DNA of 44,181 bases from positions 1-44,181 of the forward strand of contig MFRL01000016.1 of assembly GCA_001784565.1 (NCBI GenBank), given 5' to 3'. Origin of the DNA: Candidatus Melainabacteria bacterium GWF2_37_15. Its GTDB lineage: Bacteria > Cyanobacteriota > Vampirovibrionia > Gastranaerophilales > UBA9971. A program made the position numbers and the translations under genes. This document shows, piece after piece, positions 1-44,181 of this stretch (position 1 is the stretch's first letter; every line of letters begins with the position of its first letter). The notes under the pieces were generated by a model. The model saw only the letters and a list, made by a program, of their open reading frames with translations. It made no database searches and was not told where the DNA came from.

Positions 1-25
1 AGAAAAAATTTTTTCGTGTAGGTAA
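1..25 (+). CDS. Possible 3' end of a small basic ORF (partial)
   Basis: The first 25 bases read in frame as E-K-I-F-S-C-R-stop. This matches the last residues (K-K-I-F-S-Y-R-stop) of the small ORF at 5609-5713. The similarity continues for about 25 nt past both stop codons, through a doubled AAAAAAGTC motif. Only the tail is inside the window, so coding status rests on the second copy. It could instead be a non-coding repeat placed upstream of genes. Confidence 0.3.
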
Positions 26-139
26 AAAAAAGTCCAAAAAAGTCTAAAATATACCTCCCCTCCCCGGCAATAAAAAAACCTGATTTGTCGAATTAAAATA
101 ATAAGATTAAAATAAAGTTATAGGAGGTTTAAGTAAATT

Positions 140-541
140 ATGAAAAAATCAAGTCTGATAGTCATTCTAGCTATTTTTGTTATTCCCCTGGCATTATATT
201 TCTTTTTTAAGATGCCTTCAGGAAATGATTTTGCCGCTGTGAGCGCAACTCCAGGTAAAGCAAAACTCTTACAGTTCACCTCGCCTATGTGTTACGACTG
301 TAATAGGATTGAAAAAGAACTGGCACCTTTAAAAACCGCCGCGGAATATAAAAATACGATAATTTTTGAAAAAATAGATGTCAGTAAAAGAACACCTGCT
401 GTGGATCAGTTAATTACAAAATATAATGTTGATGTTGTTCCTACATTGGTTTTCCTTGATAAAAACGGAAATATGATAAATAGAGAACAGGGTTACATGG
501 CACAGCAACAATTAAGAGAATGCCTCGATAGGATTAAATAA
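140..541 (+). CDS. Membrane-anchored thioredoxin-like protein
   Basis: This is probably a periplasm-facing thiol-disulfide oxidoreductase. Residues 1-25 form a signal anchor (KK, then a hydrophobic run ending near FFFKM) and the rest is a thioredoxin fold. The active site is C-Y-D-C in the string TSPMCYDCNRIEKEL, and the cis-Pro segment is VVPTLVFLDKNG. A good ribosome site (AGGAGG at about 122-127) precedes the ATG. Its stop overlaps the start of the CcdA gene (TAATG), so the two are co-translated; CcdA-type proteins supply electrons to such thioredoxins. The exact client (cytochrome c maturation or general disulfide reduction) cannot be told from this window. Confidence 0.85.
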   Translation: MKKSSLIVILAIFVIPLALYFFFKMPSGNDFAAVSATPGKAKLLQFTSPMCYDCNRIEKELAPLKTAAEYKNTIIFEKIDVSKRTPAVDQLITKYNVDVVPTLVFLDKNGNMINREQGYMAQQQLRECLDRIK

Positions 542-1224
542 TGGATTTAAACAATATTAATCAATTTTCAGTCTGGATTTTTCCGGCAGTATTTGCAGGA
601 GGGATTATAAGCTCGATTTCACCATGCACGTTAGGGATTTTGCCCATAATAGTAGGCTATATAGGCGGGTATGCTGAAAATACTACTAAAAAAACAGTTA
701 TACAATTGATTTTTTTCATTATGGGTTTATCAATTGTACTCACTGTCCTTGGGATAGTAGCAGCTTTTACCGGACAGGCCCTCGGGTTCCATACAAATCC
801 TTTTTTGGGAATAGCGTTGGCGTCAGTGATTTTGGTTATGGGGTTAACTTTGCTTGAAGTAATTGAAATCCCCATGCCGGTTATAATAAGCCAGATGCCC
901 AAAAATAAAAATAATAATCTTGTTTTATACCCAATTATGCTGGGTGGGGCGTTTGCGCTGGCATCCACGCCATGTGCAACCCCAATACTGGCAGGAATTA
1001 TGGCTTATGCCTCTTTGAAGGCTAACCTTATGCAGGGAGCATTGATGCTTTTCTTTTATGCGCTTGGACAAAGCGTAATAATTCTGTTTGTAGGGCTATT
1101 TGCTTCTTTTTTCAAGAAATTATCCGTAATCAGAAGCTATTCACATTTGGTAAATAAATTTAGCGGAGTAATTTTAATAATTGCCTCCGTTTTCTTATAC
1201 TTAAAAATATTTGAACTTATATAG
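541..1224 (+). CDS. ccdA: CcdA/DsbD-like thiol-disulfide transmembrane protein
   Basis: This 227-aa integral membrane protein has about six hydrophobic helices and two Pro-Cys motifs typical of CcdA: SISPCTLGILP near residues 26-36 and ASTPCATPIL near 141-150. The family carries reducing equivalents from cytoplasmic thioredoxin across the inner membrane to a periplasmic thioredoxin. The partner is very likely the anchored thioredoxin whose stop codon it overlaps by one base. Length is normal for CcdA (about 220-240 aa). An inverted repeat follows the stop codon. Confidence 0.9.
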   Translation: MDLNNINQFSVWIFPAVFAGGIISSISPCTLGILPIIVGYIGGYAENTTKKTVIQLIFFIMGLSIVLTVLGIVAAFTGQALGFHTNPFLGIALASVILVMGLTLLEVIEIPMPVIISQMPKNKNNNLVLYPIMLGGAFALASTPCATPILAGIMAYASLKANLMQGALMLFFYALGQSVIILFVGLFASFFKKLSVIRSYSHLVNKFSGVILIIASVFLYLKIFELI

Positions 1225-1225
1225 C

Positions 1226-1260
1226 TTTAAGAGGGATAAACGTAGTTTACCCCTCTTAAA
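1226..1260. terminator. Convergent intergenic hairpin between ccdA and rpsU
   Basis: A 16-nt arm (1226-1241) pairs with 1245-1260 across a 3-nt loop, with one A/C mismatch. It lies between two convergent genes, 1 nt after the ccdA stop and 21 nt before the rpsU stop, and probably ends transcription in one or both directions. Neither strand has a long U tract after the stem, so intrinsic termination is plausible but not certain. Confidence 0.5.
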
Positions 1261-1281
1261 AAATCAAATTTATATAGTATA

Positions 1282-1455
1282 TTAAGTGCGACGTTTACGT
1301 GCTGCTTCAGACTTGCGTCTTCTTTTTACGCTAGGCTTCTCGTATCTTTCTCTTTTTTTGATTTCAGATAAGATACCAGCTTTTTGTATTTTCTTTTTGA
1401 AACGCTTAAGCGCGCTTTCTATACTTTCGTTTTGTCCTATTTCGATTTCAGCCAA
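1282..1455 (-). CDS. rpsU: 30S ribosomal protein S21
   Basis: This 57-codon gene encodes the small-subunit protein bS21. The translation starts [19 protein letters not shown] and continues with the typical basic middle ([20 protein letters not shown]) and Arg/Lys-rich tail ending RKRRT. Length matches the family (about 58-70 aa). The start is TTG at 1453-1455, chosen because a strong AGGAGG lies about 10 nt upstream and no in-frame ATG gives the conserved N-terminus. The gene is transcribed toward ccdA and divergently from the Ala-rich gene. Confidence 0.93.
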
Positions 1456-1761
1456 CTATTCCTAACCTCCTTTCAACTGAGGTTTATACTTAAACATAAT
1501 AAAGTATCTTATATGTTATCATGGGAAACTATTAAATACAACTTGCTGGTTAAAAGTCTTGTTAGATGCCTACTTACGGGCATTTTTTGTTGCAATAAAG
1601 GTCTTTGAAATGTTAAGACATCATTAATATTGCGTTTTTCGGCAAAAAGTATAGCAATTGTATATTGGTTTATGTTTTTAAAATAATATAAATCCAAAGT
1701 TCCAAAAGTTCCAAAATTTAAATCTTATTTAGTTTTTAGTTATTAAAAAGGAGATTCCCCT
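1456..1761. other. Divergent intergenic region with a terminator-like hairpin
   Basis: This 306-bp gap separates rpsU (minus) from the Ala-rich gene (plus) and must hold both promoters. On the plus strand ATGCC (1566-1570) pairs with GGCAT (1579-1583) and is followed by T residues (1583-1588), which resembles a weak terminator although no plus-strand gene precedes it. It might end a short untranslated RNA. AAGGAG at about 1749-1754 is the ribosome site of the gene at 1762. I see no convincing protein gene here. Confidence 0.4.
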
Positions 1762-2628
1762 ATGCAAATGCAAATGGTTAAATTACAGACAGCAAATCAA
1801 ATGGGCGCAATCGGTTCCAACATTAACACAGCACAACAAGCCCCAGCACAAACTACAGCAGCAGCAGACAAAAGTATTTTCGCCCAGGATGCAAACGCAA
1901 ACGCAGCAACTCCAGCAGACCCTAACGCTCAAGGACAAGCATTAGCTAACGGACAACCATTACCTCCAGGAGCAGACCAAGGTCAGGCAATGCAAGCAAT
2001 GGCACAGGCCATTCAGGGATTAGTTCAATTAATAACAACATTAGTACAAAACCTTATCGGGCAGGGTGAAGACCCAGCAGCAGCAGCTAACCAGGCAGAA
2101 GGCGCAGCAGCAGCAGGTGAAGCAGGTGGTGAAGAAGGCGCTAAAGCAGCACAACAAGCAGCTGGCGACGCAGCACAAAAAGAAGAAGAAGCTGGTGCAG
2201 CACAAAAATCAGACGAAGGCGGCAAAGCTGAACAAAAATCAGAAGAAGGCGGAAAAGCTGAAAAATCAGAAAAAGGTGGCGAAGCAAAACAAGCTGGTAA
2301 ATCAGAAAAAGCCGGAGAAAAAGGCAAAGCAGAACAGGCAATGGACGACGCAGCAGAAGCAGCTGAAGACCCAGAAGCAGGCGACGACATTAAATCACAA
2401 GCACTCGAAATTATCCAACAAGTTCTTCAGTTATTAGCACAACTACTCGGAGTAGATAGCGAAGAAGCAGCTAACAAAACAGAAGATAAAGTAGATGATA
2501 AAAAAGCAGACAAAAAAGAAGATAAAGCAACCGCTAAAAAAGGACAAGAAGATACATCAATAGACAAACTAGCAGACGACGCAAAAAAATTAAAAGGAGC
2601 AACAGATACAGAAAAAGAAGCAGCATAA
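1762..2628 (+). CDS. Low-complexity Ala/Glu/Lys/Gln-rich protein, function unknown
   Basis: I do not recognise this 288-aa protein. Residues 1-70 are Gln/Ala-rich. A hydrophobic or amphipathic segment lies near 75-96 (AMAQAIQGLVQLITTLVQN). Residues 105-205 are highly charged with imperfect repeats of KSEEGGKAE type. A second amphipathic helix is near 212-232 (ALEIIQQVLQLLAQLLGV) and the tail is Lys/Asp/Glu-rich. There is no clear signal peptide. Ala is nearly always GCA, and Asn, Asp and Ile often use AAC, GAC and ATC, unlike the neighbouring genes, which suggests high expression. AAGGAG precedes the ATG and a strong terminator follows. It could be a surface, storage or secreted structural protein; nothing in the sequence decides. 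Confidence 0.75.
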   Translation: MQMQMVKLQTANQMGAIGSNINTAQQAPAQTTAAADKSIFAQDANANAATPADPNAQGQALANGQPLPPGADQGQAMQAMAQAIQGLVQLITTLVQNLIGQGEDPAAAANQAEGAAAAGEAGGEEGAKAAQQAAGDAAQKEEEAGAAQKSDEGGKAEQKSEEGGKAEKSEKGGEAKQAGKSEKAGEKGKAEQAMDDAAEAAEDPEAGDDIKSQALEIIQQVLQLLAQLLGVDSEEAANKTEDKVDDKKADKKEDKATAKKGQEDTSIDKLADDAKKLKGATDTEKEAA

Positions 2629-2651
2629 TCAACTACCGCATACACAAAAAG

Positions 2652-2677
2652 GCTATCCCAAAAGGATAGCTTTTTTT
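2652..2677 (+). terminator. Rho-independent terminator after the Ala-rich gene
   Basis: GCTATCC (2652-2658) pairs perfectly with GGATAGC (2664-2670) across a CAAAA loop and is followed by seven T residues. It ends transcription of the gene at 1762-2628 and overlaps the last codon of the convergent mqnE. Confidence 0.9.
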
Positions 2678-3728
2678 ATGAAACAACGTTATAAACAGTA
2701 TCACGTTCAAAGGGAATCTTGCCTGCTCGTGTTATTAGATGTTCGATCTCCTCTTTCATCAGTGCATCAGGGTCTTTTGAGCCGGCAAAACGTGTAATTT
2801 TTTCTTCCATTACAGTTCCGTCCAGGTCATCTACGCCAAAACTCAGACTTATTTGTGCCAGTTTAGTGCCTGTTTGTATACGGAATGCTTTAATATGAGG
2901 GACGTTATCCAGCATGAGGCGTGCTATTGCAAATTCTTTAAGGATTTCTACGCCTGTTGGCTTATTTTTTGAAGATACTTCAGTATTTTCATAATGACAG
3001 AATAGCGGAATAAACGACATGAATCCTTTTGTCTTATTCTGCAAGTCCCTTACTGCAAGCATATGGTCGATTTTGTCCTTGGGTGTTTCGCCTATGCCGG
3101 TCAGCATCGTTACATTGCTTTTTAAGCCGAGTTTATGCGCAATTTCCATTATTTTCAGCCATCTTTTACCGGAAATTTTCTCAGGACAGACTTTTTGCCT
3201 TATATTTTCCGCAAAAATCTCTGCGCCGCCGCCGGGTAATGATCCCAGCCCGCTTGAAATCAATTCTTTTAGGACTTCTTCGGCGCTTATATTTTCAAGT
3301 TTCGCCAGGTAATCAATTTCCACGGCTGTGAATGCCTGTATATGGGTATTTGGAAGGATTCTTCTGCTTGCTTCAAGCAATTTTTTGTAAAAGTCCAGGT
3401 TACAGTCTGGATTTAAGGCGGAAACAATATGGATTTCCTTGACATTTTTGTTAATTTTATTGAGATACTCAACAGCCTTATCTATATGGTAAATGAACGC
3501 CCCGTCCTGCCCCTCTTTGCGTCTGTAGGCGCAGAATTTGCACGTGCCTTCGCAGATATTTGTGACGTTAAAATGGTGGTTATTTATCCAGTACACGTTT
3601 TTACTCGGGTTTTTATAGCTGGCAAGCTGGCCAAGAGTCAATAAATCATTGGATTTATACAGCTCGAGTCCGTTTTCCCTGGTTAATCTTTCATTATTGT
3701 AGATTTTTTCTTTTATATTAGTGATCAT
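2676..3728 (-). CDS. mqnE: Aminofutalosine synthase (radical SAM)
   Basis: MqnE-type enzymes use SAM and a 4Fe-4S cluster to make aminofutalosine in the futalosine pathway to menaquinone. The cluster motif is C-x3-C-x2-C in [14 protein letters not shown] (near residues 58-71). Family landmarks [37 protein letters not shown] and [11 protein letters not shown] favour MqnE over its paralogue MqnC, which has an AFSPPE-type segment at the first of these positions. The length of 350 aa is normal. The start codon overlaps the lepA stop (ATGA), so it is translated after lepA. No other mqn gene lies in the window, so the pathway must be completed elsewhere. Confidence 0.85.
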
Positions 3729-5518
3729 TCTTCCAAACTTAATACTGCCATGAACGCTTCCTGCGGGACTTCTACTTTTCCTACCGACTTCATGCGCTTT
3801 TTACCGGCTTTTTGTTTTTCCAGCAGCTTTCTTTTCCTTGAGATATCGCCCCCGTAGCACTTATCAAGAACATTTTTTCGCATTGCTTTTACATTTGTCC
3901 TTGCTATAATACGCCCTCCAATAGCTGCCTGTATGGGAACCTCGAACATCTGCCGGGGAATTATTTCCTTGAGCTTGCTCGCAAGCTTTTGCCCGATAGA
4001 AAAAGAGTTATCCCTGTGGACTATTATGCTTAACGCATCCACGACGTCGTTGGCAAGGAATATATCAAGTTTCACAAGGTCAGAACGCTTGTATTCGCTG
4101 AATTCATAGTCCATGCTTGCATAGCCTTTTGAGCGGGATTTTAGCTGGTCATAAAAATCTGTTATCAGCTCGTTGAGCGGGATCTCATATTCAAGGTCAA
4201 CTCTTTTGTCGTCAATGTACTTCATATTCTTGAAGATGCCCCTTTTGTTCTGGGAAAGCTCCATCAGGGTACCTACATAATCGTTCGGAGTAATAATATT
4301 TACCCGCACGTAGGGTTCTTCAATATAATCAAGATATTGTGGCGCAGGAAGATTTGCCGGGTTGTCAACGTTAATGACCTCCCCGTCTGTTTTTGCGACG
4401 TGGTAAACAACGCTGGGCGCTGTTGTAACAAGGGATAAATCGTACTCCCTTTCCAGTCTTTCCTGTGCAATTTCCATATGAAGAAGGCCGAGGAACCCGC
4501 ATCGGAACCCAAAACCAAGAGCTGATGATGTTTCTGGCTCAAACACTATGCTTGAATCGTTGAGTTTAAGCTTTTCCAGAGCATCTTTAAGTTCGTGGTA
4601 CTGGTCATTATCAACCGGGTACATACCGCAAAATACCATTGGTACGGCTTTTTTATAGCCAGGCAGGGATTCTTTAGCCGGGTTTTCGACCAGCGTAATG
4701 GTGTCACCTACGAACTGGCATACTTCTTTTATGGATGCTGCAAGGTAACCTACCTCGCCGGTTTTTATTTTCTTGATCGGAGTTCTAAATGGCCGCATAT
4801 AGCCAAGTTCTGTAGCATCGTAGTCCTTTTTATTGGCCATGAATCTTATGCGGTCACCGTTTTTTACGTTTCCGTCCATTACCTTAAAATAAACAATTGT
4901 GCCAAGGTATGGGTCATAATAACTATCAAACACAAGGGCTCTGAGTGGTTTATCTGTTGTATCTTCGGGCGGGGGAACGTATTTAACAACTGCTTCTAAA
5001 ACTTCCTCAATGCCTATACCGGACTTTGCACTGGCTAGCACGGCATTTGAGGCGTCAAGCCCGAGAATTTCTTCTATTTCGTGTCTTACCCTTTCGGGGT
5101 CTGCGCTTGGCAGGTCAATTTTATTAATAACAGGGATGATTTCCAGGTTTTGTTCAATTGCAAGATAAACGTTTGCCATTGTTTGTGCTTCCACACCCTG
5201 AGTTGCGTCAACCACAAGCAGCGCACCTTCACAGGCGGCGAGGCTTCGTGATACTTCATAGCTAAAATCCACGTGTCCCGGCGTGTCTATAAGGTTAAGC
5301 ACGTATTCATTCCCGTCTTGGGCCTTATAGTTCATCCTTGCGGCCTGGAGTTTTATTGTAATGCCTCTTTCTCTTTCAATATCCATTGTATCGAGAAGCT
5401 GGGCCTGCATTTCTCTTTCCGATATTGTGCCGGTTCTTTCCAGCAGGCGGTCTGCCAGTGTAGATTTGCCGTGATCTATGTGGGCTATTATACAGAAGTT
5501 TCTTATATGTTTAATCAT
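3725..5518 (-). CDS. lepA: Elongation factor 4 (LepA GTPase)
   Basis: This is a ribosome-associated translational GTPase acting on stalled or mistranslocated ribosomes. GTPase motifs appear in order: [23 protein letters not shown] and NKID. The LepA-specific C-terminal domain follows, ending with [25 protein letters not shown] chose the ATG at 5516-5518 ([15 protein letters not shown]), giving 597 aa, the usual LepA length. The frame stays open to 5563, but those extra 15 residues are not family-like. TATACT lies exactly 6 nt before this ATG and no Shine-Dalgarno sequence is visible, so the mRNA may be leaderless. mqnE follows with a 4-nt overlap. Confidence 0.95.
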
Positions 5519-5524
5519 AGTTAC

Positions 5525-5530
5525 AGTATA
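5525..5530 (-). promoter_or_regulatory. Candidate lepA -10 box (leaderless type)
   Basis: TATACT on the minus strand is separated from the chosen lepA ATG by 6 nt, which would put the transcript start on or next to the A of the ATG. The -35 region is weak. The same 6-nt spacing occurs at 31834-31845 and 35736-35747. Confidence 0.45.
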
Positions 5531-5608
5531 TTCAGAACAAAAATTTTTTACCAGAAAAAGCATTTTTAAGATAAAGTAAACATTTTTTAGACTTTTTTGG
5601 ACTTTTTT

Positions 5609-5713
5609 TTACCTATATGAAAAAATTTTTTTACCAGTATTGGACTTTTTTTGCTCCATTTCCAGTCTTTCAATTCTTTTCCTGTTCAACATTTGATTCA
5701 AGCTCATTGCCAT
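5609..5713 (-). CDS. Possible 34-aa basic protein upstream of lepA
   Basis: This short ORF reads MAMSLNQMLNRKRIERLEME, then QKKSNTGKKIFSYR. It is Lys/Arg-rich and probably helical, with no known family recognised. A GAAGGGA ribosome site lies just before the ATG, and a TATAAT box (revcomp at about 5764-5769) lies further upstream. Support comes from a second copy of its 3' end and following sequence at the start of the window, with A/G transitions between the copies. It lies directly upstream of lepA in the same direction. It could also be a chance ORF in a repeated leader. Confidence 0.4.
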   Translation of the reverse strand: MAMSLNQMLNRKRIERLEMEQKKSNTGKKIFSYR

Positions 5714-5956
5714 ATTTCCCTTCAGCCCTTCTATGGTGTGTAATTAAGTAAAGATATAAATATATTATAACATATATATCCATGTATTTCATTAAGGTTT
5801 AATATAAATATGGATTATATGCCTGCCCCTACAATAATAAGGTGCATTTATGCACTCTACAGTTTCTACAGTGTCCCTTTACTCATATATTTGTATGATT
5901 TATAAGAAATTTTATTAATTTATTAAAGTTTCGGAAAAACCTGCCGAATATATTAA

Positions 5957-5980
5957 TTAGTAAGGCCATTTTAAGACCAT
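5957..5980 (-). CDS. Possible 7-codon peptide (MVLKWPY)
   Basis: In the first repeat copy an AGGAGG lies 7 nt before ATG and opens M-V-L-K-W-P-Y-stop. The two later copies keep these seven codons but continue to 18 codons. The coding claim is weak because all copies lie in duplicated DNA. Confidence 0.15.
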   Translation of the reverse strand: MVLKWPY

Positions 5981-6007
5981 ACTAAAACCTCCTCCCCGAG
6001 TCTAGTT

Positions 6008-6033
6008 GCCGCTCCACAAGGCGGCTTTTTTTT
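6008..6033 (+). terminator. Terminator in repeat copy 1
   Basis: GCCGC (6008-6012) pairs with GCGGC (6021-6025) across an 8-nt loop, followed by eight T residues. No gene lies just upstream on the plus strand, so the transcript it ends is unknown. Confidence 0.65.
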
Positions 6034-6043
6034 GTGTAAAATC

Positions 6044-6196
6044 GTCATTCTGAGGGCTAAGCCCGAAGAATCTATCCAGCGTGGCTTATAAACTGTGGGC
6101 TTTCAGCCCACTTATATAGATTCTCACGTCGGGCAAAAAACAATTAATTATCTTAAATCTTTAGATAATTAATTGTTTTGCCCTCCTCAGAATGAC
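6044..6196. mobile_element. MITE-like nested palindrome, copy 1
   Basis: The ends are inverted (GTCATTCTGAGG at left, CCTCCTCAGAATGAC at right). Inside are further perfect or near-perfect hairpins: GGGCT/AGCCC, AGAATCTAT/ATAGATTCT, GTGGGCT/AGCCCAC and a long AT-rich AACAATTAATTATC/GATAATTAATTGTT. There is no ORF. This build fits a non-autonomous miniature element or a REP/BIME-type repeat. No clear target duplication was seen. The TCTATCCAGCGTGGCTTATA part recurs, inverted, near 16018-16041. Confidence 0.7.
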
Positions 6197-6285
6197 AATT
6201 TGGGGTAGGGTTGTGCTACAAAGTGATTGATTTAACAATTTGTTTTAATATTTCTTAATAATTAGGAAAAAATATATAATTTTTC

Positions 6286-6342
6286 CTAAAGTTTGATGAA
6301 AAATTTCCGAATACTAATAATGTAAGGCCATTTTAAGACCAT
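6286..6342 (-). CDS. Possible 18-aa peptide in repeat copy 2
   Basis: AGGAGG stands 7 nt before ATG, followed by MVLKWPYIISIRKFFIKL and a stop. The copy at 6648-6704 is identical because of the tandem duplication. The spacing to the ribosome site is ideal, but there is no independent evidence of translation. Confidence 0.2.
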   Translation of the reverse strand: MVLKWPYIISIRKFFIKL

Positions 6343-6369
6343 ACCAAAACCTCCTCCCCGAGTCTAGTT

Positions 6370-6395
6370 GCCGCTCCACAAGGCGGCTTTTTTTT
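6370..6395 (+). terminator. Terminator in repeat copy 2
   Basis: This is the same GCCGC/GCGGC stem and T run as at 6008-6033, shifted by exactly 362 bp. Confidence 0.65.
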
Positions 6396-6405
6396 GTGTA
6401 AAATC

Positions 6406-6558
6406 GTCATTCTGAGGGCTAAGCCCGAAGAATCTATCCAGCGTGGCTTATAAACTGTGGGCTTTCAGCCCACTTATATAGATTCTCACGTCGGGCAAAA
6501 AACAATTAATTATCTTAAATCTTTAGATAATTAATTGTTTTGCCCTCCTCAGAATGAC
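6406..6558. mobile_element. MITE-like nested palindrome, copy 2
   Basis: The second copy of the 153-bp element at 6044-6196 matches it by eye. It was duplicated with the surrounding 362-bp unit rather than by independent insertion, because the flanks are duplicated too. Confidence 0.7.
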
Positions 6559-6647
6559 AATTTGGGGTAGGGTTGTGCTACAAAGTGATTGATTTAACAA
6601 TTTGTTTTAATATTTCTTAATAATTAGGAAAAAATATATAATTTTTC

Positions 6648-6704
6648 CTAAAGTTTGATGAAAAATTTCCGAATACTAATAATGTAAGGCCATTTTAAGA
6701 CCAT
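6648..6704 (-). CDS. Possible 18-aa peptide in repeat copy 3
   Basis: The sequence and ribosome site match those at 6286-6342. It would be divergent from the DUF151 gene, whose start lies 84 bp away. Confidence 0.2.
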   Translation of the reverse strand: MVLKWPYIISIRKFFIKL

Positions 6705-6731
6705 ACCAAAACCTCCTCCCCGAGTCTAGTT

Positions 6732-6757
6732 GCCGCTCCACAAGGCGGCTTTTTTTT
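6732..6757 (+). terminator. Terminator in repeat copy 3, just upstream of the DUF151 gene
   Basis: A GCCGC/GCGGC stem with eight T residues ends 30 nt before the DUF151 start codon. It would insulate that gene from upstream transcription or act as an attenuator. A -10 box downstream of it (6778-6783) favours insulation. Confidence 0.65.
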
Positions 6758-6777
6758 ATCAGTAATTTGTGTGAAAA

Positions 6778-6783
6778 TATAAT
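6778..6783 (+). promoter_or_regulatory. Candidate -10 box of the DUF151 gene
   Basis: A perfect TATAAT lies 4 nt before the chosen ATG at 6788 and just after the terminator of repeat copy 3. No Shine-Dalgarno sequence precedes the start. A leaderless or nearly leaderless mRNA would follow. Confidence 0.45.
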
Positions 6784-6787
6784 TAAT

Positions 6788-7321
6788 ATGATTGAAATGT
6801 TTATAATGGGAATAGCTATAGATACGAGATCTGGGTCTCCTATAATCATCTTAAATGACCAGGAGAATAGAAAGGCGCTGCCTATATGGATTGGCCAGGC
6901 AGAGGCAAGCGCTATAATAAAGATTCTTGAAAATATTGAAACTCCTCGACCAATGACACATGACCTTATTAATAGTATTTTGGATACTGTGTCTTGCAAA
7001 ATTAAAAAGATTGAAATAAATGATCTCAATGAGAATACCTATTATGCAACAATATTTTTAACTGATAAAAATGGCAAGGATTATGAAATTGATTCAAGAC
7101 CGTCTGATGCCATAACGCTGGCTTTAAAAAATCGGGCCCCGATTTTTGTAACGCCAAATGTGGTGATGGATGGCACTATTTCTACGGATATGGAAAGAGA
7201 TCAGCAAGAATCTGAAGATTTCAAAAAATTTTTGAATAATATAAAACCGTCTGACTTTAAAAAACTTATGAAAGAGGATATAAACCTGGACGAACCAGGA
7301 GCGGAAGAAAACGATAATTAA
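6788..7321 (+). CDS. Bifunctional nuclease family protein (DUF151)
   Basis: DUF151 proteins are small alpha/beta proteins, some with reported DNase/RNase activity. Family-like stretches here are MGIAIDTRSGSPIIILND, ALPIWIGQAEASAI and DSRPSDAITLALKNRAPIFV. I chose ATG 6788 (MIEMFIMGIAID), giving 177 aa, because relatives commonly begin with M-I-E-M. A TTG at 6767 and ATGs at 6797 and 6806 are alternatives. The C-terminal 35 residues are acidic and probably flexible. The gene is convergent with tsaD, with 7 bp between stops, and has its own promoter after a terminator. Confidence 0.88.
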   Translation: MIEMFIMGIAIDTRSGSPIIILNDQENRKALPIWIGQAEASAIIKILENIETPRPMTHDLINSILDTVSCKIKKIEINDLNENTYYATIFLTDKNGKDYEIDSRPSDAITLALKNRAPIFVTPNVVMDGTISTDMERDQQESEDFKKFLNNIKPSDFKKLMKEDINLDEPGAEENDN

Positions 7322-7328
7322 AAATTTT

Positions 7329-8312
7329 TCATTTCTTTCTTGAAAAAACCTCTACATTGAGCTCATGCGTAATATTTGAGCCGAAATACGCCGCACTGGC
7401 TACCATAGCAGCGTTATCTGTGCAATATTTAAATTCCGGTGCATGAACTGTAAAACCGTTATTTTCCTGAGCAAAGAATTTTTTCCTTATCTCGGAATTA
7501 GCTGCAACTCCGCCTGCCAGGGCGATTTTCTTAATATTATTCTCATTCGCTGCTTTTAAAGTCTTTTTTAGCAGAGTTGAGCTTACAATTTCCTGAAAAC
7601 TTGCGGCTATGTCGGCCTTTGGTAAATCCTGTTCTGTATAAGTTTTACAGGTTCGCATTACTGCAGTTTTAAGCCCGCTAAAGCTAAAGTCATAACCGCT
7701 AACATTTGCTTCAGGGAATTTAAAGCTTTCTTTGTTCCCTGTTTGTGCGAGCTTATCAAGTGCAGGCCCTCCAGGATAAGGCAGTCCCAGAAGTCTTGCT
7801 ACTTTATCGTATGCTTCGCCTACTGCATCGTCACGGGTTTCCCCCAGTATTTGCTGGTCCGTGTATGAGTTGACCCTGATAAGTTGGGTATGTCCTCCGC
7901 TTATCAATAAGCAAATAAAGGGTGGCTCGAAAGAACTTTCCAAATAGTTCGCGCAAACATGAGCATTTAAATGATTTACTCCGATAAATGGTTTATCATA
8001 TACAAGGCTCAAAGCCTTTGCGGCATTAAGCCCTACCAGTAAAGCACCCACAAGCCCTGGCCCTGCTGTCCCTGCAAACGCTGTTACATCTTTCATTTCG
8101 ATGCCAGCTTTTTCGCGGGCCTCTTCTATCACAATATTTATGGATTCAAGATGCTTTCTTGCTGCAATTTCAGGTATTACTCCGCCGTATTTTTTGTGGA
8201 TATCTATTTGTGAAGCCACTACATTGGATAGAACTTTTCTGCCATTAAGCACTACAGCGGCTGCGGTTTCATCGCAGCTTGTTTCTATAGCAAATATAAT
8301 CCGGTCTTTCAT
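7329..8312 (-). CDS. tsaD: tRNA N6-adenosine threonylcarbamoyltransferase
   Basis: TsaD transfers the threonylcarbamoyl group to A37 of ANN-decoding tRNAs in the t6A pathway. The N-terminal phosphate loop is FAIETSCDETAAAVV, the metal-binding HxxxH is in GVNHLNAHVC, and GGHTQLIR, GLPYPGGPALDKLA and ALAGGVAANSEIR follow. I chose ATG 8310-8312 (MKDRIIFAIETSCDE), giving 327 aa, the family length. The frame is open to 8420, but those 36 residues overlap the upstream gene and are not family-like. It starts 10 bp after the pilin-like gene stop and is probably co-transcribed with it. Confidence 0.95.
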   Translation of the reverse strand: MKDRIIFAIETSCDETAAAVVLNGRKVLSNVVASQIDIHKKYGGVIPEIAARKHLESINIVIEEAREKAGIEMKDVTAFAGTAGPGLVGALLVGLNAAKALSLVYDKPFIGVNHLNAHVCANYLESSFEPPFICLLISGGHTQLIRVNSYTDQQILGETRDDAVGEAYDKVARLLGLPYPGGPALDKLAQTGNKESFKFPEANVSGYDFSFSGLKTAVMRTCKTYTEQDLPKADIAASFQEIVSSTLLKKTLKAANENNIKKIALAGGVAANSEIRKKFFAQENNGFTVHAPEFKYCTDNAAMVASAAYFGSNITHELNVEVFSRKK

Positions 8313-8322
8313 TGAATGTATT

Positions 8323-9000
8323 CTACGGAGGAGTGACTTCTGGGCCATATATAAGGAAAAAGGCTGAACAACCTCTGCTTGTTGCCTCTGCGCCTGAGTC
8401 TGTAGCACAGGACTGACCATCGTTCAGGCTGCCATAAGGATAAACCGCATAGTCGCTGTTAACCTTTATTATATGTAGAAAATACAGATCTTTTCCGTAC
8501 TCATTAGGTTCTTTTGTGTTATTTACATCTATAGTTAATTCTGCGCATATTATGTTATTTAAGGTGCCTACGGTTCCAGTGCAGGTAGGAGATATAACAT
8601 TAAACCTCCAAAGGCTGCCGTCCATCATTAATGCTGAAGTTTCTCCCCAGCCTGCAGTATTTGTTCCTGCAGCTCCTCCATAAAAATCATAAGTCAGTCC
8701 TGACTGCGAAGCCCAGGTACCTTCTGTAAAAAAGGTCATTACCGTTTTAAAATCATTTCTCATTGTGGTTTCATCGGTGAAATCAATAAAATCCTTGTTT
8801 ACGCATATCTTTTTAACAGCATTGGTTGCTACATTAAATTCCTTTTTCCAGCGGGTATTTAATTGCTTTTGGTCATAGCTCTGTATAAGGCTAGGAATAG
8901 TAAGAGCAGCTATAACTCCAAGGATTCCTATCACAATAAGCAGTTCCGCTATGGTAAAGGCTTTTAGGCAATTTCTTTGTTTGAAATATGTTTTGCACAT
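8323..9000 (-). CDS. Type IV pilin-like / pseudopilin protein
   Basis: The N-terminus has a short basic leader (CKTYFKQRNCLKA), then FTIAELLIVIGILGVIAALTIP, the class III signal cleaved by a prepilin peptidase. The usual Gly before the cleavage site is Ala here; Glu+5 is present. The 200-residue rest is a soluble domain rich in Gly, Asn and Thr, with cysteines near 145, 153, 203 and 211 that may form disulfides. It likely belongs to a type IV pilus or type II secretion pseudopilus, but no assembly gene is nearby. tsaD follows 10 bp downstream. Confidence 0.85.
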   Translation of the reverse strand: MCKTYFKQRNCLKAFTIAELLIVIGILGVIAALTIPSLIQSYDQKQLNTRWKKEFNVATNAVKKICVNKDFIDFTDETTMRNDFKTVMTFFTEGTWASQSGLTYDFYGGAAGTNTAGWGETSALMMDGSLWRFNVISPTCTGTVGTLNNIICAELTIDVNNTKEPNEYGKDLYFLHIIKVNSDYAVYPYGSLNDGQSCATDSGAEATSRGCSAFFLIYGPEVTPP

Positions 9001-9031
9001 TATTATATTTTATAACATTTTTTCTTTTTGG

Positions 9032-9037
9032 TATAAT
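9032..9037 (+). promoter_or_regulatory. Candidate ssb -10 box
   Basis: TATAAT lies 33 nt before the ssb ATG in the 70-bp divergent gap with the pilin-like gene. The -35 element is poor. A ribosome site (AGAGG) is present in the resulting leader. Confidence 0.5.
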
Positions 9038-9070
9038 ATTTTATCGATACAGAAAAAGAGGCATTAATTA

Positions 9071-9400
9071 ATGATAAATTCAGCTGTTATAGTGGGTAGG
9101 ACAGGTCAGGACCCTGAAATGAAATACTTTGAGACAGGAAAAGTAAAAACTTCCTTTTCGATTGCTGTGGACAGATGGAGCAAAAGCGGCAAAAAAACCG
9201 ATTGGTACAGGGTTGAATTATGGGATAAGCAGGCTGAAGTGGCCGGCGAATATCTGAAAAAAGGCAAGCTTGTAGCTGTCGAAGGAAGAATTGATATAAA
9301 TCAATGGACAGACGCTGATGGAAATAAAAGGGAAGCTTTCCTGATTAAAGGCACAAATATGCGCTTGTTAGGCAGCAAAGCAGATATGCCCGCTGAATAA
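9071..9400 (+). CDS. ssb: Short single-stranded DNA-binding protein
   Basis: This 109-aa OB-fold protein shows SSB landmarks: INSAVIVGRTGQDPEMKYFETGK, KTDWYRVELWDKQAEVAGEYLKKGKLVAVEGRI and the aromatic binding residues W and Y/F. It ends at LLGSKADMPAE, without the long flexible linker and acidic DDDIPF-type tip that recruits repair enzymes in most bacterial SSBs. It may therefore be a specialised second SSB. A DUF1537 kinase gene starts 30 bp downstream on the same strand. Confidence 0.9.
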   Translation: MINSAVIVGRTGQDPEMKYFETGKVKTSFSIAVDRWSKSGKKTDWYRVELWDKQAEVAGEYLKKGKLVAVEGRIDINQWTDADGNKREAFLIKGTNMRLLGSKADMPAE

Positions 9401-9430
9401 TGCTGAAAACTTCATGAGGAGTAGCTGGAC

Positions 9431-10696
9431 TTGACTTTAAAAAGTAATATTATAGGTATAATCGCTGATGATCTGACAGGAGCAAATGATACATCTTTGC
9501 AATTCCATTTAAAAGGATGTAATACCCAGATTCTTCTTGATTATTCAGCCGCCCCGCCGAGTAAGATAAATACCCAGGCATGGGCAATAAGCACTGAAAC
9601 ACGGAATAAACCATGCGAACAGGGTGGGGAAATAGTAAAAAGAGCTACGAAAGCCCTTATAGAAAACTTGAATGTAGAATATATTTATAAAAAAATTGAT
9701 TCTACACTTAGAGGTAACATTGCATCCGAATCCCTGGCTGTACTTGAAGTTACGGGCGCCGATGCTGCTGTTATTGTCCCTGCTTTTCCGGCTGAAGGAA
9801 GAACAACTGTTGGAGGTTATCATCTTTTAAAAGGCATGCCCTTGGAAAGAACGGAAGTGGCCAGAGACCCTGTTTTTCCGGTTTATCAGTCACATATTCC
9901 TACATTATTGCAACAGCAGGTGGAGCATCCTGAAATAGTGGCGCATATTCCTCTTATGACTGTAATGAAAGGGGCTGGGCCTATTTTATTCGAGATACAG
10001 CGGCTTGTTAAGGAAAATAAAAAATTAATAGTAATAGATGCTGTAACTACAATAGATATGGAACAAATTGCGCTGGCTATAGAAAAAAGCAATTGCAATC
10101 TTCTGCCATGCGGTTCTGCGGGATTGGCGCAGGTTTTAACCAATTGCTGGCTGCCTGATACAAAATATCAGCACATAACAAAGGTTATACCTGATTTGCC
10201 TGTTTTTATAGTTTCCGGCAGCAAAACACCTTTATCAAAAACCCAGATTAAGAAATTGGCAGAATTTGATGAATTTGATTCATACACCGTCGAGCTTACT
10301 TCAAAAGATATTGTTAAAGAGCCTGGTGATGATCTGATTAATAGAATAAAAGAACATCTGGAAACAGAACAGGTAGTTGCTGTGCATTTCCCGGGCGATG
10401 AAAATGAGCCGGAACATGTTTCGGAACTATTAATGAACTTTCTCGCTTCATTGTGTAAAAAAATAGTAAAAAAAGAGAACTTAATATTTGTATCCGTAGG
10501 CGGGGAAACTTCTTACAGGTGCTGTAATGCAATAGGAAGTACGCACTTGCAGCTTATTGACGAGGTGGAGCCCACAATTCCCGTGTGTCTTGATCATGAA
10601 GCCCAGTGGATTGTTACTAAGTCGGGGAATTTTGGTACACCTAACACACTGGTAAATATAGTAAAGTATTTTAGACAGCATAATGACAACCACTAA
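9431..10696 (+). CDS. Four-carbon acid sugar kinase family protein (DUF1537)
   Basis: Family members phosphorylate four-carbon sugar acids such as D-threonate or D-erythronate. The N-terminal substrate domain begins IIGIIADDLTGANDT and includes KKIDSTLRGN. The C-terminal nucleotide domain has VSGSKTPLSKTQIKKL, VSVGGETSYRCC and TKSGNFGTPNTLV. Length is 421 aa, as usual. The start is TTG at 9431, because GAGGAG lies 9 nt upstream and no nearby in-frame ATG fits. It overlaps the PdxA-family gene by 14 bp; such kinase/dehydrogenase pairs form known four-carbon acid pathways. The actual substrate is not determined. Confidence 0.88.
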   Translation: MTLKSNIIGIIADDLTGANDTSLQFHLKGCNTQILLDYSAAPPSKINTQAWAISTETRNKPCEQGGEIVKRATKALIENLNVEYIYKKIDSTLRGNIASESLAVLEVTGADAAVIVPAFPAEGRTTVGGYHLLKGMPLERTEVARDPVFPVYQSHIPTLLQQQVEHPEIVAHIPLMTVMKGAGPILFEIQRLVKENKKLIVIDAVTTIDMEQIALAIEKSNCNLLPCGSAGLAQVLTNCWLPDTKYQHITKVIPDLPVFIVSGSKTPLSKTQIKKLAEFDEFDSYTVELTSKDIVKEPGDDLINRIKEHLETEQVVAVHFPGDENEPEHVSELLMNFLASLCKKIVKKENLIFVSVGGETSYRCCNAIGSTHLQLIDEVEPTIPVCLDHEAQWIVTKSGNFGTPNTLVNIVKYFRQHNDNH

Positions 10697-11657
10697 AAAA
10701 ATCTTAATAACACTCGGAGATGTAGGAGGCATAGGCCCGGAAATAGTTTTAAAGGCGCTAAATTTTTTTGACCCCGGTAATGTTGTAGTTGTAGGCAGTA
10801 GTGAAGTCTTCTATAAAACAGCTTATGAACTTGATTTGCCTGTACCTAAAAATTTTGAAATTATTGATATTCCATTTGATTTTTCAAAATTAAAACCAGG
10901 AGAGCCGACACCTGAAAATGGTAAACATTCAATGCTTTCTCTTATAAAATGTTGCGAGCTGGCAAAAGATGATATTGCGAGGGCTATAGTTACCGCTCCG
11001 GTTTCAAAAAAATCCATCAACATGGCCGGGTATAATTTTTCCGGACAAACTGAAGTATTAAAAAAATTATTAAAACCAAAAAATGCTGAAATGCTGTTTG
11101 TAGCCGGAGATTTAAGAGTATTACTTTTGACCAGGCATGTAAAGCTTGCAGAAGTGTCACATAGTTTGAAAACAGAAAAGATTTTGGCTTCTATAATTAC
11201 TCTTGTACAGTCGCTTGAAAACGATTTTAATATCAAAAATCCTAAAATAGCCCTTTGCGCATTAAATCCTCATGCGGGAGAGGATGGGATTTTTGGATTG
11301 GAAGAGGAGTATTTTCTTACTCCTGCAGTAAAACAATTGGTGGAAAAATATTCTATTAATGTGGAAGGGCCTTTTCCATCCGATACCTTATGGGCAAAAG
11401 CAGCAAAAGCTTCTTTCAATGGGGAAAAATTGCCATATGATGCGTATGTTGCCTGTTATCACGATCAGGGATTGATTCCGGTTAAAATGCTGGCTATGGA
11501 TACTGCTGTTAATATGACTATAAACCTGCCTGTAATAAGAACCTCCCCCAGTCATGGAACGGCTTATGACATTGCAGGGAAAAACATAGCTGATTTTCAG
11601 AGTATGGTTGAGGCCATAAAGCTGGCAGATAGTATCAGCACTGTGAAGATTTGTTAA
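10683..11657 (+). CDS. PdxA/PdxA2 family phosphate dehydrogenase
   Basis: The family oxidises and decarboxylates 4-phospho-hydroxythreonine (PdxA, vitamin B6) or 4-phospho-D-threonate/erythronate (PdxA2). Landmarks are LGDVGGIGPEIVLKAL, APVSKKSINMAGYNFSGQTE, LLLTRHVKLAEVSHSL, CALNPHAGEDG, ACYHDQGLIPVKML (metal His/Asp) and RTSPSHGTAYDIAGK. Length is 324 aa. Overlap with the DUF1537 kinase favours the PdxA2 role, but it could be the cell's only PdxA. It ends in an AT-rich gap before the hydrolase gene. Confidence 0.85.
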   Translation: MTTTKKILITLGDVGGIGPEIVLKALNFFDPGNVVVVGSSEVFYKTAYELDLPVPKNFEIIDIPFDFSKLKPGEPTPENGKHSMLSLIKCCELAKDDIARAIVTAPVSKKSINMAGYNFSGQTEVLKKLLKPKNAEMLFVAGDLRVLLLTRHVKLAEVSHSLKTEKILASIITLVQSLENDFNIKNPKIALCALNPHAGEDGIFGLEEEYFLTPAVKQLVEKYSINVEGPFPSDTLWAKAAKASFNGEKLPYDAYVACYHDQGLIPVKMLAMDTAVNMTINLPVIRTSPSHGTAYDIAGKNIADFQSMVEAIKLADSISTVKIC

Positions 11658-11746
11658 AAATTTTAAATTTTTATTTTTTTATAGTTAATTTTTTTATTTA
11701 CCGGATTTATATAAATAGGTAAATAAAAAATGAAAGGGATATATTT

Positions 11747-12631
11747 ATGAGGTTAGCAGTATCTGGTTTAGGGAAAGCACTTAGGGAATTTTCACCCTCA
11801 AAGCTAAGAGAGTTTAAAAGAGGCTTTGTTTTTAGGCCTAATAATGAAGTCGCCATTGCACCTTTAGGGGAAAAACTTATTGGAAAAGTGCAAGAACTTT
11901 CTATAAAAACAGCGGATGGAATCGATCTTAACCACTCGTATTACATACCACCTGCAAAGACTAAAAACCCATTTGCTATAGCTTTTTTCCATGGAAATGC
12001 TTCACCTCCTTATTTATTACATGATATTGTAGAAGATCTTGTAAAAATAAAAGATAAACTGGGAATAGGAACGGTAATGCCATGTTATAGAGGTTTTGGC
12101 GGAAATAAAGGTATTCCAAGTGAAAAAGGAATTTATGAAGATGCACGGGCAACTGTTCGTTTCTTAAAAGAAAAGGGTGTTCCGCCGCAAAATATAATAT
12201 CATGGGGATTATCGTTGGGCGGAGTGCCCGCAACAAAAGTCGCTAATAAAAGTTTAATTGCACATAGCACATATAGTACTTACAACAAACTCATGCCTGA
12301 TTATTTAAAGTTTTTACAGGCAATAGGGCAGGTTCCTAAGCCAATACCTTTACTGGATAGGCTTAAAATAGCTATAGTAAGAAAGTCACCCTTCCTTAAC
12401 TTAAACCCTGAAAAAAATATAAGTAAACTAGGTAAAGATACCCAAATTGGAATTTTTCATTCAAAAGCAGACGAGGTCATACCTTATAAAATGGCCGAAG
12501 ATCTTGCTAAAGCAAGTCCGAACCCTAAATTAACACAATTGCATATAGTAGAAGATGGCACTCATCGCTTTGCAAGTGATAAAATGAAAGAAGATATTTT
12601 TAACTTTATTAAACAAGTGACAGGCCGCTAG
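11747..12631 (+). CDS. Alpha/beta hydrolase
   Basis: This is a serine hydrolase of unknown substrate. FFHGNASPPY marks the oxyanion region, GLSLGG near residues 159-164 is the nucleophile elbow (Ser161), SKADEVIPYKMA supplies the acid and DGTHRF the His. The general build resembles the BEM46/ABHD13 branch. A basic N-terminal segment (about residues 1-40) precedes the fold and may contact a membrane, but no clear signal peptide is seen. It stands alone, with AAGGGA before the ATG. Confidence 0.8.
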   Translation: MRLAVSGLGKALREFSPSKLREFKRGFVFRPNNEVAIAPLGEKLIGKVQELSIKTADGIDLNHSYYIPPAKTKNPFAIAFFHGNASPPYLLHDIVEDLVKIKDKLGIGTVMPCYRGFGGNKGIPSEKGIYEDARATVRFLKEKGVPPQNIISWGLSLGGVPATKVANKSLIAHSTYSTYNKLMPDYLKFLQAIGQVPKPIPLLDRLKIAIVRKSPFLNLNPEKNISKLGKDTQIGIFHSKADEVIPYKMAEDLAKASPNPKLTQLHIVEDGTHRFASDKMKEDIFNFIKQVTGR

Positions 12632-12717
12632 AATATTTTTAATATTGCCTCTGTTTATATTTCCCGTTTTTTATAATAAAATTAAACAAAATGAGAAATT
12701 ATAAACGGGGGCTTCAT

Positions 12718-13836
12718 ATGAATAACACGATTTTACACGAAACTAAATCTTATAAATTATCTGAAATCAACCACATTATTGGCGGAATCCTGAATTGTGT
12801 GGGAGAGGATATTGTCATCAAAAAAATAGCGCCCCCAAAACTGGCTGACGCTGATACTCTCGCGCTGGCGCTGTCAGAAGATGAAATCGCTAACCTTTCT
12901 GAATCACAGGCCAGGGCTGCGCTTGTGCCGCTGGGTGTTTCAATCGAAACCATTTCCACAATTGAGGTGGAGAGGCCTAGATTGGCAATGATGAAACTTA
13001 TCCATTTATTTTATATTCCTGTGGATGCGCCTGTCGGCGTTCATCCTACAGCAGTAATTGACCCAACTGCGCAAATCGGCGCAAATGTGTCTATTGGCGC
13101 TAATGTAGTTATTGGAAGAGGAAGTGTAATCGGTGATAACACTAAATTCCTTCCCAATACTTATGTAGGTAAGTTTGTTGAAATCGGCAAAAACTGTCTT
13201 TTCCACCCGGGCGTTAATATCGGGGATTATGCGAAAATAGGTAACAACGTGGTAATGAACCACGGGGCAAGTATTGCTGCGGATGGGTTCAGCTTTGTTA
13301 CAGAAACTGCGGGCAATATAGAAACAGCAAAGCAGCAAGGCAAGGTAGAAGGTGACTTTAGTCAGCAGAAAATCTACAAAATACCGTCTTTAGGTTCTGT
13401 TACAATTTGCGATGATGTGGAAATAGGCGCGAATGCGTGTATCGACAGCGGAACAATTGAAAACACAGTTATAGGTAAGGGTACAAAAATAGATGATCTG
13501 GTAATGATAGGCCATAACTGTAAAATCGGCGAAGGATGCCTGATAGTATCACAAGTAGGTGTATCAGGAAGCGTTGTAATTGGTGACAGGGTTGTATTAG
13601 CTGGCCAGGCCGGTGTTGCAGATCACGTATCAATTGGTGCAGATTCGATTGTTATGGGAAAATCGGGAGTCACCAAGAACTTCCCTGAAAAAAGTATTGT
13701 AATAGGTTCGCCTGCTGTTCACAGAAAGGAATTCGTCAAACAGTTAAAGGGCTTAAAAGATGCAACAAGGCTTTCAGACGAAATTAAAAACCTGAGAAAA
13801 GAAATTGAAGAGCTTAAAAATGCAAACAACAGGTAA
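12718..13836 (+). CDS. lpxD: UDP-3-O-acylglucosamine N-acyltransferase
   Basis: LpxD adds the second acyl chain in lipid A synthesis. The N-terminal uridine-binding domain covers about residues 1-100. A left-handed beta helix of hexapeptide repeats ([28 protein letters not shown] and more) follows, with the catalytic His in [11 protein letters not shown]-terminal helix ([16 protein letters not shown]) closes the trimer. I chose ATG 12718 because GGGGG stands 6 nt upstream; the frame is open from 12691. The product is 372 aa, slightly long for LpxD. It overlaps lpxC and leads the lipid A cluster. Confidence 0.93.
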
Positions 13837-14596
13837 AGAAATAACCATATCCGGCAAAGGCTTGATGAGCGGGCGTGAATGCAGCGTGAATCTTTTTCCT
13901 TCAGAAGAAAAGGGCATAAGATTTTATTTGTCAAACAGCAAAACGCCAATTATCGCCTGTGCTGAAAATGTTGTTTCTACTGATAATTGTGTAGTGCTTG
14001 GCAACAGCGAAGGATTAAAAGTTGTATTGGTTGAGCATTTTATGGCGGCCTGCGCATTTGCCGGGATTGACAGCCTGGATGTATGCCTTAGCTCGTTTGA
14101 ACTGCCAATACTTGATGGCAGTGCGGCTGAATGGTATAAAATACTTCCAAATGCTGAAAACATCGAAGAAACTACTTTTGAAAAACCTTTAGCCAGCAAC
14201 AATGTGATGCTTATGCCTGCAAATGAGCTTAAGATTACCTACTGTGTAAATTTCGACCATCCAGAGCTGAAAAACAGGTGGGTATCGTTTGATCTAAGTC
14301 AGGATAAAACTCAGATAATTGAGGCGAGGACGTTTGGATATTTAAAGGATTTGGAAAGATTCCAGCAGGCGGGGATGGCGTTGGGTGTAACGCAGGAGAA
14401 TACGGTTGGTCTTACAGAAGATGGTTATACAACAGCATTAAGGTCGGAGTTTGAGCCTGTAAAGCATAAGATACTTGATTTAATCGGGGATTTATACTTA
14501 ACAGGGATGAACCCGCTTGGGTTTAAGGTGCATATTATTGCCTATAATGCCGGGCATAAGGCGCATGTGGAGTTTGCGCGACTGGTATCGCAGTAA
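13820..14596 (+). CDS. lpxC: UDP-3-O-acyl-N-acetylglucosamine deacetylase
   Basis: LpxC is the zinc-dependent committed step of lipid A synthesis. The zinc and catalytic motifs are complete: VEHFMAA (His and Glu), [13 protein letters not shown] (His and Asp) and [11 protein letters not shown] (catalytic His). LDGSAAEW is also conserved. Length is 258 aa, shorter than the common 300, with the loss spread over surface loops rather than motifs. I chose ATG 13820 inside the end of lpxD (17-bp overlap). In many genomes fabZ follows at once; here 1.67 kb of other DNA intervenes. Confidence 0.93.
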
Positions 14597-14764
14597 TATT
14601 AAGAAAAACTTTGTTGATTTTGGATTATCCGAAATCAATTGGGTTATTTGAGACAAAATGCAACAAAATGCAACAGTTTTTTAATTTTTTTCATTTTTTG
14701 TTTCTGATAATTCGAAATTCTATGTTTTTGTCAAGGTTCGTTCTGTTATTTCAATTATAGCATA

Positions 14765-14807
14765 GGGTTGGGGGTTTTTAAAGGGGGGAGGGGTTTTATT
14801 GTGGGGG
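14765..14807 (+). other. G-tract cluster with quadruplex potential
   Basis: Five runs of 3-6 G occur within 43 nt (GGG, GGGGG, GGGGGG, GGGG, GGGGG), separated by 2, 8, 1 and 9 nt, in otherwise AT-rich DNA. A G-quadruplex on the plus strand (DNA or RNA) is possible. It lies just upstream of the AlbA_2-like gene. Confidence 0.5.
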
Positions 14808-14827
14808 CTGATCAAAATGTAAAAACT

Positions 14828-14854
14828 GTCATGCTATACTTGTTTCAGCATCTT
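14828..14854. repeat. Degenerate dispersed palindromic repeat
   Basis: GTCATGCTATACTTGTTTCA plus GCATCTT matches the unit at 26147-26173 except for two substitutions that weaken the palindrome. It marks the left border of the insert between lpxC and fabZ. Confidence 0.6.
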
Positions 14855-14872
14855 CAAGAGAGGAGTAAATAA

Positions 14873-15940
14873 ATGAGTGACATACTTCGTAAGATAAATT
14901 CCTTATTGAAAGAAGTAGAGCAAGAATTTTTAGATTTTAAACAGGAACATTATAAAAATAATGCTGATTTTGTACTTGATGTTTTATGTATGGCAAATGC
15001 CGAACATATTGGGGATAGATATATAATTTTTGGAATTGAAAATAATACAAAAAAAATAATTGGAGTTGAAAAAGATGATAATAGAAAAAATCTTCAAAAT
15101 TATATAAATAGTTTAAGGTCATCATTTTTTAATAATTTACCTACAATTATGCTAGATACAGTTGAACTTGATAAACATCAAATTGATTTATTAACAATAA
15201 AAAATAAAAAAAACAGACCTTATTTTTTACTGAAAGATAAACGAGAAGGGAAAAAAACAGTTCGAGCTGGAGTTATATATACCAGAGATGGAGATAATAA
15301 CACGCCTATTGATAACACAGCAGAGCCATTAAAAATTTATAATATGTGGAGAGAGCATTTTAAATTAGATTTAACACCACATGAACGATTTAAAATTTAT
15401 CTTCAAGAACACGATAAATGGTTAAAACAGCCAACTTCCCTTGATAAGTCAAAATACTATTTTGAACAGTTTCCTGAATTTACAATTGAACGTTATACTG
15501 AAGAAGATTGTCAGGATCATGAAGCTTCTTGTTGGTATGGATATAACTTTCAAAAACCTGCTATTTTATACAGTGTGAATTTATCTTATTTTAATACTGT
15601 ATTGTGTGAATATTCATTTGTATCTCTTGACAAAGAAAGATGCTTTTTCCCTTCCTTCATTTCTTCAAGATCTTATGTTAGTGAGCTTTTCCCAGACAAG
15701 AGAAGAGAATTAGCTGAAGCTAGATATTTCTTTGAAAAAGAATTTTACTTTACGCTTAAAGATAATTTATCTTATGAATTATATAAATTATTTAAAAGTA
15801 TGTATAACTATCAGACAATAGAGGATTTTGCTTCGGATCATTGGGCAAAAATGCCGATAAAAGTTTTTAATAATTTAGAAGAGGTAAAACTTGAAATAAA
15901 AAAAATGGGGCTTGGAAAAATTGGTATTCTAGCAAAGTAA
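14873..15940 (+). CDS. AlbA_2/Schlafen-like putative DNA-binding protein
   Basis: Residues 10-150 resemble the AlbA_2 (Schlafen-type, divergent ATPase-like) domain: EFLDFKQEHY, DVLCMANAEHIGDRYIIFGIEN, YINSLRSSFF and AGVIYTRDGDNN. The 200-residue C-terminal part, rich in Tyr, Phe and Lys, was not recognised. Such proteins occur as regulators and in mobile or defence-linked genes. A GAGAGGAG ribosome site precedes the ATG. It interrupts the lpxC-fabZ neighbourhood, is flanked by dispersed repeats and is more AT-rich than the lpx genes, which suggests later acquisition. Confidence 0.65.
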   Translation: MSDILRKINSLLKEVEQEFLDFKQEHYKNNADFVLDVLCMANAEHIGDRYIIFGIENNTKKIIGVEKDDNRKNLQNYINSLRSSFFNNLPTIMLDTVELDKHQIDLLTIKNKKNRPYFLLKDKREGKKTVRAGVIYTRDGDNNTPIDNTAEPLKIYNMWREHFKLDLTPHERFKIYLQEHDKWLKQPTSLDKSKYYFEQFPEFTIERYTEEDCQDHEASCWYGYNFQKPAILYSVNLSYFNTVLCEYSFVSLDKERCFFPSFISSRSYVSELFPDKRRELAEARYFFEKEFYFTLKDNLSYELYKLFKSMYNYQTIEDFASDHWAKMPIKVFNNLEEVKLEIKKMGLGKIGILAK

Positions 15941-16262
15941 CTACAATCAACATTAATAAGACCCTGAAACAAGTTCAGGGTGACAGTTAGGTTCCGAGTG
16001 ACGGAGGCAGCAGGGCAGGCTTATAAGCCACGCTGGATGATGGATTGCTTCGTCGCTACGCTCCTCGCAATGACAGTGCTGCGTTTGTAGGGTTTATTCC
16101 ACATTGGATAGACCCTGAAACAAGTTCAGGGTGACGTGATTGTCTTTATTCCATGCTTGCCAGATTGCCACGTCGGATTTGCTTCGCAAATCCTCCTCGC
16201 AATGACAATTCCGAATTTTTGTAATAACATAAAAGAAAATACGATATAAGGAGTGAAGCACA
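15941..16262. repeat. Composite of dispersed palindromic repeats before fabZ
   Basis: Two identical copies of GACCCTGAAACAAGTTCAGG plus GTGAC (15960-15984 and 16111-16135) each form a CCCTGAA/TTCAGGG hairpin. Between and after them are TTGCTTCGTCGCTACGCTCC and TCGGATTTGCTTCGCAAATC, each followed by CTCGCAATGACA. The inverse of the CCAGCGTGGCTTATAA motif of 6074-6090 is present near 16018-16041. The last 40 bases are the fabZ leader with AAGGAG. No gene is seen. Confidence 0.8.
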
Positions 16263-16709
16263 ATGACAGATACAGCAGCACCTTTAAAAATGGATATTAT
16301 GGAAATAATGAAGTTAATTCCTCATAGATATCCGTTTTTACTCGTTGATAGAATTACAGAATGCGTTCCGGGTAAATACGTCAAAGGTTTTAAAAATATC
16401 ACCATGAACGAAGCGCTATTCCAGGGGCATTTCCCGGGCAACCCGATATTTCCCGGAGTGTTAATGGTGGAAGCGCTTGCTCAGATCAGCGCAGGTATGG
16501 TTATGACAATGCCGCAGTATGCCGGAAAACTGGCTTTATTTGCAGGGATTGACGGTGTAAGGTTTAAAAAAGTTGTAAGGCCTGGCGATAAGCTGGAATT
16601 TCATTCAGAAATAATTAAACTTAAAGGGCCTATCGCAAAAACTAAATGCACAGCTACAGTTGACGGAGAACTGGCAGTCGAAGCCGAGTTAATGTGCGCT
16701 ATTCAGTAA
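16263..16709 (+). CDS. fabZ: 3-hydroxyacyl-ACP dehydratase
   Basis: FabZ dehydrates 3-hydroxyacyl-ACP in fatty acid elongation and competes with lipid A synthesis for 3-hydroxyacyl-ACP. The hotdog-fold signature is complete: IPHRYPFLLVDRI, ALFQGHFPGNPIFPGVLMVEALAQ (catalytic His and Glu), then FAGIDGVRFKKVVRPGDKL. Length is 148 aa. AAGGAG stands about 10 nt before the ATG. lpxA follows after 10 bp. It is the first gene after the repeat and AlbA_2 insertion, so it probably has its own promoter in 16209-16250. Confidence 0.96.
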   Translation: MTDTAAPLKMDIMEIMKLIPHRYPFLLVDRITECVPGKYVKGFKNITMNEALFQGHFPGNPIFPGVLMVEALAQISAGMVMTMPQYAGKLALFAGIDGVRFKKVVRPGDKLEFHSEIIKLKGPIAKTKCTATVDGELAVEAELMCAIQ

Positions 16710-16719
16710 AGGATATTTT

Positions 16720-17490
16720 ATGATACAGGAATCAATACATGAGACAGTAAAAATACACCCTTATGCGGTTATTGGGCCGGAGGTAAAAATTGGGGCAAAC
16801 TGTGAAATATTTCCCCACACATACCTCGAACACTGCGAAATAGGCGAAAATTGCGTAATTTCCCCGAGTGCGGTAATTGGTACGCCTCCGCAGGACTTGT
16901 CATATAAAAATGAATCAACAAAGGTAATTATAGGCAATAACTGTAAGATTCGGGAAAACGTTACTATAAATAGAGCTTCAGGAGAGGGAAATACAACCGA
17001 GCTGGGAAATGACTGTTTCATAATGACTGGCGCGCATATTGCCCACAATTGCAAAGTCGGCAATAACGTCATAATCGCAAATAATGCCCTGTTGGCAGGA
17101 CATATACAGGTTGGGGATTATGTATTTATTGGCGGGGCTGTGGTAATGCACCAGTTCGTCAGGGTTGGGGAAATGACCATAGTTGGCGGCTTTACCGGCA
17201 CAAGACTGGATCTTCCTCCTTATGCAAAGATTGATGGCAGGCCGGGTCGTGTAGTCGGGATTAACACAGTAGGATTAAAGAGAAGAGGGCTGTCTCAAGA
17301 TGAGAGAACCCTCATTAAAAAAGCCTTTAACCTTTTATGGTTTTCTGAGTTAAATACCCAGCAGGCTGTGGAAAGGATAAGAAAGGAACTGCCGTCCAGC
17401 AGATATATTGATCATCTGATTGAATTTATGAGCACAAGTAAAAGAGGCATTACTAAGTTATCAGGTAAGGGTGAAGACGAGAGCGAGTAG
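16720..17490 (+). CDS. lpxA: UDP-N-acetylglucosamine O-acyltransferase
   Basis: LpxA performs the first acylation of lipid A synthesis. It is a left-handed beta-helix protein with hexapeptide repeats (IGANCEIFPHTYLE and others), the catalytic His in TGAHIAHNCKVGNN, and the diagnostic FVRVGEMTIVGG, RPGRVVGINTVGLKRRG block before a C-terminal helical domain. Length is 256 aa, normal. It lies 10 bp after fabZ. The stop faces the convergent annexin-like gene with 1 bp between. Confidence 0.95.
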   Translation: MIQESIHETVKIHPYAVIGPEVKIGANCEIFPHTYLEHCEIGENCVISPSAVIGTPPQDLSYKNESTKVIIGNNCKIRENVTINRASGEGNTTELGNDCFIMTGAHIAHNCKVGNNVIIANNALLAGHIQVGDYVFIGGAVVMHQFVRVGEMTIVGGFTGTRLDLPPYAKIDGRPGRVVGINTVGLKRRGLSQDERTLIKKAFNLLWFSELNTQQAVERIRKELPSSRYIDHLIEFMSTSKRGITKLSGKGEDESE

Positions 17491-17491
17491 T

Positions 17492-18340
17492 CTAGTTATA
17501 CATCATCCCGAACATTCCGGTATTTGTATCATTTGTTCTTTGTCTTGCATGATCCAGGACGTCTAAAAGACGGCTTTCCTCGCCAAACGAATATTCAGAC
17601 TTTATATAATTATCAAGTGATTCACCATATATTTTTTTAAAGGCTTTGGCTGTATCTACAATGTATCGGTTATATTCGCCTTCTTTCATATGTTTTTTTG
17701 AGTCAACAAGCATGGAATCAATAACTTTTTCTTCAGTGCCCAAACCACTTCCGGCTTGCTTTAAGAGCATGGCTGACAGTTCAGGGTTGTGGGCTTTAAT
17801 GGCAGCTTCTTTTAGCTGATTGAGTTCTTGAGTTTCCTTGTTGAATCCAAGAAATGAGAATAAGCCTCTACTTTGATCAATTAGCAATTCAGGGTCTTTT
17901 AAGTTGTCAAAACTAACAGGGTTATTAGGATTTTTTAACCCGCCATATTCGGCGCAATATACCTGGTAAAGCGCCATGGTTTTGTTTTCTCCAGATATTG
18001 TGTCTTGATTGCCAAGGATCCTCGATACTCTCTCAGATTCAACAAAAGGTAATCGTTTTCCTAAAATAGGTAATCTCCACTCATGTAGGCTTTCAGCAAG
18101 AGGTTTTAGGTTTTCTGCATCCTGGGCAGCTATATCCCTGGATTCATATTGTTTGTAATTACCGGATGCGCTGGATAATATGCTATCCCAGTTACGCATT
18201 GTGAAATCTGCGCTAAAAACATTAAAATAAGGGTCAATCTCAGCTATTTCCGCCATGTTTGCGGGATATTCCTGAGCATTTCCCAGACCAGTATCAAATC
18301 TTACAGCTTCTGTTCCAGCCATTTCAATCTTCCTTCCCAA
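17492..18340 (-). CDS. Unknown protein with an annexin-like repeat
   Basis: The first 180 residues of this 282-aa protein were not recognised. The C-terminal part (about residues 195-270) resembles one annexin repeat: a helix with SAMLLKQAG, the loop SGLGTEEKVIDSML (annexins have K-G-x-G-T-D-E), then AFKKIYGESLDNYIKSEYSF and EESRLLDVLDHA, close to the annexin pattern Y-K-x-x-Y-G-x-D-L-x-x-x-L-K-S-E-L-S-G. An 8-residue insertion separates helices B and C. The acidic residue that completes a type II calcium site would be the Glu of KSEY. No signal peptide is seen. The domain call is from pattern only; the function is unknown. Confidence 0.55.
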   Translation of the reverse strand: MGRKIEMAGTEAVRFDTGLGNAQEYPANMAEIAEIDPYFNVFSADFTMRNWDSILSSASGNYKQYESRDIAAQDAENLKPLAESLHEWRLPILGKRLPFVESERVSRILGNQDTISGENKTMALYQVYCAEYGGLKNPNNPVSFDNLKDPELLIDQSRGLFSFLGFNKETQELNQLKEAAIKAHNPELSAMLLKQAGSGLGTEEKVIDSMLVDSKKHMKEGEYNRYIVDTAKAFKKIYGESLDNYIKSEYSFGEESRLLDVLDHARQRTNDTNTGMFGMMYN

Positions 18341-18428
18341 TATTTAAATTTTAAACAAACCACTATAATGTACTTACTTAACTTCCTTCCAATAATATAA
18401 AAACTTTTTATTTTGAGAAATTGCTTTT

Positions 18429-18457
18429 TTGAAACATTTCTTTACAAAAATTATGAT
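18429..18457 (+). promoter_or_regulatory. Promoter of the MNT-HEPN operon
   Basis: TTGAAA (18429-18434), a 17-nt spacer and TATGAT (18452-18457) match the sigma-70 pattern well. The transcript would begin near 18464, only about 6 nt before the ATG at 18470, which has no Shine-Dalgarno sequence. Confidence 0.65.
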
Positions 18458-18469
18458 AGAATAATTTTT

Positions 18470-18790
18470 ATGAAAGAAAAAATCCAAGAAATAATAAAAG
18501 AATTTAAAAATAAAATTGTCCCATTATATAAAACCCAATTAACAAATATAATATTATTTGGTTCTCAGGCAAGGGGCGATGCTGAAGATGGGTCAGATAT
18601 AGATATAATAATTATTTTAAAAGGAAAAATTAATCCTGCGGAAGAAATTAATAAATGTTCGGATATAATTTCCGAATTATCATTAAAATTTGATACAGTT
18701 ATTTCCTGTATTTTTGCTCAGGAGGACAAATTTGTTAATAAAAAAACCCCTCTTTTTCTTAATATAAAAAAAGAGGGCATAGTATTATGA
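18470..18790 (+). CDS. MNT-type nucleotidyltransferase (antitoxin of a HEPN pair)
   Basis: This 106-aa minimal nucleotidyltransferase has the pol-beta signature LFGSQARGDAEDGSDIDIII (GSxxRG and DxD). In MNT-HEPN pairs it acts as antitoxin, in characterised cases by nucleotidylating the HEPN partner. I chose ATG 18470 (MKEKIQEIIKEF); the frame is open to 18413, but the promoter overlaps that part. The stop overlaps the HEPN start (ATGA). This operon heads the rfbA-kinase-nadB-nadC group. Confidence 0.85.
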   Translation: MKEKIQEIIKEFKNKIVPLYKTQLTNIILFGSQARGDAEDGSDIDIIIILKGKINPAEEINKCSDIISELSLKFDTVISCIFAQEDKFVNKKTPLFLNIKKEGIVL

Positions 18791-19158
18791 TCCCTGAACA
18801 GTGGGAATTAATTACAAAAGCAAAAGATAGCCTTAAAGCGGCCAAGTTATTACTTAAAGATAATTTATATGATTTTGCGATTTCAAGGGCATATTATTCA
18901 ATGTTTTATGTTTCAGAAGCATTTTTACTCGGTGAAAATTTAACTTTTTCAAGTCATTCTGCTGTAATTTCAAATATTGGAAGTAAATTTGTCAAAACAG
19001 GTAAAATTCCTCGTATTTATCATAAAAATTTAACAGATGCTTTTAATAAAAGAAGTTCAGGCGATTATGACACAGATACAGGCTTTACTGCTAATGATGC
19101 TTTAGAACAAATCAAAAAAGCCGAAGAGTTTATAAACTTTGCAGAAGAGGTTTTATAA
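18787..19158 (+). CDS. HEPN domain protein (UPF0332-like, putative toxin)
   Basis: This 123-aa helical protein has the UPF0332/HEPN signature [16 protein letters not shown] near residues 36-51 and [20 protein letters not shown] near the end. HEPN toxins are usually RNases. The common R-x4-6-H catalytic motif is not evident, so activity may differ. It overlaps the MNT gene by 4 bp and is followed by rfbA after 1 bp, so polar coupling of rfbA to this module is likely. Confidence 0.82.
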
Positions 19159-19159
19159 C

Positions 19160-20026
19160 ATGAAAGGAATAATTCTAGCAGGTGGAAGCGGAACAAGGCT
19201 TTATCCCGTAACTCAGGCGGTTTCAAAACAGTTATTGCCTGTGTACGATAAGCCCATGATTTATTATCCTTTATCCGTTCTGATGCTTGCAGGAATAAAA
19301 GATATATTAATAATTTCAACCCCGCAGGATACGCCTTTATTTAAAAATTTATTAAAAGACGGCAGTGAAATAGGTTTGAATATTTCCTATGCAGTGCAGC
19401 CTTCACCTGATGGGCTTGCCCAGGCCTTTATAATAGGCGAGGAATTTATCGGGAATGATAACGTGGCACTGATTTTGGGTGACAATATCTTCTATGGGCA
19501 GGGTTTTTCCTCAATCTTAAAAAATGCTGCTTTAAAAGAAAAAGGCGGAACTATATTTGCTTACAGGGTTAAAGATCCTAATCGTTTTGGGGTGGTGGAA
19601 TTTGATGAAAGTATGAAAATCCTTTCCATAGAAGAGAAGCCACAAAAACCCAAATCATTTTATGCGGTTACAGGTTTGTATTTTTATGACAATAAGGTTG
19701 TGGAATATGCAAAAAACCTTAAATCTTCACCAAGAGGAGAGCTTGAAATTACTGACCTGAATAAAATTTATGTCGAGCAGAATGATTTAAATGTGCAGCT
19801 TTTAGGCAGGGGGTTTGCATGGCTGGATACCGGGACGCACGATTCTTTGATGCAGGCCGGACAGTTTATTGAAACCATTGAAAAAAACCAGGGAATTAAA
19901 GTTGCCTGCCCTGAAGAGATTGCTTATAAAATGGGCTATATTAACAAAGAACAGCTTTTGATGCTTGCCGAAAAATATCAAAAAAGTGAATATGGAAGGT
20001 ATCTTTTAAACCTGATAGGTGAATAA
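19160..20026 (+). CDS. rfbA: Glucose-1-phosphate thymidylyltransferase
   Basis: RfbA/RmlA makes dTDP-glucose from dTTP and glucose-1-phosphate, the first step to dTDP-rhamnose and related sugars. Signatures are [18 protein letters not shown] at the N-terminus, [38 protein letters not shown] and [13 protein letters not shown]. Length is 288 aa, normal. I chose ATG 19160, 1 bp after the HEPN stop. rfbB, rfbC and rfbD are not next to it. The next gene begins immediately after its stop. Confidence 0.95.
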
Positions 20027-23000
20027 ATGCAAAGGGAAACTTTACTGAGAACGATTATAGAAAATATAAGAAGTTCCCTTGATGTTAATGAGACTAAAAA
20101 AAATATCGTTACCCAGATTGGACAGGCTTTTAATGCAGATAGGTGCTTTATAGCATTACTTGATGTGCAGCAGGATAAGTTTGTAACTCCTGATAAATAT
20201 GCTGAATATTTATCTTCCCCGGAGTTATCAAGCGTGGTTGGGATTAAACCTGATGAAGAAATTCATGAACCTATTATAAAACTTGCAAAAGAAAAAAAAG
20301 ATAACATAATCTATGATTTTGAAAAAAAAATTATAGAAAATCCGGCGGAAAAAGAATTTTTGGAAGGATTAAAGAGATATTATAATGTAAAGTCAGATTA
20401 TGGAGTGAATATATGTTATGGAGGGGTTTATTTAGGAGCAATAGTCCTGCATTATATGAAGGCTCCGCGTTATCTAAATGACGATGATATAAAATTTTTA
20501 AAAACTATAGCTGACCAGATAGGAATAAGCCTTCATCATGCTCAACTTTATGAAGATTTAAAGCAAAAAGCTGAAAGAGAAGTTTTTTTAAGAAAAATCA
20601 CGGAGTTAATCAGCAGTTCATTGGATATTGATGAAATTGAAAATCAGATAGTAACTAATGTTGGGAGATTATTAAAAGCTGATAGGGTTTTTATCATTAA
20701 TTTCGATAAATCAAAAGGAGGGTATTTCCCTGTAGAAAAAGAGTACTTATCTTCAAAACAAATAAAAAGCATGAAAGGGCATGAACCGGAGAAGGAGGTT
20801 CCTGAACTTATAAAAGTTTTAATGAGTGATTGCGATTTATCTATTAATAATGTGGAAGAATACATAAAAAATAATAATCTCCAGGGCTCCCTACTGGAAA
20901 AGCATTTTAATTTTTATGATATAAAATCAGGCTTTTGTATTTCCATGGTTAATGGTGAAAAACGTATAGGAAGGCTGGTTGTTCAGTCATGTGAAAAAAT
21001 TAATTTTTTCACAGAGGGTGATATTGAATTTGCAAAAATAATTGCTAATCAGGCCGCTATGGCCATGTCCCAGGCTGAATTGTATGAAACTCTAAAACAA
21101 ACAGCAGAACGGGAGCGGCTTTTACGAGATCTTATCCAGACCATAAGAAGTAGTTTTGATATTAATGAAACTAAAAAATTACTTGTGGATAAGATTGGTA
21201 AGTCACTTAATGCAGATAGAGTTTTCTTTGTTGAATATAATCCTGAAACAAATACACCTCACGTTTTAGATAAATATTCAGAGTATTTATCTTCGCCTGA
21301 CCTGGTAAGTTATGTGGGGTTTAATTTTTCTGGTCCAAAAGTTGAATTTTTGGCGAAAGAACACAAACAAAAAAAACTTATATTAGCTACAGATATTGAT
21401 GAATTTATAAAAGAAAATAATCTTCAAAATACACCAACAGAAAAATGGTTAAGGGAAGCACAATTAAAAACAGGCGTTGGTATTACTATATTTTATGGAG
21501 AGAAAATTTATGGAGTTTTGTCCATACATTTTACAAAAGCTAAAGTTCATTTAAGTGAGGAGCGGGTACAGTTTTTAAAAACGCTCGGAGATCAGGTAGG
21601 GATAGCATTTTATCAAGCAAAACTTTTTGAAAAACAAAAACAAATAGCAGATAGAGAAAGAATTTTGCGGGATTTTATAGCTACAATAAGAAGTACCCTT
21701 GATAAAAATGAAATCAAACAAAGACTTATAACTCTGGTTGGTCAATCTATTAATGCAGATAGAGTGTATATTGCTGAGTATGACAAAAAAACGGGACATT
21801 TTCCGCCTGTTATGGAAGAATACCTGTCCTCCCCAGATATAAAAAGTACTCTGGGATTCCTACCCGAAAGAGATTCTCCTGAAGGAATGGACAAAGCCGT
21901 AACACAGATTATTATTATAGAAGATACTGAAGCATGGCTTAAGAAACATAATATTGAGAACAGCAAAACAGCTGGGTATTTAAGAGAACATAATGTAAAA
22001 TCAGGATTTTCTGTGCCTTTATCATACGCAGGTGAATTTCTCGGCACAATACTTATTCATTATACGGGAGGGCCGAGAGCTTTTATTACGGAAGACGTGA
22101 AATTTGTAGAAACTCTAACAGACCAGACAAGTATAGGTCTTTATCAGTCGCAATTATTTGAAACTATACAAAAAACGGCTGAAAGAGAACGACTTTTAAG
22201 GAATTTAACTGCAACTATACGAAGTAGCCTGGATATCAATGAAGTTTTATCTGTAATCTGTGAACAAATTGCAAAGGTATTTGAAGTAGATCGAATAACA
22301 ATAGTGGAATTCCCAAATAACAAAAATTATCAGGATTTTATATTAAGAAAGGAATATAAAAAAACTGAGAAAATAAAAGGTATCTATGATTATAGTAAAA
22401 GTGAACTGATTGCCGAATTCTGGGGTAAAAAATTACTGGATGAAGGAGATATATTGGCTTTTTATAACATAGCAGAATCTGATGCTCCTGAATTAATTAA
22501 AAATTTTTATGAAAAACTCGAAGTTAAGTCTATGATTGGTGTTCCTATAAGGCATGAATCTGAAAAATGGGGAATGCTTGTTTTGTCAGAATTAAATAAA
22601 TTCAGGAATTGGAATTCTGAAGAAATAATTCTTTTAAAATCAATTTCTGACCAAATATTTATTGCTATTAAACATGCCGAACTTCTTGAATCAATTAAAC
22701 AAACAGCTGAACGGGAAAAATTTCTGGCTGAAGTAATCTCCATTGTAAAAAGTACACTGGATATGGATGAAATTTTAGCGTTAATATCCGGAAAAATTGA
22801 AAAATTTTTAGGGGTTAAAAAAGTACTTATAAATGTCACCTCTGCTAAAAAAATTAAGATGATTCTGGATCCGCCAAAAATCTTGAAAAATGAAGAAATT
22901 AACCTTCTTGAAAGAATATTTGATAATATTTCCATAGCAATAAGAGACTCTGATATTTACACTAAATCAAGGTTTATAGCTGATGTTTCTCATGAACTAA

Positions 23001-23641
23001 GGACGCCTGTGGCTATTATAGACGGTTATGCAAATAACCTGATTAATAGGCAGGATTATTCCCCGGAAACTGTTGATAAATACCTGAATATAATTAAAAA
23101 AAATACGATTCGAATGTCAAATATTATAGAAAATCTTATGACTTTGTCACAGTTACAAAAAGGTGAAGAAGACTATATCATCGCATTTGAAGAAGTTAAT
23201 GCCGAAAATTTGATTAAAAATGTTGTGCAAATTCAGGAAACTCTTATAAAAGATAAAAAAATTACGTTTGAAACGCAGTGTAATGGCCAAATTACTGTTA
23301 AAGCCAATGAAATCCTGCTGGAGCAGGCATTATTGAACCTGGTTAAAAATGCTGTGCAGTACAGCAGTGATAAGTCAAAAATCATAATAAAAGCTAAAAA
23401 AACCGGCAATAATGTGGTAATTAGTGTTCAGGACTTTGGCTGCGGTATAGAAAAGAGTCATTTAAAAAACATTTTTAAGCGTTTTTACAGGGTGGATAAA
23501 TCAAGGAGCAGGGAAACCGGAGGGAGCGGGCTTGGCCTTTCTATTGTGGAAAATATAGTAAAAACACACAATGGTAAGGTTAGTGTTAAGAGTCAAGTGA
23601 ACAGAGGTTCGCTGTTTACTATTGAAATTCCCTGTTTTTGA
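20027..23641 (+). CDS. Multi-GAF cytosolic sensor histidine kinase
   Basis: This 1204-aa protein has no membrane segment. Five full GAF domains plus a shortened sixth repeat with a period near 178 residues (starts near 5, 185, 363, 543, 721 and 896). Each opens with a linker like ERERLLRNLIATIRSSLDIN and continues xxADRVFI; the first four contain an EYLSS motif. The kinase core follows: phospho-His989 in SHELRTPVAII, N box LLNLVKNAVQYS near 1101, QDFGCGIEKSH near 1138 and GGSGLGLSIVENI near 1165. No cofactor-binding Cys is obvious. Its ATG directly follows the rfbA stop. No cognate regulator is adjacent. Confidence 0.93.
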   Translation: MQRETLLRTIIENIRSSLDVNETKKNIVTQIGQAFNADRCFIALLDVQQDKFVTPDKYAEYLSSPELSSVVGIKPDEEIHEPIIKLAKEKKDNIIYDFEKKIIENPAEKEFLEGLKRYYNVKSDYGVNICYGGVYLGAIVLHYMKAPRYLNDDDIKFLKTIADQIGISLHHAQLYEDLKQKAEREVFLRKITELISSSLDIDEIENQIVTNVGRLLKADRVFIINFDKSKGGYFPVEKEYLSSKQIKSMKGHEPEKEVPELIKVLMSDCDLSINNVEEYIKNNNLQGSLLEKHFNFYDIKSGFCISMVNGEKRIGRLVVQSCEKINFFTEGDIEFAKIIANQAAMAMSQAELYETLKQTAERERLLRDLIQTIRSSFDINETKKLLVDKIGKSLNADRVFFVEYNPETNTPHVLDKYSEYLSSPDLVSYVGFNFSGPKVEFLAKEHKQKKLILATDIDEFIKENNLQNTPTEKWLREAQLKTGVGITIFYGEKIYGVLSIHFTKAKVHLSEERVQFLKTLGDQVGIAFYQAKLFEKQKQIADRERILRDFIATIRSTLDKNEIKQRLITLVGQSINADRVYIAEYDKKTGHFPPVMEEYLSSPDIKSTLGFLPERDSPEGMDKAVTQIIIIEDTEAWLKKHNIENSKTAGYLREHNVKSGFSVPLSYAGEFLGTILIHYTGGPRAFITEDVKFVETLTDQTSIGLYQSQLFETIQKTAERERLLRNLTATIRSSLDINEVLSVICEQIAKVFEVDRITIVEFPNNKNYQDFILRKEYKKTEKIKGIYDYSKSELIAEFWGKKLLDEGDILAFYNIAESDAPELIKNFYEKLEVKSMIGVPIRHESEKWGMLVLSELNKFRNWNSEEIILLKSISDQIFIAIKHAELLESIKQTAEREKFLAEVISIVKSTLDMDEILALISGKIEKFLGVKKVLINVTSAKKIKMILDPPKILKNEEINLLERIFDNISIAIRDSDIYTKSRFIADVSHELRTPVAIIDGYANNLINRQDYSPETVDKYLNIIKKNTIRMSNIIENLMTLSQLQKGEEDYIIAFEEVNAENLIKNVVQIQETLIKDKKITFETQCNGQITVKANEILLEQALLNLVKNAVQYSSDKSKIIIKAKKTGNNVVISVQDFGCGIEKSHLKNIFKRFYRVDKSRSRETGGSGLGLSIVENIVKTHNGKVSVKSQVNRGSLFTIEIPCF

Positions 23642-23657
23642 AGTATACTATGGGATA

Positions 23658-25256
23658 ATGAGATTCAGTGAAAAACCATATATAATCATAGGCAGCGGCA
23701 TTGCTGGCCTTTATACAGCTATAAAGCTCTCGGAAAAGACAGCTAAGCAGGTTTTATTAATAACTAAATCTGATTTAAGAGAGAGCAATTCTCGTTATGC
23801 CCAGGGCGGCATAGTGGGGGTTTTGCCTGAAAATACACAGGATTCTGTAGCCCTCCACGTTAAGGATACCCTGAAAGCGGGGGCAGGATTAACTGATAAA
23901 GATGTTGCAGAATTTATTTCAAAGAAAAGCGCAGAATCTATTTCTGATTTAATTCAATATGGTGTAAAATTTGACCGGGCGTCGGATCAGCAGATTGAGT
24001 TAACGCTTGAAGGCGCACATAGTACAAGGAGAATTCTTCACTCAGGCGGGGATGCAACAGGTAGAAATATTGAGCGAACTTTGTCTGATAAAGTTGAGAG
24101 CAATCCTAGAATCCAGATTTATAGAAAAACAGTAGCAGTAGATTTGCTTGTTGACTCTGAAAAAACTTGCAGAGGAGTTATAGTTTTGGATGAAACAACC
24201 GGTGAGTATGAAACAATTTATTCATCGGCTGTAATTATTGCAACTGGAGGAGCAGGACAGGTTTATAGCAATACCACAAATCCTTCAATAGCCACTGGCG
24301 ATGGAATAGTCCTTGCATACAGGGCTGGCGCAACAGTGCAGAATATGGAATTTATTCAGTTTCACCCAACAGCCCTGAATTTTGAGGAAAATGGTTCAAG
24401 ATTTCTTATTTCTGAATCTGTAAGGGGCGAGGGTGCAAAACTGAAAAACCTTGATGGAGAATATTTTACTGATTCTCTTGCTCCCAGAGATGTGGTTACA
24501 CGCGCTATTTTTTTTGAAATGCAGGAAAAAGGATATGATTATGTCCTTCTTGATGCGACCTGTTTGCCTGAAGAACAGATTAAAGCAAGATTTCCAAATA
24601 TACTTAATGTCTGTCTTGAGCATGAAATAGACATAATACGAGAACCTATACCTGTATCTCCAGCAGCACATTATATAATGGGTGGTATAAAAACATCGGT
24701 TCACGGCGAAACCTCTATAAAAGGGCTTTATTCTGTTGGTGAAGCGGCCTGTACGTCGTTTCATGGAGCAAACAGGCTAGCGAGCAATTCCCTGCTTGAA
24801 TGCGTTGTGGTTGCGAATGAGCTTGCAGAAACTCTTTCCAAGCAGGATATATCAATCTTGTTAAATAAGGATTGTCAGATAAACTGTTTGATTAGCCAGT
24901 ATGAAAAAAATCATTTTGACTTGCCGCAGGAGGTATTGAAGCTTAAAAAAACTCTCAGGGAAACAATGTGGAAAAAAGCCGGTATAGTAAGGGATGAGCA
25001 GGGCTTAAAAGAAGCGTTAAAAATTATAAATGAGCTAAAGCTGGATTTTGACCAGGAATATAAATGCAGAAACCTTGAAGAATATGAATTCAGAAGTCTT
25101 TTAACTGTGGCGGAGTTAATAATACGTTCGTCATTGTTAAGAAAAGAGAGCAGGGGAGCGCATTTTAGGGAGGATTATCCTGAAACAAAAGATGAAGCTC
25201 ATAATAGCTATCTGTCAAAGGAGTCTATATGTATTCCCTCAACAATCCATTGGTAA
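23658..25256 (+). CDS. nadB: L-aspartate oxidase
   Basis: NadB oxidises aspartate to iminoaspartate for NAD synthesis, using FAD. The dinucleotide fold is YIIIGSGIAGLYTAI. Further signatures are SRYAQGGIVGV, EGAHSTRRILHSGGDATG, FIQFHPTAL, SESVRGEGAKL, VSPAAHYIMGG (catalytic His) and ANRLASNSLLECVV. I chose ATG 23658, giving 532 aa, a normal length; the frame extends to 23622 inside the kinase gene. nadC overlaps its end by 28 bp. nadA is not in the window. Confidence 0.95.
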   Translation: MRFSEKPYIIIGSGIAGLYTAIKLSEKTAKQVLLITKSDLRESNSRYAQGGIVGVLPENTQDSVALHVKDTLKAGAGLTDKDVAEFISKKSAESISDLIQYGVKFDRASDQQIELTLEGAHSTRRILHSGGDATGRNIERTLSDKVESNPRIQIYRKTVAVDLLVDSEKTCRGVIVLDETTGEYETIYSSAVIIATGGAGQVYSNTTNPSIATGDGIVLAYRAGATVQNMEFIQFHPTALNFEENGSRFLISESVRGEGAKLKNLDGEYFTDSLAPRDVVTRAIFFEMQEKGYDYVLLDATCLPEEQIKARFPNILNVCLEHEIDIIREPIPVSPAAHYIMGGIKTSVHGETSIKGLYSVGEAACTSFHGANRLASNSLLECVVVANELAETLSKQDISILLNKDCQINCLISQYEKNHFDLPQEVLKLKKTLRETMWKKAGIVRDEQGLKEALKIINELKLDFDQEYKCRNLEEYEFRSLLTVAELIIRSSLLRKESRGAHFREDYPETKDEAHNSYLSKESICIPSTIHW

Positions 25257-26065
25257 AAGACCTTATAAAACAGGCTTTAATTGAAGATATTGGGCATGGC
25301 GACCTGACAACTTTTACTATAATTCCTGAAAATCAAACTGTAACAGCAAGATATAATGCTCGTGAACAGTGCATTGTAGCAGGGCTGCCGGTTTTAAAAA
25401 TGATATTTGACTTGCTGGGTGGCGATGTAAATATAAATTACCTTGCTAATGAAGGCGATAGGGTGAAAGCAGGACAGGATATAGCTGAAATTTCAGGTAA
25501 TGCAAGGGCAATACTCACGGGGGAGCGTTTATCGTTGAATTTTCTCCAGCGGATGAGCGCTATTGCAACCATGACAGCCAGATATCAGGAAGCAATAAAA
25601 CCATACAAAGCCAGAATTTGCGATACAAGAAAAAGCTGTCCGAATTTCAGGATTTTTGAGAAGTATTCCGTGAGTATTGGAGGCGGCTCGCCGCACAGGT
25701 TTGGTTTGTACGACTGCGTAATGATAAAGGATAACCATATCGCAGCAGCTGGAGGGATTGAGCAGGCTGTGATGGCTGCAAAACAAAAAATTTCGCATAC
25801 TGTAAAAATTGAGGTCGAAACACAATCCATTGAAGAGGTGAAGCAGGCGCTTGAAGCGGGCGCAGATATAATTATGTTCGACAATATGTCTGTGACGCAA
25901 ATGGAAGAGGCAGTTAAATTTGTAAATAGTCAGGCAATAACTGAAGCCAGCGGGACAGTAACATTAGAAAATATCAATAACATTGCTTCTTCAGGGGTGG
26001 ATTATATTTCTACTAGCGCAATTACCGCAAAAGCAGGAATAATTGATATTGGGCTGGACTTCTGA
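25229..26065 (+). CDS. nadC: Nicotinate-nucleotide pyrophosphorylase (carboxylating)
   Basis: NadC converts quinolinate and PRPP to nicotinate mononucleotide. Conserved parts are LIEDIGHGDLTT, ALTGERLSLNFLQRMSAIATMT (here ILTGERLS), ICDTRKSCPNFRIFEKYSVSIGGG with HRFGLYD, IKDNHI and DIIMFDNMS. Length is 278 aa. AAGGAG stands 6 nt before the ATG. The 28-bp overlap with nadB indicates translational coupling. It is the last gene of the presumed 18.4-26.1 kb transcription unit and is followed by palindromic repeats that could end the transcript. Confidence 0.95.
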   Translation: MYSLNNPLVKDLIKQALIEDIGHGDLTTFTIIPENQTVTARYNAREQCIVAGLPVLKMIFDLLGGDVNINYLANEGDRVKAGQDIAEISGNARAILTGERLSLNFLQRMSAIATMTARYQEAIKPYKARICDTRKSCPNFRIFEKYSVSIGGGSPHRFGLYDCVMIKDNHIAAAGGIEQAVMAAKQKISHTVKIEVETQSIEEVKQALEAGADIIMFDNMSVTQMEEAVKFVNSQAITEASGTVTLENINNIASSGVDYISTSAITAKAGIIDIGLDF

Positions 26066-26078
26066 TAGCTTCTCCTTT

Positions 26079-26248
26079 GTCATTCCGAGGAGCGCCTGCA
26101 AGGCGCGACGCGGGAATCTGTCCAGCGTTTATACTAAGCGAATATCGTCATGCTGAACTTGTTTCAGCATCTTGCAAATTTTCAATGTAAAACAAATCAT
26201 GGTTTACAGTTGTTTCTTGGAAAGACCCTGAAACAAGTTCAGGGTGAC
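26079..26248. repeat. Dispersed palindromic repeat cluster after nadC
   Basis: The first block begins GTCATTCCGAGGAGCG and ends CGGGAATCT (26079-26119). Next, GTCATGCTGAACTTGTTTCA plus GCATCTT (26147-26173) and GACCCTGAAACAAGTTCAGG plus GTGAC (26224-26248) are inverted relative to each other and could be the termini of a 102-bp MITE-like unit. The right-hand copy is identical to those at 15960 and 16111. The remaining 90 bp up to the next gene hold only a leader with AAAGGG. Confidence 0.8.
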
Positions 26249-26338
26249 GTCTTAGTTTAAATTTAATCCATATTAGACCATCGCCTGTTTTCGTGCTAAA
26301 TTTCTAAAGGAAGAATTACTTTATTACAAAGGGTAAAA

Positions 26339-27709
26339 ATGTACGATGTAGCAATAATTGGGGCAGGGCCGGCAGGGATTTTTTCAGCGCTGGAATTAAC
26401 AAAGCTAAAACCTGACTGGAAAATAGCGGTTTTTGAAAAAGGGCCGAAAATCGACAAACGAAAATGCCCGGCAAGGGAAGGCCATAAATGTCCGCCATGT
26501 AAAACCTGTAACCTCCTCTGCGGATGGGGTGGAGCAGGGGCATTCAGTGACGGGAAGCTGACTTTGGCCTCAGAAGTTGGTGGCAACCTTATTGAATATA
26601 TGAACCGGTCAGCACTTCAGGATTTGATTTCATACACTGACAATATTTACCTTGATTACGGAGCTACAAATAAGGTTCATGGAAATGATAGCGAAGCTGT
26701 GTCAGAAATCTCAAGACGTGCAAAGCTTGCGGAATTGAAGCTTATCCATTCTCCAATCCGCCATATGGGCTCGGATAAGTCTCAGGGCGTCTTGAAAAAC
26801 ATGTATGACGCATTAAAGGATAAAGTCGAGGTTCATTCAAGTGACCAAGCATATTCCCTGATTATTGAAGGGGATGAAGTTAAGGGATTTACAACTAAAA
26901 GCGGTAAAACAGTAAACGCCAGGTATGTAATAGTTGCACCCGGAAGGGAAGGCGCTGACTGGCTAACCGGAGAGTTTAAGAAATTCGGCGTTGGTCTGGA
27001 AAATAATGCTGTAGATATAGGTGTGAGGGTGGAACTGCCGGCTTCAATTATGGAAGAGCTTACCAGCAAGCTGTATGAAGTAAAATTATTGTATAATGCC
27101 CCAACTTTTGGTGATGATGTAAGAACATTCTGTATGAATCCTAATGGGGAAGTTGTTTGTGAGAATTACGCAGGCATAACAACTGTAAATGGCCATAGTT
27201 ATGCTGAGAAAAAAACTGAATACACTAATTTTGCTTTATTAGTGAGTAAAAAATTCACGGAACCCTTTAAGGAACCTATAGCCTATGGTCAGCACATTGC
27301 AAGGCTGGCAAATATGCTTGCAGGCGGGGTACTTGTGCAGAGATTCGGCGATCTTATGACAGGAAGACGTTCAACCCCGGCAAAAATTGCTGATGGTACG
27401 GTTGTTCCAACATTAAAACATGCAGTTCCCGGTGATTTAAGTCTTGTTCTGCCGCACAGGCACCTTACAAGCATTGTGGAAATGATACAAGCCTTGGACA
27501 AGATAGCGCCGGGTGTTGCATCAAGATATACCCTGCTTTATGGGGTTGAGGTAAAGTTTTACAGCGCAAGGGTTAAACTCTCTAATGAGCTGGAAACCGA
27601 AGGAGTAAAAAACCTTTTTGCAATCGGTGACGGCGCAGGTGTGACAAGAGGGCTTATTCAGGCATCGGCATCAGGAGTTCATGCCGCAAGAGTGATTAGT
27701 TCAAGATAA
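26339..27709 (+). CDS. FAD-dependent oxidoreductase (COG2509-like)
   Basis: This 456-aa flavoprotein has an N-terminal FAD fold YDVAIIGAGPAGIFSALEL, a Cys-rich segment CPAREGHKCPPCKTCNLLCG with GWGGAGAFSDGKL, and a C-terminal NLFAIGDGAGVTRGLIQASA that closes over FAD. It resembles the uncharacterised FAD-dependent dehydrogenase group COG2509. The clustered cysteines could bind metal or be redox-active. The substrate is unknown. It starts after repeats and is followed 18 bp later by the Gfo/Idh gene. Confidence 0.82.
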   Translation: MYDVAIIGAGPAGIFSALELTKLKPDWKIAVFEKGPKIDKRKCPAREGHKCPPCKTCNLLCGWGGAGAFSDGKLTLASEVGGNLIEYMNRSALQDLISYTDNIYLDYGATNKVHGNDSEAVSEISRRAKLAELKLIHSPIRHMGSDKSQGVLKNMYDALKDKVEVHSSDQAYSLIIEGDEVKGFTTKSGKTVNARYVIVAPGREGADWLTGEFKKFGVGLENNAVDIGVRVELPASIMEELTSKLYEVKLLYNAPTFGDDVRTFCMNPNGEVVCENYAGITTVNGHSYAEKKTEYTNFALLVSKKFTEPFKEPIAYGQHIARLANMLAGGVLVQRFGDLMTGRRSTPAKIADGTVVPTLKHAVPGDLSLVLPHRHLTSIVEMIQALDKIAPGVASRYTLLYGVEVKFYSARVKLSNELETEGVKNLFAIGDGAGVTRGLIQASASGVHAARVISSR

Positions 27710-27727
27710 TACAACGGAGAAATACAG

Positions 27728-28723
27728 GTGAGTATTAAAGTAGCGGTTATTGGGTGTGGAACATGGGGCAAGAATCTTGTAAGAAATTTTTACAACCTTG
27801 AAGCCTTGTACAGCGTTTGTGATATTGATTCAGACTTGCTTTGCAAGGTTACGGATGAGCATACGGGTGTTAAGTGCATTTGTGATTTTGATGAAATACT
27901 TGAAACGGAAGAAATTAAAGGTGTGGTAATATCAACACCAAGCCATACTCATTACCCGCTTGTAAAAAAAGCCCTGCATGCCGGTAAAGACGTTTATGTA
28001 GAAAAACCAATATCCACAAATAGCGAAGAAGCAAAGGAATTAATGGATTACGCTGATGAAAAAGGCCTGGTTTTAATGGTAGGGCACTTGCTTTTGTACC
28101 ATCCGGCTGTAAACAGGTTGAAATCTCTTATTAAAGAAGGTGCATTGGGAGATATAACCTATGTGCAAAGTGACAGGCTAAATATAAACTTCTTCAGGAA
28201 TGACAGAAACGTATTATGGGATCTTGCGCCTCATGATTTATCAATGGCAGGTTATGTGCTGGATAAAAAACCTGTAAAAGTAACATCAGCGGTCGGGTAT
28301 TCCGTAAATAACGATGATATAGTTGACATAACGCACATTGACGTGGAATTCGAAGGTGATATTCCTGTTCATTTAAGCGACAGCTGGATTCATTCAGTTA
28401 AAAGAGTCGTTTTGATGGCCAGAGGAACAAAAGCCACTGCTGTTCTTGATGATACATTACCAAGCAAAAAGCTTGAAGTGTATGATAACCTTACACCTGA
28501 CAGACGGCTTATTGAATGTCCTGATTATATTGATATTGAGCCTTTAAAGCTCGAATGCCAGCACTTTTTAAGTTGTATAAAAAATAGGACAAAACCAAGA
28601 ACAGATGGCTTAAATGGTTATGAAACAGTGAAAATTTTAGAAGATGCGGAAAAAATTATGCTGGGGAATAAGTATTCAAAGATCAGCAGTATAAAACTGG
28701 CATCTTCAAGACGGAAAAGATGA
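27728..28723 (+). CDS. Gfo/Idh/MocA family oxidoreductase
   Basis: This NAD(P)-dependent sugar dehydrogenase family member has a Rossmann N-terminus (KVAVIGCGTWGKNLVRNF), the family EKP motif (VYVEKPISTNSEEAKEL) and WDLAPHDLSMA in the substrate half. It is closest in feel to nucleotide-sugar dehydrogenases of the WlbA/WbpB type used in surface polysaccharides, but that is an impression only. The start is GTG 27728 with GGAGA 7 nt upstream. Length is 331 aa. Its 3' end overlaps the convergent acpS by 18 bp. Confidence 0.87.
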   Translation: MSIKVAVIGCGTWGKNLVRNFYNLEALYSVCDIDSDLLCKVTDEHTGVKCICDFDEILETEEIKGVVISTPSHTHYPLVKKALHAGKDVYVEKPISTNSEEAKELMDYADEKGLVLMVGHLLLYHPAVNRLKSLIKEGALGDITYVQSDRLNINFFRNDRNVLWDLAPHDLSMAGYVLDKKPVKVTSAVGYSVNNDDIVDITHIDVEFEGDIPVHLSDSWIHSVKRVVLMARGTKATAVLDDTLPSKKLEVYDNLTPDRRLIECPDYIDIEPLKLECQHFLSCIKNRTKPRTDGLNGYETVKILEDAEKIMLGNKYSKISSIKLASSRRKR

Positions 28724-29113
28724 ATACCCAATCACAGTGGCCAGTGCATCAGTCCTGCTGTGAGAAACACTCACTGCCCACTCGTTTATGCCTAACTTTT
28801 CTTCAAAAGCTTTTGCTTTATTGAAAAGCCTTGTTTTAACAGCCCCGTTGTCGCCCCGGACAACTTCTACATCTTTCCAGTTTATACCTTTATCCCATCC
28901 CAGTTTGTTTATTCCTACGCCAAGCGCCTTAGAAACAGCTTCTTTTACCGCAAAGCGTACAGCTAAGCGTTGGGCGGTAAGGTTGGGGTTTGAAAGACAG
29001 TATTTTATTTCAAGTTCTGTAAAAGTTCGTGTTAAAAACTTTTTTCCATACTTGCTAAAAACCTCTCCTATCCTCTCAATTTCGCATATATCATTGCCAA
29101 GAAATATTTTCAT
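28706..29113 (-). CDS. acpS: Holo-[acyl-carrier-protein] synthase
   Basis: AcpS transfers 4'-phosphopantetheine from CoA to acyl carrier protein. Motifs are FLGNDICEIERI (metal Asp) and RFAVKEAVSKALGVG (metal Glu), then a C-terminal WAVSVSHSRTDALATVIG. Length is 135 aa. Start codons at 29113 and 29119 are both possible; I used the inner one. Its start lies inside the 3' end of the upstream 107-aa gene, so they are probably co-translated. Confidence 0.92.
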   Translation of the reverse strand: MKIFLGNDICEIERIGEVFSKYGKKFLTRTFTELEIKYCLSNPNLTAQRLAVRFAVKEAVSKALGVGINKLGWDKGINWKDVEVVRGDNGAVKTRLFNKAKAFEEKLGINEWAVSVSHSRTDALATVIGYSSFPS

Positions 29114-29414
29114 TTTCATACATCATTGAAATAATTGTGTCTCTGAATAATTCCTGTACTTCTGCTGGGGGTAAAAATTTCAGCATTTCAATTGCTGAGT
29201 GAAATACATCATCTTTATCATACCAGCGTTTTCCAATTTTTAAACCTTCATTTTTTAATGTTTCCAGAAAAGCGTCTTTATCTGCTTGCCTGCTAATCGC
29301 AGATTGTATTATCTCAAGAGCAAAGGCATATCGCAAATTCTGGTCAAGTCCCCGCAGGGATTCCATAATCGTCCTGAGCTCTTCAGTTTTATCATACCAG
29401 CGACTATAATTCAT
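29091..29414 (-). CDS. Small helical protein with a duplicated RWYDK motif
   Basis: I do not recognise this 107-aa protein. It contains S-R-W-Y-D-K near residue 5 and K-R-W-Y-D-K near 62, each followed by a helical segment (ELRTIMESLRGL; DVFHSAIEMLKFLPPAEV), which suggests an internal duplication. No signal peptide or membrane segment is seen. It overlaps the start of acpS by 23 bp on the same strand, so it may be expressed with fatty acid synthesis genes. Its function is unknown. Confidence 0.7.
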   Translation of the reverse strand: MNYSRWYDKTEELRTIMESLRGLDQNLRYAFALEIIQSAISRQADKDAFLETLKNEGLKIGKRWYDKDDVFHSAIEMLKFLPPAEVQELFRDTIISMMYENENISWQ

Positions 29415-29579
29415 CTAAAATGCTTTCTATAACTTAATAAAAGAATATTCGAGATATTTACTAAAAAACTTAATATATATCCTGTGCATATCCTGGTGAA
29501 ATTACTTTAATATTAACCTATTTTAGGTTATTTTAAATTAGAATTATGTAAGTTTACAAAAATTAAAAAAGGTAAATAA

Positions 29580-30383
29580 ATGAAAAATGAAAACCTTGGA
29601 ATCGACATAGGCGGGACTAAAATATTTTTTGCTTGCGTGGATCAGGAAAAAGTTGTCAGTGATGTAATATCATATGCTACACCCGATACAGCGCAAGGAA
29701 TCTTAAATTGTGTTTGTGAGGGAATAGAAAAGTTTCACCATATTAAAGCTATCGGTATAGCAACAGCGGGCACAGTTGACCTGAAAAATTCACAGGTCAC
29801 AGGCTCAACAGGTAATTTACCGCAGGGATACAGTGATTTAAACTTTGGGAAAGTTCTCAAGGAAAAATTTAACGTGCCTGTATTTGTTGAAAATGACGCT
29901 AATGCCGCAGCTTATGCAGAATACAAAGCAGGAAGCGCAAGAGGGCATAATAACACAATAACAATAACTCTTGGTACAGGCGTGGGCGGGGGTATTATAG
30001 TAGATGGGAAATTATTAAGAGGCACAACAGGCGCAGCCGCAGAGGTGGGGCATATACCAATTACCTGGGAAAAACGAAGAAAATGCACCTGCGGGTTGTG
30101 GGACTGCTGGGAAGCATACGCCTCCGGCACAGCCTATCATAAGTACAAAGATAGTTATGATGTGTGGGAAGAGTATGTGTCAATGGGCCTGTCCGCATTA
30201 ATAAACGTGTTTGAGCCGGAAAGTATCATTTTAAGCGGGGGCATGGCAAAGCTGGTAAATTATGAAACATTGCGTAACAGAGTAAAGCAGAGGGTTCTCA
30301 TCGCTGATACCCAGATTTTGCCTGCTAAATTTGAGAATTATGCAGGATTACTCGGTGCGGCGTTACTGGCAGAAAATTTATGA
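29580..30383 (+). CDS. ROK family sugar kinase
   Basis: The N-terminal phosphate loop is LGIDIGGTKIFFACVD. The catalytic and metal parts are VENDANAAAYAEY, TLGTGVGGGIIVDG, EVGHIPI and the ROK zinc motif CTCGLWDCWEAYASG. The protein is 267 aa, about 30-40 residues shorter than typical glucokinases, with the loss in the C-terminal helical region. Glucose or N-acetylated amino sugars are likely substrates. Its stop overlaps the convergent orphan gene by 6 bp. The 165-bp gap upstream carries a TAACCTA/TAGGTTA hairpin near 29514-29530. Confidence 0.88.
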   Translation: MKNENLGIDIGGTKIFFACVDQEKVVSDVISYATPDTAQGILNCVCEGIEKFHHIKAIGIATAGTVDLKNSQVTGSTGNLPQGYSDLNFGKVLKEKFNVPVFVENDANAAAYAEYKAGSARGHNNTITITLGTGVGGGIIVDGKLLRGTTGAAAEVGHIPITWEKRRKCTCGLWDCWEAYASGTAYHKYKDSYDVWEEYVSMGLSALINVFEPESIILSGGMAKLVNYETLRNRVKQRVLIADTQILPAKFENYAGLLGAALLAENL

Positions 30384-30848
30384 TAGTATATTAAGAACCT
30401 GCTTTATTTTTCCTTTTTTTGCGATAACTTCGCTTTTTTTATCGTTAATTACGCCTAACATTTCTTGCATATAGGGTTTATGTACTTCTATAGCCTCTGG
30501 AATTCTTTTTTCATCTTTTATTGCTTCATCAAGTGCAATCTTTCGTTTGTTGTTAAACCAATTTTCAAAGTCGATATATTCCTGGCCACCTTCAAAAATT
30601 TTCTCTTCTGGACTGTTCCCATTTGTAACAAGTCTTGCTTCGTAACTTTTGGGAGTATATATAGGCGTAAGAATATCAAGCTTAATAGTCCCTGGTTTAA
30701 CATTAATCGTAACAATATCATCAGGCCTTGATTTATCTCTTTCAGTTTTTTGTTTCGCCCTTTTTATACTTTTCAGGGTTTTATCGGAAAGAGTTGATAG
30801 ATAGTCTATGCTTCCTTCAACATGGCAATGCGCTCCGAAATTTATCAT
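30378..30848 (-). CDS. Orphan protein with N-terminal INFG motif
   Basis: I do not recognise this 156-aa protein. It starts MINFGAHCHVEGSIDYL. Its middle is Lys-rich with a beta-like DIVTINVKPGTIKLDIL segment, and the C-terminal half is helical and basic. The start ATG (30846-30848) is supported by GAGGG 7 nt upstream. The N-terminal I-N plus F-G is shared with other orphans at 38620-38952 and 42483-42842. No signal peptide is seen. An IS element lies 65 bp upstream of its start and may have cut off its original promoter. Confidence 0.7.
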   Translation of the reverse strand: MINFGAHCHVEGSIDYLSTLSDKTLKSIKRAKQKTERDKSRPDDIVTINVKPGTIKLDILTPIYTPKSYEARLVTNGNSPEEKIFEGGQEYIDFENWFNNKRKIALDEAIKDEKRIPEAIEVHKPYMQEMLGVINDKKSEVIAKKGKIKQVLNILS

Positions 30849-30924
30849 TTTATTTCCCTCATAAAATATTTAACCTGTTTATATAAATCCGGTAAAAATA
30901 AAAATTAATAGTTAACTCGAATTG

Positions 30925-31707
30925 CTAAATAGCCAAATCCAACTCAAGGATTAAGTTATAGCTACAAAGAATGGCATAAAGCCTGGATAAAAAAGAAGGC
31001 ATTTTGCGAACTCGGATTTTATCAAGTCCGAGTTTCGTCTTTAAAAATCCAAAAACATTTTCAATCCATTGACGTTCTTTACCCCCTGTTATCTTCACTT
31101 TTACCTGTTTATCTTTCCAAAACTTTTCCCACACCTCGGCATTCCTGCTCCCCCTATCGCAAAGAACCCACTTATCTTGTAAATCTTCGAGCAAGTTTTC
31201 CAATTGCCTTACCTCAGCCCCAGTTCCAATGCTAATATGGGAAATTTTACCCTCAGAATCAATTACCATTTCAAGTAAAAAGCCAAAATACCAATTCTTT
31301 TTACTTGTTGAATAAACTTTTCTTGCATTCCTGAAGCTTTTTGCAAATTTACCCCTTATGGCTTCCATTACGCTTATAGTTGTTCCGTCTGCAACAACGC
31401 CAAAACTGTTGAGGTTAGCAAGTTTTTGCATTATTACCATCAAATATTCTCGATTATTGTTGAACAATCTTGTAATTCTGGAGTATTCAGGGATATGTGG
31501 AAAAAGATGCTTGCAATTGAATAAAAGCCAATAGTGAAAACGTTTTAAGTCACAAAACGGTTTTAATATTGGATGTAATATCATCAATGTTAATATTTCA
31601 GATTCGCTTAATCTACCTGCTGGCCCTGGCTTTGGGTCTATTTTTATGGATTTGATAATATCATCAACTACTGCGAAAATATTTATTGTTAATTCAATAT
31701 CGTTCAA
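30925..31707 (-). CDS. IS982 family-like transposase
   Basis: This 260-aa DDE transposase resembles the IS982 family. The acidic residues are in VVADGTTIS (first Asp), WVLCDRGSRN (second Asp) and ERQWIENVFGFLKTKL (Glu). The N-terminal half contains SEILTLMILHPIL and HYWLLFNCKHLFPHIPEYSRI, typical of the family. The start is TTG (31705-31707), 8 nt after AGGAGG. That ribosome site is one arm of a perfect hairpin (31712-31743), so translation is probably repressed. The gene fills nearly the whole element. Confidence 0.88.
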   Translation of the reverse strand: MNDIELTINIFAVVDDIIKSIKIDPKPGPAGRLSESEILTLMILHPILKPFCDLKRFHYWLLFNCKHLFPHIPEYSRITRLFNNNREYLMVIMQKLANLNSFGVVADGTTISVMEAIRGKFAKSFRNARKVYSTSKKNWYFGFLLEMVIDSEGKISHISIGTGAEVRQLENLLEDLQDKWVLCDRGSRNAEVWEKFWKDKQVKVKITGGKERQWIENVFGFLKTKLGLDKIRVRKMPSFLSRLYAILCSYNLILELDLAI

Positions 31708-31711
31708 TTTA

Positions 31712-31743
31712 GAAACCTCCTACTCTTACTAATAGGAGGTTTC
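31712..31743 (-). promoter_or_regulatory. Hairpin hiding the transposase ribosome site
   Basis: GAAACCTCCTA (31712-31722) and TAGGAGGTTTC (31733-31743) are perfect 11-bp inverted repeats with a 10-nt loop. On the minus strand the 3' arm contains the AGGAGG used by the transposase. Transcripts reading in from outside would fold and block translation, a control known in other insertion sequences. Confidence 0.7.
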
Positions 31744-31830
31744 GCCTATATATGAATTTTTTTCAAATCAACTAGCAATTCGAGTTAGTTAGTTAATAAA
31801 TAATTAATTATTCTTTACAATGCTTAATTT

Positions 31831-31839
31831 TGCTATAAT
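31831..31839 (+). promoter_or_regulatory. Extended -10 promoter of the PAS kinase gene
   Basis: TGCTATAAT is an extended -10 element with TATAAT exactly 6 nt before the ATG at 31846, so transcription would begin at the start codon. No Shine-Dalgarno sequence is present. It lies outside the IS right end, in original sequence. Confidence 0.6.
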
Positions 31840-31845
31840 TTAATT

Positions 31846-32907
31846 ATGAAAATTGAACTTTATAAACAAATATTTGAAAACCTGCCTGAGGGAGTAGCAA
31901 TATGTGATGCCCAACAGTCTATTATTGATGTAAATAAAAATTTTGAAAAACTTACAAAATTCTCCAGGGAAGAATTAATAGGCACCAGCCTTCTCGACAT
32001 AATAAAATTTACAAAAGAAGCATGTAATGTTTGCGAAGAAGATGATAATGATGCATACCAGATTGGGGAGTTAAAGGATAAAGATAATAAACTTACCTGC
32101 ATAAGGATAAATCAATCAAAAACCGCAGAAAAAAATATTATTTATTTGGTAATTCCATTTTCCAGCATTGCATTCTTAAATCAGGCGCATATTGATTTTG
32201 TCAGCACAGTTAGCCATGAGCTAAGAACACCTCTTACCAGCATAAAAGGATTTGCAGATACCCTGCTGAGCGCTGGGAATAGCCTTACGCAGGAACAGCA
32301 GATAAGATTTATTGGCATTATTAAAAGCCAGGTGGACAGGCTTACCAGGCTTGTGGAAAACCTGCTTACTGTTTCCAAGCTTGAGGCAAAGCAATCCAAG
32401 CCTATTTATAAAGCAGTAGAAGTAAAGAAGATGGTTGAAAGTATTTTATGCAGCATACAGCATAAAGCCAAGAATCATAAAATAGAAGTAAATATCCTGC
32501 CCAGTCTGCCGCCTGTATGGGCTGATACTGATAAACTCGAGCAGGTACTCATGAACCTTGTGGATAATGCTGTAAAATACTCAAATCCCGGCACTATGGT
32601 TAATATTGAGGCTGGATTCGTTCCAAACGATACAGATACTATTGAAATAAAGGTTAAAGACCAGGGTTTTGGCATACCTAAGGAGCATATATCAAAAATA
32701 TTTACTAAATTTTCAAGAATAGACAGCCCTCTTACCAGAGGAGTGCAGGGAACCGGGCTTGGTTTGTATATTACAAAGTCTCTGGTGCAAAGTATGAAAG
32801 GCGATATAGTCGTTGAAAGCAGTGATAAAGGGTCAATGTTTACTCTGACACTGCCTGTAGCTTCTCCTGAAATTTACACTCAACAAAAATTCCAGGAGAG
32901 AGAGTAA
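31846..32907 (+). CDS. PAS-domain sensor histidine kinase
   Basis: This 353-aa kinase lacks membrane segments. A PAS domain spans about residues 5-105 (FENLPEGVAICDAQQSIIDV). The phospho-acceptor is His124 in STVSHELRTPLTSIKGF. The ATPase part has VLMNLVDNAVKYSN, VKDQGFGIPKEH and GVQGTGLGLYITKSLV. Its stop overlaps the start of the REC-GGDEF gene (TAATG), so the regulator is probably its partner. The two cysteines in ACNVCEED within PAS might serve sensing; this is speculative. Confidence 0.92.
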   Translation: MKIELYKQIFENLPEGVAICDAQQSIIDVNKNFEKLTKFSREELIGTSLLDIIKFTKEACNVCEEDDNDAYQIGELKDKDNKLTCIRINQSKTAEKNIIYLVIPFSSIAFLNQAHIDFVSTVSHELRTPLTSIKGFADTLLSAGNSLTQEQQIRFIGIIKSQVDRLTRLVENLLTVSKLEAKQSKPIYKAVEVKKMVESILCSIQHKAKNHKIEVNILPSLPPVWADTDKLEQVLMNLVDNAVKYSNPGTMVNIEAGFVPNDTDTIEIKVKDQGFGIPKEHISKIFTKFSRIDSPLTRGVQGTGLGLYITKSLVQSMKGDIVVESSDKGSMFTLTLPVASPEIYTQQKFQERE

Positions 32908-34223
32908 TGTTTATATCCCAGATCGTGCTTATATTAGACTCAAATGTTGAAAACTCAAGCTATGCTAAGGAATTTTTTAAGGATAGCTCAATAATTAAGG
33001 CTATAACCTCTGACAATCTTGCTGGCGCGTATGAAATGATTACGGAATACGAGCCGGATTTAATAATCGCACACGATAATTTTAAAGAAGACATAAGTGA
33101 TATATGCTCAAAATTAAGAGAAAAAACTAATTTTTATAGACCCGTAATTATGGTTTTATCTGGGGTTCAGGACATTGATAAAAAGATAAACCTTTTAAGA
33201 GTAGGCGCAGATGACTTTCAGGATGAAGCAATAGACAAAAAAGAGTTGTCCTTAAGGATATTTGCGCATTTGAGAAGGCATATTGATGAATTGACCGACC
33301 ATACAACCAAACTCCCCTATGTAAGCCTTTCATACAGGATTTTAAAAAGAAACCTGAAAATGAGAAAAGATGAGTTGTATGCTTTAATGTACCTCGATAT
33401 AGATAATTTTGAACCTTACAAGGAAATATACGGGCATATTGCAGCGGAAAAACTTCTGCAAACGTTTATAGCTATAATTAGGACTTCTGTTGATGAAAAA
33501 GATTTTCTTGGACGGGTCGGGGAAGATGAGTTTATAATCTTCACAGTATCTGAAAAAGCAGAAAAGATCGCTACTTTTTTAAGCTATTACTTTGATATGG
33601 TCTCGCCTAAATTTTATACAAATGAGGATATTAACAGGGGCTATCTGATTCTCACTGGAGATGAAAAGGTGGGAAGGCGGGTGCCTCTTGCGTCTGTAAG
33701 TATTGGTATAGCTTCCAATAGTCATACTAAGGATATTGGATTTGAAGAACTGGTTAATAATGCTGTAAGCATTCACAAGCTGGCAAAAACCAAAGTAGGA
33801 TCATTTTGGGTTAGTGACAGGGTAAAAATAACTGCAGGAGAGCAGGAAAAAGTTACAGAAAAGAAAATCCTGGTCGTTGAAGGTGATGCTTCGCTGTCAT
33901 ACCTGCTTGCTACCACTCTTGAAATGCAGGGATACAATGTTGAAGCCCTTAATTATTCGGAATACCTTAAGGAAACCGTTAATGCGTTTATTCCTAACCT
34001 TATTATTTTTGATATAAATGAGGTGACGGCTGAAAAAGATCTTGAAATATGCAAACATATAAAGAAAAATCATCCTCATATTAAGATAATAGTTTCAACA
34101 ACAGACTGTAACAAGGAAAAAATCCTCGATAGCGGCGTGGATCTATATATTCCCAAACCATATGAGCTAATGGTATTATTTAGCTGGATAAGCAGGTTTT
34201 TAAATTACGAAGTTTTGCAGTAA
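32907..34223 (+). CDS. REC-GGDEF-REC response regulator with degenerate motifs
   Basis: This 438-aa protein has three parts. The first receiver (1-125) lacks the usual phospho-Asp (PDLIIAHDN has His at that place) and the conserved Lys. The central GGDEF-like domain (about 135-310) has G-E-D-E-F at 205-209 instead of GGDEF; MYLDIDNF is kept. The second receiver (about 318-438) looks complete: VVEGDAS, PNLIIFD and IPKPYE. The protein may still make cyclic di-GMP or may act as a signalling scaffold. It is translated directly after the PAS kinase. Confidence 0.88.
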   Translation: MFISQIVLILDSNVENSSYAKEFFKDSSIIKAITSDNLAGAYEMITEYEPDLIIAHDNFKEDISDICSKLREKTNFYRPVIMVLSGVQDIDKKINLLRVGADDFQDEAIDKKELSLRIFAHLRRHIDELTDHTTKLPYVSLSYRILKRNLKMRKDELYALMYLDIDNFEPYKEIYGHIAAEKLLQTFIAIIRTSVDEKDFLGRVGEDEFIIFTVSEKAEKIATFLSYYFDMVSPKFYTNEDINRGYLILTGDEKVGRRVPLASVSIGIASNSHTKDIGFEELVNNAVSIHKLAKTKVGSFWVSDRVKITAGEQEKVTEKKILVVEGDASLSYLLATTLEMQGYNVEALNYSEYLKETVNAFIPNLIIFDINEVTAEKDLEICKHIKKNHPHIKIIVSTTDCNKEKILDSGVDLYIPKPYELMVLFSWISRFLNYEVLQ

Positions 34224-34312
34224 TTCGGGCTTCGATAATATATTAAATTTTGTTAAAATTTTAGCAATTTTACTCCTTCATTGTCTTTATATGTGTAATA
34301 AGGAGCTATAAA

Positions 34313-34894
34313 TTGAGCACAGTAATTTTAAACGGAAATCCGTACATAAATCATAAAAGACATGGTCCGAGTTTTGGGTCTGCAAGTAGATTACTTCCTC
34401 AAAGAAAAAAAGAATTAAAAGCGTTAGTTAATAACTTTATTGAAGACAGTAATTTTTCCGAAGAACGCAGGAATACCTTTGGAAGAATTGTTCATTTTGG
34501 AACTGAAATTGGGGCAGGCCTTAATGGATTAGTATACGCTCTACATGGCGACTGGGGTAGTGCATCGTTTCACACAGTTTTTGCTATGTATAATCATGGA
34601 CTTGATAAATTGTTTCATAACGTGGCATTAAGAAAATCCAAGTTGTTAATAAAACAACTGAAAAAACAAGGAATAAAAGATAAAGAAGAATTAAGATTTT
34701 CAATTAGTAATTATTTAGGTAAAAGAGGAGGAATAATTCATTCAAACTTGTTCCGTTTATTTTCTCAGAAAAAAATAGAGAAATTAGTTGAAACTGGTAA
34801 ACTTCCTGAAATAAAAGGCATAATTTATAAAATACACAGGAAATATGAAAAAAAATTGTTAAACTACCTCGAAAGGAAAATTCGAAATAACTAA
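34313..34894 (+). CDS. Orphan protein with N-terminal SFG motif
   Basis: I do not recognise this 193-aa protein. It starts MSTVILNGNPYINHKRHGPS, then FGSASRLLPQRKK. Residues 55-105 are hydrophobic and Gly/His-rich (FGTEIGAGLNGLVYALHGDW) and could be membrane-associated; the C-terminal 80 residues are basic and helical. The start is TTG 34313, with AAGGAG 7 nt upstream. It stands alone between the regulator operon and the duplicated helicase start. F-G near the N-terminus follows an I-N, as in other orphans in the window. Confidence 0.65.
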   Translation: MSTVILNGNPYINHKRHGPSFGSASRLLPQRKKELKALVNNFIEDSNFSEERRNTFGRIVHFGTEIGAGLNGLVYALHGDWGSASFHTVFAMYNHGLDKLFHNVALRKSKLLIKQLKKQGIKDKEELRFSISNYLGKRGGIIHSNLFRLFSQKKIEKLVETGKLPEIKGIIYKIHRKYEKKLLNYLERKIRNN

Positions 34895-34966
34895 AAAGAT
34901 TTGAAGCGTATTAGGGTTTTAACATTAAGAATTCGTAATTTTAAAGAATATTGGCAGTAAAACTCA

Positions 34967-35002
34967 AATTTATTATATAATCTAACTATGCTACAGGAAG
35001 CG
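34967..35002 (+). repeat. Left copy of a 36-bp direct repeat (helicase promoter and start)
   Basis: This segment from AATTTATTATATAATC to CTACAGGAAGCG is identical to 35727-35762, 760 bp away. It holds the -10 box and the first five codons of the helicase gene. Confidence 0.95.
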
Positions 35003-35062
35003 TCAAGGGCAATTAACCCAGCTACGAAGCTTTTTTGTGTTCCCTTGATATATTTATACTAA
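34988..35062 (+). pseudogene. Remnant of a helicase-like gene 5' end
   Basis: ATG at 34988 opens MLQEASRAINPATKLF, parallel to MLQEATKAISSAFRDS of the intact helicase at 35748. After the 36 identical bases the DNA stays similar for about 25 nt with scattered substitutions and then diverges. The frame runs to a stop near 35062. It is most simply the leftover start of a related helicase allele or paralogue, with the rest replaced by the toxin-antitoxin module. Confidence 0.6.
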
Positions 35063-35342
35063 AGCCTAATTCATTAAAAATTTTAAGCATAGTATGAAAC
35101 TTAGGCTCTTTTTTGCTTTTAAACAAAGCATGTAAATGCTGTCGTGTAATTTCTGCTCTTTTAGAAAAGGTTGAAATTTTGCCCTGTGCTTTTATCAGGG
35201 TTTCCAGGCTTTTGCCCAATTCCTGAAAATCCCCTGTTTCAAGGTATTCTTCAATGCATACATTTATATATGCCTCTAAGTCTTCTATATCTTCAAAAAA
35301 CACTAAAGGGTTATGAGGTTTTGATGGTAATTTATCAGTCAT
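35022..35342 (-). CDS. HigA-like antitoxin (XRE-type HTH)
   Basis: This 106-aa protein has a C-terminal helix-turn-helix (STFSKRAEITRQHLHALFKS, then KKEPKFHTMLKIFNELGFSI), typical of the putative addiction-module antidote family. Its start overlaps the toxin stop by 4 bp (ATGA). The antitoxin is second in the operon, as in higBA. It probably also represses the shared promoter. The module lies on the strand opposite to the helicase it precedes. Confidence 0.85.
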   Translation of the reverse strand: MTDKLPSKPHNPLVFFEDIEDLEAYINVCIEEYLETGDFQELGKSLETLIKAQGKISTFSKRAEITRQHLHALFKSKKEPKFHTMLKIFNELGFSINISREHKKAS

Positions 35343-35665
35343 TTTATGCGCTCCTTATAATCATTCAAGTACTCAATGGCTTTTTTAATATCAGCAGATT
35401 GCCTATGTTTATCGCCACCTGATAAAAATAAAACTAATTTGTTATTAATATCAGAATAATAAATTCTATAGCCTTTACCAAACTTTAATTTAAGTTCAAA
35501 CAAATCTTCGTTTATTTGCTCGAATTCTCCGTAGTAACCATATTCAAGACGCTCTATTCTTTTTAGTATCCTCATTTTAGTAGTTTTATCCTTAAAGGAT
35601 TTAATCCATTCTTCAAAGGGACACTTTCCATTTTTAGTTTGGTAGTATTCAATAGTTTTCTCCAT
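35339..35665 (-). CDS. RelE/HigB-like addiction module toxin
   Basis: This 108-aa toxin of the phage-derived Gp49/HigB-type killer family has CPFEEWIKSFKDKTTKMRIL, RIERLEYGYYGEFEQI, ELKLKFGKGYRIYYSD and VLFLSGGDKHRQSADI. Members are ribosome-dependent mRNases. I chose ATG 35663-35665, because TTGAAA (35696-35701), a 17-nt spacer and TACAAT (35673-35678) place the transcript start at this codon; the frame is open to 35674. It pairs with the overlapping antitoxin. Confidence 0.87.
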   Translation of the reverse strand: MEKTIEYYQTKNGKCPFEEWIKSFKDKTTKMRILKRIERLEYGYYGEFEQINEDLFELKLKFGKGYRIYYSDINNKLVLFLSGGDKHRQSADIKKAIEYLNDYKERIK

Positions 35666-35672
35666 ATTTAAC

Positions 35673-35701
35673 ATTGTAATCTATAGAGGACATTTTTTCA
35701 A
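35673..35701 (-). promoter_or_regulatory. Promoter of the first HigBA-type module
   Basis: On the minus strand TTGAAA is followed by a 17-nt spacer and TACAAT. The -10 box ends 7 nt before the toxin ATG at 35665, giving a leaderless mRNA. Confidence 0.6.
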
Positions 35702-35726
35702 GTTTTATGGCTAACACTATATGCGG

Positions 35727-35762
35727 AATTTATTATATAATCTAACTATGCTACAGGAAGCG
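35727..35762 (+). repeat. Right copy of the 36-bp direct repeat
   Basis: This copy is identical to 34967-35002 and contains the TATAAT box and first codons of the intact helicase gene. The 724 bp between the copies is filled almost entirely by the toxin-antitoxin operon. Confidence 0.95.
35736..35741 (+). promoter_or_regulatory. -10 box of the helicase-nuclease gene
   Basis: TATAAT lies exactly 6 nt before the ATG at 35748 with no Shine-Dalgarno sequence, so the message is probably leaderless. The -35 region is poor here; the left repeat copy has TTGGCA at 34951-34956, a slightly better match. Confidence 0.55.
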
Positions 35763-38645
35763 ACAAAAGCAATAAGCTCAGCATTTAGGGACAGTTTTAT
35801 AAAACGGCTGGCCATGTATCTGCATGACTGCGTCAGTGAGGAAATAAGGTCTTGTGCATTTAAAAACCTCAACCAGGATAAGACAAATAAATGGTTTTTC
35901 CTGGAAGATCAGGATTACTTAAGTATTAATCCCGACAAGCCGCTTAAAATTAAAGGTTCAGATAGTAAATTAACAGAATTAATGGTGCAATCCGATGCTT
36001 CACGCAAGGATTACCAGTTAATATATGGGTTCTTGTTTTTAAAAGGCAGAAGCAGGAAAAAGGAAGACTTTCTTACCCCTTTGCTGTATATGCCATGCAG
36101 GCTTGAAAGAGACGGCATGGATATTAACTGCATACTTCAGGACGATTATTTATCTTTAAATACCAGCGCGTTGGTCAGTTTGATGGAGTTCGATGAAGAA
36201 GATGAAACAGCAGAGCATCTTTTAGATGGAATCATTGATTATATTCCGGAAATGCCGTTAACCAGGGAAAAAATAGACATTTTCCTCAATACATTAAGAG
36301 TTGTTATTCCTGATGATGAAAATCTTGTTATTACCGAGGATTCTGCTGTTGTTCTGACAAAAAGGCCTGCTGTGCTTGCGGGGTTGTTACATGAATTAAG
36401 CGAGATATCTGAAAAGCCTGTGGGCGTGTTCAGGGAAACAGCTCTTTCGCCTATTCATGAGGAATTTTCAGGTGCTACTAAAAACAAGAAGCAAAAATCA
36501 AATGAATCTTCCGAAAAATTACCAGTAACTCCGTTGGATTTAAGCGAAAGCCAGAAACAGGTAATTGAAGAGCTTAAACATAATACGCTGATTACTGTTT
36601 TTGGCCCGCCGGGAACAGGGAAATCACAGACCATAGCAAATATTGCATCTCATTTAACGGGTTCAGGCAAGACAGTGCTTATTGCATCAAAAATGGACAA
36701 GGCAGTGGATGTTGTAAGTGATCGACTGAACGGCTTTGGAGCAAAATTTTTGTCTATGAGGGCAGGCAAACCCGACTATCAAAAGCAGTTAAGTTTCCAG
36801 TTGCAGGATTTAATCTCAAATAAAATTGACCTTGATTCAGGAATTGAGAGTGCTGTGCTGACTGAAATTGACGATCTTAAGCTGGTTCTTGATAATAAGC
36901 AGGAAATAGAGGAAAAATGCCAGGAAATTTTCAGGCTTGAGAGTGAATGGTATAGCGTTTTTCTGGAATACGAAAAAATAAGCACAGATGAAAAGCTGAT
37001 AAATGTTTCTTTAACTGGGCATGAAGTAGGTTATTGCCGCAATTTGCTGGATAAGATAGAAAATATTTGCGAAAAACAAGGGATAATAAATACCCTGCAT
37101 TTAAAAGCATTGAGTTTCCTGCTTAAAAACAAGTTAAAAATCGAAATCACCACAGAAACAATGCCACACATAAGGCAGGATTTAAACGCAATTGAATTAA
37201 AGGAAAAACTTAAAAAAATTGAGATAAAAATCTCGAAAAACGGCAATATAACACAGAATTTTGAGAATTTAAAAGAATTAAGACAGAAATACAAGCAAAC
37301 AGCAATAGAGATACTTAAAAACAAACGAAGAAACGCGCTTAAAGCTCTTATACGGGATCAGTATAAAAGGCAGCGGTTGATAATACATTCTAAAGCGCTG
37401 GTAGAAAGAAAGAAAAACCTGCAAAGCAGGGTGCTTTTTAATGAGGATTTTGCGCCATTGCTGGAGGCATTCCCATGCTGGGCAGTCACAACGCAGGCCG
37501 TGTCAGAATCCCTGCCGCTTGAACCCGGATTGTTCGATGTTGCCATAATTGATGAATCCTCTCAATGCGACATAGCAGGCTGCATTCCCATACTTTTCAG
37601 GGCAAAAAAGGCAATTATTGTGGGCGATGACAAACAGCTCCCGCATTTATCCTTTCTTGAAAAGGCAAAGGAGCAGTCGTTCCTGAATAAATACAATATG
37701 CCGGACAAGTACCAGCTTATGTGGCGTTACAGGACGAATTCCATGTTCGATGTAGCCCATTATTACGCTACATCCAGTGTGCTGCTTGATGAGCACTTCA
37801 GGAGTTATCCTGAGATTATTGAATTCAGTAATAAAGAGTTCTATGGCAGCAGGCTAAAAATAATGAAAAGGCAAATCTCTGTTGACAAAGTAAGCTGTGT
37901 TGAGCTGAATGTGCTGGAAAATGCCAAGGTTGATCTTGATAGTACTAGAAATATGGCAGAAGTAGAAAAAATCATTGATAGAGTCCACCAGATAATACAG
38001 GAAAATGAAAACGGTTCTATAGGTATAATTTCCCCATTCAGAGGTCAGGTAGAGCTGGTCAAAAAAGCGCTTTATCAGGTATTTACAGGTGATATTATTA
38101 AAAAATACCAGATTGAAGCTGGAACAGCTCATACTTTTCAAGGCGATGAGCGGGATATTATGCTTTTATCCTTCACAGTTGCTCCAAACAGCCATTATCA
38201 GAGTATTACATTTGCGCAAAAGCCCAATTTATTTAACGTTGCAATAACAAGAGCCAGGAAAAAGCTTATATGTTATATTTCAAGGCCTGTTGAAACACTC
38301 CCTCCCGGCATATTAAGAGATTATCTTGAATACATACAGACTGTAAGCCAGAATATAAGTACAATAGAGTCAGTTGATCCAGTTAAATGCGAAATTAAGC
38401 AGTTATTGGAAAATGAAGGCTTCACAGTATTAAATGATATTAAAATTGGCGCTTACACAGTAGATTTTCTTGTTTCAAACGGTGATAAAGCGCTTATACT
38501 AGAAACAGTCGGTTTTGAAAACAAGGAAGTACTTGGGAAACACCAGACACTTGAACGCTGCGGCTGGAAATTAGCTTATATCACGTCAAGAGAATGGAGT
38601 TACAGCAAAAAAGCCTGCATCAACAAGATAAAGGGACTATTGTAA
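35748..38645 (+). CDS. Superfamily 1 helicase with C-terminal nuclease-like domain
   Basis: This 965-aa protein has an unassigned N-terminal 265 residues. An Upf1-like SF1 helicase follows: Walker A GPPGTGKSQTIANIASHL at 286, a long charged insertion (about 370-570), Walker B IIDESSQCD at 602, VGDDKQLPHL, EHFRSYPEI, TAHTFQGDERDIML and NVAITRARKKL. Residues 880-965 look like a Vsr/DUF559-type endonuclease fold (KQLLENEGFTVLNDIKIG, YTVDFLVSNG, LILETVGFE). Such fusions are often linked to phage defence. I chose ATG 35748 over 35721 because the leaderless promoter and the upstream duplicate share it. Confidence 0.85.
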   Translation: MLQEATKAISSAFRDSFIKRLAMYLHDCVSEEIRSCAFKNLNQDKTNKWFFLEDQDYLSINPDKPLKIKGSDSKLTELMVQSDASRKDYQLIYGFLFLKGRSRKKEDFLTPLLYMPCRLERDGMDINCILQDDYLSLNTSALVSLMEFDEEDETAEHLLDGIIDYIPEMPLTREKIDIFLNTLRVVIPDDENLVITEDSAVVLTKRPAVLAGLLHELSEISEKPVGVFRETALSPIHEEFSGATKNKKQKSNESSEKLPVTPLDLSESQKQVIEELKHNTLITVFGPPGTGKSQTIANIASHLTGSGKTVLIASKMDKAVDVVSDRLNGFGAKFLSMRAGKPDYQKQLSFQLQDLISNKIDLDSGIESAVLTEIDDLKLVLDNKQEIEEKCQEIFRLESEWYSVFLEYEKISTDEKLINVSLTGHEVGYCRNLLDKIENICEKQGIINTLHLKALSFLLKNKLKIEITTETMPHIRQDLNAIELKEKLKKIEIKISKNGNITQNFENLKELRQKYKQTAIEILKNKRRNALKALIRDQYKRQRLIIHSKALVERKKNLQSRVLFNEDFAPLLEAFPCWAVTTQAVSESLPLEPGLFDVAIIDESSQCDIAGCIPILFRAKKAIIVGDDKQLPHLSFLEKAKEQSFLNKYNMPDKYQLMWRYRTNSMFDVAHYYATSSVLLDEHFRSYPEIIEFSNKEFYGSRLKIMKRQISVDKVSCVELNVLENAKVDLDSTRNMAEVEKIIDRVHQIIQENENGSIGIISPFRGQVELVKKALYQVFTGDIIKKYQIEAGTAHTFQGDERDIMLLSFTVAPNSHYQSITFAQKPNLFNVAITRARKKLICYISRPVETLPPGILRDYLEYIQTVSQNISTIESVDPVKCEIKQLLENEGFTVLNDIKIGAYTVDFLVSNGDKALILETVGFENKEVLGKHQTLERCGWKLAYITSREWSYSKKACINKIKGLL

Positions 38646-38952
38646 ATAATTTTTTTAGGAATCCCAATATTTTTGCTGCCGGTTTATGCTCTAAAGATTT
38701 ATCTCCCAGTTGGCTTAATAAGCTCTTGTTTAATTCATATTGATGTTTTGCAGCCTCTTTATGAGTTTTATTAAAACAGGCCGCATTACGTTCTATTAAA
38801 GAATGTGCTACCTTTTTGGGATCATCACCAAATATATGTAATTGATTATATTGAAGTGTATCCGGGATTTTTGATAACTTTTCAACTAATTTGTCGTTTT
38901 TTCTACAAAATCTATAGCCAAATGCTGGGCTTGTTGTTGAATTAATATGCAT
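38620..38952 (-). CDS. Orphan protein with N-terminal IN...FG motif
   Basis: I do not recognise this 110-aa protein. It starts MHINSTTSPAFGYRFCRKND and is otherwise Lys/His-rich and probably helical (KKVAHSLIERNAACFNK, HQYELNKSLLSQLGDK). AAAGGA stands upstream of the ATG. Its 3' end overlaps the convergent helicase gene by 26 bp. No signal peptide or membrane helix is visible. It shares the I-N and F-G N-terminal pattern with 30378-30848 and 42483-42842. Confidence 0.65.
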   Translation of the reverse strand: MHINSTTSPAFGYRFCRKNDKLVEKLSKIPDTLQYNQLHIFGDDPKKVAHSLIERNAACFNKTHKEAAKHQYELNKSLLSQLGDKSLEHKPAAKILGFLKKLFTIVPLSC

Positions 38953-39071
38953 AGAGTTGTCCTTTCTGTATTATTCAGGATTATTGGGTAATTTCTTGTT
39001 AATATAAGTATCCTGAAAATAAAAGTTAATAATTTGTTATTATTTTTTTTATATAACTTTACATTTCATTT

Positions 39072-39100
39072 TTGGTTCTGTTTTACTGTTCTGCTATGAT
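39072..39100 (+). promoter_or_regulatory. alaS promoter
   Basis: TTGGTT (39072-39077), a 17-nt spacer and TATGAT (39095-39100) preceded by TGC form an extended -10 promoter. The leader of about 20 nt holds AAGGG before the ATG at 39128. Confidence 0.55.
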
Positions 39101-39127
39101 AGAATAGAATTTTAAGGGTTAATAAAT

Positions 39128-41722
39128 ATGAATGGCAAAGATATAAGAAATAAATTTATACAATTTTTTAAAGATAAACACGATCATTTACATTTACCAA
39201 GTTCGTCACTAATTCCTGATAACCCAACTGTACTGCTTACGCCGGCAGGCATGTTGCAGTTTGTGCCAATATTTTTAGGGTATGAAAAGCCGCCAACACC
39301 TCCAAGAGTCGTAACAGTACAAAAATGCGCACGAGCGGGAGGTAAGGATTCAGATATAGAGAACGTTGGCAGGACACCAAGACATCACACTTTTTTTGAA
39401 ATGCTTGGAAATTTTAGCTTTGGTGATTACTTTAAAAAAGAGATAATTCCCTGGGCGTGGGATTTTGTGACCAATGAACTTAAGCTCGACAAGCAGAAGC
39501 TGTGGGTTACCATATATGAAACAGACGATGAATCCTTTGAAATCTGGCATAGAGATGTGGGAGTACCGGCAGATCGTATTCTAAGAAAAGGAAAAAAGGA
39601 TAATTTCTGGGGTCCCCCCGGGCCAACAGGGCCATGCGGGCCTTGTACAGAGATACATTATGATCTGGGTGAGGAGTTAGCCTGTGGCGAGAACTGCGGA
39701 ATTGATAATGCATGCGATTGTGACCGCTATGTAGAGGTGTGGAACCTTGTATTTATGGAGTTATACAAGGATGAAGAAGGAAACTTCAGTCCACTGGAAA
39801 AGAAAAACGTTGATACGGGCATGGGACTTGAGCGGGTAACAATGGTTGTGAATGGCTTAACTTCAACGTTTGAGACTGACTTGTTAAGCCCAATCCTTGA
39901 AAAAGTAACTGAATTATCAGGTAAAAAGTATAAAGACAATCCAAAAGAAGATATAAGCCTACGCATAATCACTGACCATGCACGCTGCGTATCTTTCCTG
40001 ATCTCTGATGGGCTTGTTCCGGGTAATGAGGGCAGAAATTATGTGCTTAGAATGATCATGAGGCGGGCGTTACGGCATGGCAAGATGCTGGGAATTGAAC
40101 TGCCATTTCTTCATAAGATTGTGGATACTATTGTAGATAATTACTGCGAAACATATCCTGAACTTAAAACCAATCAGGACAGAATAAAATCAGTTATTTT
40201 ACGCGAAGAAGAACGCTTTAAACAAACGCTCGGCCGCGGGGAAGCGTTACTTGAGGAATTAATGGCTAAATCTAACCTCATATCCGGAGAAGATGCGTTT
40301 AAACTATATGATACATTTGGATTTCCGTTGGAATTAACTGTGGAAATGGCTCAGGAGAAGAATATTAAAGTAGACATTGAGGGCTTTAATAAAGCCATGG
40401 CTGAACAAAAGGAAAGGGCCAGGGAAGCCCACACCGCTGTAAAGCTAACGGATGATCTTGTTTACAATGAAATCCTGGAGAAAGTCGGCCCTACCCAGTT
40501 TCTGGGATATGAACAAACTAAAGTGCTTGGTTGCGTTGTTAAAAACGTAATTGGAGAAGGAGATATTGTTGAAATAATCCTTGATAAGACCCCATTCTAC
40601 GCTGAATCCGGTGGTCAGGTCGGCGATACAGGTTGTATTGAAGGAACGCATTTTAAGGCGAAAGTGCTTAATACAACTAGGTTTAACGAGCTTTTTATAC
40701 ATAAAGCGGAGATATTGAACGGGGAAGCAACTGTTGACGATGTTGTAAACGCTGTTGTGGATGAAAACCGCAGAAAGCAAATAATGATCCACCACACCAG
40801 CGCACACTTATTGCAGGCAGCATTGCGAAAAGTGCTTGGTGATAGCGTGGCGCAGGCTGGTTCACAGGTGGAGCCTGACAGGACACGTTTTGATTTCACG
40901 TTTGACAGAGCCTTAACTGATAAAGAACTTGATAAAATTGAATCCTTAATAAACCAGTGGATAGAAGAAAACCACAAACGTGAAGTCACAGTAACCACCC
41001 CTGAGCAGGCAAAAGCTGCAGGCGCAATTGCATTGTTTGGAGAAAAATATGGCGATACTGTTCGGATAATAAGCATTGATAACATTAGTAAAGAACTGTG
41101 CGGAGGTACTCACACTGAATTTACAGGCGAAATACGCTTGTGTAAGATTGTTTCAGAGAGTGCTATTGCTGCAGGAACCAGAAGAATTGAGCTGGTATGC
41201 GGACAAAAGGCTTTAGAATACCTGAATGAATACCAGAAAAACCTTGAATTGATAAGCAAGCGGTTAAAAATTCCTCCAAAAGACGCGCCTGTAAGGGTTG
41301 AAAAACTACAGGATGAAATTTCACAATACCAAAAGAAAATTAGTGTGCTGGAAAGTGAGATTGCAAAGAGTAAGGCTGGATCCTTGTTTGAGCAGGCAAA
41401 AGATATTGAAGGCGGGAAGCTACTTGTTGCAAGAGTGGATGGAATTGCTCCAAATGCGCTTAAAGAAATGGTTGAGAAAACAGCAGACAAGCTAGGCAGT
41501 AGTATTGTTGTACTTGCATCATTAATGGACGGTAAAATCTCAATTATAAGTAAAATTTCTGATAATTTTGTACAAAAAGGCGTGAATGCAGGCCAGCTTG
41601 TCAATGAAATAGCTCAAAAATGTGAAGGAAAAGGCGGCGGACGGCCTAATTTTGCCCAGGCAGGCGCAACTGATGCGGCATGTCTTGATGCGGCGCTGGA
41701 GGAATTAAAGGGGCGGTTTTAA
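39128..41722 (+). CDS. alaS: Alanyl-tRNA synthetase
   Basis: AlaRS charges tRNA-Ala and edits mischarged Ser and Gly. The class II catalytic core covers residues 1-240 (FIQFFKDKHDHLHLPSSSLI, RTPRHHTFFEMLGNFSFGDY, GPCGPCTEIHYDLG). The editing domain has the zinc motifs HHTSAHLLQ and ELCGGTHTEF. The C-terminal domain ends GGGRPNFAQAGATDAACLDA. Length is 864 aa, normal. The last 90 bases recur in diverged form at 42375-42464, beyond the following HigBA module. Confidence 0.97.
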   Translation: MNGKDIRNKFIQFFKDKHDHLHLPSSSLIPDNPTVLLTPAGMLQFVPIFLGYEKPPTPPRVVTVQKCARAGGKDSDIENVGRTPRHHTFFEMLGNFSFGDYFKKEIIPWAWDFVTNELKLDKQKLWVTIYETDDESFEIWHRDVGVPADRILRKGKKDNFWGPPGPTGPCGPCTEIHYDLGEELACGENCGIDNACDCDRYVEVWNLVFMELYKDEEGNFSPLEKKNVDTGMGLERVTMVVNGLTSTFETDLLSPILEKVTELSGKKYKDNPKEDISLRIITDHARCVSFLISDGLVPGNEGRNYVLRMIMRRALRHGKMLGIELPFLHKIVDTIVDNYCETYPELKTNQDRIKSVILREEERFKQTLGRGEALLEELMAKSNLISGEDAFKLYDTFGFPLELTVEMAQEKNIKVDIEGFNKAMAEQKERAREAHTAVKLTDDLVYNEILEKVGPTQFLGYEQTKVLGCVVKNVIGEGDIVEIILDKTPFYAESGGQVGDTGCIEGTHFKAKVLNTTRFNELFIHKAEILNGEATVDDVVNAVVDENRRKQIMIHHTSAHLLQAALRKVLGDSVAQAGSQVEPDRTRFDFTFDRALTDKELDKIESLINQWIEENHKREVTVTTPEQAKAAGAIALFGEKYGDTVRIISIDNISKELCGGTHTEFTGEIRLCKIVSESAIAAGTRRIELVCGQKALEYLNEYQKNLELISKRLKIPPKDAPVRVEKLQDEISQYQKKISVLESEIAKSKAGSLFEQAKDIEGGKLLVARVDGIAPNALKEMVEKTADKLGSSIVVLASLMDGKISIISKISDNFVQKGVNAGQLVNEIAQKCEGKGGGRPNFAQAGATDAACLDAALEELKGRF

Positions 41723-41744
41723 CTTACATTTCCAATAGTGACAC

Positions 41745-41773
41745 TTGACACCTTACGTATTACGCTATATAAT
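41745..41773 (+). promoter_or_regulatory. Perfect consensus promoter of the second HigBA module
   Basis: TTGACA (41745-41750), exactly 17 nt, then TATAAT (41768-41773): both hexamers match the sigma-70 consensus fully. Transcription would start near 41780, about 4 nt before the higB ATG. Such a strong promoter presumably needs repression by the HigBA complex. Confidence 0.85.
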
Positions 41774-41783
41774 AAATATTAGC

Positions 41784-42062
41784 ATGATTAAAAGTTTTAA
41801 GCATAAAGGTTTAGAAGATTTTTTTCTAAAAGGGAGTATTAAAGGTATAAATCCTGATTACTCTAGAAAAATCCGACGAATTTTAAGCTTGCTTAATGAA
41901 GCTGAAGATGTAAATGAATTAAACTACACAGGATTTAGGCTTCATAAGCTAAAGGGTAAAATGCAAAATCTTTGGTCTGTAACTGTTAGTGGAAATTATC
42001 GCATAACCTTTGAATTTAAAGAAAAAAATGCTTATATTTTAGATTACACAGACTATCATTGA
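41784..42062 (+). CDS. higB: HigB toxin (RelE superfamily)
   Basis: This 92-aa HigB-type mRNA interferase has IKSFKHKGLEDFFLKGSIKG at the N-terminus, then GFRLHKLKGKMQNLWSVTVS with GNYRITFEF near the end, the typical signature of the plasmid-maintenance killer family. I chose ATG 41784; the frame is open to 41745, but that part is the promoter. There is no Shine-Dalgarno sequence and the leader would be about 4 nt. higA follows after 11 bp. Confidence 0.92.
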   Translation: MIKSFKHKGLEDFFLKGSIKGINPDYSRKIRRILSLLNEAEDVNELNYTGFRLHKLKGKMQNLWSVTVSGNYRITFEFKEKNAYILDYTDYH

Positions 42063-42073
42063 GGTTAAAACCT

Positions 42074-42364
42074 ATGGAAATGTACAATCCCTGCCATCCC
42101 GGCGAAATTTTAAGAGAGAAAACTCTCAAAAATCTTAATATTACTGTTACTGAATTTGCTAAACTACTCGGAGTTTCCAGGCAGGCTATTTCAGAGATAG
42201 TCAATGAAAAAAGAGGAATTAGTCCGCAGATGGCACTCAGGCTGTCAAAAGCCCTTGGCACTTCACCTGATTTATGGCTTAGGATGCAGATGTCTTATGA
42301 CTTATGGCAGGCCAAGCAGTCTATAAATCTTGATAACATCAGATTAATAAAGAAAACAGCATAA
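42074..42364 (+). CDS. higA: HigA antitoxin (XRE-type HTH)
   Basis: This 96-aa antitoxin begins MEMYNPCHPGEILREKTLK, the classic HigA N-terminus, with the helix-turn-helix in VTEFAKLLGVSRQAISEIVN and LRLSKALGTSPDLWLRMQ at the end. It neutralises HigB and should repress the promoter at 41745-41773. ATG 42074 has GAGG about 10 nt upstream; a TTG at 42059 is possible and would overlap higB. The alaS-like remnant starts right after its stop. Confidence 0.93.
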   Translation: MEMYNPCHPGEILREKTLKNLNITVTEFAKLLGVSRQAISEIVNEKRGISPQMALRLSKALGTSPDLWLRMQMSYDLWQAKQSINLDNIRLIKKTA

Positions 42365-42365
42365 C

Positions 42366-42464
42366 GGAGGCAGAGGCGGTGGCCGGCCTAATTTTGCCCA
42401 GGCTGGCGCTAGCGATGCAACGTGTCTTGATGCGGCGCTGGAGGAGTTAAAGGGACGTTTTTAG
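42366..42464 (+). pseudogene. Remnant of an alaS 3' end
   Basis: Reading from GGC at 42375 gives GGGRPNFAQAGASDATCLDA, then ALEELKGRF and a stop, against ATDAACLDA in the same place of the intact alaS. About 90 bp are clearly homologous to 41633-41722, with several mostly silent differences; upstream similarity fades near 42366. It lies directly after higA and is the far border of the HigBA insertion. It has no start codon of its own. Confidence 0.9.
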
Positions 42465-42482
42465 CATCCTATTGATTTTATT

Positions 42483-42842
42483 TCAAATTGAAAAGATAGT
42501 CTCTTTTGCTTTATCTACCCTGCTAATAAATTCATCTTTAGTAAAACCAGGTCTAAATGCCTTTTTTTCAAAATGAATTAAAGCACGTGGTGAACATACA
42601 GGATTTTTACTATAACCATTTTCACTCGGTTTAATTACCCTAATAATACTTATACTAATGCTCTTAAATAGACCGAACCATTTCTTTTCTCCACCGATAA
42701 ACATCTCAACATCTTGTGCTTTTTCCTTTAACTCAGGCAAGGCTGCTTTAAATTCTTCACCACCTATTTTAAGAACTTTTTTACTTGGTTGATGAAGGGC
42801 CATTCCGAATTTAACTTTATTATTTGAATTGTTAATTTGCAT
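42483..42842 (-). CDS. Orphan protein with N-terminal IN...FG motif
   Basis: I do not recognise this 119-aa protein. It starts MQINNSNNKVKFGMALHQPS. The body is basic with one moderately hydrophobic stretch (WFGLFKSISISIIRVIK, about 52-68) and a helical C-terminus (TKDEFISRVDKAKETI). A weak AGCAGG ribosome site precedes the ATG. It stands alone between the alaS remnant and the membrane-protein gene. The N-terminal pattern matches the orphans at 30378-30848 and 38620-38952. Confidence 0.65.
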   Translation of the reverse strand: MQINNSNNKVKFGMALHQPSKKVLKIGGEEFKAALPELKEKAQDVEMFIGGEKKWFGLFKSISISIIRVIKPSENGYSKNPVCSPRALIHFEKKAFRPGFTKDEFISRVDKAKETIFSI

Positions 42843-42889
42843 AAAATACCTGCTCTATTTTCATAACATTAAAATATCATATCAAAAAC

Positions 42890-43270
42890 CTACATTTTTC
42901 GCACAGTGTCAGACACCCCAGGCACTTCGCCATACCTGCCCATAAATGCTGAAAATGCTAAATAAACTGATAGAGCTACTATTGCAAAATTAATTATAGA
43001 AAATCCTAGTATCAAAGGAAAATCCTTTAAAAAATAGGCTATGTTAACTGTTAAAGGCCCTATTATCGGCATTATTTTTACAATTGCCAAAAGAATGTTT
43101 AAAACCAGCCCCACTACATATATGAGAATAAATATGAAAATTGACTGAAATATATGAAATCGTGTAAAAGCTGAAAGCCGATCATGCCTGATATGAGAAA
43201 CAATAAGCCATATAAATCCTACAAGGCCACTTGTAAGGTATGACAGACTGCTTATTATTCTATCCTTCAT
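42890..43270 (-). CDS. Small membrane protein, possibly Tic20-like/DUF4870-like
   Basis: This 126-aa protein has about four hydrophobic segments: SYLTSGLVGFIWLIVSHI, FQSIFIFILIYVVGLVLNI, IIGPLTVNIAYFL and ILGFSIINFAIVALSVYLAF. It ends with a short soluble tail GRYGEVPGVSDTVRKM. The four-helix layout and this tail recall small Tic20-type proteins of cyanobacteria, but this is tentative. I chose ATG 43268-43270, with AGGAGG about 12 nt upstream; 43279 is an alternative. It overlaps the TPR gene by 11 bp and is co-transcribed with it and rpsR. Confidence 0.65.
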   Translation of the reverse strand: MKDRIISSLSYLTSGLVGFIWLIVSHIRHDRLSAFTRFHIFQSIFIFILIYVVGLVLNILLAIVKIMPIIGPLTVNIAYFLKDFPLILGFSIINFAIVALSVYLAFSAFMGRYGEVPGVSDTVRKM

Positions 43271-44033
43271 TGATATCATACTCCTCCTCATTAATTATCT
43301 TTTCTATTGTACCAGATGCATACTCTTCGAGAGTCTTTTCATATATGTATCTAATTTCTTGATTAGTAGGCTCTAGTTGGCTTGCATGCCTGTAATAATC
43401 AATGGATTGCTCGATATTACCCGTTAAAACAAGCGTATTGCCAAGCGCCATATAGGTTAAACTATTCTGGTTATTAATTTCTATGGCCTTTTTATAGTGT
43501 TCTATTGCTTCATCATAAAGGTTTTTTTCAACAAATGTATTCGCCAGGATAATAAACGTTTTATCATCTTTAGGTTCTAAAGATATTGCCTTTTTGTATT
43601 TTTCTATTGCCTCATCCATTTCGCCGGCCTCGGATTTGGCAATACCGTAGCATAAGTGGATTTTATAATCATCAGGAGATATTGAAGCAGCTTTTTCAAA
43701 ATATTGGAATGCTTTAGCGTAAATTTTTAGCTCCGTGTAGGCATTTCCAAGGCAAACCATTAATTCATAATCCTCTTCATTAAAGGAGAGTGCTTTTTCG
43801 TAAAATCTAACAGCATCTTCGTACTCGCATAAATCCATATAAATATTTGCAAGATTGGAATAAAGCTCATGATTGTCAGGATTAAGTTTTAATGCTTGGC
43901 TGTAGTATTTTATCGCTTTTTCGTATTTTTTAATTTCATAAAAAGCCGACCCCAATTCCGTATAGATTTCAGGGTCGTCTGGATTTAACTCTAATTTACT
44001 TTTTAGGTAAATTATTGTTTTTTCAAAGCTCAT
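43260..44033 (-). CDS. Tetratricopeptide repeat protein
   Basis: This 257-aa protein is made of about six to seven consecutive 34-residue TPR units (for example PEIYTELGSAFYEIKKYEKA, ELYSNLANIYMDLCEYEDA), followed by an acidic tail (INEEEYDINEG). It has no signal peptide or membrane segment, so it is probably a cytoplasmic protein-interaction scaffold. I chose ATG 44031-44033, 1 bp after the rpsR stop, with AAGGA upstream; a TTG at 44045 would overlap rpsR. The partner is unknown. Confidence 0.9.
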   Translation of the reverse strand: MSFEKTIIYLKSKLELNPDDPEIYTELGSAFYEIKKYEKAIKYYSQALKLNPDNHELYSNLANIYMDLCEYEDAVRFYEKALSFNEEDYELMVCLGNAYTELKIYAKAFQYFEKAASISPDDYKIHLCYGIAKSEAGEMDEAIEKYKKAISLEPKDDKTFIILANTFVEKNLYDEAIEHYKKAIEINNQNSLTYMALGNTLVLTGNIEQSIDYYRHASQLEPTNQEIRYIYEKTLEEYASGTIEKIINEEEYDINEG

Positions 44034-44034
44034 A

Positions 44035-44181
44035 TTATCCTTCAAAGATATATGGTATTAATGCATTTTCTCTTGCTATTTTTACTGCATTCGCCAGTCT
44101 TCTCTGATGAAATGCACAATTCCCGGTTATTCTTCTTGGGATTATTTTTCCTCTTTCTGTGAGGTATCTTTTTAATCTTGT
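44035..44181 (-). CDS. rpsR: 30S ribosomal protein S18 (3' part)
   Basis: The last 48 codons of bS18 run off the window edge. The translation reads [20 protein letters not shown], then [20 protein letters not shown] and LIPYIFEG. The [12 protein letters not shown]-x-H-Q-R-x-L block is diagnostic. The start and any upstream rpsF/ssb are outside the window. The TPR gene follows 1 bp later, so it is expressed with this ribosomal operon. Confidence 0.95.

Follow-up and report, generated by a model that had tools for sequence, protein, structure and literature searches.

The window, the whole 44,181-nucleotide stretch of DNA analyzed here, encodes on its minus strand a protein that we regard as a real, divergent bacterial annexin. 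Both fold and homology point to this, and we put the probability at roughly 0.95. Annexins are textbook eukaryotic membrane proteins, known in animals as calcium-dependent membrane binders. Here, the annexin fold forms a conserved core gene in a family of non-photosynthetic cyanobacteria, and four-repeat annexins also occur in the same class. Bacterial annexins as such are already known.

The gene and its start are laid out as follows:

17492..18322, minus strand: annexin-like gene, 276 aa from the ATG at 18322 (from the ORF and the upstream GGGAAGGA)
17492-18340, minus strand: longer ORF with a TTG start at 18340 (from the ORF listing)
18331..18338, minus strand: probable ribosome-binding site GGGAAGGA (direct sequence reading)

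The ATG at 18322 is preferred as the start because GGGAAGGA sits eight bases upstream of it; as the sequence reads, initiation at the TTG is unlikely. The peptides quoted in the initial annotation were all found in the minus-strand ORF 17492-18340. The protein carries the following features:

17852..18127, minus strand: possible second, decayed annexin repeat, residues ~66-157 (weak profile-profile score)
17537..17800, minus strand: annexin repeat (repeat 2), residues ~175-262 (profile, PDB and model matches)
17735..17746, minus strand: AB loop GLGT, residues 193-196, candidate type II Ca2+ site (alignment and ligand logic from the literature)
17666..17701, minus strand: extension between helices B and C, about residues 208-219 (phmmer alignments)
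17594..17596, minus strand: Glu243 of KSEYS, acidic DE-loop residue (phmmer alignment to annexin A8)

The C-terminal part had been read as an annexin repeat from the letters alone. This reading is borne out by the Pfam E-value, the PDB matches, the predicted fold and a bridging ortholog. In the ORF read from the TTG, residues 190-251 match PF00191 with an E-value of 4.7e-4 and 20.6 bits. By E-value the profile check comes out in favor of an annexin, but for the protein as given the score stays below the curated cut-off of 25 bits. In a six-frame PF00191 search, two pieces in frame sum to 25.7 bits; this same loose search (E up to 10) gave some match in 7/14 control genomes, none of them over the cut-off. 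With phmmer, 20 PDB sequences scored E <= 10, and the top 14 of them are annexins (best E 3.2e-4). With the family profile (A1, nine sequences), annexin XII came first at E 0.013. The nearest solved structures to the window protein or its family include annexins A3, A4, A8, and XII. An HMM built from distant annexins of the same class (10 repeats, from L024, L025, and L037 only) recovers the window ORF with 32.9 bits and E 1e-9 in the small set of ORFs from the collected loci.

Profile-profile comparison gave the same answer. Repeat 2 of 11 family members was compared with a profile of 40 annexin repeats of the class, from which the window family and the ortholog L018 had been left out; the score was 58.6, with a probability of 96.9%. 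When the window protein and L018 were also dropped from the query, the score was 34.9 (84%). The maximum of 300 fresh column-shuffle trials was 21.7. Among 150 earlier shuffles, one scored 134.5 on 8 columns at the gappy end and did so repeatably, which we read as a program artefact; the next best scored 17.8.

A further link is L018, a 271-codon frame from a genome of another family (G012, family f4). It matches the family profile at E 6.8e-7 and aligns with residues 71-259 of the window protein, across both halves, with 28% identity and a pairwise E of 8e-8. L018 also matches PF00191 above the cut-off (E 1.3e-8, 35.2 bits), carries GAGTDE, and has annexin VI as its best PDB match (E 2.6e-21). 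By its sequence, L018 is an unmistakable annexin. It bridges the window protein to the textbook annexins, and homology is therefore secure. Were an unrelated helical protein to resemble an annexin repeat by chance, this would fit the sub-threshold Pfam score, and it would fit the lack of any Pfam annexin match in other members of the gene's own family of genomes, f1 (0/8 homologs tested, and none in L063 of genome G002). Against this stand the L018 bridge, the profile-profile score of 34.9 that persists without the window protein and L018 (shuffle maximum 21.7 of 300), and the convergence of two predicted models, those of the window protein and of the ortholog L054, on annexins. These largely refute a chance match, which we consider very improbable.

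The structure of the window protein was predicted by AlphaFold2 without templates from a 4-sequence alignment. The mean pLDDT is 49.5; it is below 50 in the L054 model as well, so only the repeat is trustworthy in both. Residues 180-268 form five helices, and the ten-residue blocks from 201 to 260 have pLDDT values of 69-85. The predicted helices A-E of repeat 2 comprise residues 180-190, 197-211, 214-232, 236-243, and 248-268. VIA-align placed annexin IV first with a Z of 10.2 and an rmsd of 1.9 Å over 77 residues, although Z values under about 13 can be common among helical bundles. Annexins, giardins and annexin-A2 fusion entries occupy ranks 1-44, and the best match of a different fold has Z 7.0. 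The PDZ entries among these ranks we take to be annexin-A2 fusion crystals, as their titles partly state. Foldseek gave no match to the model at E <= 0.001; its best was annexin III at 0.17, with a probability of 1.00. The five-helix annexin topology is thus present in the predicted model, and the fold comparison proposed in the initial annotation came out positive by prediction. The protein shares with the PF00191 repeat the GxGT motif in the AB loop, the acidic residue in the DE loop and, in the predicted model, the five helices A-E.

Two details of the earlier reading concern the extent of the repeat. The interval 17492-17760 does cover GLGT, but it is slightly short, the repeat running from about 17800 to 17537. 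Helix A, from about residue 180, precedes the GLGT loop and for this reason the repeat reaches beyond that interval. The proposed 8-residue insertion, which corresponds to the extension between helices B and C, is real: counted from the first glycine of GLGT, Glu243 lies 50 residues away, against a GxGT-to-acid distance of about 40 residues in annexins (PMC3588008).

The protein had also been described as having a single repeat after 180 unrecognized N-terminal residues. One clear repeat is indeed what we find, but the N-terminal half may hold a second, decayed one at residues ~66-157. This plausible assignment comes from a weak score of 22.9 (29%) against the annexin profile, in the expected helix register, with a shuffle maximum of 16.7 of 150; the score depends on L018 and is 16.3 without it. 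In the AlphaFold2 model residues 66-157 are mostly helical in an annexin-like order, at low confidence, and one giardin row of the VIA-align list spans model residues 78-261. Repeat 1 and repeat 2 of the family do not match each other by profile-profile comparison (0.3% probability). The four-repeat core is absent in the window protein, with one clear repeat and a second that is doubtful. Compared with eukaryotic annexins, the family differs in having one clear repeat instead of four and a longer BC region.

The GxGT motif and the downstream acidic residue, both noted initially, are kept in the window protein as GLGT and Glu243. Glu243 aligns with an annexin Ca2+ ligand, the acid of KSE in annexin A8. 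The ligand logic of type II Ca2+ sites is that laid out in PMC3588008 and PMC7093510. As judged by eye, GxG together with D/E at the Glu243 position is complete in 4/11 members (the window protein, L005, L011, and L018), so Ca2+ binding is not a conserved trait of the family. Orthologs of the family differ from eukaryotic annexins in lacking conserved Ca2+ ligands, and most have a hydrophobic insert in the DE loop.

This Gly-rich insert is 54-69 residues long and lies between helices D and E in 7/11 members (L005-L011). These proteins reach 1.68-2.26 in their highest 19-residue Kyte-Doolittle mean, as against 1.08 in L004, 0.77 in L018, and 0.37 in the window protein, which has no DE-loop hairpin. 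Short loops stand at the insert position in L004 (16 residues, containing FGFGIFG) and, judged by eye, in L063 (containing GGLRIFGWNVFG). We modeled the insert in L054, which is the same protein as L006 (on the L006 contig); L006 has no Pfam annexin match. The insert, residues 284-334, has a pLDDT under 50 and is followed by a helix. VIA-align ranks 1-11 of the L054 model are all annexins or annexin-fusion entries with Z up to 10.1, and the next fold is at Z 6.0. Over model residues 210-349 the alignment takes in 73 consecutive annexin residues, which places the insert between D and E and leaves the repeat intact. Annexins contact membranes with their convex face, through the AB and DE loops (PMC3588008, PMC7093510). 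The insert would therefore emerge at the membrane-contact face. We looked for a clean swap of the Ca2+ site for the hairpin and saw none, as L005 and L011 have both.

Three further loci (L019, L020, and L022) matched the family profile at E 1.3e-5 to 8.5e-4, chiefly over helices C-D and the hydrophobic segment, and were not counted as relatives; they are absent from the annexin HMM list at E <= 1. Each has a Gly-rich hydrophobic segment after a stretch aligning with helices C-D, which could be composition only.

How the protein works can be proposed from these features. The window protein is presumably cytoplasmic, with no signal peptide recognizable by eye. Its repeat would turn the convex face with the AB and DE loops towards the acidic inner side of the cell membrane and dock there, Ca2+ forming the bridge between GLGT, Glu243, and lipid phosphate. 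Where sister genera have a hydrophobic hairpin from the same DE loop, this would reinforce or replace the Ca2+ docking. Such docking may well be the way in which the window protein acts. A point against it is that one repeat would be expected to hold a membrane less tightly than a core of four. Alternatively, the annexin fold may have lost Ca2+ and membrane binding and now serve as a soluble helical scaffold for protein-protein contact alone. The incomplete ligands in most members would suit a scaffold, as would the 9-row family alignment, in which most invariant positions fall outside the AB and DE loops. Type II sites have also been lost in about one third of eukaryotic annexin repeats (PMC3588008). 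However, GLGT and Glu243 are retained in the window protein, and in 7/11 members the membrane-facing loop carries a Gly-rich, strongly hydrophobic stretch, which would be hard to explain in a soluble scaffold. We consider a scaffold unlikely.

The hairpin orthologs invite comparison with annexin B12, whose D-E region turns into a transmembrane helix at acid pH (PMC3588008). By analogy, they might likewise insert into membranes through the D-E region. In annexin B12 an ordinary DE hairpin refolds conditionally, on acidification, whereas the extra hydrophobic segment of the present orthologs is encoded in the gene. It is possible, though we hold this only tentatively, that the hairpin replaced the Ca2+-bridged contact genus by genus, with the window protein and its hairpin sisters as the two ends of the transition and the core gene lying beside lipid-A synthesis. 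Orthologs with and without the hairpin offer a natural test of the relation between Ca2+-bridged docking and direct insertion.

No relative turned up when related loci were sought with only the window protein as query. Among 60 related genomes, a protein search detected the gene in nine (own genome included), all in family f1, and a profile search added the f1 genome G002 (L063, E 2.4e-11), giving 10/10 sampled f1 genomes. Two further candidates (L064 and L065, profile E about 1e-3) had no annexin motif by eye and were rejected. The gene faces the lipid-A genes of the window:

16720..17490, plus strand: lpxA (Pfam Acetyltransf_11 and Hexapep), convergent with the annexin gene
16263..16709, plus strand: fabZ (Pfam FabA-like), upstream of lpxA

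The stops of lpxA and the annexin gene lie one base apart, tail-to-tail, and lpxA is preceded in the window by lpxD, lpxC, and fabZ. The convergent pair is present in 8/9 assessable genomes (own, G001-G004, G007, G008, and G009), with lpxA in the relatives recognized by eye from its N-terminal sequence. The annexin gene is elsewhere in G006, and the contig ends in G005, which could not be assessed. On the side away from lpxA, the neighboring genes differ among genomes. Convergent genes share no promoter, so this arrangement is only a hint of a functional link between the annexin gene and lipid A. The lipid-A gene run is broken between lpxC and fabZ by a Schlafen AlbA_2 protein (14873-15940, plus strand). 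Adjoining the annexin gene is a gene pair for a nucleotidyltransferase and a HEPN protein (18413-19158, plus strand), which we take to resemble an MNT/HEPN toxin-antitoxin system.

The genomic context bears on another explanation, in which the protein is a leaderless secreted effector whose repeat docks on a foreign membrane and whose hairpin, where present, inserts. Toxin-domain fusions are found among bacterial annexins elsewhere (Kodavali et al. 2014, PMC3894181), and the Gly-rich hydrophobic segment of the orthologs would suit insertion. One gene was found per genome, however, and the gene is present in all ten f1 genomes and lies next to lpxA in eight of the nine assessable ones, which is the pattern of a core gene. 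There is also no Pfam toxin domain in the window protein, eight homologs, L018 or L063. An effector therefore seems improbable to us, and docking on the cell's own membrane is the reading we retain.

The claim that bacterial examples are few did not hold in Vampirovibrionia/Melainabacteria. PF00191 matches at E <= 0.001 in 63/382 genomes of the class and exceeds the curated cut-off in 45/382, with 0/14 in the controls. A draw from the phylum, class members included, gave matches in 16/292 genomes; all but one, G428 (contamination 9%), belong to the class. Full-text literature searches combining annexin with the class and member names found no report, in collections that mostly do not cover subscription papers. 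In its available text, the survey by Kodavali et al. 2014 (PMC3894181) lists 34 bacterial annexin proteins from 17 species of Bacteroidetes, Gemmatimonadetes, Proteobacteria, and Actinobacteria, none from this class, and describes the bacterial roots of annexins as disputed. The proteins of that survey are, like ours, divergent and patchy, with a varying repeat number and some predicted transmembrane parts. The same text does not mention a DE-loop hairpin, which the present orthologs have.

Annexins are scattered through the class, four-repeat forms among them. By the annexin HMM, L024 and L025 each contain four clear repeats, and L025 matches PF00191 at 5.8e-56 and annexin VI in the PDB at 7.7e-38. 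Both L024 (whole locus) and L025 (451-2511, plus strand) carry GWGTDE/GLGTDE loops; their source organisms have small genomes and belong to family f2 of the same order. Near the N-terminus of L025 there is, in addition, a weak EF-hand match (E 0.016). In large-genome family f8, annexin repeats occur in frames of ~2200-2900 residues (L028, L029, L030, L040, L041, L046, and others). L021 (679-2043, plus strand) has two annexin-like repeats after a weak EF-hand match (E 0.0024, under cut-off), and is a possible fusion of a calcium sensor with an annexin.

Follow-up and report, generated by a model that had tools for sequence, protein, structure and literature searches.

Toxin-antitoxin modules bracketed by duplicated gene ends in Candidatus Melainabacteria bacterium GWF2_37_15 and its relatives: probable insertions with long target duplication

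Toxin-antitoxin (TA) modules in Candidatus Melainabacteria bacterium GWF2_37_15 and in other genomes of its order were repeatedly found between two copies of the end or start of a neighbouring gene, and they are probably insertions with a long target duplication, with a likely extra step at alaS. The analysis started from the window, which is the whole stretch of 44,181 nucleotides that was analysed (contig 16 of an assembly of 2.27 Mb in 102 contigs), and was extended to relatives labelled Candidatus Gastranaerophilales, Caenarcanum and similar, bacteria from gut and environmental habitats. The signature is confirmed as real, recurrent and associated with TA modules, and recombinase-free chromosomal movement of TA modules would have left a readable footprint at between about one in five and one in four of the examined loci, in three unrelated families.

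Duplications in the window and borders of the inserted unit

As had been claimed in the preliminary description, each of the two modules in the window (Table 1) lies between an intact gene and a diverged copy of the end of that gene. The helicase pair (34967-35022 / 35727-35782) covers 56 nt at 89% identity, and the alaS pair (41626-41721 / 42368-42463; E=3e-27 in the self-comparison) covers 96 nt at 85% identity, or 97 nt counting the last base of the stop codon. The 36 identical base pairs described earlier at the helicase start were recovered as the first 36 nt without mismatch, and the similarity extends to 35022, where the antitoxin stop codon also ends; the alaS duplication was recovered likewise, its start being moved from 41633 to 41626. 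The host gene is whole both times, with the SF1 helicase gene reading from 35748 and alaS intact over 39128-41722. By profile matches, the module next to alaS is a type II TA module of the HigBA type, with a HigB-like toxin (PF05015) followed by HigA (TIGR02607), each scoring above its cut-off and predicted to be mRNA-cleaving and neutralising, respectively, and the module next to the helicase gene is an HI1419/HI1420 TA module, its toxin (TIGR02683) and antitoxin (PF21716) both scoring above the cut-off. Exactly two ORFs, both of TA genes, and no other gene-like ORF lie between the copies at each module. No recombinase ORF was found in these two inserts, no inverted repeat pair around either module was detected by the repeat search, and no tRNA lies at these sites within the window.

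Table 1. Coordinates of the two modules, their host genes and the duplicated gene ends in the window
Feature	Position	Strand	Basis
Helicase 5' end, vestigial copy	34967..35022	+	21 nt leader, ATG and 32 nt coding, MLQEASRAINPA; repeat search, relatives' N-termini
HI1420-type antitoxin	35022..35342	-	PF21716 34.3 bits, above curated cut-off; TIGR02684 31.9 bits, below its cut-off of 53.7
HI1419-type RelE/ParE-superfamily toxin	35339..35674	-	Start 35665 or 35674; TIGR02683 104.6 bits, cut-off 62.85
Helicase 5' end, intact copy of duplication	35727..35782	+	Repeat search
SF1 helicase, MTES_1575-like C-terminus, intact host gene	35748..38645	+	AAA_11/AAA_12; matches in 39/40 genomes searched
alaS, intact host gene	39128..41722	+	PF01411, E=4e-200; matches in 28/30 genomes searched
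alaS 3' end, intact copy of duplication	41626..41722	+	Repeat search
higBA promoter region, left unit edge	41723..41783	+	TTGACA ... TATAAT-like; read from sequence
HigB toxin	41784..42062	+	PF05015, E=2e-20
HigA antitoxin; stop codon is right unit edge	42074..42364	+	TIGR02607, 122.3 bits
alaS 3' end, vestigial copy including stop codon TAG	42368..42464	+	Repeat search, tblastn

Similar borders recurred among the loci. On the promoter side the repeat mostly stops just short of a TTGACA...TATAAT-like promoter, with 22-95 nt left to the first start codon, and on the far side it mostly begins between 11 nt inside and approximately 24 nt past the last stop codon. In alignments of HigBA modules from different sites, homology typically begins at about -35 relative to the toxin start and runs up to the stop codon of the antitoxin gene; the modules of loci L113 and L114, for example, are 85% identical from -35 to 0. 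If only the module is under functional constraint, its edges could look somewhat sharper in such alignments, and the borders are therefore taken as good evidence of a compact unit, not as proof of defined ends. No recombinase gene was found within the bracketed segments examined and no shared terminal sequence was seen in the junctions compared.

Recurrence of the flanking repeats and the gene ends involved

The main sample consisted of 114 HigB (PF05015) and HI1420 (PF21716) loci of the same order from sampled genome stretches, and a locus was taken as positive when a direct repeat of at least 36 bits spanned the module. Such a repeat was present at 24 of the 114 loci, approximately nine of which (L116, L117, L121, L129, L149, L150, L157, L199 and L211) involve terminator hairpins or possibly dispersed repeats and two of which (L226 and L252) represent one insertion shared by two species, leaving independent clear gene-end cases at about half of the 24. 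Among random control positions it was far rarer (12 of 794), and the alternative raised in the preliminary description, that partial gene-end repeats are equally common away from TA modules, did not hold. Repeats also bracketed 4 of 14 loci of HepT/MntA, a third and unrelated TA family, and none of 30 acetyltransferase (GNAT) genes used as a control. Pooled, 28 of 128 TA loci were positive. The enrichment over random positions had a Fisher p of approximately 1e-16. Similarity of the left and right flanks was found at 26 of the 114 loci, compared with 38 of 7952 cross-locus pairs within the family. No repeat was detectable at approximately 77-79% of the TA loci.

The repeats are very improbably a product of chance, dispersed intergenic repeats, tandem paralogues or assembly error. 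Such origins are seen among the positives themselves, since the control positives include exbD and flagellin paralogues and one REP-type transposase, and some of the TA positives are terminator hairpins; however, the excess at TA loci given above, the coding gene-end repeats in several genera, the insertion common to two species (L226/L252) and the same structure in many separate assemblies all speak against them. The exbD loci L158 and L174 were rejected as paralogues, not insertions, as was a HigBA-like tandem pair with 73% identity (L171 50-1940, G000:C46), and L167 was left off the list of gene ends since its left copy may be an antitoxin gene start.

Among HigB loci the positives depended on the clade (14/46 vs 2/36, p=0.005). 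In HigB records from viral contigs, repeats were found in 3 of 51, all three with one near-identical repeat, and no sign was seen of the repeat signature as a general property of phage-borne HigBA.

The length of the repeat varied by locus from 22 to 195 nt and the identity of the copies from 79 to 100%, the latter being consistent with insertions of different ages. The duplicated 3' ends belonged to alaS, a CorC-type transporter gene (L113), ribBA (L155), dnaE (L152), dus (L226/L252), rmlD (L175) and glmS (L328), and the duplicated 5' ends or promoters to the helicase gene, a heptosyltransferase gene (L172), a hybrid kinase gene (L138), L118 and the rplC promoter (L322), with the names glmS and rplC taken from reading of the translated ends, not from profile matches. 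These target genes are mutually unrelated and often essential. The preliminary description had proposed a search of the same genome for further TA modules with partial gene duplicates, and at least two more were found, bringing the cases in this genome to at least four: alaS, helicase, a heptosyltransferase start around HepT/MntA (L172 3139-3192/3845-3898, 54 nt, 98%) and an RmlD-type gene end (L175, 26 nt, 96%). For dus and rmlD, the intact copy does not just restore the old end; the reading frame continues to a new stop codon adjacent to the module.

At L172 (2854-3898, G000:C99) the HigA stop codon overlaps the start of the next gene (TAAATG), and HepT/MntA was apparently inserted later between HigA and that gene with the 54-nt duplication, which would make the TA insertions nested; the last codons of HepT are provided by the target sequence. 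In the same genome, a coaE-like gene start is duplicated without a difference over 34 nt (L173 1718-1751 / 2068-2101, G000:C57) around a non-coding insert of 316 nt, so that the same signature is present with no recognisable TA genes.

Three points would agree with site-specific integration by an integrase or Xer-type recombinase using gene ends as attachment sites, like genomic islands, Tn7 and dif modules: the 3' end of a gene is a classic place for an attachment site, one of the targets is the 3' end of glmS, and two non-sister HigBA pairs adjoin alaS 3' ends. This explanation is nevertheless hardly credible, because the inserts in the window are without a recombinase ORF and the repeats differ in sequence and length at each locus and include gene starts and promoters. 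Tn7 inserts downstream of glmS with a 5-bp duplication, whereas the glmS repeat found here consists of 38 bp of the coding end. The dif (pdif/XerCD) modules of Acinetobacter plasmids are small units, some of them with TA genes, that are mobile without a recombinase gene of their own; they are bounded by recognisable dif sites, whereas the repeats found here differ at every locus and, being locus-specific gene ends, were judged not to be 28-bp dif-like sites at both ends. An integrase gene with a recurrent attachment core, as in integrase-type islands, was not found either, nor were the terminal inverted repeats, constant short duplication and transposase of transposons and insertion sequences, the duplications being 22-195 nt with only TA ORFs inside.

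In the genome G005, a different HigBA pair lies directly after alaS (L032 4894-5463), and its toxin frame has an in-frame TAA and may be decaying. A common origin of this pair and the alaS-linked pair in the window was not supported by the HigB tree (few columns), which keeps the two HigB proteins apart, and HigBA therefore probably arrived twice at alaS 3' ends.

Empty sites and origin of the second copy

Single-copy sites were found in relatives. In one genus (g15), HigBA follows dus in two species and the vestige runs on into the native downstream sequence; three module-free genomes (G046, G126 and G021) have a single dus end. In another (g5), HigBA lies upstream of a kinase gene in G004 (L138) with a duplication of 195 nt at 97% identity, and the relatives G007 and G009 have a single start of the kinase gene and no module. 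For the window, the module-free genome G003 has only one alaS end in the order alaS-hyp133-TPR, and the preceding gene (gene438) is followed directly by the helicase gene, with a single gene end, in G002; these two comparisons are at family distance, no same-genus genome having been found, and the events in the window are not datable or polarisable from them. No usable orthologous empty site was found for L224, L256 and L200. Module-free relatives that keep both gene-end copies, which the preliminary description had named as evidence against its proposed route, were not seen among the genomes compared.

The same description had suggested recombination with DNA of a related strain as a possible route of entry, and this reading is favoured only at alaS. 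The alaS copies differ at 15 of 97 nt, with 12 of the 15 differences at third codon positions (p=0.014 when compared with the other pairs; p=0.006 under an assumed drift expectation of 0.45), and the extra copy encodes the AlaS tail almost unchanged; the copies accordingly diverged while both were under coding constraint. This bias runs against plain duplication followed by decay of the vestige and suggests a donor end, or a later allele exchange with a related strain. From each relative, the distance to one alaS copy is about the same as to the other. Pooled over the other coding pairs, 12 of 30 differences fall at third positions, which is consistent with decay of one copy. At L138 the extra copy matches the start of the host's own gene at 97% identity and the gene starts of congeners at approximately 73%, which weakens the donor route and points to duplication in place or to a same-species donor. 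The copies were also near-identical in other young cases (100% at L118, L116 and L152; 98% at L172).

Carriage of the gene end is thus rather unlikely as the general explanation. In this reading, a single crossover of a circle, or homology-facilitated illegitimate recombination, would bring in the module together with a related strain's homologous gene end, and one copy would be foreign from the outset. In homology-facilitated illegitimate recombination (e.g. PMC3240628), a homologous anchor and an illegitimate joint could put a module beside a second gene end. In favour of gene-end carriage, besides the third-position differences and the conserved tail at alaS, the vestigial helicase copy, which reads MLQEASRAINPA, is near the relatives' MLQEATKAINSA, and the interiors of the TA modules in G041 and G091 appear to be exchanged while the ends are alike. 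On the other side, the young copies are identical or nearly so (97-100%), the L138 copies resemble each other much more than they resemble those of congeners, no clear third-position bias was found outside alaS, and gene-end carriage gives no reason for a unit edge at the antitoxin stop codon. A foreign second end is indicated at alaS only, and most pairs are without such a sign. The HigBA modules of G041 and G091 (L226/L252) occupy the same site; their ends are near-identical and their interiors divergent, as would result from a recombinational exchange of the interior, and recombination thus appears to reach these loci.

Relation to restriction-modification (RM) gene insertions and a proposed route

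The preliminary description knew of no described mechanism with this signature, and a precedent does exist: insertion of RM genes with long target duplication was described in Helicobacter pylori (Nobusato 2000, via PMC3874152 and PMC1643837; Furuta 2010, with PMC3031569 as a further source). According to these three articles, RM insertions have long direct target duplications of variable size (on the scale of 100 bp), are linked to no known mobile element and were recognised against empty sites. RM genes form the other class of addiction modules and are functionally related to TA modules. Compared with the RM insertions, the addiction-type cargo, the long variable direct repeats (22-195 nt here) and the single-copy empty sites (G007/G009; G046, G126 and G021; G003 and G002) are shared, whereas the present cargo consists of TA modules, from three unrelated families, in place of an RM complex, the duplication often covers a gene end with the host gene left whole, and the promoter-to-stop borders are tight. 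As the cargo is TA and not RM, the present cases are a variant of insertion with long target duplication and not a plain member of it. Copies that are identical at first would be expected for such insertions; the young cases have copies of 97-100% identity, and alaS has copies of 85% identity with a third-position bias. The gene content and order of HigBA (PF05015 and TIGR02607), HI1419/HI1420 and HepT/MntA modules were matched by profile, and no report of gene-end duplication flanking them was seen among the papers retrieved. The novelty suggested here is the known RM-type insertion signature with TA modules as cargo, by which TA modules are linked to the insertion signature of RM genes.

For the insertion with long target duplication, the following route is proposed. 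A compact TA unit, consisting of a promoter and two genes and ending at or near the stop codon of the second gene, would enter the chromosome and leave 22-195 bp of the target on both sides. Where the duplication runs across a gene start or stop, the gene would be completed by one copy while the other persisted past the module as a vestige; insertion there would thereby be tolerated, and selection would keep the events that span the gene end. The joining was probably carried out by host recombination, repair or template switching on the incoming DNA, a host process being the likely agent given that the signature occurs in three unrelated TA families and that no recombinase is encoded in the inserts examined. 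At alaS, a related strain was probably either the donor of one end or the partner in an exchange of it. The excess at TA loci may reflect survivorship, in that recombination between the repeats would remove the module, an addiction module would punish its loss and the footprint would stay; if so, TA loci record a generic insertion process that is quickly erased in other DNA. The coaE-like case without TA genes (L173) fits a generic process, and the clade bias of HigB fits it less well. It is unlikely that the TA operons of this order are instead minimal mobile cassettes of approximately 620 bp from promoter to stop, moved by a dedicated insertion process that duplicates 20-200 bp and favours certain TA clades, and are not passive cargo of generic recombination. 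With a footprint, sharp unit borders and empty sites that can be found, the question of how chromosomal TA modules move without a recombinase is testable by comparative genomics.

Two further features of the window were recorded. A non-coding tandem array at 5916-6757, with a unit of approximately 362 bp and a conserved block (aaggccattttaagaccata ... hairpin and T run) in three copies, resembles a repeated small-RNA or leader element, and the Rfam search of these repeats (5.9-6.7 kb) gave no family above the gathering score. An ORF of 1204 amino acids at 20027-23641 contains internal repeats with approximately 70% identity.
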